This document shows positions 1 to 44,284 of a DNA stretch of 44,284 nt, piece by piece. The stretch spans positions 1-44,284 of the forward strand of contig NCBV01000017.1 in assembly GCA_002279355.1 (NCBI GenBank). The letters run 5' to 3'. The notes beneath the pieces were generated by a model. It made no database searches. It worked only from the letters and a program-made list of their open reading frames with translations, and was not told the origin of the DNA. Made by a program: the position numbers and the translations under genes. The DNA comes from Acidiphilium sp. 37-60-79 (GTDB lineage Bacteria; Pseudomonadota; Alphaproteobacteria; Acetobacterales; Acetobacteraceae). Position 1 is the stretch's first letter, and every line of letters starts with the position of its first letter.

Positions 1-95
1 CCACCACTCCGATTCAACCCAGGTTGAGCGACAACCAAACGTTGAAAATCTAGCCTTCTCTCCGGTCCATAGGAAATCCAACTGCCGGATTTAGG

Positions 96-239
96 ATAAT
101 CCAGGAAGGCCGGATGGAACCGATGCAGCCCCTGTCCATAGACATTCCATTCGATCACCACGGTTTTCATGTTGTCCAGCAGCGCCTCAACCGGCACACC
201 ACCAAACGCCAGAAAGGCGTTGTCCCGGCAGTTGATCTC
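96..239 (-). pseudogene. IS21-family IstA transposase fragment
   Basis: Read leftward, this stretch encodes about 48 residues including FGGVP, LLDNMKTVV and GLHRFHPAFLDY. These match the catalytic core of IS21-type IstA transposases (FGGVP..LLYDNMKT....HRF.P.FLD). Past FLDY the expected CRPYRAKTKGKVE segment is absent and the reading becomes unrelated. The upstream side also lacks the N-terminal HTH region, so this is a decayed internal fragment. No IstB helper gene is visible. Identification rests on motif recall; the exact boundaries are uncertain. Confidence 0.6.
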
Positions 240-465
240 AGAGTTCCGCACCCTACGTGCGACTGTCATCCGTTTGTGGCAAAATGAGACAGATCAAATT
301 GATCGAGTCAGAGCGGCGGGCAGGAGGGATTTACGGATGATGTAGGGCATGACGGGTCTCCAAAATTGGCTTGAGCGATGATGGCTTGGTCAGCGGTTCG
401 GTCCAACCCGACCTGACGTTGCAAGGCTTAGATCCCTCATGAATATGATCAAAATAGGGCACCCA
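240..465. other. Intergenic stretch without a recognisable gene
   Basis: About 225 bases lie between the transposase remnant and the metE stop codon. I see no gene with a ribosome binding site and no convincing terminator hairpin for metE. It is probably further insertion-sequence debris, but no specific element can be named. Confidence 0.4.
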
Positions 466-2805
466 TCAGCGCATATCATGGGCGTGACGCAAAATCGCCG
501 CAGCCTGCACCATATGATCGAGGGCCGCGCGCACTTCTAGCCAATGGCGGGTTTTCAGCCCGCAATCGGGATTGACCCAAATTTGCTCGGCGGGCAGCCG
601 GTGGGTCGCAACTGTGAGCAAGCCCGTCATGGCATCGACCGGAGGAATGACGGGCGAGTGGATATCATACACACCCGGACCAATGGCTGCCGGATAGCGG
701 TAGGTGGCGAATGCGTCCAACAACTCCATTCGTGAGCGAGCGGTTTCGATTGAAATGACATCGGCATCCATCGCGCCAATCGCCTCGATAATGTCGTTGA
801 ATTCCGAGTAACACATATGGGTATGGATTTGCGTTGCATTCCTCACGCCGGACGCGCTGATCCGAAATGCCTCGATGGCCCAGGCCAGATAGGTTGGCCA
901 GTCGCGGCGGCGCAGCGGTAGCCCTTCGCGCAACGCTGCCTCGTCGATCTGGATAATCGCAGCACCGGCTGCTTCCAAATCAACCACCTCGTCGCGGATC
1001 GCGAAAGCGATTTGTCGGCAGGTTTGCGCGCGCGGCTGATCATCACGCACGAATGACCAATTCAGGATCGTGACCGGACCGGTCAACATGCCTTTCATCG
1101 GGCGGACAGTGAGCGATTGGGCATAGCGCCACCAATCGATGGTCATCGGGTGCGGGCGTGCGACGTCGCCATAGATGATCGGCGGACGCACACACCGCGA
1201 ACCATAGGATTGCACCCAGCCATGGGTCGTGAAGGCAAAGCCATCGAGTTGCTCGCCAAAATACTGCACCATGTCGTTACGCTCGAACTCGCCATGCACC
1301 AGCACATCGAGACCGATGGATTCCTGCCATTGCACCGCACTTGCGGTTTCGGCGCGCAATAATGACTGATATTGCACGGCGTCGATGCGTCCTTTGGCGA
1401 AATCAGCGCGGGCCTGGCGCACGGCGGCGGTTTGCGGAAATGAGCCGATGGTGGTGGTGGGGAAGGGGGGCAAGCCGAGCTTTTGCGCCTGCAAAGCTTG
1501 GCGCACCGAATAGGGCGCGGCGCGATGGCTCAACGCGGGATCGGTTTCCGCAGCGCGGGTTTTGACTGCCGGATTATGGATGCGTGCAGAGCTAAGCCGA
1601 GCTCTGTGCGCGGCGGTCGCGGCGAGAAGTGCCGATTGGACGCGGCCACGACCATGGGTGAGGGCTTGGGCTAACACCGATAATTCCTCGATTTTTTGGG
1701 TGGCGAAGGCCAACCAGTCACGCACCTCTGGATCGAGATTGGTCTCGCGGGTTAGATCGATCGGCACATGCAGCAGCGAGCATGATGGTGCGAGCACGAG
1801 ACGGGGATGGCGCTGGGTGATCGGTTCGAGCCAGTCGAGTATGGCCTCCAAATCGGCGCGCCAGACATTGCGGCCATCAATCACGCCGAGCGATAGTACC
1901 CAATCGGCAGGCACGGCAGCGAGCACGGCCTCAAGCTGATCAGGAGCGCGCACCAGATCGAGATGAATCCCCTGTACGGGAAGCGCGAGGGCGGCGGAAA
2001 GATTATCATTGAGCGCCCCAAAATAGGTCGTCAACATCAATTTGAGCGTGGGTGCGCCATCATGCAGGGCGGCGTACGCGGTGCGATAAGCGGCACGTGA
2101 ATCGTCGTTGAGGTCCAACACCAGGCAAGGTTCGTCGATTTGCACCCAGTCAGCACCGGCGTCGGCCAAGGCGCGCAGCATTTCGACATAAACCGCAACG
2201 AGGCCGGGCAGCAGGGCAAGCGGACTAAAATCGCGCTGATCGCTCTTGCCAAGAAGCAGATAGCTCACCGGCCCAAGCAATACCGGACGGGTTGAAATAC
2301 CGAGCGCTTGTGCCTCGCGATACTCATCAAGCGGTTTGGTGCTGCGCAGGTGAAATCGTTGTGCGGGGTGAAAGCGTGGCACCAGATAATGGTAATTAGT
2401 GTCAAACCATTTGGTCATTTCGGCGGCGGGCAGATCGCCGGCGCCGCTGTTGTGGGTGTGGGTGTGGGTGTGGCTGTGGGTGTGGCTGTGGGCGCAGGCG
2501 GTAGTTGTGCCGGATGAGCCGCGTGCGGCGGTAAAATAGGCGTCGAGATCCGGCGCGCCGGGCAGGGCGCCGACCATGGCTGAGATGTCCAGCACATGAT
2601 CATACAATGAAAAATCATTGGACGGTATGATCGTGGCGCCGCAATTAGCTTGCTGCCGCCAGGCGGTTGCACGCAATTCAGCGGCGGTGGTCAGCAGGTC
2701 CGTCGCGCGACTGGTGCCGGACCAATAATGCTCCAGCGCCGTTTTCAAGGCGCGCTTAGCGCCGATGCGCGGAAAGCCCAGCGTGGCCACGGAGATCTCG
2801 TTCAT
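466..2805 (-). CDS. metE: Cobalamin-independent methionine synthase MetE
   Basis: The 779-residue product matches the usual 750-780 of MetE, which transfers a methyl group from methyltetrahydropteroyl-triglutamate to homocysteine in the cytoplasm, the last step of methionine synthesis. The N-terminal barrel carries LGFPRIGAKRALKTALE and EMTKWFDTNYHYLVP. The C-terminal catalytic barrel carries TTTIGSFPQT, GEFERNDMVQYFGE, the zinc-ligand segment THMCYSEF and the final NPDCGLKTR cysteine. The start follows a GAGG ten bases upstream. It is divergent from the ArsR-methyltransferase regulator and shares a roughly 245-base control region with it. Unusual: residues 105-119 are a His/Thr repeat (HSHTHSHTHTHTH) inserted in the N-terminal half just before the conserved EMTKW motif, encoded by a GTGTGG-like hexamer repeat at about 2450-2490. 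Confidence 0.96.
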   Translation of the reverse strand: MNEISVATLGFPRIGAKRALKTALEHYWSGTSRATDLLTTAAELRATAWRQQANCGATIIPSNDFSLYDHVLDISAMVGALPGAPDLDAYFTAARGSSGTTTACAHSHTHSHTHTHTHNSGAGDLPAAEMTKWFDTNYHYLVPRFHPAQRFHLRSTKPLDEYREAQALGISTRPVLLGPVSYLLLGKSDQRDFSPLALLPGLVAVYVEMLRALADAGADWVQIDEPCLVLDLNDDSRAAYRTAYAALHDGAPTLKLMLTTYFGALNDNLSAALALPVQGIHLDLVRAPDQLEAVLAAVPADWVLSLGVIDGRNVWRADLEAILDWLEPITQRHPRLVLAPSCSLLHVPIDLTRETNLDPEVRDWLAFATQKIEELSVLAQALTHGRGRVQSALLAATAAHRARLSSARIHNPAVKTRAAETDPALSHRAAPYSVRQALQAQKLGLPPFPTTTIGSFPQTAAVRQARADFAKGRIDAVQYQSLLRAETASAVQWQESIGLDVLVHGEFERNDMVQYFGEQLDGFAFTTHGWVQSYGSRCVRPPIIYGDVARPHPMTIDWWRYAQSLTVRPMKGMLTGPVTILNWSFVRDDQPRAQTCRQIAFAIRDEVVDLEAAGAAIIQIDEAALREGLPLRRRDWPTYLAWAIEAFRISASGVRNATQIHTHMCYSEFNDIIEAIGAMDADVISIETARSRMELLDAFATYRYPAAIGPGVYDIHSPVIPPVDAMTGLLTVATHRLPAEQIWVNPDCGLKTRHWLEVRAALDHMVQAAAILRHAHDMR
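2450..2490. repeat. Hexanucleotide-like tandem repeat inside metE (His-Thr/Ser coding)
   Basis: The plus strand reads as tandem GTGTGG/CTGTGG units. On the metE strand these encode alternating His-Thr and His-Ser. Because the unit is six bases, gain or loss of copies changes the repeat by two residues without breaking the frame. Confidence 0.8.
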
Positions 2806-3051
2806 GAATCACATTCCTCAATAACGGGTCACAGCCCGAAGATGCCGACCGCCACCTAACAAACCGTCGGCCTAGCGCGGGACGCTGAATAAGCCTGTTT
2901 TTTCGGAGAGTCAATTTGATAAATAAGCATATTTACAAATTGTTATATGTAATAAAACTACGAATATATCGCGAAAGTCAGCAGATTGAAGCGATAAAAA
3001 GGCGCTCTCGTTGAGATTGACGAATATAATAATTCTTTTATATCTATTTTA
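2806..3051. promoter_or_regulatory. Divergent metE / ArsR-MT control region with AT-rich dyads
   Basis: This AT-rich spacer separates metE (leftward) from the ArsR-methyltransferase gene (rightward). It holds ATATAA-N8-TTATAT at 3024-3043, ending just before the regulator's start codon, and AAATA-N4-TATTT at 2921-2934. ArsR-family dimers bind AT-rich inverted repeats of this kind, so these are candidate operators; that is inference. In the metE leader a GCCGAC/GTCGGC hairpin (2844-2849 with 2866-2871) is visible. I do not see a cobalamin box or a recognisable SAM riboswitch core. Confidence 0.5.
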
Positions 3052-4092
3052 ATGAAAAATAGCCTGAATATTTTTGCTGCCGTCGCTGATCCCACGCGCT
3101 TGCGGATCATCATGCTGCTCCGCGCCATGGAACTCTCGATTGGCGAATTGGCCCAGGTGCTCGGGCAGAGCCAGCCACGGGTGTCGCGCCATGTGAAAAT
3201 CCTGGCCGATGCCGGGCTCATTGAGCGGCGCAAGGAGGGCAGCTGGGTGTTTCTCAGCTTGGGTGACACCATGCTGGTGGCACCGTTGCTCGCTGCGATC
3301 GATGCTTGGAGCGGCGGGAGTGAGGAGGATTATTGGGTGCGCGCAGATCATGCCCGGCTGGCGGCGGTGCGTGCGGATCGGGCGCGGGCGGCGGAGGATT
3401 ATTTCAACGCCCATGCCGCCGAATGGGATGCGATGCGTGCGCTGCATATTGCCGAGGCGGTGGTCGAGGGGGCAATTCGCGCATCGCTCGGACCCGCGCC
3501 GATTGGGTGTTTGGTTGATATTGGCACCGGTACTGGCCGCATGATCGAACTGTTTGGCGGGCTGGCGCAGCGCGTGATCGGGATCGATCGCAGCCCGGAA
3601 ATGCTGCGCCATGCCCGCGCAAAGCTGGCCCGGCCCGATCTTGCGGCGGCGCTCGCCCATGTTGAACTGCGCCAGGGCGATATGTTTGCCCTGCCGCTGC
3701 TGAGCGCCTGCGCGGATGTGGTGATCATTCATCAGGTTTTGCATTATGCCCAGCAACCCCAAGCGGCGATTGCGGAGGCGGCGCGGGTGTTAGCCCCTGG
3801 CGGGCGCTTGCTCGTGATCGATTTTGCACCGCACGATCACGAGGCCTTGCGCGCCCGCCATGCCCATGCCCGGCTTGGTTTTAGCGACGCGCACATGCTG
3901 GCTTGGTTCACCGCAGCCGGGCTGGTTGCAGCACCGCCGATCCCGCTCGCTGGCGGCGTGCTAACGGTGAATCTCTGGTTGGCACAGGCCGCTGAAGCCC
4001 AGACCTTGCCAAACGCGGTGCCGATCGCGCGGGCGAACGCTGTGGCGGACGCGGCACCAACTGCGGTGCCGGAGGATGAAAATGACGCCTGA
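3052..4092 (+). CDS. ArsR-family regulator fused to SAM-dependent methyltransferase
   Basis: The 346-residue protein has two parts. Residues 1-80 form an ArsR winged helix (ADPTRLRIIMLLRAMELSIGEL, then QSQPRVSRHVKIL and a RRKEGSWVFLSL wing) with no obvious metal-binding cysteines. Residues from about 115 to 320 form a class I methyltransferase fold with motif I DIGTGTGR at 156-163 and a post-I acidic segment VIGIDRSPEML. Fused ArsR-methyltransferases next to metF or metE occur in alphaproteobacteria. The methyltransferase fold is thought to sense S-adenosylmethionine or S-adenosylhomocysteine, as the related SahR regulators do, which is family knowledge and not proven here. It lies divergent from metE and overlaps metF by 11 bases, so it probably controls both. 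There is no clear Shine-Dalgarno; the start is set by the domain edge. Confidence 0.88.
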   Translation: MKNSLNIFAAVADPTRLRIIMLLRAMELSIGELAQVLGQSQPRVSRHVKILADAGLIERRKEGSWVFLSLGDTMLVAPLLAAIDAWSGGSEEDYWVRADHARLAAVRADRARAAEDYFNAHAAEWDAMRALHIAEAVVEGAIRASLGPAPIGCLVDIGTGTGRMIELFGGLAQRVIGIDRSPEMLRHARAKLARPDLAAALAHVELRQGDMFALPLLSACADVVIIHQVLHYAQQPQAAIAEAARVLAPGGRLLVIDFAPHDHEALRARHAHARLGFSDAHMLAWFTAAGLVAAPPIPLAGGVLTVNLWLAQAAEAQTLPNAVPIARANAVADAAPTAVPEDENDA

Positions 4093-4933
4093 CCTGTCGC
4101 TGTCATTTGAATTTTTCCCACCCCGCAGCGAAGCCGCGCGAGCCTCGCTGTGGAGCACTTTGGATGCGTTGACGCCACTCGCGCCGCGTTTTGTCACCAT
4201 CACCTATGGCGCGGGCGGCACCACGCGGGAGCATACCGAGACTACCGCCGCCGCCATTGCCGCGCAGACCGGCATTCCGGCGGCCGCGCATTTGACTTGC
4301 GTGGACACGGATCGCGCCACCACCCTGGCAACTGCCCGGCACTTTTGGCAGGCCGGACTGCGCCATATCGTCGCTCTTCGTGGTGATCCGCCGCGCGCGG
4401 GCGAAAATTTCGTGCCGCGCCAAGATGGTTTTGCCAATGCGCGGGAACTGGTTGCAGCGCTGAAAACCGTCGCCCCCTTTGAAATTTCGGTGGCCGCCTA
4501 TCCGGACGGGCACCCCGATTCGATCGGCGCGGATGCTGATTTGGACTATCTGAAAGCGAAAATCGATGCCGGCGCGGACCAGATTCTCACCAATTTCTTT
4601 TTCGACCCAGAGGCGTTTTTGCGGTTACGCGACCGTGCGGCGGCGGCGGGCATTGCCGCACCGGTGATCCCCGGCATCATGCCGATCGTGAATGTCGCGC
4701 AATTGCGCAATTTTGCGCAGCGTTGCGGCCTAACAATCCCGCCGAACTTCAACCAATCGCTCGATGGGCTCGACGAACAACCCGATCAGCGCGATGCGTT
4801 TGCGATCAATTTTGCGCTCAATCTCTGCCAATCGCTGCGCGCAGAAGGGGTGCGGCATTTTCACTTCTATACGCTCAACCGCGCCAAGCTGCCGCACGCG
4901 ATTTGCGCGGCGCTTGGCGGGGCTTCGCGCTAA
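4082..4933 (+). CDS. metF: 5,10-methylenetetrahydrofolate reductase MetF
   Basis: The 283-residue product is the flavoprotein that reduces methylenetetrahydrofolate to 5-methyltetrahydrofolate, supplying the methyl group used by methionine synthase. Family signatures are LSFEFFPPRS at the N terminus, VTITYGAGGTTRE, HIVALRGDPPR, VAAYPDGHPDS and DQILTNFFFDPE, all in TIM-barrel order. I chose the ATG at 4082 because GGAGG at 4071-4075 sits six bases before it; an ATG at 4076 abuts the GGAGG and would add two residues. The gene overlaps the end of the regulator, implying cotranscription and translational coupling. It ends three bases from the convergent clpA stop, with no terminator hairpin between them. 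Confidence 0.95.
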   Translation: MTPDLSLSFEFFPPRSEAARASLWSTLDALTPLAPRFVTITYGAGGTTREHTETTAAAIAAQTGIPAAAHLTCVDTDRATTLATARHFWQAGLRHIVALRGDPPRAGENFVPRQDGFANARELVAALKTVAPFEISVAAYPDGHPDSIGADADLDYLKAKIDAGADQILTNFFFDPEAFLRLRDRAAAAGIAAPVIPGIMPIVNVAQLRNFAQRCGLTIPPNFNQSLDGLDEQPDQRDAFAINFALNLCQSLRAEGVRHFHFYTLNRAKLPHAICAALGGASR

Positions 4934-4936
4934 AAA

Positions 4937-7261
4937 TTACTGCGCTTCTTGCGGTGTCTGCTCTTCCTCGCCGCTTTCGGGGCGGGGCAAAGCGGGCTTG
5001 GTGGCTTCGGCGAAATCGAACGCCAATTCACCATCGCGCATGGTCACCTTGACCGAGCCGCCCGCAGCGAGCTTGCCGAACAGCAATTCCTCGGCGAGTT
5101 TTTTCTTGATCAGCTCTTGGATCACCCGCGCCAACGGCCGGGCACCATAAAGCGGATCATAGCCGCGCTCGGCCAGGAACTCCTTGGCCGCCGACGAGAG
5201 CTCGATGGTGACGTTGCGATCCGCAAGCTGGGCTTCCAACTGCATCACGAATTTCTCGACCACCTGCGCCACCACTTCCGGCGTCAGCCCCGCAAACGGA
5301 ATGATCGCATCAAGCCGGTTGCGGAATTCCGGGGTAAACATGCGCTTGATCGCCTCATCATCCTCACCGAGCCGCGAGACCCGGCCAAAACCAATGGCCG
5401 CCTTGGCCATGTCCGCCGCCCCTGCATTGGTGGTCATGATCAGGATCACGTTGCGGAAATCAACATTCTTGCCGTTATGATCGGTGAGTTTGCCGTGATC
5501 CATCACTTGCAGCAAAATATTGAACAGGTCTGGATGCGCCTTCTCGATTTCATCGAGCAGCAGCACGCAATGCGGATGCTGATCGATCGCATCGGTCAAC
5601 AGCCCGCCCTGATCGAAACCAACATAGCCCGGCGGCGCGCCGATCAAGCGGCTGATCGAATGGCGCTCCATATATTCGGACATATCAAACCGGGTCAGCT
5701 CGATACCCAAAGTGCTCGCCAATTGCCGTGCGACTTCGGTTTTGCCAACGCCGGTCGGGCCGGAGAACAAATAACAGCCGATGGGCTTTTCCGCATCGCG
5801 CAGCCCGGCGCGGGCCAGTTTGATTGCCGCCGATAAGGCTTCAATCGCGCCATCCTGGCCGAACACCATCGATTTAAGGTCGCGCTCGAGCGTGCGCAGC
5901 GTTTCCTTGTCATCGGCGGATACCGATTTGGGCGGAATCCGAGCGATTTTCGCGACGATTTCTTCAACATCGCGCAATGTCACGGTTTTCCGACGCTTGC
6001 CCTCAGGCAGCAGCATCCGTGACGCGCCGACCTCATCGATCACGTCAATCGCTTTATCCGGCAATTTCCGATCATGGATATATTTCGCCGATAGCTCGAC
6101 CGAGGCGCGGATCGCCTCATCGGTGTAGCGCACCTTATGGTGCTTTTCGTAAGCGGATTTCAGCCCGCGCAGAATTTTAATCGCGTCATCGATCGATGGT
6201 TCATTGACATCGATTTTCTGGAAGCGCCGCACCAAAGCCCGATCTTTCTCGAAATAGGTGCGGAACTCTTTATAGGTGGTCGAGCCAATGCAGCGCAGCG
6301 CGCCGGAGGCCAAAGCCGGCTTGAGCAGGTTGGACGCATCCATCGCCCCGCCCGAGGTGGCGCCAGCGCCGATCACGGTGTGGATTTCATCGATGAACAG
6401 CACCGCGCCGGGCAACGCTTCAAGCTCGGTCACCACCGCCTTCAACCGCTCCTCGAAATCCCCCCGATAGCGGGTGCCGGCGAGGAGCGCGCCCATATCC
6501 AGCGCATAAATCGTGGCCTTGGCCAGCACTTCCGGCACTTCGCCATCGACAATGCGCTTGGCCAGCCCTTCGGCGATCGCGGTTTTGCCGACACCCGGAT
6601 CACCCACGAAAAGCGGGTTATTTTTGCTCCGGCGGCAGAGAATTTGAATGGTGCGCTCAATCTCGGACTCGCGGCCAATCAGCGGGTCGATTTTGCCGGA
6701 TTGCGCCTTTTTGTTCAAATTCACGCAATAATTTGCCAGCGCATCCGCGCCGCGCTTGGGCTTGGGCTCTTGCTCGGCGCCCTCGCTCTCCGATTGGCCT
6801 TGCGGCGTGCGCGGCACTGAGCGGCCCGGCGATTTGGCGATGCCGTGGCTGATGAAATTCACCGCATCCAGCCGGGTCATATCCTGCGCTTGCAGGAAAA
6901 ACACCGCATGGCTTTCGCGCTCAGAGAACATCGCCACCAGCACATTGGCACCGGTCACTTCATCGCGCCCGGAGGATTGAACATGGATCGCCGCACGCTG
7001 CACCACGCGCTGAAATCCGGCGGTCGGCTTCGGGTCGCCCGCCCGGTCAATCGCGAGGCCCGCCAAATCCTTGTCCAGAAATTCGGTGGTTTCCCGGCGC
7101 AGCCGCTCGATATCGACGCCGCAGGCACGCAGCACCGTCGTTGCGTCCGCATCGTCGATCAGGCCGAGCAGCAAATGCTCCAGCGTGGCATATTCGTGCC
7201 GACGCTCCGCGGCGAAGGCCAGCGCGCGATGCAGGGTTTGTTCAAGATTCCGAGATAACAT
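4937..7261 (-). CDS. clpA: ATP-dependent Clp protease ATP-binding subunit ClpA
   Basis: The 774-residue protein is an AAA+ unfoldase that feeds substrates into ClpP. In order it has the N-domain ([31 protein letters not shown]), a first AAA module with Walker A GDPGVGKT and Walker B VLFIDEIH, and a second AAA module with GPTGVGKT and [10 protein letters not shown]. The IGF loop that docks on ClpP (AAIGFGR) is present, as is a C-terminal D2-small domain. The start at 7261 (MLSRNLEQ) is preceded by AAGGA and matches the family N terminus; a start at 7300 would add 13 atypical residues. Downstream in its transcription direction it meets metF head-on. Its adaptor clpS lies about 330 bases upstream on the same strand, the usual alphaproteobacterial order. 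Confidence 0.97.
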
Positions 7262-7590
7262 GGCATTGATCCTTATTCGGGCTTCCGGCGAGCGGCCCAC
7301 GCCGCTCCGGTCAAGCCCGCTGCGGCAAAGCTGCCGCTAAAGCGTCGTACAGGGTAAATGATACCGGGCAAAAGTTTCGCAATGATGAGCGAAGCTGGGA
7401 AAAAAGCGGGGCACCGATGCAAAAAACCTGACATGCGCGCATCCTTGTGCCGATTCGCGCGCTTGTCCAGACAAAAATTGTCTGGCTCGCATGGAACGTC
7501 GCCAGGGATGCGCCGAAAAAAACCAGTATCAATCGTCACGACCGAGAGATTTCAGATAAAAGCTGAAAGGCCGCTTCCGTTCCCAACGAT
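7262..7590. other. clpS-clpA intergenic region with a perfect dyad
   Basis: About 330 bases separate clpS from clpA. CCAGACAA-AAA-TTGTCTGG at 7467-7485 is a perfect 8-bp inverted repeat with a 3-base centre. It lacks a T-tract on either side, so it looks more like a protein-binding site ahead of clpA than a terminator of clpS. The binding protein is unknown. I see no gene here. Confidence 0.45.
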
Positions 7591-7917
7591 CTATTCTTTC
7601 TCAATCGTGCATTGCAGCGGATGCTGGCTTTGCCGGGCGAGATCCATCACCTGCGTCACTTTGGTTTCCGCCACCTCATAGGTGAACACGCCGCATACAC
7701 CCACGCCGCGGCGATGGACATTGAGCATGATCCGCGTCGCCTCCTCACGACTTTTGCTGAAAAACCGCTCCAGCACATGCACGACGAATTCCATCGGCGT
7801 GTAATCATCGTTCAGCATCAACACCTTATAGAGCGCGGGCTTGCGCGTCTTCGCCCGCTCCCGGGTTGCCACCCCGGTTCCAATACCCGTTCCAGTTCGC
7901 CGATCATTGTCACTCAT
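7591..7917 (-). CDS. clpS: ATP-dependent Clp protease adaptor ClpS
   Basis: The 108-residue protein binds the ClpA N-domain and delivers N-degron substrates carrying bulky hydrophobic N-terminal residues. The core reads [61 protein letters not shown] and MLNVHRRG are the substrate-pocket and ClpA-binding signatures. I prefer the ATG at 7917 (MSDNDRR), which has GAGG five bases upstream. An upstream ATG at 7950 in the same frame would add 11 residues of no family similarity. It is the first gene of a probable clpS-clpA unit. Confidence 0.95.
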
Positions 7918-7994
7918 CGCACCCTCAACCTCCGGGTCCAGCATATCCAATCCAAGCCACGGTGGGGAAGAGGAAAATGTAAAGCCATCACACT

Positions 7995-8984
7995 CTAAAA
8001 TCGCCCGGAAACCGCGAACGACCCATATTCATGGATCGCTCCCACCTCGCCATAATAGCGCCGCGTCTGGAACACCTGTGTATAGCTGAAACGCAGTCCG
8101 CGCCACAGCACCGCCGCACCAACGTCGATTTGTCCGACGGCCCGATAGGGGCGCACGAAGCGGCTGGTTTGGAAATCAGCCCCTTGCAGGAACTCATCAT
8201 GCCCCACCAGCTTGCCCGCAACCCCTGCAAACACATACCAAGCGAGCGGCCGCGTCGCGCGATAGGCGGTGGACCCGGAGGGGCCGGGGCGCAGCATCGG
8301 CGCGCCGAAATCTGAGCCCAGCCCTTGGCCGATGCGCAGCGTCACCGCCGGTTGGGCATAGATTTCGGTGGTGCCGACCATCGCCGCCAATTGCGGCAGC
8401 GCATCCACCGAGAGCGCACCGAGATGGCCCACCGGCACCCGCCAGGTGCGCGATGCCAGCACGTCAAAGGCGGGTTCACTCGGCAATTGATAGGCCCAGC
8501 CATGTGTGCCGTGCTGGCCGATGATGCTGTGAAAGCCGTTTTGCACAATCTCCGCCCCGGCATCGCGCCCGACCACGCCGGCGCTGACCGACAAGACCGA
8601 TCTGGTATTGGCGGTATCCTGGATCAACCCGAGGGTGGCGGCCAGATAGCCCGCATAGGGCTCATCGCCGAGCGGCGGATTGGTGACGGTGGTATCGGTC
8701 GGTGTGTAAATTTTCTGGGTAATGCCAAGGCTGATGCGCTGCGTGCCATCGCCCCACACCGCATGGCCGAGGCCCGCGAGCTTGCCGGGCACATCCCCGC
8801 GCGGCGAGGTCCAGTTCAGCCGGAAGCCGTTCACATAATCCCGATCGGTCGGGTTTTGCGAGCTGATCGAGGCATTCTCATCCTGCAAGGTCCAAATGCC
8901 GGACCCAAGCCCCTGCGCTCGCGCCGATATCGGGGCGATCAAGCTCGCCAACACCAACGCCGAACCTATTACTCTTCGTCGCAT
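7995..8984 (-). CDS. LpxR-family (DUF2219) lipid A deacylase, outer membrane
   Basis: The 329-residue protein has a Sec signal peptide ([23 protein letters not shown]) and a C-terminal phenylalanine typical of outer-membrane barrels. It matches the DUF2219/LpxR family: the N-terminal segment [14 protein letters not shown] corresponds to the D..YTNG active-site strand, followed by [13 protein letters not shown] and alternating hydrophobic strands. LpxR removes the 3'-acyloxyacyl chain of lipid A. Whether this member is active is not shown by sequence alone. It is divergent from the DUF2147 gene across about 265 bases. No other lipid A gene is adjacent, so it is probably a stand-alone outer-membrane remodelling enzyme. 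Confidence 0.82.
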
Positions 8985-9250
8985 ATGTTCACACCCTAAT
9001 GGCTGACCGCCCGTTCAACCATGATGGCGAAACCATGATGGCCGCAATTTCTGAAAACCGATCCATTTTATATGTTGCGGCCAATGTATCGGACAAGTCA
9101 CACTGTCTGGTAATCGTGCAAGGCGGGATTGCCGAGCCCGCTCAGCATTTGTAACCGAAATGATGCACGACCAGCTGCAGCGTGCAGTTATCGTATGGAA
9201 CCCATGCCAAGTCTCCCATTCACCTTGCCGCGTCACACCCCATCATAACG

Positions 9251-9808
9251 ATGATGTCGTCCAGAAATCATCGATCAGCCGCGATCCGCGTGATGGCCGC
9301 CCTCATCATCACCGCCCCGGTGCTGTTAGGGCTTGCCGTGGCAGCGCCGACGCGGGAGGGCGCGATGACGCCGGTGGGTAATTGGCTGACCGAACATGGC
9401 GGCGCCGTGGTACAAATCGCCGCCTGCCCAATGATGGCTGGCCTGCCAGCAGCGTCCGGGGCGCTGTGCGGGCGCATCATCGGGATCAAGCTTGATCGCG
9501 GCACGGCCATGCCGCACGATTATATGGGCCAAAGCCAATGCGATTTCCCGCTGCTCAAGCCAACATACCCAACCGGCGACGCGGGCATATGGCAGGGTCA
9601 TATCGTCGATCCGCGCAACGGCCATGTCTATGGCGCAAGCCTGCACGTTACCCCGCATGGCCGCCTCGCGCTTCATGGCTTTTTGCTTTTGCCGGTGCTG
9701 GGGGAAACCCAATATTGGACTCGATATGCCGCGCCGGTGCCGCCCTCCTGCCGACTCTCGCCAGCACGACGGGCCGATAACCAACGCTCGGATCAGCCAG
9801 CCGGGTGA
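9251..9808 (+). CDS. DUF2147 family secreted protein
   Basis: The 185-residue protein begins with a basic, then hydrophobic signal sequence (RVMAALIITAPVLLGLAVAAP). The DUF2147 pattern follows: PVGNWLTEHGGAVVQIAACP, ALCGRIIG, QSQCDFPLLK, WQGHIVDPRNGHVYGASLHV, GRLALHGFLLLPVLGETQYWTR. Proteins of this family are periplasmic or exported and of unknown biochemical role. The start is placed at the ATG pair 9251/9254 because it opens directly onto the signal peptide; no strong ribosome binding site is seen. The C-terminal 25 residues are polar and unstructured. It ends 14 bases before the converging tRNA-Gly gene. Confidence 0.8.
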   Translation: MMSSRNHRSAAIRVMAALIITAPVLLGLAVAAPTREGAMTPVGNWLTEHGGAVVQIAACPMMAGLPAASGALCGRIIGIKLDRGTAMPHDYMGQSQCDFPLLKPTYPTGDAGIWQGHIVDPRNGHVYGASLHVTPHGRLALHGFLLLPVLGETQYWTRYAAPVPPSCRLSPARRADNQRSDQPAG

Positions 9809-9822
9809 AACCGAGAGGCTGG

Positions 9823-9893
9823 AGCGGGTAGCGGGAATCGAACCCGCGCATTCAGCTTGGGAAGCTGACAGGCTACCATTACATCATACCCGC
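9823..9893 (-). tRNA. tRNA-Gly (anticodon CCC)
   Basis: The leftward strand folds as a cloverleaf. The 7-bp acceptor GCGGGTA/TACCCGC has a T discriminator. The anticodon stem TCAGC/GCTGA encloses loop TTCCCAA (anticodon CCC), and the T-arm GCGGG-TTCGAAT-CCCGC is canonical. The 3' CCA is not encoded. It reads GGG glycine codons. Confidence 0.93.
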
Positions 9894-10000
9894 AGACGTT
9901 TCGTGCCCACCGGTTTTATGTCGGCATCGCGCGGGGCGCAATGGGGGGTTTGCGGTTGCGTTCCTCCGCCAAGCCGCATAGGAGAGACAAATCGTTGGAG

Positions 10001-10074
10001 CGGGGCGTGGCGCAGCCTGGTAGCGCGCTTGTTTTGGGTACAAGAGGCCCCCGGTTCGAGTCCGGGCGCCCCGA
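10001..10074 (+). tRNA. tRNA-Pro (anticodon UGG)
   Basis: The rightward cloverleaf has acceptor CGGGGCG/CGCCCCG and discriminator A. The D-arm contains AGCCTGGTAGC, the anticodon stem CTTGT/ACAAG holds loop TTTGGGT (anticodon TGG), and the T-arm is CCCGG-TTCGAGT-CCGGG. The 3' CCA is not encoded. It is the wobble tRNA for CCN proline codons. Confidence 0.95.
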
Positions 10075-10117
10075 TACGGCGGTTTGGTTGAACAGTCATT
10101 GATCTGCGGGAGACACC

Positions 10118-10429
10118 ATGAACCGCGCCCGAATTTTTCTGCCGCCGCGCACGGCGATGCAGTCCGGCAATGCCAAAACCCATCGCTGGGTGCTCGAATT
10201 CGAGCCCCGCATGGCCAAAACGATTGACCCGCTGATGGGCTGGACCGGCAGCGCTGATATGCTCGCCACCGAAGTGCGGCTGATGTTTGATAGCCGCGAC
10301 GAGGCCGTCGCCTACGCGCAACGCCACGGCATCGATTTCGATCTGGAAATTCCCACCGCGCATCGGCTCCACCCCAAAGCCTATGCCGATAATTTCCGCG
10401 TCAGCCGCCGGAGTAATTGGACGCATTGA
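10118..10429 (+). CDS. NADH dehydrogenase accessory subunit, NDUFS4/NDUFA4-like (ETC complex I)
   Basis: The 103-residue protein matches the ETC complex I subunit family (NDUFS4-like): ARIFLPPRTAMQSGNAKTHRWVLEFEP, then DPLMGWTGSADMLATEVRLMFDSRDEAVAYAQRHGIDFDLE and a basic C-terminal KAYADNFR. In alphaproteobacteria this accessory subunit binds the peripheral arm of complex I and is usually encoded away from the nuo operon, as here. ATG is preceded by GGGAGACACC. It lies between tRNA-Pro and the decarboxylase gene, which starts 29 bases downstream. Confidence 0.9.
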   Translation: MNRARIFLPPRTAMQSGNAKTHRWVLEFEPRMAKTIDPLMGWTGSADMLATEVRLMFDSRDEAVAYAQRHGIDFDLEIPTAHRLHPKAYADNFRVSRRSNWTH

Positions 10430-10457
10430 CCCCGCTTTTTGGCCGGAGGCTCCTGCC

Positions 10458-12647
10458 ATGAGGGAAAAAATCGACTACCCGATTGCGGTGATCGATGATG
10501 GGTTCGGCGCCGATAATGCCGCCGGACGCGTGGTGACCGCTCTCGTCGCCGCTCTCACCGATCGTGGCCACCGGGTGCTGAGCGGCATCGCCCAGGAGGA
10601 TGCGCGGGCCGGGCGGATTTTTTACACCGGCCTCTCTTGCGTGCTGATCTCGATCGATGGCACCGCCGATCCGGCGCAATTGCTTGAAACCTTGACCGAT
10701 ATTGTCACGCTCGCCTCAGCCCGTGCGCCGGAAATGCCGATTTTTCTCTATGGCGAACGGCGCATGCCCGCCGACCCGCCGATCACCCTGATGCAGCAAA
10801 TCGATGGCTATCTTTATGTCCATGACGATAGCCCGGAATTCATGGCGGGCTATGTCTCCAGCGCCATCCATCGCTATCTGGACGCTATGCTGCCGCCCTT
10901 TTTCCGGGCGCTGGTGCGCTATACCGATGCGGCAAAATATTCCTGGCACACGCCCGGCCATGGCGGCGGGGTGGCGTTCATGCGCTCGCCGGTCGGCCAG
11001 GCGTTCCATCGGTTTTTCGGCGAAACCACCTTGCGCGCGGATTTATCGGTCTCGGTGCCCGAACTCGGCTCGCTGCTCGATCATGCCGGCCCGGTGCGTG
11101 AGGCCGAACGCGAAGCCGCCCAGATTTTTGGCGCTGATTCAACATTTTTCGTCACCAATGGCACATCGAGCGCCAATAAAATCGTCTGGAGCGGTCTGGT
11201 CGGCCCCGATGATACCGTGCTGGTCGATCGCAACTGCCATAAATCGATCATCCATGCGTTGATCCTCACCGGGGCGAAACCGATCTATCTGATGCCTAGC
11301 CGCAATCGCTACGGCATTATCGGCCCCATCCCGCGCCACCAGTTCGACGCCAGCGCCTTGCAGGCCCGCGTCGGCGGGCGCCTGCGCTTCGCCACCATCA
11401 CCAACTCCACCTATGACGGGCTATGCGTGAATGCCGATGCGGTGAAACAAGCCCTCGCGCCGGTGTGTGACGCGATCCATTTCGACGAAGCCTGGCTCGC
11501 CCAGGCGCGGTTTCACCCGTTTTATGACGGGTTCTACGCGATGAGCGATGGCGCCGGCCCGGTCGATCCGCTGGTGTTTTCCACCCAATCCACCCACAAA
11601 GTGCTCGCCGCCTTCTCTCAGGCCTCGATGGTGCATTTGAAAGAAGGGCAGGCGCAAAAGCTTGATCCGGATCGCTTCAACGAAGCTTTCATGATGCATT
11701 CCAGCACCTCGCCCTGGTATGGCATCATCGCCTCGTGCGATGTCGCCGCCCGCATGATGCGTGGCGCTGCGGGCCGCACGCTGGTCGATGAAACCCTGAA
11801 CGAAGCCGCCGCCTTTCGCGCCGCCATCAGCGGCATCGGTCGGCGCTTCGCCGAGGCGGGCGATTGGTGGTTCCGCCTGTGGGAACCCGATCAAGCCGGG
11901 CTGGACCAAGCCGGCTGGACCCTCGCACCGGGCAGCGCCTGGCACGGGTTTGACGATATTTCGCCCGGGTTTTCGCTGCTCGATCCGATGAAGGTGACAA
12001 TTTTATGCCCCGGCCTCGAAGACCTGACCGATGCGGGCGGCATTCCCGCCCCCATCGTTGCGCGCTTTCTCTGGTCGCGTGGCATCGTGGTCGAAAAAAT
12101 CGGCACCTATCATTTCCTGATCCTGTTCACCCTCGGCGTGACGCGGGGCAAATGGAGCAATCTGGTCACCGAATTGCTGGCGTTTCGCGCCCATTATGCC
12201 GCCAATTCCAAGCTCGCGGATGTTTTGCCGGATCTATTGCGCGATTATCCCGGCCATTATGAGCGAATGGGCCTGCGCGATCTCTGCGCCGCCCAGCATC
12301 GCGCCTATCGCGCCGGCCGGGCGCTGGAGGTGCAAAACGCCATGTTCGCCCAATTGCCCGAAGCGCAAATGACGCCCCAGCACGCCCATGCCGCCTTGGT
12401 CGGCGGTCATATCGAGCAGGTGGGCCTCGATGATCTGCACGGTAGGGTGTTAGCACGCATGGTGGTGCCGTATCCGCCCGGCATCGCCTTGATCGTGCCG
12501 GGTGAGCGCGTGTCTGATCCGCGTATTATCGATTATTTGCGCTTTGCCGCCGAATGGGACCGCCAATTCCCCGGCTTCGAAACCGACATCCACGGCGTGC
12601 GCAAGGATGCGGCGGGGAATTATTTGCTCGATTGCGTAAAAAACTAG
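10458..12647 (+). CDS. PLP-dependent Orn/Lys/Arg decarboxylase
   Basis: The 729-residue protein has the three-part organisation of the large decarboxylases AdiA, CadA/LdcC and SpeF. An N-terminal wing domain spans roughly residues 1-130. A PLP fold-type I core follows with HTPGHGGG, FVTNGTSSANKIVW, HFDEAWLAQARFHP and the Schiff-base lysine in STQSTHKVLAAFSQ. The C-terminal domain includes YPPGIALIVPGE. These enzymes remove CO2 from basic amino acids, giving polyamines or consuming protons in acid resistance; sequence reading alone does not settle the substrate. The ATG at 10458 has GGAGG eight bases upstream; longer in-frame starts overlap the preceding gene and add no family similarity. No amino-acid/amine antiporter is adjacent, which argues against a classic acid-resistance operon. 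Confidence 0.9.
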   Translation: MREKIDYPIAVIDDGFGADNAAGRVVTALVAALTDRGHRVLSGIAQEDARAGRIFYTGLSCVLISIDGTADPAQLLETLTDIVTLASARAPEMPIFLYGERRMPADPPITLMQQIDGYLYVHDDSPEFMAGYVSSAIHRYLDAMLPPFFRALVRYTDAAKYSWHTPGHGGGVAFMRSPVGQAFHRFFGETTLRADLSVSVPELGSLLDHAGPVREAEREAAQIFGADSTFFVTNGTSSANKIVWSGLVGPDDTVLVDRNCHKSIIHALILTGAKPIYLMPSRNRYGIIGPIPRHQFDASALQARVGGRLRFATITNSTYDGLCVNADAVKQALAPVCDAIHFDEAWLAQARFHPFYDGFYAMSDGAGPVDPLVFSTQSTHKVLAAFSQASMVHLKEGQAQKLDPDRFNEAFMMHSSTSPWYGIIASCDVAARMMRGAAGRTLVDETLNEAAAFRAAISGIGRRFAEAGDWWFRLWEPDQAGLDQAGWTLAPGSAWHGFDDISPGFSLLDPMKVTILCPGLEDLTDAGGIPAPIVARFLWSRGIVVEKIGTYHFLILFTLGVTRGKWSNLVTELLAFRAHYAANSKLADVLPDLLRDYPGHYERMGLRDLCAAQHRAYRAGRALEVQNAMFAQLPEAQMTPQHAHAALVGGHIEQVGLDDLHGRVLARMVVPYPPGIALIVPGERVSDPRIIDYLRFAAEWDRQFPGFETDIHGVRKDAAGNYLLDCVKN

Positions 12648-12738
12648 GTCCATCGCCCAACACCTTTGTATCATGCGGGTGCGATAAATCCGTTTTCGCA
12701 ATGCCGCCATTAACGAACCTGATCTTGCCGATGGCCGC

Positions 12739-13470
12739 ATGATCCGCGATAGGCGCCCGATGAACAAAGCCAGCGCCCCGCATCTCACCCCGGCTGATCG
12801 TATCATCGGCGCGCTCGCCTTCGCGGCGGGCAGTGCCGATGCGTTCGCGTTTCACCGATTCCATGACGTATTCACCTCGGCAATGACCGGCAACACCGCC
12901 TTGCTCGGCATCGCGCTCGGCCAAGGGCATCTGATCGCCGCATCCCGCTCGCTCGCCGCCCTTGGCGGCTTCAGCGCGGGCGCGACACTCGGCACCATCA
13001 TCGCCGATATCGGCACGCAAGCCAGCGGGGCGGCGCGGCTGCGGCGGCTGCTCGCGCTGGAAATTGCGCTCCTGCTGCTGGTGGCACTCGGCTGGGCGGT
13101 TTTCCCCCATCCGCTATTTCACGCGCCGCTCTACGGCCTGATCATGATTGGCGCGATGGCCATGGGCAGCCAAAGCGTTGCCGCCCGCACCATCGATTTG
13201 CCGGGCATCCCCACCGTCGTATTCACCACCACCCTCACCATGATCATGATGGGGCTCACCCGCAGCCTCACCCATCGCGTGGCCCGCGCCGATGGCCCAA
13301 CCCGCGCCATCCCGCCCATCACCGCCCGGCAAATCGGCGCGATGGGGCTTTATGTCGGTGGCGCGGCGGCCACCGCTTTGATCGGCCTGATCCTGCCCTT
13401 GATCGCGGCATGGCCAGCCTTGCTCGCCGTGCTCCTCGCCCTGCGCGCCGCGCGCGATTTTGCCGATTAA
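12739..13470 (+). CDS. YoaK / DUF1275 family membrane protein
   Basis: The 243-residue protein has about six hydrophobic segments and the DUF1275 signature. It begins ALAFAAGSADAFAF, then FTSAMTGNTALLGIALGQG, AMAMGSQSVAARTIDLPGIPTVVFTTTLTMIM and a final GAAATALIGLILPLIAAWPALLAVLLAL. Function is unknown for the family; it is an inner-membrane protein. Two in-frame ATGs (12739 and 12760) are possible and neither has a good ribosome binding site. It is convergent with the MerR-type regulator, ten bases apart. Confidence 0.82.
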   Translation: MIRDRRPMNKASAPHLTPADRIIGALAFAAGSADAFAFHRFHDVFTSAMTGNTALLGIALGQGHLIAASRSLAALGGFSAGATLGTIIADIGTQASGAARLRRLLALEIALLLLVALGWAVFPHPLFHAPLYGLIMIGAMAMGSQSVAARTIDLPGIPTVVFTTTLTMIMMGLTRSLTHRVARADGPTRAIPPITARQIGAMGLYVGGAAATALIGLILPLIAAWPALLAVLLALRAARDFAD

Positions 13471-13480
13471 CAACCCCGCT

Positions 13481-13894
13481 TCAGCGCGCCACAACCTCGC
13501 CCGCCAAATCAGCCAAAATCGGGCAATCAGGCCGATCATCGCCATGGCAGGCACCGGCCAAATGCCGCAGCGTCGCACTCATCGCACGGAGCGCGTTGGC
13601 CTTCGCCTCCAACGCCGCGATATGGGCCAGGGCAATCGCTTTCACCTCGGCGGAAGGCCGACTGCGATCGCGCCACAGCGCTAACAAATTGCGAATATCC
13701 TGCACCGAAAAACCGAGTTCGCGCGCCCGGCGGATAAAACTCAGCTCATGGATCATTTGTGGCGTATAATACCGGTAATTATTACCAGCGCGCATGGGCT
13801 TATCGATCAGCCCGACCGCCTCATAATTGCGAATCATTTTGGCGCTCGCCCCGCTCTGGGCGGCAGCCTCATGAATGGTCACCCAATCCTTCAT
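13481..13894 (-). CDS. CueR/HmrR-type Cu(I)-responsive MerR regulator
   Basis: The 137-residue protein is a MerR activator. The HTH/wing is TIHEAAAQSGASAKMIRNYEAVGLI...NNYRYYTPQ, followed by the dimerisation helix. The C-terminal metal loop is CHGDDRPDC, a C-x7-C pair at residues 116 and 124. With a serine near residue 78, this is the arrangement of Cu(I)/Ag(I)/Au(I) sensors CueR and HmrR. The start at 13894 shares ATGA with the cytochrome b561 stop, so the two genes are translationally coupled. A copZ-like chaperone with a MerR-type promoter lies 2.2 kb away and is a likely target. Whether it also controls the upstream cytochrome is unknown. Confidence 0.88.
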   Translation of the reverse strand: MKDWVTIHEAAAQSGASAKMIRNYEAVGLIDKPMRAGNNYRYYTPQMIHELSFIRRARELGFSVQDIRNLLALWRDRSRPSAEVKAIALAHIAALEAKANALRAMSATLRHLAGACHGDDRPDCPILADLAGEVVAR

Positions 13895-14451
13895 CGCCAC
13901 ATCCGCTGGAGTTCCGGCACCCGGTCGATGAGCTGATGCTTCAGCGCGCCCCCAATATGCAGCGCGAGCAGCGCATAGAGCGCATAGCTGCAAGCGGTAT
14001 GGATCGTACCGAACCATAAATGCAGATCATGTTTGGTAGCCGGGGCTAAATGCGTGATGAAACCAAGCCGAAACCACGGGATCACCCAAAACAGCACTAG
14101 CGGATGGCTCGCCGCCGCAGACCAGGCGGAATCATGGATCCAGCCGGTGATCGGCAACGCCAGGATCAAGCCATACAGCGCCAAATGCACGCCATGCGCC
14201 GCCCGCCGCTCCCAGGGCCGATACCCCGCCGGAAATGCAGGCGGCTTATGGGTCAGTCGCCAAATCAGCCGCACCAGCACCAGCCCCAACACGGTGATCC
14301 CGATCGATTTATGCAAATCGATCATCGGCCGCACCCAAGAATCCGGCACATAGCCCGATCCGATACCGAGCACGATATTCACAAAAATCATCACCGCGAT
14401 CGCCCAATGCAGCAAAATGGCGGTTCTGGTATAGCGATCAACAGCGTTCAT
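13891..14451 (-). CDS. Cytochrome b561 family membrane protein
   Basis: The 186-residue protein has four transmembrane helices with haem-ligand histidines in the expected places: TAILLHWAIAVMIF, PMIDLHKSIGITVLG, RAAHGVHLALYGLIL and LWFGTIHTACSYALYALLALHIGGALKHQ. Bacterial b561 proteins are dihaem quinol-reactive cytochromes of the inner membrane, some of which oxidise quinol with superoxide as oxidant. The ATG at 14451 is preceded by GGAG six bases away; an ATG at 14463 is the alternative. It is the first gene of a two-gene unit with the copper regulator, an uncommon pairing. Confidence 0.88.
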   Translation of the reverse strand: MNAVDRYTRTAILLHWAIAVMIFVNIVLGIGSGYVPDSWVRPMIDLHKSIGITVLGLVLVRLIWRLTHKPPAFPAGYRPWERRAAHGVHLALYGLILALPITGWIHDSAWSAAASHPLVLFWVIPWFRLGFITHLAPATKHDLHLWFGTIHTACSYALYALLALHIGGALKHQLIDRVPELQRMWR

Positions 14452-14611
14452 TCCGTGCTCCATGCTTTTGCGCCGCCTTATTTCTCCGCCATGGTGCGGG
14501 TGATCTGCGCCCGGATCAAGTGCCCTTGAAATCGCCCCAGGCGCCACACATACCGCCCTGACTTTCTGAACCTGCCATCGCCACAGACTGCACCCCGATC
14601 GGAGACGCTGC

Positions 14612-16057
14612 GTGAATCATCTGGAAACCGCCCGGCGCGCCGCCTCGCCCCGCCTCAACCCGCCTCCCACGCCCGCCCGCAGCCTGCTGATCCACGGCGC
14701 GGTGTTCGTGCTATGGATCGGTCTGTTCGCGAATGCGTTCATCGCCACCGGCCTCGCCGGCTGGTCGGTTGGCATCGTGTATATCACCTATGACACGCTG
14801 CTGCTCGCCTTCACCTTCTGGCAAACTTTTTTGCTCCGCCACCCGCAGCGTGCGACCCCGCTGGCCTTGACCGGCGCAAAACCAAGCCTGACCATCATCG
14901 TCGCCGCCTATAACGAAGCCGCCGTGCTCGCAGCGACCATCGCGGGCCTCACCCGCCAGAGCGACCCGCCGGAAGCGATCATCATCGCCGATGATGGCTC
15001 GACCGATGCCAGCGCCGCCGTGCTGCAAACTCAATTCGGCCTCACCGCCCCCGCGCTCGGCACCATCAGTTCCCCAAGCCCGGTCGAGCCGCGCTTGCGC
15101 TGGCTGCGCCTGCCCCATGGCGGCAAAGCCCAAGCCCTCAACGCCGCCCTCCCTGACATCGCCACCGATTTATTTCTCACCGTCGATGCCGATACGCTGC
15201 TCGATCACGACGCCCTCGCCGCGATGCGCGAGGCCTTCGGCCGCGACCCCAACTTGGTCGCCGCCACCGGCGTGCTCGCGCCAAGCTGCGGCGCGGGGCT
15301 GAGCGCGCAGATTTTCGAGTATTTCCAAACTTATGAATATGTCCGCAATTTTCTCGGCCGCTTCGCGTGGATGCAGTTAAACAGCCTGCTGCTGATCTCT
15401 GGCGCTTTCGCTGGCTTTCGCCATGACGCGGTGATGCGCGTCGGCGGGTTTGACCCGGATTGTCTGGTCGAGGATTACGAGCTGATCCACCGGCTGCGCC
15501 GCTATGGGTATCAGCATGATCTGCCCTGGCGCAGCGCCGTGCTGGGCAGTGCCCGGGCGCGCACCTCAGCCCCGGCCACACCGCTCGCCTTCCTGCGCCA
15601 GCGCCGCCGCTGGTTCGGCGGATTTTTGCAAACCCAATTCTGGTATCGCGATATGGTGGGGGCAGGGCGCTACGGCGCGCTCGGCAACGCCATGCTGCCG
15701 GTCAAAGCCATCGATACGTTCCAGCCCATTTACGGCCTTTGCGCCTTCGGCTTGCTGCTCTGGTATCTCATCACCGGCAAAATCGCGCTGCTGCTGCCGG
15801 TCGGTGGCTTCATTTTCGGCAAAATCGCGATCGATCTCGCATTTCACGCCTGGTCGGTCAGGCTCTATCAACAATGGGTCGGCGGCCACACCAAGGTCCG
15901 GCTCGGCCATGCTTTGCTCGCCGCCGTGCTGGAACCGTTCAGCTTTCAGCTGTTTCGCCATCTCGGCGCGAGCTGGGGTTGGATTTACGCGCTCTCCGGC
16001 CAGCGCAGTTGGGGCACCAACAGCCGCACCACCCCGGTTCCCATCACCGATCCTTGA
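14612..16057 (+). CDS. Membrane processive GT2 glycosyltransferase
   Basis: The 481-residue protein has two N-terminal membrane helices (residues about 27-75), a cytoplasmic GT-A domain and three C-terminal helices. Catalytic motifs are DDGSTD at 127-132, DADT at 192-195, VEDYELIHRLRRYGY near 287 and QRRRW near 325. The D, D, D, QxxRW set defines processive family-2 synthases such as poly-GlcNAc or cellulose synthases. Accessory export genes (bcs, pga) are absent, so the polymer cannot be named. It starts with GTG at 14612 behind GGAGA. Its stop codon overlaps the -35 element of the promoter proposed for the copZ-like gene. Confidence 0.85.
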   Translation: MNHLETARRAASPRLNPPPTPARSLLIHGAVFVLWIGLFANAFIATGLAGWSVGIVYITYDTLLLAFTFWQTFLLRHPQRATPLALTGAKPSLTIIVAAYNEAAVLAATIAGLTRQSDPPEAIIIADDGSTDASAAVLQTQFGLTAPALGTISSPSPVEPRLRWLRLPHGGKAQALNAALPDIATDLFLTVDADTLLDHDALAAMREAFGRDPNLVAATGVLAPSCGAGLSAQIFEYFQTYEYVRNFLGRFAWMQLNSLLLISGAFAGFRHDAVMRVGGFDPDCLVEDYELIHRLRRYGYQHDLPWRSAVLGSARARTSAPATPLAFLRQRRRWFGGFLQTQFWYRDMVGAGRYGALGNAMLPVKAIDTFQPIYGLCAFGLLLWYLITGKIALLLPVGGFIFGKIAIDLAFHAWSVRLYQQWVGGHTKVRLGHALLAAVLEPFSFQLFRHLGASWGWIYALSGQRSWGTNSRTTPVPITDP

Positions 16058-16084
16058 CCCTGCCCCGGGGGCAACCCTTATCAG
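16054..16084 (+). promoter_or_regulatory. MerR-type (CueR/HmrR-like) promoter before the copper chaperone
   Basis: A TTGACC -35 (16054-16059) and a TATCAG -10 (16079-16084) are separated by 19 bases, the overlong spacer typical of MerR-activated promoters. Within the spacer lies the palindrome TGCCCC-G-GGGGCA (16061-16073). The -10 is 28 bases before the start codon. Binding by the nearby HmrR-like protein is inference. Confidence 0.5.
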
Positions 16085-16112
16085 GATCAATGACGACTTA
16101 CAGGAGCCGATC

Positions 16113-16304
16113 ATGACCGAATTCACCATCCCCGACATGGAATGCAAAAGCTGCGTCAGTGCCATCACCGGCGCCGTCCACGCGCTCGATCCCAACGCCA
16201 CCATCACCACCGACCTCACGACCCATCAAATCAGCATCGAATCAAGCATCAACCCGCAAGCCCTGCGCGAGGCCATCACCGCCCGCGGCTTCACCGTTTC
16301 CTAA
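16113..16304 (+). CDS. CopZ-like copper chaperone (HMA domain)
   Basis: The 63-residue protein is a single heavy-metal-associated domain: FTIPDMECKSCVSAITGAV has the MxCxxC Cu(I) site at the start of helix 1, followed by the beta-alpha-beta ferredoxin-like pattern ending ALREAITARGFTVS. It would ferry Cu(I) in the cytoplasm to a copper ATPase or regulator. AGGAG lies seven bases upstream of the ATG. A candidate MerR-type promoter immediately precedes it, and a strong hairpin follows nine bases after the stop. No CopA ATPase gene is in the window. Confidence 0.9.
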   Translation: MTEFTIPDMECKSCVSAITGAVHALDPNATITTDLTTHQISIESSINPQALREAITARGFTVS

Positions 16305-16312
16305 CCGCAAGC

Positions 16313-16350
16313 GCCAGAGCGTGATGGCTGATCATCAATCACGCTCTGGC
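16313..16350. terminator. Strong hairpin between convergent copZ-like gene and bioD
   Basis: GCCAGAGCGTGAT at 16313-16325 pairs perfectly with 16338-16350, a 13-bp stem with a 12-base loop, followed rightward by CTTTGTT. It likely terminates the copZ transcript. Its right arm also encodes the last residues of BioD. Confidence 0.75.
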
Positions 16351-17027
16351 CTTTGTTCGCCGATCCACTCCAGCCACCCCGGCGCGTCAACCGCCACAAT
16401 CGGGCAGGCCAACCCGCCTTGATGCTGGCGCAGTGCCGCGATGGTTTCCGCCACCGGCACCGGCCCTTCGCCCTGCTCGTTCACCACCACCGCCGCCACC
16501 GCAATCTGGGCCGCCGCCAGTGCCTCCAGCGTACAGAGCGTGTGGCTGATCGTGCCCAAATAATTCCCAACAATCACCACCGCCGACACGCCCAGCGCGG
16601 CAATCCAATCGCGCACGGTGCGCGCTGCATCCAGCGGCACCATCGCCCCGCCGACCCCTTCGATGAATAAATGCCCCGGCGCCGCCGCCATCGCCGCCTG
16701 ACAAAAGCCAATCACCGCCGCCATATCGATCGCCTTGCCCTCGCGCGCCGCCGCCATATCCGGCGAAATCGGCGCGGCAAACCGCCAGGGGCAAATCGCC
16801 GCAATCGCCTCATCGCTCACTGCCCGCCCCATCGCCGCCAGCAACATCCCGGCATCGCTCGTCGCCGCCTGCGCTGCATCATAGCCGCTCGCCAGCGGCT
16901 TGATCGCATGCGCCATCCGCCCTTGCGCCCGCAAAGCGCGGATCATCGCCGCCGTCACATAGGTCTTGCCCATATCCGTCCCGGTCGAGGTCACGAAATA
17001 ATGGTTCATCATGTTAAAACTCGTCAC
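16335..17027 (-). CDS. bioD: Dethiobiotin synthetase BioD
   Basis: The 230-residue protein closes the ureido ring of dethiobiotin from 7,8-diaminopelargonate, CO2 and ATP. The P-loop GTDMGKT sits near the N terminus (VTSTGTDMGKTYV). Further signatures are AIKPLASGY, FAAPISPDMAA, LFIEGVGGAMVPLD and VVIVGNYLGTISHTLCTLEAL. The GTG at 17027 is favoured because GGAG of the bioF end lies seven bases upstream and the start overlaps the bioF stop (GTGA). ATGs at 17012 and 17009 are alternatives. It is the second gene of a leftward bioF-bioD pair. The last residues run through a terminator hairpin arm. Confidence 0.93.
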   Translation of the reverse strand: MTSFNMMNHYFVTSTGTDMGKTYVTAAMIRALRAQGRMAHAIKPLASGYDAAQAATSDAGMLLAAMGRAVSDEAIAAICPWRFAAPISPDMAAAREGKAIDMAAVIGFCQAAMAAAPGHLFIEGVGGAMVPLDAARTVRDWIAALGVSAVVIVGNYLGTISHTLCTLEALAAAQIAVAAVVVNEQGEGPVPVAETIAALRQHQGGLACPIVAVDAPGWLEWIGEQRPERD

Positions 17028-18166
17028 GTTAAAACTCCTCGGGGCAAAATCTCCCGCCGCACCAAATCGGCCAAACGCTGAATATCCGCCACCTCATGCT
17101 GGGCGGTGAAGGTGAATCGCAGCCGCGCCGTCCCCTCCGGCACCGTCGGCGGCCTGATCGCCGCAACCAAAAACCCTGCCTGCTCCAGCAATGCCTGCGC
17201 CGCCAGCGCCCGATCCGCCGCCCCCAGAATCACCGGCACAATCGCACTCTCCGGCGCGGGCAACCCCACCGCCGTGGTAAACATCCGTGCATGCTGCAAC
17301 GGCCGCGCACAATAATCCGCATCCGTCGCAATCCGCTCCACCCCGGCAATCGCCGCCCCAATCACCCCCGGCGGCAACCCGGTGGTATACACAAAACTCC
17401 GCGCCCGATTGCGCAACAACTCACACACCACCGCCGAAGCACATAAATACCCGCCATACGCCCCCACCGATTTCGACAGCGTGCCCATTTGCAACGCCAC
17501 CCCGCGCACCTTGCGCTCCACCACCCCCAGCCCATGCGCATCATCTGCCAGCAGCCACGCATCATGCCGCGCCGCCAGCGCTGCCAACGCCTCAAGCGGC
17601 GCACAATCGCCATCCATCGAAAACACCGTATCGGTGGCAATCAACGCACGCCCCGCCTTGCCCCGCTCACGCTCCAGCAGCGCTGCCAACTGCCCCACAT
17701 CATTATGCGCAAACCGCACCACTTGCGCACCCGACAATTTCGCCCCGGCATGAATGCAGGCATGCGCCCATTCATCGACGAAAATCACATCCCCCGCACC
17801 CATCAACGCCGGCATAATCCCGCTATTGGCCAAATAACCCGAGCCAAACACCATGCAATCCTCAGTGCCCTTCAGCGCCGCCAATTTTTGCTCCAACGCC
17901 CGATAGAGCGGATGATCGCCGGTCACCAAGCGCGATGATCCCGCCCCCGCCCCATAGCGCCGCGTCGCCGCCACCGCCGCCTCAATCACTGCCGGATCGG
18001 TCGATAAATTCAAATAATCATTGCAGCTAAACGAAATCAGCGATGCGCCGCCGCGCGCCACCTGCGCCCCCGCGCTGCGCGCCGTCGTCACCAACCGTCG
18101 CCGCAACGCCGATCGCTCCAACCCCGCCAGCTTGCTGGACGCAAAATCATCGAGTGACTGACTCAT
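17024..18166 (-). CDS. bioF: 8-amino-7-oxononanoate synthase BioF
   Basis: The 380-residue PLP enzyme condenses pimeloyl-ACP/CoA with alanine, the first committed step of biotin ring assembly. Signatures are SFSCNDYLNLSTDP, GAGAGSSRLVTGDHPLYRALE, FGSGYLANSGIMPAL, WLLADDAHGLGVV and the Schiff-base lysine in MGTLSKSVGAYGGY. The ATG at 18166 has GAGG five bases upstream; a GTG at 18172 is the alternative. It is divergent from bioB across roughly 90 bases and coupled to bioD. Confidence 0.94.
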   Translation of the reverse strand: MSQSLDDFASSKLAGLERSALRRRLVTTARSAGAQVARGGASLISFSCNDYLNLSTDPAVIEAAVAATRRYGAGAGSSRLVTGDHPLYRALEQKLAALKGTEDCMVFGSGYLANSGIMPALMGAGDVIFVDEWAHACIHAGAKLSGAQVVRFAHNDVGQLAALLERERGKAGRALIATDTVFSMDGDCAPLEALAALAARHDAWLLADDAHGLGVVERKVRGVALQMGTLSKSVGAYGGYLCASAVVCELLRNRARSFVYTTGLPPGVIGAAIAGVERIATDADYCARPLQHARMFTTAVGLPAPESAIVPVILGAADRALAAQALLEQAGFLVAAIRPPTVPEGTARLRFTFTAQHEVADIQRLADLVRREILPRGVLT

Positions 18167-18254
18167 TCCCACCTCATGAGAAACCGATGCCCTTCACGAA
18201 GCCATTGCGCAAGACTATTCTGCCCCCAACCAGTAAGCCGCCCAGGAGATTGTC
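18167..18254. promoter_or_regulatory. Divergent bioF/bioB promoter region
   Basis: This 88-base spacer must carry promoters for both biotin units. I looked for a BioR box of the TTATMTATAA type and a BirA-type dyad and saw neither. The only clear elements are the two ribosome binding sites. Confidence 0.4.
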
Positions 18255-19259
18255 ATGTCCATTACCCTCGATTCCGCTCCATCCACACCCCGCATTGCGC
18301 CCCACACCCCACCCAGCGCGCTGCGCCATGATTGGACGCGCGATGACATCGCAACCCTGCTCGCACTGCCCTTCGCCGAGCTAATCTTCCGAGCCGCCAG
18401 CCTCCATCGCACCTATTTCAACCCCAACACCGTCCAAATCTCCACCCTGCTCTCAATTAAAACAGGCGGCTGCCCCGAAGATTGCGGCTATTGCCCGCAA
18501 AGTGCCCATTTCGATGCCGGCGTTCCCGCCAGCAAACTCATGGATCTCGAACCCGTCCTGCAAGCCGCCCGCGCCGCCCGCGATGCCGGGGCCAGCCGCT
18601 TCTGCATGGGCGCCGCCTGGCGCTCGCCCAAGGATCATGACCTCGATCGCGTCGCCGCCATGGTCGAAGGCGTCAAAGCCCTCGGCATGGAAACCTGCGT
18701 CACGCTCGGCATGCTCCGCCCTGATCAAGCCACCCGCCTCAAATCCGCGGGCCTTGATTACTACAACCATAATCTCGACACCTCGCCCGAATTCTACGGC
18801 GACATCATCACCACCCGCACCTACCAAGACCGGCTCGATACCCTCGCCGCCGTGCGCGATGCTGGCATTTCCGTGTGCTGCGGCGGCATCATCGGCATGG
18901 GCGAAGACCTCGATGATCGCGCCGGCCTGCTCGCCACCCTCGCCAGCCTCAACCCCCACCCCGAATCCGTGCCGATCAACGCCCTCGTCCGCGTCGCCGG
19001 CACCAAACTCGATCACGCCGCCCCGCTCGACCCGCTCGATTTCGTCCGCATGATCGCCGCCGCCCGCATCACCATGCCCGCCTCCATGGTTCGCCTCTCC
19101 GCCGGCCGCGAATCCCTGTCCGATGAAGCCCAAGCCCTCTGCTTCCTCGCTGGTGCCAACTCGATCTTTTACGGCGATACCCTGCTCACCACCGCCAACC
19201 CCGCCATCGCGCGCGATAACGCCCTGTTTGATAAACTCGGCATCACCAAACAAGCGTGA
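18255..19259 (+). CDS. bioB: Biotin synthase BioB
   Basis: The 334-residue radical-SAM enzyme inserts sulphur into dethiobiotin. The CxxxCxxC cluster site is in [15 protein letters not shown]. Other family motifs are [57 protein letters not shown] and [12 protein letters not shown]. It starts behind AGGAG spaced six bases from the ATG. Its stop overlaps the GTG of bioA (GTGA), so bioB and bioA are coupled. Confidence 0.97.
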
Positions 19260-20545
19260 CGATTTCCCCGCCTACCAACCCCCCGCCTACCAAGCCAGAC
19301 TGGCTAACGGACGGCTGGAACCATGTCTGGCTGCCCTACGCCCAAATGCAAACGGCGCCGTTGCCCGCCCCCGCCATCCGCACCGAAGGCAGCCGCATCA
19401 CCCTCGCCGATGGCCGCGTCCTGATCGATGGCATCGCCTCCTGGTGGACCGCCTGCCACGGCTATAACCACCCGCATATTCGCGCCGCAGTCGCCCAACA
19501 GCTCGAAACCATGCCCCACATCATGTTCGGCGGCCTCGCCCACGAACCCGCCTACCGCCTCGCCACCCGCCTCGCCGCCCTCATGCCCGCCGGGTTGGAG
19601 CGCGTGTTCTTCACCGATTCCGGCTCCGTCGCCGTCGAAGTCGCCCTGAAAATCGCCCTCCAATCCCGCCTCAACCAAGGCGAAACCACCCGCACCAAAT
19701 TCCTCGCCTTCCACGGCGGCTATCACGGCGATACCTTCGCCACCATGGCCGTGTGCGACCCCGAAGAAGGCATGCACAACCTGTTCGCCGACATGCTCAC
19801 CAACCACATCATCGCCCCCCTGCCCACCAATCCCGCCAGCATTGCCGCCTTCGATGCCATCGCCGCCCGCCACGCCCGCGAACTCGCCGGCATCATCGTC
19901 GAACCCCTCGTCCAAGGGGCCGGCGGCATGCGCTTTCATCCCCCCGAAACCCTGCGCCACCTCCGCGCCACCGCCGATCATTACGGCCTGACCCTCATTT
20001 TCGATGAAATCTTCACGGGCTTCGGCCGCACCGGCACCCTCTTCGCCTACCAGCAATCCGGCGTCACACCCGACATCATCACCCTCTCCAAAGCCCTCAC
20101 CGGCGGCACCTCACCCCTCGCCGCCACCATCGTCTCCACCACCCTGTTCAACCATTTTCTCGCGCCCGACCCCGCCAAAGCCCTGATGCACGGCCCCACC
20201 TTCATGGCCAACCCGCTCGGCTGCGCCGCCGCCAACGCCTCGCTCGACCTGTTCGAACGCGAAAATCGCCTCGCCCAAGCCACCGCCCTCGGCGCCCAAA
20301 TGCAAACCGAACTCGCCCCCCTGCGCACCGCCCCCCACGTCATCGACGTGCGAACCCTCGGCGCCATCGGCGTGGTCCAACTAAAATCCATCGAAAACCC
20401 CGCCGCCCTGCGCACCGAATTGATGCGCCACAACGTCTGGATCCGCCCCTTCCGCGACATCATCTACCTCACCCCAGCCCTCACCATGAGCCCAGACGAA
20501 TTATCGCGCCTGACAGCAGCGATTGGAGCGGTGGTGAAGGGGTGA
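19256..20545 (+). CDS. bioA: Adenosylmethionine-8-amino-7-oxononanoate aminotransferase BioA
   Basis: The 429-residue class III aminotransferase uses SAM as amino donor to make 7,8-diaminopelargonate. Evidence: HVWLPYAQM at the N terminus, [16 protein letters not shown], the cofactor region [48 protein letters not shown] and the PLP lysine in [14 protein letters not shown]. The N-terminal WLPYTQM-type and SWW motifs distinguish BioA from other class III enzymes. The GTG start is set by overlap with bioB. With bioF, bioD and bioB the ring-assembly enzymes are complete; bioC/bioH-type pimelate genes are not in this window. Confidence 0.96.
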
Positions 20546-20563
20546 GAAGGGGGGAGCGAAAAA

Positions 20564-20585
20564 GTTCTTTTTTGGAAAAAAGAAC
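20564..20585. terminator. AT-rich palindrome after bioA
   Basis: GTTCTTTTTT-GG-AAAAAAGAAC is a perfect 10-bp inverted repeat. An outer pairing AAAAAGTT with AACTTTTT (to about 20598) gives an alternative fold. It lies 18 bases after bioA and probably acts as a terminator. Similar AT-rich palindromes are, from memory, common in Acetobacteraceae spacers. Confidence 0.55.
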
Positions 20586-20604
20586 CAAAAAACTTTTTGG
20601 AATT

Positions 20605-20724
20605 TTAGGGACAGTGTAAAAAACACACTTTTAGCGCGGCAAAGCACTCAAGCGTTTGCAAGATTTCCGCTAAATCTGGGTGTAGGTTTGATCGGAACTC
20701 CAGGATAAACTGATTTGCTTGCAT
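20605..20724 (-). CDS. Possible 39-residue small ORF (uncertain)
   Basis: A leftward ATG-to-TAA frame encodes 39 residues beginning MQANQFILEFRSNLHPDLAE. Its composition is protein-like, with an amphipathic helical stretch (DLAEILQTLECFAALK). It ends just before an AT-rich palindrome that could terminate it. There is no clear ribosome binding site and I recognise no family, so it may be non-coding. Confidence 0.2.
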   Translation of the reverse strand: MQANQFILEFRSNLHPDLAEILQTLECFAALKVCFLHCP

Positions 20725-20815
20725 GCGTCGCGTTTTGTGCCACCAAAAAATGTGGACACAGTCTTTTTCAAGCTGTAATTTCTCTCCGTGCTCAAGGCTG
20801 TAGGGTTAGGTAACG

Positions 20816-21184
20816 ATGTCTCAAAAAATGAATGTTTATCGCGTATTTGTATCGTCCCCGACTGACGTTATTGCCGAGAGGCAGACGGCAAAATCAGCAA
20901 TTTTGGAGACGTCGTCCTTTTTAGAGAAAAATGGCATTCGACTCGAACCGTGGTTGTGGGAGGAAAATGCGGTATCGGAATTCGGTAAGAGCCCTCAAGA
21001 AATAATCACGGGGCAACTTGGCGAATATGATTTATATATAGGGATCATGGGCGCAACTTTTGGTTCACCGACTCAAAAGTATGGTTCCGGTACGGAGGAA
21101 GAGTTTAATGAAGCAATTCGCGCTTTACAGGCAGGGACTCTGAAGCATGTAAGCTTTTTTTTAAGGATGTTACGATTCAGATGA
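20816..21184 (+). CDS. DUF4062 domain, N-terminal part of a split STAND-like NTPase
   Basis: This 122-residue frame begins MNVYRVFVSSPTDVIAERQ, the DUF4062 opening, and continues with LEPWLWEENAV, EYDLYIGIMGATFGSP and SGTEEEFNEAI. DUF4062 has a TIR/SEFIR-like look and often sits at the N terminus of signalling P-loop NTPases. The frame is then lost: after HVSFF it reads LRMLRFR and stops. The domain's remaining piece (FFKD...YKERIRTSGLYQYF) is intact in the -1 frame. The switch point is the T8 tract at 21155-21162. The ATG has AGG seven bases upstream. Codon use is AT-rich, unlike bioA or gshA. Either a programmed frameshift joins it to the next frame, or this is a broken gene. Confidence 0.8.
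   Translation: MSQKMNVYRVFVSSPTDVIAERQTAKSAILETSSFLEKNGIRLEPWLWEENAVSEFGKSPQEIITGQLGEYDLYIGIMGATFGSPTQKYGSGTEEEFNEAIRALQAGTLKHVSFFLRMLRFR
21155..21163 (+). promoter_or_regulatory. Candidate -1 frameshift / slippage site, T8 tract with T TTT TTA heptamer
   Basis: In the upstream frame the codons are AGC TTT TTT TTA AGG. The last seven bases before AGG, T TTT TTA, are the HIV gag-pol type slippery heptamer in the correct phase. A one-base backward slip gives S-F-F-F-K-D-V-T-I-Q-M-K-H and continues into the 777-residue frame. Addition of one T by RNA polymerase slippage or DNA mutation gives the same product. A clear downstream pseudoknot is not visible; a small TTGAT/ATCAA hairpin lies near 21190-21203. 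Confidence 0.6.
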
Positions 21185-23514
21185 AGCATATTGATAATAA
21201 TCAAATTTTTCAACTCCAGAAAATCGCCGAATATAAAGAACGCATAAGAACATCAGGACTATATCAGTATTTTACCGATGAAAAAGATTTGAAAGAAAAA
21301 ATTAAGAAAATTTTAATTCGCGAATTTACAAAAGAAAACTCTGAAGATTTAAACAATGAGTGTCTTGTCAGCTCATACCAAATCTCCCCAGTATTTGAGA
21401 GTGACGTTCTTAGTTCGCTTGACAAAAATCTAATTAGTGGAGATTCCTGGATAAGTCTCGAAGACATATGGATCGATCTAGATATTATAGTCGAAGAACG
21501 CGACGCTGCTGGAAAGTTAAAACGTTTAAGTTCGAACATATCCCGAATCTGCGACGAATCAATTTCCGGCAATTCAATACACATTGTTGGCGGTGAGACG
21601 TCAGGAAAGTCAACCGCCTGCAAAAAGTTATTTAGGATACTGCACGCGGAGAATTTTTTCCCAGTCTTATTGTCAAGTAAAAAAATAAAGTCCGTAAATA
21701 CCGATGATTTGAGTAATAAAGTAGCTCAATGCATCAGTGAACAGTATCTTGGATTTTCCCAAACACAGGCGAAAAAAATCGATAGTAAAAAAATTATAAT
21801 TATAATTGATGATTTTGATCAAACAACACTTAGTAAAAAATACGCTTTAAAAATCTTAAGTTGGCTCAAAGATTCGTATTATAGCGTAATAATAGCTACA
21901 GCGACATCTTACAAGTTTTCGGTGTTAGAAAATACGTCAGATATCGCAATATTGCGAGAATTTTTTCAATCGGAAATTTCGGAATTAGGGCATAAAAAAA
22001 GATACGAACTCATTGAGAATTGGTGTAAAGCAAAAAAATATGATAATTTATCTACTGATCAACTTAGGCATGCTGTAGAGAGCAAAAGGACGGTTATAAA
22101 CAGAATTTTAACAACCCATATTGTGCCTAGGACACCGTTGATCGTATTGATATTGCTGCAAGCTATTGATAGTGGCCAGTCGGCGGACTTGGCCCATAGT
22201 GGATACGTGAGATATTACAAATTTCTAATTGATAGCGCTATTCTAAAAAATTTGAAAGTTGCCGAAGCCGAGCAAGCTTACGCCCTTCTTCCCGAGGTCG
22301 CGTGGGCCATATATAATTCTAGTAGTATGGAGCTGACGGCTGACGAAGTGGAATGCGTAGTCGATCAATTCGCGTCGCGTCGAGCCTTACGCAAGTCAGG
22401 ACTTTTCGCAATACTTGAAAAAATGCGTCAAATTGGAATATTTGAGGTGGGTCAGGAAATTTATAGGATCCGACATGCCTATGTATATAATTTTTTTCTG
22501 TCGGAGTATATCAGCCGCAATCTTAACCAGCAGGCCATGGCCGACCATGTAAGAGACCTCTGTCTTAATGCCTGGTCGCGACAGACTGCCAATACATTAA
22601 TATTTTTGTCGTTTCATACCGACAGTATGATCGTAATTGATAGCCTAATAAAAAACTTAAATGAAGCATATGCTGCTGCGCCTCAATTTGAATTTTCTAT
22701 TGAAAATACTGAGGTTATAAATAGATTAATCGAACAAATCCCAAATCAAATCTTAGATGAAACTAAAACAAAGGAGCGTCGTAACAACAGGTTTGACACA
22801 CATGATAGGATTGATGCGTCTGAAAGGTCGGCGATGGAGTCCGGCCCAAATGTGATGTTGGACGAGATGGATCGAGTGTTTGTTGCTGTCGAAATTATCG
22901 GTCATATCCTAAGAAATCATTACGCGCGCATTGACGCTGAACCAAAACAAAATATGCTCGAAGTGGCATCAAATGCTATTTTAAGATGTATTGGTAGCTT
23001 GCTGGATAAATTATCAAAATCGATTGATACAATAGTTGATATAATACAAACTGCGTTATACCATATTGAGATCAAGCAAAATCCTGAATACAAGGATAAA
23101 AATAACGATATTAGGGAAAAAATTGCACGACAAATCGTGTTTATTCTCACGGCAGGATTTATATCGTATTGTAGTCGAAAGCTGTCTCGAGCGGTTGGAG
23201 ATGAGAATTTGGATATAACCTATCAGCAAGTTTTAGAAAAAGTTCCAAATTCGATGAAAAAATATCTGGATGTTATGATCAAACTCGACTGTTATCGTTC
23301 ATTCCCGTTGAAAGAACTTGATGAAGTTGCTAATTTACTCAAAAAAGATCATGTTGGAACAGCCGTTCTAAGATACGCAGTAGCTGAGAGGCTAGATATG
23401 AGGCCCCCCGAAAATAGTGCCGATTTCAAAAAATACTGCGACCTCGTCGGGCTGGAGATTACACCCCGTCTCATTGAACGGCAGCGGCTAGGGTCCCACA
23501 CGAAGTTAGTTTAA
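21181..23514 (+). CDS. P-loop NTPase (STAND-like) with C-terminal part of DUF4062, putative defence protein
   Basis: This 777-residue frame opens with the second half of DUF4062 (QKIAEYKERIRTSGLYQYFTDEKDLKEKIKKIL). Walker A GGETSGKS follows at residues 137-144 and Walker B IIIIIDDFD at about 205-213. Further on come EISELGHKKRYELIENWC and a winged-helix-like stretch (LRHAVESKRTVINRIL...PLIVLILLQAI), an order typical of STAND/NACHT-type switches. Residues from about 400 to 777 are mostly helical and match no repeat family I recognise. The ATG at 21181 overlaps the upstream TGA (ATGA) with AAGGA 13 bases before it, so reinitiation is possible, but it falls inside DUF4062. A fused product would be about 899 residues. 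It ends 13 bases from the convergent gshA. AT-richness implies horizontal acquisition; an antiviral role is inferred from architecture. Confidence 0.75.
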   Translation: MKHIDNNQIFQLQKIAEYKERIRTSGLYQYFTDEKDLKEKIKKILIREFTKENSEDLNNECLVSSYQISPVFESDVLSSLDKNLISGDSWISLEDIWIDLDIIVEERDAAGKLKRLSSNISRICDESISGNSIHIVGGETSGKSTACKKLFRILHAENFFPVLLSSKKIKSVNTDDLSNKVAQCISEQYLGFSQTQAKKIDSKKIIIIIDDFDQTTLSKKYALKILSWLKDSYYSVIIATATSYKFSVLENTSDIAILREFFQSEISELGHKKRYELIENWCKAKKYDNLSTDQLRHAVESKRTVINRILTTHIVPRTPLIVLILLQAIDSGQSADLAHSGYVRYYKFLIDSAILKNLKVAEAEQAYALLPEVAWAIYNSSSMELTADEVECVVDQFASRRALRKSGLFAILEKMRQIGIFEVGQEIYRIRHAYVYNFFLSEYISRNLNQQAMADHVRDLCLNAWSRQTANTLIFLSFHTDSMIVIDSLIKNLNEAYAAAPQFEFSIENTEVINRLIEQIPNQILDETKTKERRNNRFDTHDRIDASERSAMESGPNVMLDEMDRVFVAVEIIGHILRNHYARIDAEPKQNMLEVASNAILRCIGSLLDKLSKSIDTIVDIIQTALYHIEIKQNPEYKDKNNDIREKIARQIVFILTAGFISYCSRKLSRAVGDENLDITYQQVLEKVPNSMKKYLDVMIKLDCYRSFPLKELDEVANLLKKDHVGTAVLRYAVAERLDMRPPENSADFKKYCDLVGLEITPRLIERQRLGSHTKLV

Positions 23515-23527
23515 TCAGCACGCCCCC

Positions 23528-24892
23528 CTACAGCGCCGCCTCCGCAAAAATCTTCCGCGCATCCCCATGCCAAGCGCCAAAATACCGTCCCAGCCAATGT
23601 TCCGCCTGCGTCGGGCCGCCATCGGCGATGGCGGCGAGCGGCGCGAGATATTGCGTCTCGTCGCGTCCCGCCGCGTCGCGCCGGGCGCGGGCGCGCAGAC
23701 CGTCGGTGGCAATCGCAATCACGTCGCGCGCCAAATCGCGCAGCGTGCCGCGACCAAGAGCGAGGTCAAGCCCCCGCTCCGGCACCGCCTCGCGCATCGC
23801 GACCACCGCTGCGTAATCAATCCCAGCGGTCAATGCCTCCGCCGCCGCGAGCGCCGCATCATCATAAAATAACCCCACCCACAACGCAGGCTGCGCCAGC
23901 AACATCGCCGGATTGCCGGAATCCGCCCCCCGCGTCTCGATAAACCGCTTCAACCGCACATCTGGAAATGTCGTGGTGGTGTGATCAGCAAAATCGCCAA
24001 TGCTCGGGCGCTGCCCCTCAAACCCCGCGAGCTTGCCCGCGATGAAATCGCGGAACGAATGCCCCGCCACATCGATATAGGCCCCGTCGCGATAAACAAA
24101 ATACATCGGCACATCGAGCAAATATTCTGCATATCGCTCAAAGCCGAAATCCGCCTCAAACACACAAGCCGGCACCCCGCTGCGCGCATTGTCGGTATCC
24201 AGCCAGGTAAAGGCCCGGTTCGAGAGCATGCCGTTCGGCTTGCCCTCGCGAAACGGCGAATTGGCAAATAACGCCGTCGCCAACGGTTGCAGCCGGAGCG
24301 CCAATCGCATTTTGCGCACCATGTCCGCTTCGGAGCAAAAATCGAGATTGGCCTGCACCGTGCACGTGCGCAACATCATGTCCAGCCCGCGCGTGCCAAC
24401 CCTGGGCATATAAGCGCGCATAATCGCGTAGCGCCCCTTGGGCATCCAAAATAAATCCTCCCGCGTCGCCGTCGGGTGAAAACCAAGCGGCGCAAACCCA
24501 AGCCCCATCTGCCGCCCAATGCGCTGCACCCGCGCAATATGCGCCTCAATCTCCGCCCGCGTCGCATGCAAATCTGCAACAATCCCGCCCGACAGCTCAA
24601 ATTGCCCGCCCGGCTCCAGCGAAATCGAAAAATTCGCCCCGTTCAGCCCAATCGGCTGGCCCCGGTCCAAAATCGGCGCCAGCCCCTCATCCGCCGCCAC
24701 CGACTCCAACACCGCCCGAATCCCATCCGGCTCATAAGGAATCGAAGCCTGATCGGCATGGCGAAAACCAAAACTCTCATGCTCGGTCCCAATTCGATAG
24801 GCACTCTCTGGCTTACAGCCCGCCGCAAACCAGTCCGCAAGCTGGCGAACATCGGTAATCGGGGTGGTATCGGCTTCGCCGGGATTGGACAA
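23528..24892 (-). CDS. gshA: Glutamate-cysteine ligase GshA (plant/alphaproteobacterial type)
   Basis: The 454-residue protein forms gamma-glutamylcysteine, the first step of glutathione synthesis. It matches the GCS2-like class shared by alphaproteobacteria and plants: RIGTEHESFGF, ISLEPGGQFELSGG, GFHPTATREDLFWMPKGRYAIMRAYMP, RTCTVQANLDF, FANSPFREGKPNG, VPMYFVYRDG and TTTTFPDVRLKRFIETRGAD. The start codon is TTG at 24892, with AGGAG six bases upstream lying inside the end of rsmE. Only one base separates it from the rsmE stop, so the two form an operon. Confidence 0.95.
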   Translation of the reverse strand: MSNPGEADTTPITDVRQLADWFAAGCKPESAYRIGTEHESFGFRHADQASIPYEPDGIRAVLESVAADEGLAPILDRGQPIGLNGANFSISLEPGGQFELSGGIVADLHATRAEIEAHIARVQRIGRQMGLGFAPLGFHPTATREDLFWMPKGRYAIMRAYMPRVGTRGLDMMLRTCTVQANLDFCSEADMVRKMRLALRLQPLATALFANSPFREGKPNGMLSNRAFTWLDTDNARSGVPACVFEADFGFERYAEYLLDVPMYFVYRDGAYIDVAGHSFRDFIAGKLAGFEGQRPSIGDFADHTTTTFPDVRLKRFIETRGADSGNPAMLLAQPALWVGLFYDDAALAAAEALTAGIDYAAVVAMREAVPERGLDLALGRGTLRDLARDVIAIATDGLRARARRDAAGRDETQYLAPLAAIADGGPTQAEHWLGRYFGAWHGDARKIFAEAAL

Positions 24893-24893
24893 T

Positions 24894-25625
24894 TCAAACT
24901 CCTGTCAGGCTTTCCGGCGGCACGGCAAGGAGCCGAGCCAGCCCGGCAATGGCGGCGGTCTCGGCCCGGAGGATCCGTGGTCCAAGTGATATTTTCGTAA
25001 CAAAGGGATGCTTTGCCAAATCGTCAAGCTCCAAAGGCGCAAACCCGCCCTCCGGCCCAATCAACAAGCCCCAGCCCTGGGCCCGCGCCGCGGGTAACTC
25101 CAAGCCCGGCGCAGCCACACGCTCGGTCGCGGCAAATAAAATCCGCCCGGCTGGCCAGTCGCGCAGCAACGTGGCGAAGGGCAGGGGGGCGCGCAGTTCC
25201 GGCACGCTCAGCCGCTCGCTTTGCTCCGCCGCCTCGGTGGCAATCGCCACCCACCGCTCCGCATTCAACCGATGCCCCTGGGTGCGCGCCGTGATCACCG
25301 GCTGGATCACCGCAACCCCCAGCTCGGTCGCCTTCTCCACCACCCATTCGCTGGCATCGCGCTTGATCGGCGCAAAACACAGCCATCCGTCCAATGCCGC
25401 CTCGGCCGCGCGGGTCTGCGCGCCCAGCGTCAGCGTCACCGCCCCGCGCTCCAACCGGCTGATCATCGCCTGAAACTCCCCATCGCGGCCATTGAACAGC
25501 AGCAGCGTGTCGCCTTCGGCGCGGCGCATGACGTGGGCGAGGTAGTGCGCCCGCGCCCGATCCATGGCAATGAGCGCGCCGAAGCAAAGATTTTCTGCGC
25601 AATGGAGGCGAATGATCGAAGCCAT
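24894..25625 (-). CDS. rsmE: 16S rRNA m3U1498 methyltransferase RsmE
   Basis: The 243-residue SPOUT methyltransferase methylates U1498 of 16S rRNA. The N-terminal PUA-like part (HYLAHVMRRAEGDTLLLFNGRDGEF) is followed by APIKRDASEWVVEKATELGV and PVITARTQG. The knot region is LLIGPEGGFAPLELDDL...ISLGPRILRAETAAIAGLA, the family signature. The ATG at 25625 has AGGG seven bases upstream and opens directly on the family N terminus. Its start codon overlaps, on the opposite strand, the likely ubiA start. It is co-oriented and nearly fused with gshA, as in many alphaproteobacteria. Confidence 0.94.
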   Translation of the reverse strand: MASIIRLHCAENLCFGALIAMDRARAHYLAHVMRRAEGDTLLLFNGRDGEFQAMISRLERGAVTLTLGAQTRAAEAALDGWLCFAPIKRDASEWVVEKATELGVAVIQPVITARTQGHRLNAERWVAIATEAAEQSERLSVPELRAPLPFATLLRDWPAGRILFAATERVAAPGLELPAARAQGWGLLIGPEGGFAPLELDDLAKHPFVTKISLGPRILRAETAAIAGLARLLAVPPESLTGV

Positions 25626-26541
25626 GACCAGCCCTGTAGCAGCCCCAGCCAATTTTACCGATATCCGCCCCGATGGCTGGATTGCCCGCCTGCCGCCCGC
25701 CGCCCAACCTTTCGCGCTGCTCGCCCGGCTAGACCGGCCGATCGGCGCGTGGCTGCTGTTCCTGCCCGGCCTCTGGAGCATCCTGCTCGCGCATCAGGGC
25801 TTCTGGTTCAGCCTATGGCTCATCCTGTTGTTCGGCGCAGGCGCCATCGTCATGCGCGGCGCGGGCTGCGTGGTGAATGATCTGTGGGACCGCAAGCTCG
25901 ATCGCGCCGTGGCGCGCACCGCCGCCCGCCCGCTCGCCGCAGGCACAATCTCTGTGCCCGGCGCCTTCGCCTTTCTCGCCGGCTTATCGCTGATCGGCCT
26001 GCTCATCTTGCTGCAACTCAACCGCGCCGCGCAAATCACCGGCGCCGCATCGCTCCTGCTCGTCGCCCTCTACCCCGCCGCCAAGCGCGTCACCTGGTTT
26101 CCCCAAATCGTGCTGGGCCTCACCTTCGGCTGGGGCGCCCTGCTCGGCATGATCGCCGCAACCGGCCACCTCACCCTCGCGGCCCTCACTTTGTACGCCG
26201 CCGCAATCTGCTGGATTCTCGGCTATGACACGATCTACGCGCATCAAGACCGCGAGGATGACGCCATGGTCGGCATCAAATCCACCGCCCTCTGGTTCGG
26301 CGCGCAAACCCGCCCGTTCCTCGCCCGCTGCTATGCGGGAACGTTGGCCTTCCTCCTGCTCAGCTTTGCTCTCACCGGCATAAGCTGGATCGGCTGGGCC
26401 GCGATGATCATCCCCGCCGGCCTGCTCGCCTGGCAGGTCATCGCGCTCGACATCAATGACCCGGCACGCTGCCTCGCTCTGTTCAAACTGAACCGCGTGG
26501 TCGGCCTCGCGGTCGCCCTCGCGATCCTGGTCGGCCATTGA
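25624..26541 (+). CDS. ubiA: 4-hydroxybenzoate polyprenyltransferase UbiA
   Basis: The 305-residue inner-membrane enzyme attaches the polyprenyl chain to 4-hydroxybenzoate in ubiquinone synthesis. It has about eight hydrophobic helices and two Asp-rich motifs, NDLWDRKLDRAVARTAARPLA and GYDTIYAHQDREDD. LLARLDRPIGAWLLFLPGLWSI is the typical first helix. The ATG at 25624 opens the family N terminus; ATGs at 25612 and 25564 are possible upstream starts, and GGAGG lies 3 bases before 25612. Its end overlaps the following methyltransferase start by four bases. Ubiquinone is the electron acceptor of the succinate dehydrogenase encoded downstream. Confidence 0.94.
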   Translation: MTSPVAAPANFTDIRPDGWIARLPPAAQPFALLARLDRPIGAWLLFLPGLWSILLAHQGFWFSLWLILLFGAGAIVMRGAGCVVNDLWDRKLDRAVARTAARPLAAGTISVPGAFAFLAGLSLIGLLILLQLNRAAQITGAASLLLVALYPAAKRVTWFPQIVLGLTFGWGALLGMIAATGHLTLAALTLYAAAICWILGYDTIYAHQDREDDAMVGIKSTALWFGAQTRPFLARCYAGTLAFLLLSFALTGISWIGWAAMIIPAGLLAWQVIALDINDPARCLALFKLNRVVGLAVALAILVGH

Positions 26542-27185
26542 CCCCCCAAGCGCGCACCGCCTTCATCCGCGCCCAAACCCGTCCCGCCCCCGCGCCGCTC
26601 TGCCCGGAAATCGCCGCCTACCAAGCGAGTGAAATCACCCCGATCTGGCAAGCCAGCGAGGATTTTCTCGACCAGCACGGCATCGCCCCGCCCTACTGGG
26701 CGTTCGTCTGGCCCGGCTCGGCGGCGTTGGCCCGCTACAGCCTCGATCATCCGGCGCATATTCAGGGCCGCCGCATCATCGATTTCGCCGCCGGCAGTGG
26801 CGTCGCGGGCATCGCCGCCCTGCGCGCGGGTGCCGCCGCCGTCACCGCCATCGATATCGACCCGATGGCCGGCGCCGCCCTTGCGCTCAATGCAGAGCTG
26901 AACGGCGTAAATCTCATGATCGACATTGCCGACCGGGTCGGCGCGGCCCTCGAAGCCGATCTGATCTTTTGTGGCGATATTTGCTATGAAGCGCCCATGG
27001 CGGCGCGCCTGCTGCCCTGGCTGCGCGGCCTCGCCCGCCATGCCGAAATCTGGCTCGCCGAACCCGGCCGAGCCTACGCCCCGCGCGACGGCTTCGCACC
27101 GCTCGCCTGCTATGACGTGCCGGTGCTGCGCGATTTGGAGAGCCGCACCACGCGAACCACCCATTTGCTCCAGCTTCTGCCGTAA
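26538..27185 (+). CDS. METTL20-like EtfB lysine methyltransferase
   Basis: The 215-residue class I methyltransferase resembles bacterial METTL20, which methylates lysines on electron transfer flavoprotein beta. Signatures are PPYWAFVWPGSAALARYSLDHP, RIIDFAAGSGVAGIAAL (motif I), VTAIDIDPMAGAALALNAELNGV, LIFCGDICYEAPMA and LAEPGRAYAPRDGFAPLACYDVP. The start codon is TTG at 26538, overlapping the ubiA stop (TTGA). The substrate assignment rests on family resemblance. It stands between ubiA and sdhC in a respiratory-chain neighbourhood. Confidence 0.85.
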   Translation: MTPQARTAFIRAQTRPAPAPLCPEIAAYQASEITPIWQASEDFLDQHGIAPPYWAFVWPGSAALARYSLDHPAHIQGRRIIDFAAGSGVAGIAALRAGAAAVTAIDIDPMAGAALALNAELNGVNLMIDIADRVGAALEADLIFCGDICYEAPMAARLLPWLRGLARHAEIWLAEPGRAYAPRDGFAPLACYDVPVLRDLESRTTRTTHLLQLLP

Positions 27186-27320
27186 ACTGCGCAGCGCCGC
27201 GCTTATATTCAGCAAGTTTTAATCTATCTGCTGCATAACTGCCACGTTGCCGTTTCATTGACCCTGACGGTTCCGGGCAGTAAGCAGGTGCAGCATTTCG
27301 TGCTTAAAGGGGATTTGGTC

Positions 27321-27755
27321 GTGGTGCAGGATGTTCGCGAAGCCCTCATGCAGGGTCGCAATTCGGACGGCAAAATGGTTCGCCGCCCTCTCTCGCCGCA
27401 TTTGCAGGTCTATCGGCCGCAAATTTCGTCAGCCTTGTCGATTTTTCATCGATTTACCGGTATCGCTTTATCGGCAGGGGCCTTGCTGCTCGCCCTCTGG
27501 CTCGGCGCTGCCGCCACCTCGCCCGGGGCATTTTCGCTCGCGCAAGCGTTGCTCGATTCGATCCTGGGCAAATTGGTGCTGTTCGGCTTCACGCTCGCGC
27601 TGTTCTATCATTTTTGCAACGGCATCCGCCATTTGCTGTGGGACGCGGGCTACGGCTTCGAGCTGCCAGTCATGCACCGCTCCGGCTATGCCGTGCTGGT
27701 CGCGACCGTCGGGCTGACCGTGCTGTTCTGGGGCATCTTTTTGGTGATCGGGTGA
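27321..27755 (+). CDS. sdhC: Succinate dehydrogenase cytochrome b556 subunit SdhC
   Basis: The 144-residue membrane anchor of complex II has three transmembrane helices. Evidence: RPLSPHLQVYRPQISSALSIFHRFTGIALS (quinone-site Ser/Arg region) and LFYHFCNGIRHLLWDAGYGFE with the haem-b histidine. The GTG at 27321 is chosen because AGGGG lies eight bases upstream and homologues begin near VQDVREAL; a TTG at 27258 would add 21 atypical residues. It is the first gene of sdhCDAB, two bases before sdhD. About 135 bases upstream must hold the operon promoter. Confidence 0.93.
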   Translation: MVQDVREALMQGRNSDGKMVRRPLSPHLQVYRPQISSALSIFHRFTGIALSAGALLLALWLGAAATSPGAFSLAQALLDSILGKLVLFGFTLALFYHFCNGIRHLLWDAGYGFELPVMHRSGYAVLVATVGLTVLFWGIFLVIG

Positions 27756-27757
27756 GC

Positions 27758-28162
27758 ATGATGACCGATAAAACCACATTACGTCCGGAAATCATGCGCT
27801 CCGCTCTTGGCCGCGCCCGTGGCTATGGGTCGGCCAAATCCGGCCTGCATCATTGGTGGGCGCAGCGCCTCACTGCCTTGGCGCTGCTGCCGCTGAGCCT
27901 GTATTTCGTCGCCTCGGTGCTGCTGCTCGCGGGCGCCAATCAAGCCGCCATGATCGCCTATATGCATCAGCCCTGGAACGCGGTTTTGTTCATCGCGCTG
28001 ATCCTCGCGTTATTTTATCATTTGCAGCTGGGTTTGCAGGTGGTGATTGAAGACTACATCCATGCCGAGGGTCGGCGTATTGCGCTCCTGCTCGCCATTC
28101 GCGCCATCACGGTGCTGTTCGGGCTGTTGGCCATCGTCTCGGTTCTCAAACTCGCCCTCTAA
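27758..28162 (+). CDS. sdhD: Succinate dehydrogenase membrane anchor SdhD
   Basis: The 134-residue protein is the second anchor subunit of complex II. It has three hydrophobic helices (WWAQRLTALALLPLSLYFVAS, AVLFIALILALFYHLQLGLQVVIEDYIH, IRAITVLFGLLAIVSVLKLAL). The motif HLQLGLQVVIEDYIH carries the haem/quinone-site residues, and GSAKSGLHHWWAQR is the usual alphaproteobacterial N-terminal signature. Two adjacent ATGs (27758, 27761) follow the sdhC stop. Confidence 0.93.
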   Translation: MMTDKTTLRPEIMRSALGRARGYGSAKSGLHHWWAQRLTALALLPLSLYFVASVLLLAGANQAAMIAYMHQPWNAVLFIALILALFYHLQLGLQVVIEDYIHAEGRRIALLLAIRAITVLFGLLAIVSVLKLAL

Positions 28163-28219
28163 CCTCGTCGGGCGGGCTATCCTGGGTTTTGACGCGGCAT
28201 TCTTTGCAAGGGTCTCATC

Positions 28220-30031
28220 ATGAACGCGATCTCCAAGCCATCGACCGGCGCTTACACCATCATCGATCACACCTATGACGTGCTGGTGGTGGGTGCCGGT
28301 GGTTCCGGCCTCCGCGCCACGCTCGGCATGGGTGCTGCGGGCCTGAAAACCGCCTGCATCACCAAAGTATTCCCCACCCGCAGCCACACCGTCGCCGCGC
28401 AAGGCGGCATCGGCGCCGCATTGGGCAGCATGGAGCCCGATGATTGGCGTTGGCACATGTATGACACGGTCAAAGGGTCGGATTGGCTGGGCGATCAGGA
28501 CGCCATCGAATATATGTGCCGCGAAGCCATCCCCGCGGTCTATGAACTCGAACATTTCGGCGTGCCGTTCAGCCGCACCGATGATGGCAAAATCTATCAG
28601 CGCCCGTTCGGCGGCCACATGAAAGATTACGGCAAAGAGCCCGTCCGCCGCGCCTGCGCCGCCGCCGATCGCACCGGTCACGCCATCCTGCACACACTCT
28701 ATCAACAAAGCCTCAAGCACGATGTCGAGTTTTTCGTCGAATATTTCGCGACCGACCTGATCATGGATGACGAAGGCCGTTGCCGTGGGGTGATGGCTTG
28801 GTGCCTCGATGACGGCACCATCCACCGCTTTCGTGCGCAAATGGTGGTGCTCGCCACCGGCGGCTATGGCCGCGCCTATCTCTCCTGCACCTCGGCCCAT
28901 ACCTGCACGGGCGATGGCGCGGGCATGGCGCTGCGCGCTGGCCTGCCCCTCCAAGACATGGAATTTGTGCAATTTCATCCCACCGGCATTTTTCCCGCGG
29001 GCTGCCTGATCACCGAAGGGGCGCGCGGCGAGGGTGGCTATCTCACCAATGCCGAGGGCGAACGCTTCATGGAGCGTTATGCGCCCACCGCCAAAGACCT
29101 CGCCTCGCGTGACGTGGTGTCGCGCTCAATGACCATCGAAATCATGGAAGGGCGCGGCTGCGGTCCGAACAAGGACCATATCATGCTGCATCTGGAACAT
29201 CTCGATCCAGCGCAGCTGCACGAACGCCTGCCCGGCATCTCCGAAACCGCCCGCGTGTTCGCCGGGGTCGATGTCACCAAGGCCGCAATTCCGGTGCTCC
29301 CCACCGTCCATTATAATATGGGTGGCATCCCCACCAATTTCCGCGCCGAAGTCCTGCGTCCCACCGCGAATGACCCGGACGCCATCGTCCCCGGGCTGAT
29401 GGCGGTGGGCGAAGCGGCCTGCGTCTCGGTGCATGGCGCCAACCGGCTCGGCACCAACTCTCTTCTCGATCTGGTGGTATTTGGCCGCGCCGCCGCGCAT
29501 CAGGCGGCGAAAATCGTCACCCCCGGCGCCAGCCAGCCAGCCTTGCCGCCGCGCGCGGGCGAAGCCTCGCTCGACCGGCTGGACGCCACGCGCCATGCCA
29601 AGGGATCATCGCACATCGCCGCCCTGCGCGATTCCATGCAGCGCACCATGCAAAACCACGCCGCCGTGTTCCGCAACTCGAAAACCCTCGCCGAAGGGGT
29701 CACCAAAATGACCGATCTTTGGCGCGGCATGGCGGACATCTCCATCGCGGATCGCGGTATGATCTGGAATTCGGATTTGATGGAAGCGATGGAGCTGCAA
29801 AATCTGATGGGCAACGCGCTCACCACCATGGTCTCCGCCGAAGCCCGCCACGAAAGCCGCGGCGCGCACGCCCATGATGATTTCACCGAGCGTGATGATG
29901 AGAACTGGATGAAGCACTCGCTCGCCACCTGCACCCCCGAGGGCGATGTGTCGCTCGATTACCGCAAGGTGCGGATGCAAACCATGACCAATGATGTTTC
30001 GGTGTTCCCGCCGAAAAAGCGCGTTTACTGA
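28220..30031 (+). CDS. sdhA: Succinate dehydrogenase flavoprotein subunit SdhA
   Basis: The 603-residue catalytic subunit oxidises succinate to fumarate in the TCA cycle. Signatures are the FAD fold [15 protein letters not shown], the covalent-FAD histidine in [58 protein letters not shown], the active-site region [24 protein letters not shown] and [21 protein letters not shown]. The C-terminal [11 protein letters not shown] is typical. Length equals the usual 590-610. AAGGGTC precedes the ATG. Confidence 0.98.
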
Positions 30032-30046
30032 TAAGGGCTCTGCACC

Positions 30047-30829
30047 ATGGCCAATCTGACGCTCCCGAAAAATAGCCAGGTCACTGGCGGCAAGACCTTC
30101 AAGGCCCCGCCCGGTGCCAAGCGGGTCAAGGCCTTCAAGATCTATCGCTGGAACCCCGATGATGGCGGCAATCCGCATACCGACACGTATGAGATCGATC
30201 TCGATGCGTGCGGCCCGATGGTGCTGGATGCGCTGATCAAAATCAAAAACGAGATCGACAGCACCTTAACCTTCCGCCGCTCCTGCCGCGAAGGCATTTG
30301 CGGCTCCTGTGCGATGAATATCGATGGCACCAACACGCTCGCCTGCCTCAAGCCGATCGAAGAGGTGAAGGAAGCCGTCGCCATCAACCCGCTGCCCCAT
30401 ATGCCGGTCGTCAAAGACCTGGTGCCCGATTTGAACCAAGCCTACGCGCAATATCGCTCGATTGAACCCTGGCTGCAGGCCGAAACCCCCGCGCCGCCGG
30501 ACGGCGAGCGGTTGCAAAGCCCCGAAGAGCGCGCCGAAATCGATGGCCTGTGGGAATGCATCCTGTGTTTTTGCTGCACCACCTCCTGCCCGTCTTATTG
30601 GTGGAACGGTGATCGCTATCTCGGCCCGGCTGTGCTGATGGCGGCCTATCGCTGGATCGCAGATTCGCGCGATGAAAATACCGGCAAACGGCTCGATGCA
30701 CTGCAAGACCCGTTCAAGCTCTATCGCTGCCATACGATCATGAACTGCACCCAAACCTGCCCCAAAGGCCTCAACCCCGCCAAAGCCATCGGCAAAATCA
30801 AGCAAATGATGGTCGAACGCGAAGGCTGA
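30047..30829 (+). CDS. sdhB: Succinate dehydrogenase iron-sulfur subunit SdhB
   Basis: The 260-residue subunit carries electrons from SdhA flavin to ubiquinone. Three clusters are visible: 2Fe-2S in [22 protein letters not shown], then the [4Fe-4S] and 3Fe-4S ligands in [17 protein letters not shown] and [17 protein letters not shown]. The WNPD and [13 protein letters not shown] segments of the ferredoxin-like domain precede them. It follows sdhA by 15 bases and ends the operon. Confidence 0.98.
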
Positions 30830-30841
30830 GCCGCACCAATC

Positions 30842-30892
30842 CCGCCCCGATCCCCGTGTTATCTCACGATCGTGTCACGGGGCGGGGCAGGC
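30842..30892. terminator. GC-rich inverted repeat after sdhB
   Basis: CCCCGTG at 30852-30858 pairs with CACGGGG at 30876-30882, flanked by further CCGCCCC/GGGGCGGGG complementarity. It begins 13 bases after sdhB and may mark the end of the sdh transcript, though a T-tract is missing. Confidence 0.4.
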
Positions 30893-31012
30893 GCGGTATG
30901 CGCGCGCAGCCACGCCGCATCCATCCCCACGCCATAAACTTCCTTGCCGATCCTAAGATTCCATGTCTACCATGCGGCGTAAATACCCACATTTCAACTG
31001 ATCGGTAACCGC

Positions 31013-32158
31013 ATGGATTCCCTGCTCGATACCCTGACCCCGTGGCGCCATCATTTGCACCGGCATCCGGAATTATCCTGCCAGGAGCAAAACACCGCGC
31101 AATTCGTCTGCGCGCGCTTGGGCGAGCTCGGTATCCCATTCGAGGCGGGCATCGGCGGCCATGGCGTGGTCGCCAGCCTACGGCGCGGCGGCAATCGCAG
31201 CGTAGGCCTGCGCGCGGACATGGATGCGCTGCCGATCCACGAAGCGACCGGCGCTTCTCATGCCTCAACCAATCCAGGCGTGATGCATGCTTGCGGCCAT
31301 GATGGCCACACCGTGTCGCTGCTCGGCGCCGCCATGCTGCTGCGCGATGATCCGTCATGGTCGGGCACCGTGCATTTGCTGTTCCAACCCGCCGAAGAAG
31401 GCTTTGGCGGCGCGCAAGCCATGATCGATGACGGCGTGCTCACCCGCTTCCCGATGGAGCGTATTTTCGGCTACCATAATTGGCCCGGCTTGGATGCGGG
31501 CACCATCGCACTCCGCCCCGGCCCGCTGATGGCCCAAGGGGCGCGCCTCGCCATCACCATCCATGGCCATGGTGGCCACGCCGCCATGCCGGACCTCACC
31601 CATGATCCCGTGGTCTGCGCGGGCCATATTCTGGTGGCCCTGCAAACCGTGGTGTCGCGCAATGTCGATCCGCTGGACGCCGCCGCCGTCTCAATCTGCG
31701 TGCTGCAAGGGGCGGACGCGGATAATCAAATCCCCGAAACCGTCGCGCTCCGGGGCACCTTCCGCGCCATGCGCCCCGCCGTGTTCGATGCCGTCGCCGC
31801 CCGCATCCAGGCGGTGATCACCAACACTGCCCTGGCCCTGGGCTGCACCGCGACGGTCGTGATCGAGCGCGGCGTCGCCGCCACCATCAACGACCCCACC
31901 GAAACCGCCCGCGCCCAACGCGCCGCCCGCGCCCTCGGCCTGCCCCTGCGCGAAGACATCCCGCCCACCATGGCGAGCGAGGATTTCGGCGCCTTCCTGC
32001 AAACCATCCCCGGCGCCTATGCCTGGATCGGCAACGGCCCCGCCACGGACGGGCAGTTTTTGCATAATGATAAATATGATTTCAACGATGCCATCCTGCC
32101 CCTCGCCGCGACCTATCTCGCCCAAATAGCGCGTGACGCCCTCGCCGCCAGCGCATGA
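31013..32158 (+). CDS. M20 family amidohydrolase (hippurate hydrolase-like)
   Basis: The 381-residue protein belongs to the M20D amidohydrolases, cytoplasmic metalloenzymes that cleave N-acyl amino acids or related amides. Metal-site motifs are HRHPELSCQE, GLRADMDALPI, HACGHDGHTVSLLGAA, LLFQPAEEGFGGA and, near the end, PPTMASEDFGAFLQTIPGAYAWIGNG. The dimerisation domain lies between (AITIHGHGGHAAMPDLTHDPV). The natural substrate cannot be told from sequence. No strong ribosome binding site precedes the ATG. About 180 bases separate it from sdhB, suggesting its own promoter. Confidence 0.9.
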   Translation: MDSLLDTLTPWRHHLHRHPELSCQEQNTAQFVCARLGELGIPFEAGIGGHGVVASLRRGGNRSVGLRADMDALPIHEATGASHASTNPGVMHACGHDGHTVSLLGAAMLLRDDPSWSGTVHLLFQPAEEGFGGAQAMIDDGVLTRFPMERIFGYHNWPGLDAGTIALRPGPLMAQGARLAITIHGHGGHAAMPDLTHDPVVCAGHILVALQTVVSRNVDPLDAAAVSICVLQGADADNQIPETVALRGTFRAMRPAVFDAVAARIQAVITNTALALGCTATVVIERGVAATINDPTETARAQRAARALGLPLREDIPPTMASEDFGAFLQTIPGAYAWIGNGPATDGQFLHNDKYDFNDAILPLAATYLAQIARDALAASA

Positions 32159-32219
32159 TCGCCGCCGAAACCCGCCCCACCCGCGCCGGGCGCATTGATC
32201 GCGGAGCCGATTAACCGGT

Positions 32220-32966
32220 TTGGAATGGTCCGAACCCGCCATCGTGCTGGATTGCGCCGTGTTCGGTGAAGCCGATGCCCGCCTGTCGCTCCTCACCGAA
32301 ACCCAAGGCGCGTGGCGCGGCCTCGTGCGCGGCGGCGCCGCACGGCGTCACGCGGCGACGTGGCAGGTCGGTAATCTGCTGGCGGCGCGCTGGGTCGCCC
32401 GCCTGCCTGACCAGCTCGGCACCCTGTCCGGCGAGCTGATCCACCCCGCCGCCGCTCTGGCCATGACCGACCCGCTCGCCCTCGCCACGCTCCGCGCCGC
32501 CTGCGCCGTCACCGCCGGTGCCTTGCCCGAGCGCGAACCGCACCAAGCCCTGTTCATCGCCCTGGCCCGCCTGCTCGCGGGCATCACCGACACCGCCCAC
32601 GCGCTCCCCGCCTTGGTCCGATTCGAGCGCGATCTCCTCGCTGATCTAGGCTACGGGCTCGATTTGCGGTGCTGTGCGGTCACCGGCAGCACCGAAAATC
32701 TCGCTTTCGTCTCGCCGCGCACCGGCCGTGCGGTATCGGCCGAAGCCGTCGGCCTCTGGCGCGCCCGCGTGTTGCCGCTCCCCGCTTTTCTCAGGCTCGA
32801 TGCCGATGAAACGCCCCCCGGCTGGTCCGCCCTGCGCGATGGTCTCGCCCTCACCGGCCATTTTCTCGCCCGCGATGCGTTCGGCGCGCATCACGCCCCG
32901 CTTCCCTGGTCGCGCAGAGCGCTTTATGAGCAGATCGCCCGATTGGCGGAGACTGAAAATGCCTGA
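32220..32966 (+). CDS. recO: DNA repair protein RecO
   Basis: The 248-residue protein is the RecO mediator that loads RecA on SSB-coated DNA in the RecFOR pathway. The N-terminal OB-fold (EPAIVLDCAVFGEADARLSLLTETQGAWRGLVRGG, then TWQVGNLLAARWVARL) and the helical C-terminal part (LVRFERDLLADLGYGLDLRCCAVTGS, FVSPRTGRAVSAEA) match the alphaproteobacterial family. The start codon is TTG at 32220. It overlaps parC by eight bases. Confidence 0.92.
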   Translation: MEWSEPAIVLDCAVFGEADARLSLLTETQGAWRGLVRGGAARRHAATWQVGNLLAARWVARLPDQLGTLSGELIHPAAALAMTDPLALATLRAACAVTAGALPEREPHQALFIALARLLAGITDTAHALPALVRFERDLLADLGYGLDLRCCAVTGSTENLAFVSPRTGRAVSAEAVGLWRARVLPLPAFLRLDADETPPGWSALRDGLALTGHFLARDAFGAHHAPLPWSRRALYEQIARLAETENA

Positions 32967-35202
32967 TGATCACCGCGGCGTGGTGCACGACGCGCCCCTC
33001 GCCGAAGCCCTGTCCGAACGCTACCTTGCCTACGCGCTATCCACCATCATGGCGCGCTCGCTCCCCGATGTCCGCGATGGGTTAAAGCCGGTGCATCGTC
33101 GGCTGATCTACGCGATGCGCCAACTCAAGCTCGATCCCGGTTCCGGCTTCAAAAAATGCGCCCGCGTGGTCGGCGATGTCATGGGTAAATTCCACCCGCA
33201 CGGCGATATGTCGATCTACGAAGCCCTCGTCCGCCTCGCCCAGGATTTCGCCTCGCGCTACCCGCTGATCGAAGGCCAAGGCAATTTTGGCAATATCGAT
33301 GGCGATAACGCCGCCGCCATGCGCTACACCGAAAGCCGCATGACCGAGATCGCGAGCGCCCTGCTCGATGGTATCGATGAAGACACGGTCGATTTCCGCG
33401 CCACCTATGACGGCGAAGACAGTGAACCCGTCGTGCTGCCCGGCGCCTTCCCAAATTTGCTGGCCAATGGCGCCACCGGCATCGCCGTCGGCATGGCCAC
33501 CTCAATCCCACCCCATAATGCCGGCGAACTCTGCGATGCCGCCTTGCATCTGATCAAACATCCCGCCGCCAGCACCGATGATCTGCTCCGCATGGTGCAA
33601 GGCCCGGATTTCCCCACCGGCGGCGTGCTCGTCGAAGACCGCGCCACCCTCTGCGCCGCCTACGAGACTGGCCGTGGCTCGCTGCGGGTGCGCGCCCGCT
33701 GGAGCAAGTCAGACCTCAAGCACGGCATGTGGCACATCGTGGTCACCGAAATCCCCTATCAGGTGCAAAAATCCCGCCTGATCGAACAGGTCGCCGAATT
33801 GCTGGCCGACAAAAAACTGCCGCTGCTCGGCGATATTCGCGATGAAAGCAGCGATCAATTGCGCATCGTGCTGGAACCCAAAGGCCGCACCGTCGATCCC
33901 GACATGCTGATGGCCAGCCTGTTTCGCGCCACCGCCTTCGAACAGCGATTCTCGATGAATATGAACGTGATCGATGCGGATCGCACCCCGCGCCTGCTCG
34001 GCCTCAAACCCATGCTGCGCGCCTGGCTCGATCATCGCCACGAGGTTTTGCTCCGCCGCTCGCGCCATCGCGGCGCCGCCATCGCCCGGCGGCTGGAAAT
34101 TCTCGATGGCTATCTCGCGGTCTTTCTCAATCTCGATGAGCTGATCCGCATCATCCGCACCGAAGACGAACCCAAACCCGTGCTGATGGCCGCCTTCCGC
34201 CTCACCGAAATCCAGGCCGAAGCGATCCTGAATATGCGCCTGCGCAGCCTGCGCCGCCTCGAAGAAATGGAGTTGCGTGCCGAACACGCCAAACTCACCG
34301 CCGAAGCCGCCAGCCTCGCCGCCCTACTCAATGATCCAGCGCTGCGCTGGAGCACCATCGCCGCCGAAATCAAAACCACCCGCACCCGCTTTGGCGGCGG
34401 CAAAATCGGTGCGCGCCGCACCACCATCGATGGCGCCGCCCCCGTGGTCGAGGTCGCCGCCGAAGCCTTCATCGAGCGCGAAGCGATCACCGTCATTCTC
34501 TCGGACAAAGGCTGGATTCGCGCGATCAAAGGAACAATAAAACCGGCCCCCGGCGCCGATAGCGACTTGCGCTTCAAGGAAGGCGACCGGCTGAAATCCC
34601 TGCTCGCCTGTGAAACCACCGACCGGCTCACATTGTTCGCCACCAATGGCCGGGTCTATTCGCTCCGCGCGGGCGATCTGCCGCGTGGCCGTGGCGATGG
34701 CCAAGCCATCCGCTTGCTGATCGAACTCGGCAACGAAGATGATCTGCGCACCCTGTTCGTCGCCGACCAAGCCGCGAAATATCTGCTCGCCAGCAGTGCC
34801 GGGCGCGGTTTCATCCTCAGCGGCGCCGAACTCGCCGCCGAAAAACGCACCGGCAAGCAGCTTCTCAGCCTCAAACCCGGCGAGGAAGCCTTGCTCATCC
34901 GCCGTGTGTCGGGCGATCATTGCGCCGTCATCGGGCAAAATCGCAAGCTGTTGGTGTTCCCCAGCGCACAAATCCCGGAAATGGCCAAAGGCCAAGGCGT
35001 CGCCTTGCAAAAATACAAGGATGGCGGCCTCGCCGATGTGAAATTCTTTAACCATACCGACGGTCTGAGCTGGGTGCTGGGCGAAAAAATCCGCACCGAA
35101 ACCAACCTCACCCCCTGGCTCGGCGCGCGCGGTAGCGCAGGCAAATTGCCGCCCAGCGGCTTCCCGCGCACCGGATTATTCGGGATCGATGGCCCAGGCT
35201 AA
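32959..35202 (+). CDS. parC: DNA topoisomerase IV subunit A ParC
   Basis: The 747-residue protein is the DNA-cleaving subunit of topoisomerase IV, which decatenates chromosomes. Motifs: YLAYALSTIMARSLPDVRDGLKPVHRRLIYAM, KKCARVVGDVMGKFHPHGD and the catalytic tyrosine in AAAMRYTESRMT (Tyr123). FQIEAIL-like TEIQAEAILNMRLRSLRRLE leads into a beta-pinwheel C-terminal domain (LSDKGWIRAIKG, LFATNGRVYSLRAGDLPRGRGDGQ). The quinolone-region sequence is HPHGDMSIYEALVR, with Met where E. coli ParC has Ser80. The ATG at 32959 overlaps the recO end. It overlaps the next gene by 14 bases, indicating a compact operon. Confidence 0.96.
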   Translation: MPDDHRGVVHDAPLAEALSERYLAYALSTIMARSLPDVRDGLKPVHRRLIYAMRQLKLDPGSGFKKCARVVGDVMGKFHPHGDMSIYEALVRLAQDFASRYPLIEGQGNFGNIDGDNAAAMRYTESRMTEIASALLDGIDEDTVDFRATYDGEDSEPVVLPGAFPNLLANGATGIAVGMATSIPPHNAGELCDAALHLIKHPAASTDDLLRMVQGPDFPTGGVLVEDRATLCAAYETGRGSLRVRARWSKSDLKHGMWHIVVTEIPYQVQKSRLIEQVAELLADKKLPLLGDIRDESSDQLRIVLEPKGRTVDPDMLMASLFRATAFEQRFSMNMNVIDADRTPRLLGLKPMLRAWLDHRHEVLLRRSRHRGAAIARRLEILDGYLAVFLNLDELIRIIRTEDEPKPVLMAAFRLTEIQAEAILNMRLRSLRRLEEMELRAEHAKLTAEAASLAALLNDPALRWSTIAAEIKTTRTRFGGGKIGARRTTIDGAAPVVEVAAEAFIEREAITVILSDKGWIRAIKGTIKPAPGADSDLRFKEGDRLKSLLACETTDRLTLFATNGRVYSLRAGDLPRGRGDGQAIRLLIELGNEDDLRTLFVADQAAKYLLASSAGRGFILSGAELAAEKRTGKQLLSLKPGEEALLIRRVSGDHCAVIGQNRKLLVFPSAQIPEMAKGQGVALQKYKDGGLADVKFFNHTDGLSWVLGEKIRTETNLTPWLGARGSAGKLPPSGFPRTGLFGIDGPG

Positions 35203-37246
35203 CGCGTTCACCACGTCGATCCGCCCCGGCACCCCGAATTTCCGGCTCGATCTGCGCGCGATCTCGCTGCTCGAAGGGCTGCGTGCCGCGATCGCCATCG
35301 CCGTCACCATGGCGCTGGGTGCCATTTTGCACATCCCGCTCCTTGGCATCGCCGCTTTGGGCGCTCTGCTCGCCTGCTTTGCCGATCCGGGCGGCCCGGT
35401 GCGCACCCGCCTGATCCCCATTTTGCTCCTCGGCCTGCTCGGCGGTCTTGCTTTCGCACTCCTGCCGCCGCTGCTCGCCTTCGCCCCTGCCTGCGCCTTG
35501 CTGGTCGGCGCCATCCTGATTTTTGCCGGCAGCCTGTCGCGCATCTACGGCCAAGGCGGCATGCAATTCGGCAATCTGTTCGGCGTCGCCACCGTGCTGG
35601 CGCTCGACCGGCCATCCCCGTCTTTCGCGCTCGATGCCAGCATCGGCGCCATTTTTGCCGCCGGCGCATTCTGGGCCGCTTTGCTCACCCTCGGTCTCTG
35701 GCGCATGCGCCCGCACGCACCCGCCCGCGCCGCCCTCGCGCGCACCGCCCGCGCCCTCGCCGCGCTCAGCCTTGATCTTGCGGATATCAGCACCAACCCC
35801 AGCGAAACCGCGTTCGATCGCCACGCCAGCCAACATCGCCGCGCCGTGCGCGAGGCCATCGAACAGGCCCGCGCCATCACCCTCATCACCTTCCGCCGCC
35901 AAGGGGCCGCCAGCGTGCGCGGCAACCGCATTGCGCTGCGCCTCGCCACGCTCGATCTGGTGTTCGAAGCCCTCATCGCCCTGAGCGACAGCCTGACCGA
36001 CCCCGCCGATCCATCCACCGCCGCACCCGCGCTCCAACACATTGCTGGCTTTCTCACCGGCGCCGCCCCCGACATCGCGGATGATCGCCCGCTCACCACC
36101 CCCGAGCGCAGCGCCGCGCTCGACCAGCTCCGCCACCTCGCCATCACCGCGCCCGCGCGCACCCAACCGCCGCTGCGCGCCATCGCCGAGCATCTCTCCG
36201 TGCTGCTCACCTCCTCCGCACCGCCCGGTGCCGATCCAACCCTCGCCGATGCTCGCCCGCCGATCATCGGCACCGCGCTGCAAACCCTGCGCGCCAACCT
36301 CACCTGGAACTCGGTGTCGCTGCGTCACGCCACCCGCACCGCCTGCATCATCGTCCCGGTGCTCTTCGTGATGCACCGGATCCATAATCCGTTCGGCCAT
36401 TGGCTCGCGATCACCATGATCCTCACCCTGCAACCGCATTTCTCGGCAACCTGGATTCGCGCCGCCGAACGCGTCGGCGGCACCGTCGCCGGCGGCATCC
36501 TCGCCGCCCTGATCGGACTCATCTGTACCACGCCGCTCGCAATCTCGCTGACTATGGTACCGCTCGCCCTCGCCGCCTTCGCCGTGCGCGGCGCCAATTT
36601 CAGCGCCTTCGTCGCCATCCTCACCCCCATGATCGTGTTGCTGATCGAGCAAATCGCCCCCGGCACCAGCCCCCGCCTCGTCGCCCTCTCGCGCATCGGC
36701 TTTACGCTGCTGGGCGGCCTGCTCGCCATCGCCGCCAATCTGCTGCTCTGGCCCAGTTTCGAGACCAACCGCCTCGCCGCCGCCAGCAACGCCGCAATCA
36801 CCGCCCACCAAGCCTATCTGCGCGCCACCTTTGCAAGCCTCACTGAGCCCGCCCAAGCCACCCTCGCTGCCGCCCGCCGCGCCGCCGGCCTCGCCAGCAA
36901 TAATCTCGAAGCCTCCATCGCCCGCGCCCTCGCCGAACCCCATCGCGGCACTGATCCCGAACTGCGCCGCGCCGTGGTCGTCGACGCCACGCTGCGCCGC
37001 ATGGCCGGTCGGCTGGTGTCCCTCCGCCTCGCCACCCCCAGCCTCACCCGCGCCGATGGCGCTTGGCTCGAACCATGGGTGCCCTATCTCACCAACCAGC
37101 TCGACGCGCCCGCCCCCGCCCAAACCCAGCCGCCCCTAATCGCGCCCGCCGCCCCAACCTCCCTGGTCGAATCGCTTGCCCGCCTGTCGCGGCAGGTGGA
37201 ATTGATCAGCGCGCAAATGCATGAGAATCAACCCGACCATGGCTGA
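35189..37246 (+). CDS. FUSC family inner-membrane protein (aromatic acid exporter-like)
   Basis: The 685-residue protein has two clusters of hydrophobic helices (residues about 25-175 and 380-525) separated by soluble helical segments, the FUSC/YccS arrangement. The second cluster begins LRHATRTACIIVPVLFVMHRIHNPFGHWLAITMILTLQPHFSATWIRAAERVGGTVAGGILAAL, the FUSC core. Family members are linked to fusaric acid or hydroxybenzoate efflux; the substrate here is unknown. It overlaps parC and the following ABC exporter by a few bases. No membrane-fusion partner is adjacent. Confidence 0.85.
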   Translation: MAQANAFTTSIRPGTPNFRLDLRAISLLEGLRAAIAIAVTMALGAILHIPLLGIAALGALLACFADPGGPVRTRLIPILLLGLLGGLAFALLPPLLAFAPACALLVGAILIFAGSLSRIYGQGGMQFGNLFGVATVLALDRPSPSFALDASIGAIFAAGAFWAALLTLGLWRMRPHAPARAALARTARALAALSLDLADISTNPSETAFDRHASQHRRAVREAIEQARAITLITFRRQGAASVRGNRIALRLATLDLVFEALIALSDSLTDPADPSTAAPALQHIAGFLTGAAPDIADDRPLTTPERSAALDQLRHLAITAPARTQPPLRAIAEHLSVLLTSSAPPGADPTLADARPPIIGTALQTLRANLTWNSVSLRHATRTACIIVPVLFVMHRIHNPFGHWLAITMILTLQPHFSATWIRAAERVGGTVAGGILAALIGLICTTPLAISLTMVPLALAAFAVRGANFSAFVAILTPMIVLLIEQIAPGTSPRLVALSRIGFTLLGGLLAIAANLLLWPSFETNRLAAASNAAITAHQAYLRATFASLTEPAQATLAAARRAAGLASNNLEASIARALAEPHRGTDPELRRAVVVDATLRRMAGRLVSLRLATPSLTRADGAWLEPWVPYLTNQLDAPAPAQTQPPLIAPAAPTSLVESLARLSRQVELISAQMHENQPDHG

Positions 37247-38978
37247 TCCATCCCACCCCGCCACCCTGCCGCTGGTCCGCCGCCTCTGGCGCGATCACGT
37301 GCGCCATTTTCGCGGGCGCATCGCCCTCATCATCATCGCCACCCTGCTCATGTCGGGCACCACCGCCCTCTACCCCGCCTTGATCGACCGCGCTTTCACC
37401 ATGTTCGCCAAACGCGACCCGCGCATCCTCTATCAAGTCCCCGCCATCGTCCTCGCCGTCACCCTGGTCAAAGCCATCGCCCAATATGCCCAAACCATCC
37501 TGACCCAACAGGTCGTGCTCGGCACCATCAAACGCTTGCAATCGGCCATGTTCGCCCACCTCACCAACGCCGAACTCGCCCGCCTCGAACGCGAACCCCC
37601 CGCCGCCCTCGCCGCACGCTTCACCACCGATGCCACAATCATCCGCGAAGCCATGTCCCGCGCCGTCAATGGCATCGCCGACGCCTTCACCCTCATCGGC
37701 CTCGTCATCACCATGATCTGGATCGATTGGGAACTCAGCCTCATCGCCGCCGTGCTCTACCCGCTCGCCGGGCTGCCGGTGCAAAAAATTGGCCGGCGCA
37801 TCCGCCGCGCCTCCGGCGGCATGCAAGAACGCATGGGCGAAGCCGCCTCCCTGCTCACCGAAAGCTTCGCCCAAGCCCGCACCGTGCGCGCCTACGGGCT
37901 CGAACAGCCCGAACAACACCGCGCCAACCAAGCCTTCGACCAGCTCTACACCGCCCTGCTCCGCATGATCCGTGGCCGCGCCGCCCTCGACCCGATGCTC
38001 GAAGTGCTCGGCGGCGTCGCCATCGCCGCCGTCATCGGCTTCGCCGGCTGGCGCAACGCTGCCGGCGCCGCCGGTATCGGTAATTTCACCGGCTTCGTCG
38101 CCGCCCTGCTGATCGCCTCGCGCCCGCTGCGCGCACTCGGCACCATGAACGCCGCCATCCAAGAAGGCCTCGCCGGCCTCAACCGCGTCTATGCCGTGAT
38201 CGATGAACCCGCCACCGCCCCCGCCACCGGCACAATCACCCTCCCCCAAGGCCCCGGTCGCGTCACCTTCGAGCACGTCGCCTTCGCCTACCCCGATGGC
38301 CGCCCCGGCCTCGTCGATCTCTCCTTCACCGCCGAACCCGGCCGCACCCTCGCCCTCGTCGGCGCCTCCGGCGCCGGTAAATCCACCGCCCTCGCCCTCA
38401 TCCCCCGCCTCTACGATGCCCAGCACGGCCGTATCCTGATCGATGATATCGATATCACCCGCCTGACCCTCACCAGCCTGCGCGCCGCCATCGCCTATGT
38501 TGGCCAGGATTCGCTCCTGTTCGATGATACCATCGCCGCCAACATCGCCATGGGTCGCCCCAACGCCAGCCGCACCGCCATCGAAGCAGCCGCCCACGCC
38601 GCCGCCGCCCATTTCGTCACAACCCTGCCCGAAGGCTTTGAAACCCGCGTCGGCGTCAACGGCCAACGCCTCTCCGGCGGCCAACGCCAACGCATCGCCA
38701 TCGCCCGCGCCCTCCTGCGCGACCCGCGCATCCTCCTGCTCGATGAAGCCACCTCCGCCCTCGACGCCGAATCCGAAGCCCTCGTCCAACAAGCCCTCAC
38801 CCGCCTGCGCACCGGGCGAACCACCCTCGTCGTCGCCCACCGCCTCGCCACCGTGCGCGACGCCGATCACATCGCCGTGCTCAATGCCGGCCAAATCATC
38901 GAATCCGGCACCTACGCCAGCCTCCTCAACGAAAAAGGCACCTTCGCCCGCCTCGTCCGCGCCCAAGCCCTGACTTGA
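37239..38978 (+). CDS. ABC exporter, fused permease-ATPase (MsbA/type IV exporter)
   Basis: The 579-residue half-transporter has an N-terminal six-helix permease (from about residue 25 to 300) and a C-terminal ATPase. The ATPase shows Walker A GASGAGKST, Q-loop VGQDSLLFDDTIAANIAMG, signature LSGGQRQRIAIARALL, Walker B ILLLDEATSALD and H-loop VVAHRLATV. It would work as a homodimer exporting lipid, drug or peptide; MsbA-like lipid A flipping is possible but not shown. The ATG at 37239 overlaps the FUSC stop by eight bases, the same kind of overlap seen at recO/parC; an ATG at 37221 is the alternative. Confidence 0.9.
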   Translation: MADPSHPATLPLVRRLWRDHVRHFRGRIALIIIATLLMSGTTALYPALIDRAFTMFAKRDPRILYQVPAIVLAVTLVKAIAQYAQTILTQQVVLGTIKRLQSAMFAHLTNAELARLEREPPAALAARFTTDATIIREAMSRAVNGIADAFTLIGLVITMIWIDWELSLIAAVLYPLAGLPVQKIGRRIRRASGGMQERMGEAASLLTESFAQARTVRAYGLEQPEQHRANQAFDQLYTALLRMIRGRAALDPMLEVLGGVAIAAVIGFAGWRNAAGAAGIGNFTGFVAALLIASRPLRALGTMNAAIQEGLAGLNRVYAVIDEPATAPATGTITLPQGPGRVTFEHVAFAYPDGRPGLVDLSFTAEPGRTLALVGASGAGKSTALALIPRLYDAQHGRILIDDIDITRLTLTSLRAAIAYVGQDSLLFDDTIAANIAMGRPNASRTAIEAAAHAAAAHFVTTLPEGFETRVGVNGQRLSGGQRQRIAIARALLRDPRILLLDEATSALDAESEALVQQALTRLRTGRTTLVVAHRLATVRDADHIAVLNAGQIIESGTYASLLNEKGTFARLVRAQALT

Positions 38979-39031
38979 CCTGAAACGACCTGAACGGGTT
39001 AAGCGCGGGAAGAGGGTAGGGTAGGGGAAGG

Positions 39032-39213
39032 CCAGGGCTCTGCCCTGGACCCGCTAAGGTCGAGCCCTTAGAACCCTCTAGCGTTTTAGGGTTGGGGAGG
39101 GCGATTCAGGCAAAGGCTGGGGATAGGCCAATGCCTCGCCCTCCCCAACCCTAAAACGAATGGATTGCAAAGGCTCAGCCTTTGCCGGGGTTCCAAGGGG
39201 CAGCGCCCCTTGG
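39032..39213. repeat. Cluster of nested palindromes (REP-like element)
   Basis: Between the convergent ABC exporter and GabT-like genes lie at least five perfect inverted repeats: CCAGGGC-TCT-GCCCTGG (39032-39048), CTAAGG/CCTTAG (39054-39071), a 23-bp repeat (39082-39104 with 39136-39158), GCAAAGGC-TCA-GCCTTTGC (39167-39185), and CCAAGGGGC-AGC-GCCCCTTGG (39193-39213) followed by CCTTTTCC. The last could terminate transcription. The set resembles a mobile, non-coding extragenic palindromic element. Confidence 0.75.
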
Positions 39214-39245
39214 CCTTTTCCGTTCCCTTGCCCCAATTCCCCGGC

Positions 39246-40523
39246 TCAAACCGTCAGTGCCTGTTCGAGCAGGTCGAGTCCTTCGGCGAGGGTGGCGTCA
39301 CCGATGGTGAGGGGGCTGAGCAGGCGGATGCTATTGCCGTAAACCCCGCAGGACAGCAGGATCAGGCCGAGGCTGCGCGCTTTCGCGAGAACGGCGCGGG
39401 TGGTGTCGGGGTCGGGATCGGTGGTGCCGCGTTGTTTGACGATATCGAACGCGATCATCGCGCCAGGGCCGCGGATGGCGTTGACGGGTAGGCTGCTATT
39501 GCGATGGGCGATAGCGTGCAGGCGGCTGGTGATGGTGGCGCCGATGCTATTGGCGCGTTCGACCAATTTTTCCTCTTCGATCACGTCGAGCACGGCGAGG
39601 GCGGCGGCGCAGGCGAGCGGGCTACCGGCGTAAGTGCCGCCGAGGCCGCCGGGTTCGGGCGCATCCATGATGGCGGCGCGGCCGATCACGCCCGATAGCG
39701 GAAACCCGCCAGCCAGTGACTTAGCAATGGTCATCAGATCGGGTTTCACCCCGGAATGTTCGATGCCGAACATCCGCCCAGTGCGGGCAAAGCCGGTTTG
39801 CACCTCATCGGCGATCAGCAAAATACCGTGCTGATCGCACAAAGCGCGCAGCGCCTGGAGCAACTCGGCGGGGGCGGGGATAAACCCGCCTTCCCCCTGC
39901 ACCGGCTCGATCACAATGGCAGCCACGCGGGAGGGTTCGATATCAGCACGGAACAGCATATCGATGGCGCGCAGACTATCCGCGACGCTGACCCCAAACG
40001 GCTCAAACGGGAACGGCGCGTGATAAATTTCCGCGGGCATCGGCGCGAAATTTTTCTTGTAAGGCAGCACCTTGCCGGTCATCGCCATGGTGAGCAGGGT
40101 GCGCCCGTGATAGCCCCCGGCAAAGGTGATAATGCCGGGTCGCCCAGTGGCGGCGCGGGCAATTTTCACCGCATTTTCAACAGCCTCCGCCCCGGTGGTC
40201 AAAAACACTGTCTTGGCTGGCCCGTCGATCGGCGCGATCGCGTTCAGCCGTTCCGCGAGCGCGATATAGGGTTCATAGGGCGACACCTGAAAGCAGGTAT
40301 GGGTAAACAGGCCGAGCTGGGCTTGCACCGCCGCAATCACTTTCGGGTGCCGATGCCCGGTATTGAGCACCGCGATCCCCGCCGCGAAATCAATATAGCG
40401 CCGCCCGTCTTCATCCCATAATTCGGCATTTTCGGCGCGCGCGCAGTAAACCGGATGGGCAATCCCCACCCCGCGCGCCACAGCGGCGGAATGTCGAGCC
40501 TGCAAAGCTTCATTGGCGGACAT
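39246..40523 (-). CDS. Class III aminotransferase, GabT-like (4-aminobutyrate--2-oxoglutarate)
   Basis: The 425-residue PLP enzyme matches GabT/DavT: GIAHPVYCARAENAELWDEDGRRYIDFAAGIAVLNTGHRHP, FLTTGAEAVENAVKIARAATGRPGI, FAGGYHGRTLLTMAMTGKV, VIEPVQGEGGFIPAP, LIADEVQTGFARTGRMF and the Schiff-base lysine in TIAKSLAGGFPLSGVIG. It transfers the amino group of GABA or 5-aminovalerate to 2-oxoglutarate. The ATG at 40523 has GGAGG five bases upstream. No succinate-semialdehyde dehydrogenase is adjacent, so GABA versus aminovalerate use cannot be decided. Confidence 0.92.
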   Translation of the reverse strand: MSANEALQARHSAAVARGVGIAHPVYCARAENAELWDEDGRRYIDFAAGIAVLNTGHRHPKVIAAVQAQLGLFTHTCFQVSPYEPYIALAERLNAIAPIDGPAKTVFLTTGAEAVENAVKIARAATGRPGIITFAGGYHGRTLLTMAMTGKVLPYKKNFAPMPAEIYHAPFPFEPFGVSVADSLRAIDMLFRADIEPSRVAAIVIEPVQGEGGFIPAPAELLQALRALCDQHGILLIADEVQTGFARTGRMFGIEHSGVKPDLMTIAKSLAGGFPLSGVIGRAAIMDAPEPGGLGGTYAGSPLACAAALAVLDVIEEEKLVERANSIGATITSRLHAIAHRNSSLPVNAIRGPGAMIAFDIVKQRGTTDPDPDTTRAVLAKARSLGLILLSCGVYGNSIRLLSPLTIGDATLAEGLDLLEQALTV

Positions 40524-40629
40524 GGTCACCTCCTTCAATCGGTTTGCTCCTATACGCGCTCAGCCATAACCCTGTCATCGGCCTGCGCGATGCTTGCTCC
40601 GACACGGCGGATAATCGTACACATCTTCC

Positions 40630-42455
40630 GTGCCCAGCCTGACCCATCCCCGCACCCGCCCGGACGCGCCGCCTGATCCGCCCGATCCCCTCGCGCTCCT
40701 GCACCGCATTTTCGGTCATTCCGGCTTTCGCGGCGATCAAGCTGACATCGTCAACCATCTCATCACCGGCCAGGACGCCATCGTCCTCATGCCCACCGGC
40801 GGCGGCAAATCGCTTTGCTATCAGCTCCCCGCTTTGTGCCGTCCCGGCGTCGCCGTGGTGGTTTCGCCCCTCATCGCGCTGATGCGCAACCAGGTCGAAG
40901 CCCTGCGCCAGCTCGGCGTGCGCGCCGCCGCCCTCAATTCCAGTATCACCGGCGCCGAACAATCCGCCGTGCGCAGCCAATTGCGCGCAGGCACGCTCGA
41001 TCTGCTCTATGTCGCGCCCGAGCGGCTGGTCTCGGATGATTTCATGGCCCTGCTCGATGATCTGCGCATCGCTTTGTTCGCCATCGATGAAGCCCATTGC
41101 GTGAGCCAATGGGGCCATGATTTCCGCCCGGAATATCTGCAACTCGCGAGCCTCGGCGGGCGCTATCCCGGCGTGCCGCGCATCGCGCTCACCGCCACCG
41201 CCGACCCGCAAACCCGCGAGGACATCGCCCGCCGCCTCGGCCTGCCCAATGCCCGGCTGTTCCTCTCCAGCTTCGATCGCCCGAACATCACCTATGCAAT
41301 CCTGCCAAAAGCCGAACCCAAGCGCCAATTGCTCAGCTTTTTGCGCCGCCATCCCGGCGCCAGCGGCATCGTCTATTGCCTCAGCCGCGCCACGGTCGAT
41401 GAAACCGCCGCTTGGCTGCAAGCGCAAACGCCGATGACCTCACCGGATCAGGCCTCGTGCTGGTCGCCACCATCGCCTTCGGTATGGGCATCGACAAGCC
41501 CGACGTGCGCTTCGTCGCCCATCTCGATCTGCCCTCCAGCCTCGAAGCCTATTATCAGGAAACCGGCCGCGCCGGGCGCGATGGCAACCCAGCCGAAACT
41601 TTTCTCCTCTATGGCATGCAAGACGTCGTGCTCCGCCGCCGCATGATCGATCAAGGCAACGCGCCCGAGCCGGTCAAACGCATCGAACGCGGCAAGCTCG
41701 ATGCGCTGCTCGGCGTCTGCGAAACCGCCGGCTGTCGCCGCCAAGCCATCCTCGCCCATTTCGGCGAAACCTATCCCGCTCCGTGCGGCAATTGCGATAA
41801 TTGCGCCCGCCCGGTCGCGACGTGGGACGGCACCATTGCCGCCCGCAAAGCCCTCTCCGCCATCCACCGCACCGGCCAGCGCTTCGGCGTCGGCCACCTC
41901 ACCGATCTCCTGCTCGGCATCCAAACCGAAAAAATAACCCGCTTTAACCATCATGCGCTCCCCACCTTCGGCGTCGGCACCGAGCTTGATCGCAAAGGCT
42001 GGGGCTCCGTCTTTCGCCAACTCGTCGTCAATGGCATTCTCGCCGTCGATCACGATGCCTTCGGCGCCCTCATCCCCACCGAACGCGCCGCCCCCATCCT
42101 GCGCGGCCAGCAGCCCATTTCGTTTCGCCGCGACCTTGAGCCAGAGCGAAAATCATCCCCATCCACATCCACATCCCCATCCACATCGCAGGCCCGTGCA
42201 GCCACCCGCGCCGCCAAGGCCGCCATCCCCATCGAAGACAGCAACGCCCCACTTTTTGAAAAACTCCGCGCGCTCCGCAAACAACTCGCGAGCGAGCAAG
42301 GCGTGCCCGCCTACGTCATTTTCCACGACAGCACATTAATCGCCCTCGCCAACGCCCGCCCCAGCACCCGCGCCGACCTCGCCGCCATCCCCGGCATGGG
42401 CACCAGCAAAATCGACCGCTACGGCGATTCGCTCCTCAGCCTCATCGCCGAATGA
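40630..42455 (+). pseudogene. recQ: recQ ATP-dependent DNA helicase, broken by internal deletion and frameshift
   Basis: The first frame (from GTG 40630) encodes RecQ motifs 0-[59 protein letters not shown], then [22 protein letters not shown]. Homology stops near 41427. In the -1 frame it resumes with [37 protein letters not shown], the RQC zinc site CGNCDNC, and an HRDC domain ending at 42455. Roughly 20-25 residues, including the conserved YHAGL segment of motif IV, are missing at the junction (41428-41438), and the frame changes. RecQ unwinds DNA in recombination; this copy is probably non-functional unless the sequence is wrong. A PST-rich low-complexity linker lies near 42150-42190. Confidence 0.88.
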
Positions 42456-42630
42456 CCGGCTCGACGGCACAGAAACCAGCGCCTGAAGCTGTTTCGCACC
42501 GCTCGCATGGCGCCGCACCCTAATATTTTCCACGCGCGTTGCCCCGCGCGAACGGCACGGCACGAACCACCCAACATCACCCATTTTTCGCTCCTTTGCG
42601 TGCCTCCCCAAAAACGCGCACACTCGCCCC

Positions 42631-43668
42631 ATGACCTGGGACCATATTCGCATTGCTCGCTTCGGCGGCCCGGACGTTCTCGAACTGGTCCATGAATCGA
42701 TCATGCCCGAGCCCGGCCCCGGCGAAGTCCGCCTGCGCGTAATCGCCGCGGGCACCGGCTTTACCGACAGTTTCATCCGCCGTGGCCGATACCCCGATTT
42801 CAAAGGTCCGCTGCCCTTCACGCCAGGCTATGATCTCGTCGGCATCGTCGAACAGCACGGCCCCGGCGTCACCAGCCCGCCGATCGGCCAAATCGTCGCC
42901 GATCTCTGCGTCACCGGCGGCTACACCCAATACGCAATCCGCCCCGCCAACGGCCTCGTCCCCGTCCCCGACGGCCTCGATCCGGCCGAAGCGGTCTGCA
43001 TCCCACTCGCCTATCTCACCGCCTTCCAAATGCTCACCCGTTGCCAACATCTCGCGCCCGGCGCCACAATTCTGGTCATCGGCGCATCCGGCACCGTCGG
43101 CACCGCCCTGCTTGACCTCGCCCGAGCGCTCGGCCTCAACGCCATCGGCACCTGCTCCGCCGCCAACATGCCCATCGTCGAACGCTTCGGCGCCACCGCC
43201 ATCGATTACCGCAACGGCGATTTCGTCGCCGCTGTCCATCGCCTCACCACCATCAGCCAAGGCACCTCCGGCGTCGCCGCCGCGTTTGATGCGATCGGCG
43301 GACCCCATTTCAGCCGATCCTTCGCCTGCCTCGCCCAAGGCGGCTTGCTCGTCGGCTACGGGTCACAAACCATGGCCACCGGGCGCGAAAGCCTGCTCGC
43401 CGCCGCACTCGGCATCGCCCGCCTTAAGCTATGGAACAGTCTCAGCCCATTGTTTGGCGGCCGACGCGCCTGCTGGTACAGCATCACCGACCGCCGCAAA
43501 ACACACCAAGACGACTTCAAATCCGATATGGCACTCCTGTTCCAACGCCTGCACAACCACACGATTCACCCCACCGTCATCGACCGGCTCCCCCTCGCCG
43601 CCGCTCAAACGGTCCACCGCCGGATCGACGCTGGCGGCCTTGGCGGCAAAATCGTTTTGCTCCCCTAA
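42631..43668 (+). CDS. Medium-chain dehydrogenase/reductase, quinone oxidoreductase-like
   Basis: The 345-residue protein is a zinc-free MDR enzyme. The N-terminal GroES-like fold has RIARFGGPDVLELV, AAGTGFTDSFIRRGRYP and PFTPGYDLVGIVE. The Rossmann domain shows ILVIGASGTVGTALLDLARALG, the NAD(P) glycine motif, then FDAIGGPHF and LLVGYGS. Such proteins reduce quinones or enoyl compounds with NADPH; the substrate is unknown. About 175 bases separate it from recQ, enough for its own promoter. Start by ATG without a strong ribosome binding site. Confidence 0.88.
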   Translation: MTWDHIRIARFGGPDVLELVHESIMPEPGPGEVRLRVIAAGTGFTDSFIRRGRYPDFKGPLPFTPGYDLVGIVEQHGPGVTSPPIGQIVADLCVTGGYTQYAIRPANGLVPVPDGLDPAEAVCIPLAYLTAFQMLTRCQHLAPGATILVIGASGTVGTALLDLARALGLNAIGTCSAANMPIVERFGATAIDYRNGDFVAAVHRLTTISQGTSGVAAAFDAIGGPHFSRSFACLAQGGLLVGYGSQTMATGRESLLAAALGIARLKLWNSLSPLFGGRRACWYSITDRRKTHQDDFKSDMALLFQRLHNHTIHPTVIDRLPLAAAQTVHRRIDAGGLGGKIVLLP

Positions 43669-43753
43669 GTTTATCGCCCCCCCCAACGCCAATGATCGCC
43701 GCGTGCTTGGCAATCTCCCGCGCCTGCAGCGCCGGCGTCGCGGCAATAAAGCG

Positions 43754-43785
43754 AAAGGCCGGAGCAGGTGAGCGCTCCGGCCTTT
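43754..43785 (-). terminator. Rho-independent-type terminator of the His-rich gene
   Basis: AAAGGCCGGAGC (43754-43765) pairs perfectly with 43774-43785, a 12-bp GC-rich stem with an 8-base loop. Read leftward it follows the His-rich gene stop by six bases and ends in TTT, then CGCTTTATT. Confidence 0.75.
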
Positions 43786-43791
43786 GGTTAG

Positions 43792-44004
43792 TTAAGCATG
43801 GGCATGGGTGTCGGCAGCCTGCTTGGCGGCTTCGTCCGCATGATGGGTGGCATGCAGATGGTGCGCATGCGCCAAGTGAGCGTGATGCGCAGCAGCTTCA
43901 TGCTCATGCGCTTCGGCATGCTTGGCAGCCTCGTGGTGATGATGAGCAGCGCGCTCATGATGCATGGCGGCGTGCGCATGATGTTCGTGAGTGGTGTGAG
44001 CCAT
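43792..44004 (-). CDS. Small histidine-rich protein, putative metal binding
   Basis: The 70-residue protein contains 25 histidines (36 percent) and abundant alanine, for example EHHAHAAMHHERAAHHHH and AHHAHLAHAHHLHATHH. There are no cysteines and no signal peptide. Alanine, glutamate and histidine spaced in this way suggest one long helix lined with imidazoles, suited to nickel, zinc, copper or proton binding, as in the unrelated H. pylori Hpn. AGGA lies six bases before the ATG at 44004 and a strong terminator follows, supporting real expression. The longer frame from 44094 adds 30 unrelated residues. I know of no assigned function. Confidence 0.75.
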   Translation of the reverse strand: MAHTTHEHHAHAAMHHERAAHHHHEAAKHAEAHEHEAAAHHAHLAHAHHLHATHHADEAAKQAADTHAHA

Positions 44005-44174
44005 GATGTTCCTCGCTGTTTGAATGACTGCTTGTTGCAGCCATTCCAAAGTGCGCCAGAATATGTGACGATTGCCACCATGCCCAAGTGACAAATAGAA
44101 GTCATTTCAGCACCCCACCAAACGCTCCCTTTTCGCGCCTTGCGCACCCCGCCGCTCCTATGCAATATTAACTC

Positions 44175-44284
44175 ATGGCGAGTTTTATTAACATTTCTGC
44201 ACCATCCCTCACCGACCGTCTCTCCGCGATTCTGCTCCTCCTCCGCCAAATCCTCGGCACCCACCCTCAATCCCGCGCCATCGA
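44175..44284 (+). CDS. Start of an unidentified gene, truncated by the window edge
   Basis: An ATG at 44175 opens a frame that runs off the right edge after 36 codons, beginning MASFINISAPSLTDRLSAIL and continuing with LLLRQILGTH. It is helical in character; no family is recognisable. An AT-rich stretch (CAATATTAACTC) precedes it, but no clear ribosome binding site. Confidence 0.35.
   Translation, partial: MASFINISAPSLTDRLSAILLLLRQILGTHPQSRAI

Follow-up and report, generated by a model that had tools for sequence, protein, structure and literature searches.

A DUF4062-NACHT gene split at a run of eight T in Acidiphilium, and an apparently conserved poly-A frame step in its TIR-NACHT relatives

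When a gene is divided between two reading frames exactly at a slippery sequence, is the cell making use of the break, or is the gene simply broken? The question is raised by a locus in Acidiphilium sp. 37-60-79, within a 44,284-nucleotide stretch of contig NCBV01000017.1 that we call the window, where one open reading frame (ORF1, 20816..21184, plus strand, 122 aa) is followed by another (ORF2, 21181..23514, plus strand, 777 aa). A sequence-only reading had proposed that the two are halves of a single defence-type DUF4062-NTPase gene, placed under frame control by a slippery heptamer. Our own answer is that the window gene has probably suffered an ordinary one-base indel, be it a mutation or an assembly error, and taken alone it is of little import, probably a broken defence gene. 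What is new here, and was reached from this ordinary feature, is a -1 step at a poly-A tract that appears, from the sequences compared, to be conserved in TIR-NACHT proteins.

As for what the locus encodes, the proposed defence-type identity has held up well. ORF1 carries most of a DUF4062 domain (a TIR-like NADase family), truncated just past an FFF strand, and matches Pfam DUF4062 (PF13271) at 3e-10, with 40.6 bits against a cut-off of 24.7. ORF2 comprises the region that follows the DUF4062 strand and then a DS-8-like NACHT NTPase with its C-terminal module, and is matched by the NCBIfam model NF053861 (DS8_antiphage) at 5.2e-129 over positions 301-992 of 994, with 431.6 bits, under the curated cut-off of 790. 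Between them the two ORFs match the whole-length PADLOC profile PDC-S60 (PDLC05050, 906 positions), ORF1 at 3-115 (2.3e-25) and ORF2 at 126-870 (4e-69), end to end and without overlap, which bears out the claim that one DUF4062 gene is split between two frames at 21155-21162. Both pieces therefore fit over 3-870 of the 906 positions, but the profile is one continuous frame, whereas the window gene uses two, its zero frame being closed by a stop at 21182-21184. Judged by these matches the window gene belongs with PDC-S60, a candidate antiphage system, and in it a DUF4062 effector, probably TIR-like and NAD-cleaving, is set on a DS-8-like NACHT module. As regards a catalytic Glu, ORF1 has a GTEEEF stretch; a comparison of ORF1 with solved structures gave no meaningful match. 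PDC-S60 itself is a candidate only, and we know of no test of it.

Better-studied proteins resemble the window gene in parts. DS-8, from DefensePredictor, is described as a metallophosphatase-NACHT defence protein in which mutating either domain abolished defence (PMC13092281); ORF2 resembles its NACHT and C-terminal part, but the window gene has DUF4062 in place of the metallophosphatase effector, and its score is under the curated cut-off. A preprint reports DUF4062 as a TIR-like NADase and describes an antiphage system, Swarozyc, that contains it, and also that DUF4062 adjoins NACHT in human TEP1, NWD1, NWD2 and NPHP3 (PMC13174449). DUF4062 is what the window gene has in common with Swarozyc, TEP1 and NWD1, while the frame split belongs to the window gene only, and portal sensing and NADase activity are here predicted at most. 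The accessible text of the same preprint names no NACHT in the bacterial Swarozyc proteins, whereas the window gene has one (PMC13174449).

The surroundings of the gene suggest a newcomer. Its GC content is 38.6%, against 65.1 and 64.0% in the flanks and 61.5% in the window, and to its left lies a low-GC spacer (20546..20815, 42.6% GC). Judging by their ORFs, its neighbours are bioA-like on one side, where the gene ends at 20545, and glutamate-cysteine-ligase-like on the other (23528-24892, minus strand). In two genomes of the same genus, G005 and G006, the site is empty, the aligned parts of the flanking genes lying about 197 and 146 bp apart; this empty site, together with the GC content, points to horizontal acquisition. 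Within the genus, the interval that separates the bioA-like gene from the gsh-like one (window 20546-23527; L212, L213) is a variable site, since in G002 and G010 it is filled by other ORFs, one of which has the P-loop motif GPNGGGKTT. Searched for among 100 relatives, ORF2 occurred only in the window's own genome; a DNA search with the window gene gave nothing useful in plasmids or E. coli, a protein search with ORF2 nothing useful in phages, and a scan of genome contigs with ORF2 alone as query was unproductive. We also noticed that about 35 bp directly past the bioA-like gene (window 20565-20600) are present in many copies in genomes of the genus.

Where, then, does the frame change? The point is a run of eight T (21155..21162, plus strand), the longest homopolymer of the gene and its sole run of eight or more. 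Across it the zero frame reads TTT TTT TTA AGG and on to a TGA, the ORF1 product stopping a few codons past the slip site; ORF2 is the -1 frame, open from 21112, and both frames are open over 21112..21184 (plus strand). The heptamer T TTT TTA (21157..21163, plus strand) does lie in zero-frame phase, exactly as needed for a -1 shift, and 777 codons downstream (21181-23514) are indeed open, as had been claimed. Two further features had escaped remark: the first ATG of ORF2 overlaps the ORF1 stop in an ATGA (21181..21184, plus strand), and ORF2 contains 11 phased heptamers of the X XXY YYZ form. From alignments of relatives, by which the strand was placed, the FFFK strand and the sequence after it appear to be part of the DUF4062 fold, so that the short product would lack the end of this domain.

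It had been argued that a phased slippery site is an improbable target for decay, and here we disagree. An eight-base run holds the six-base slip string in all three phases, so a phased heptamer follows automatically, by simple arithmetic, from the loss of one base, and once the break sits in the T-run its phasing is no more than chance. Since any such run is slippery in every phase, and since phased heptamers occur within ORF2 as well, we rejected the phasing as an argument against decay; what decay would have hit is the longest homopolymer of the gene, and homopolymers are hot spots for indels. A downstream stimulatory RNA structure is usual, though not obligatory, for programmed -1 frameshifting. 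We looked for one in four stretches 3' of the T8 (60-137 nt), and in pseudoknot-free folding these did no better than shuffles (z -0.07, 0.70, 0.98 and 1.09), so RNA structure was dropped as a candidate at the window site.

Do relatives share the break? The authors of GeneTack take a frame change that belongs to no cluster of similar cases to be a likely indel or sequencing error (PMC3711429), and by this yardstick the T8 does poorly, as the site is conserved in none of the DUF4062 relatives that were read. These number 16, out of 26 loci found, and in every one the frame runs continuously through the break strand, with T-runs there of 2 to 8; L039 has an in-frame T8 at the DUF4062 strand with its frame unbroken, and L030, which is among the 16, has no more than an ORF of 152 codons, which stops about 40 residues past the strand. 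The remaining ten loci are L007 and nine that were not placed by eye (L009, L012, L014, L017, L034, L035, L036, L038 and L041). Outside the 16, the DUF4062 ORF of L007 (genome G419) has an in-frame TAG at the same strand as the window's break. Among the other DUF4062 matches listed for 372 genomes of the class, several of these matches belonging to genes already among the 16, 0 of 15 have a stop inside the matched domain. An unbroken frame in homologues had been named in advance as counting against the slippage idea, and for the DUF4062 domain this is what the 16 loci have; the homologue-frame test is nevertheless incomplete, because no close full-length homologue of the whole window gene was found in the searches made. 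With these relatives unbroken and no fold beyond shuffles, programmed frameshifting at the window gene, as originally proposed, finds no support.

The T8 gene is also not the only broken gene in the assembly. recQ (window 40630-42455) is split, with 58 bases fewer than in G005 and G003 and a change of frame, and fmt, for methionyl-tRNA formyltransferase (L198:5911-7232, minus strand), has apparently lost an internal stretch, with a shift of frame; these breaks suggest that the genome decays or that its assembly has local faults. A frame-plot test over 216 kb of the genome, which took in 42 runs of seven or more, found 5 that kept frame, 1 that shifted and 36 that were unclear or at an edge, and is too weak to speak to homopolymer errors. 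When nine flagged places were viewed by eye, fmt was the one clear frame change and most others were taken for gene borders. In L208, the match of a glyceraldehyde dehydrogenase-like ORF is confined to positions 5-195 of 280.

How do the possible explanations compare? We favour the indel because the T8 is the longest run, the 16 DUF4062 relatives are unbroken, no fold is evident, the heptamer is a weak one in E. coli, and recQ and fmt are broken in the same assembly. A horizontally acquired gene of the PDC-S60 kind would, in this account, have lost its frame at its longest homopolymer, through a one-base change that is either a recent mutation in the organism or an assembly error. Translation in the zero frame would give a DUF4062 without its end and the system would most likely be off or very weak, although RNA polymerase or ribosome slippage on the T8 may leak a little full-length protein, with no sign of selection for such a leak; the cause of the break, the inactivity and the horizontal origin are the parts that we infer. 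Some observations do count against the indel. With 777 codons of ORF2 still open, a lesion would have to be recent, and the breaks in recQ and fmt are deletions, not homopolymer indels. The nearest relatives of the ORF2 module are about 20-28% identical, so that a recoding site present in none but close relatives would go unseen. In addition, a sister TIR-NACHT clade has a conserved -1 step (see below), and E. coli RNA polymerase slips on T-runs (PMC6260861).

The last two points, along with the open downstream frame, are also what speaks for a functional T8, on which slippage by RNA polymerase, or phase variation through DNA replication, would change how many T some transcripts or cells have, as may happen with the poly-A of the sister clade, and only some would make the DUF4062-NACHT protein. 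The clade's step lies at A9-A10, and the E. coli polymerase reportedly slips on runs of T from about 7 (7 or more), with poly(T) preferred over poly(A) (PMC6260861). We nonetheless consider a functional run unlikely: the window site falls inside DUF4062 and not in an effector-NACHT linker, so that the short product would be no complete effector, avoidance of A and T runs is reported as evident only at nine in a large share of bacteria (PMC1088944), and the T8 is known from one assembly of one strain. Programmed ribosomal -1 frameshifting at T TTT TTA seems to us improbable, for although the phase of the heptamer is exact and a zero-frame stop follows a few codons later, there is no downstream structure above shuffles, 0 of the 16 DUF4062 relatives conserve the site, and U_UUU_UUA is described as far less shift-prone than A_AAA_AAG in E. 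coli (PMC5009743). That the ORFs instead encode two coupled proteins, ORF1 stopping and ORF2 restarting at the ATGA overlap to give a separate NACHT protein, is very improbable, given that the cut falls inside DUF4062 and the PDC-S60 profile spans it; the overlap of start and stop would suit such coupling, as would the separate TIR gene found directly upstream of TIR-NACHT genes in two genomes.

If the window gene is most simply a casualty, does frame control occur anywhere near it? A profile scan for the NACHT module through the genome contigs of 84,980 species and IMG/VR gave 92 loci (80 kept of 86, plus 12), 81 of which passed a stricter phmmer search at 1e-10. Not one ORF in these 92 loci turned out to have a DUF4062, so the window's break is common to none of them. 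Sorted by simple motifs, the N-termini of the 81 comprise 31 metallophosphatase, 27 TIR and 23 unassigned, several of the last evidently belonging to one of the two named kinds. Among the 81, the frame is broken in at least six, at seven places; six is a lower bound because the search for breaks covered only those loci whose ORF length or type had drawn a flag. Six of the seven breaks lie at a run of seven or more, and three of the six loci represent linker steps that we read as conserved: L067 (Massilia niastensis), L106 (Psychrobacter) and L126 (IMG/VR) have a -1 step in the TIR-NACHT linker, in each case at an A9 or A10. The others are L122, with a +1 step at A7, L133, with a +1 step at T7/A8 and a -1 step at A7, and L108, whose break is away from any run; L090 also ends early, near the end of its contig. 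Long runs as such are common in this family, 28 of the 70 intact module relatives counted having one of eight or more, so the T8 of the window gene is no oddity.

The linker step recurs beyond these three loci. Two IMG/VR loci, L242 and L243 (81 and 62% identical to L126), have it, the scan that yielded them bringing up a further distinct relative, L244, whose frame is unbroken, and so do 3 of 5,426 complete E. coli genomes, two of them identical and the third with three differences over the locus, which RefSeq annotates as a separate TIR gene and NACHT gene. Across the six lineages the step lies at L067:3919-3928, L106:3756-3764, L126:3761-3769, L242:4004-4012, L243:3960-3968 and, in E. coli, L238:2445-2454. 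It is always -1, at a run of A9 or A10 with a phased A AAA AAN heptamer (only in two of the six is it A AAA AAG, which is efficient in E. coli), and zero to four sense codons separate the run from the zero-frame stop. In L243 the frame changes once more close to the 3' end. Five of the six split lineages, namely Massilia (L067), E. coli and the three IMG/VR loci, group together in trees built from 42 and 40 NACHT parts, as a clade with support of 100/98 and 100/99 and no in-frame member, while the Psychrobacter locus (L106) stands apart. With all 40 rows labelled, frame state requires two changes on the tree, compared with 5.7 under shuffling, where none of 500 shuffles came out that low; the same test with only 10 labelled rows is weak (2 changes against 3.4, with 56 of 500 shuffles as low). 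For L126 and L242, the closest pair of the clade, amino-acid identity is 84% in TIR and 82% in NACHT with dN of 0.09 and 0.12 and dS saturated, which indicates that purifying selection has acted on both ORFs, and each of the two members has the split at present.

Outside the linker, TIR-type genes avoid long A-runs, but inside it they do not. In 34 intact TIR-type relatives, A-runs of nine or longer number 0 outside the linker, where protein-preserving codon shuffles predict 10.3 (0 of 200 shuffles as low). Inside the linker, taken as codons 130-175 with limits chosen after the runs had been viewed, they occur in 4 genes against 1.9 expected, which is not significant alone (13 of 200 shuffles as high). 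The in-frame relatives L056, L057, L078 and L093 have an A9-A10 in the same linker, at codons about 142-149, where slippage would yield a lone TIR instead, and DNA phase variation may occur at this site. A conserved RNA structure accompanying the poly-A was considered and rejected, with z of -3.18 in L106, -1.66 in E. coli and -1.09 to +0.42 in the other four, so that the fold 3' of the run is clearly beyond shuffles in one of six lineages. The lack of conserved structure and the run length of A9-A10 would point to polymerase slippage rather than structure-driven ribosomal shifting, against which counts the reported preference of the E. coli enzyme for poly(T) over poly(A) (PMC6260861). Viral scans with single proteins were unproductive, a viral scan with the clade gave no new members, and a protein search with L242 gave nothing useful in phages. 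Among the open-access titles and beginnings of abstracts listed, we found no description of frameshifting or phase variation in defence systems.

All of this gives good grounds, as far as sequences can tell, to see conserved recoding or slippage at work in the effector-NACHT protein of the TIR-NACHT clade, and through it frame control probably exists near by in the family. The earlier suggestion that effector-NTPases are under frame control thus gains support from the sister TIR-NACHT proteins and none from the window gene. Their probable frame control raises the chance that the T8 is functional, but rescues a programmed reading of it only in part, because the window site differs in base, length, place and product, the modules are about 20-28% identical, and nothing alike was seen in the DUF4062 relatives read; differing from the poly-A step in place and sequence, the window T8 is not an example of it. 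One could go further and suppose that effector-NACHT proteins of the PDC-S60/DS-8 group have repeatedly come under frame control by slippage tracts near the effector end (A9-A10 in TIR-NACHT, T8 in DUF4062), with a set or cell-variable ratio of effector-only to full-length protein serving to tame a suicidal NADase, an idea that we hold to be rather doubtful.

The best-known examples of recoding come from dnaX, IS elements and viruses. Use of A and T runs is reported for IS elements and for T. thermophilus dnaX, with its nine A (Baranov et al., PMC1088944), and as in the window gene their ORF pair or product goes out of frame where a slippery run lies, but their sites are reported as conserved or experimentally tested, and the window site is neither (PMC1088944, PMC5009743); the TIR-NACHT clade is the better fit to such genes. 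If the poly-A step does yield a lone TIR as well as a TIR-NACHT protein, recoding would also govern the stoichiometry of a bacterial immune protein of NLR-like type, and the two-gene annotation in E. coli would hide one system. A separate TIR gene lies directly upstream of the TIR-NACHT gene at L274 (G727) and L275 (G996), as if a lone TIR were useful. The TIR-NACHT gene of G996 is itself interrupted, apparently by an insert.
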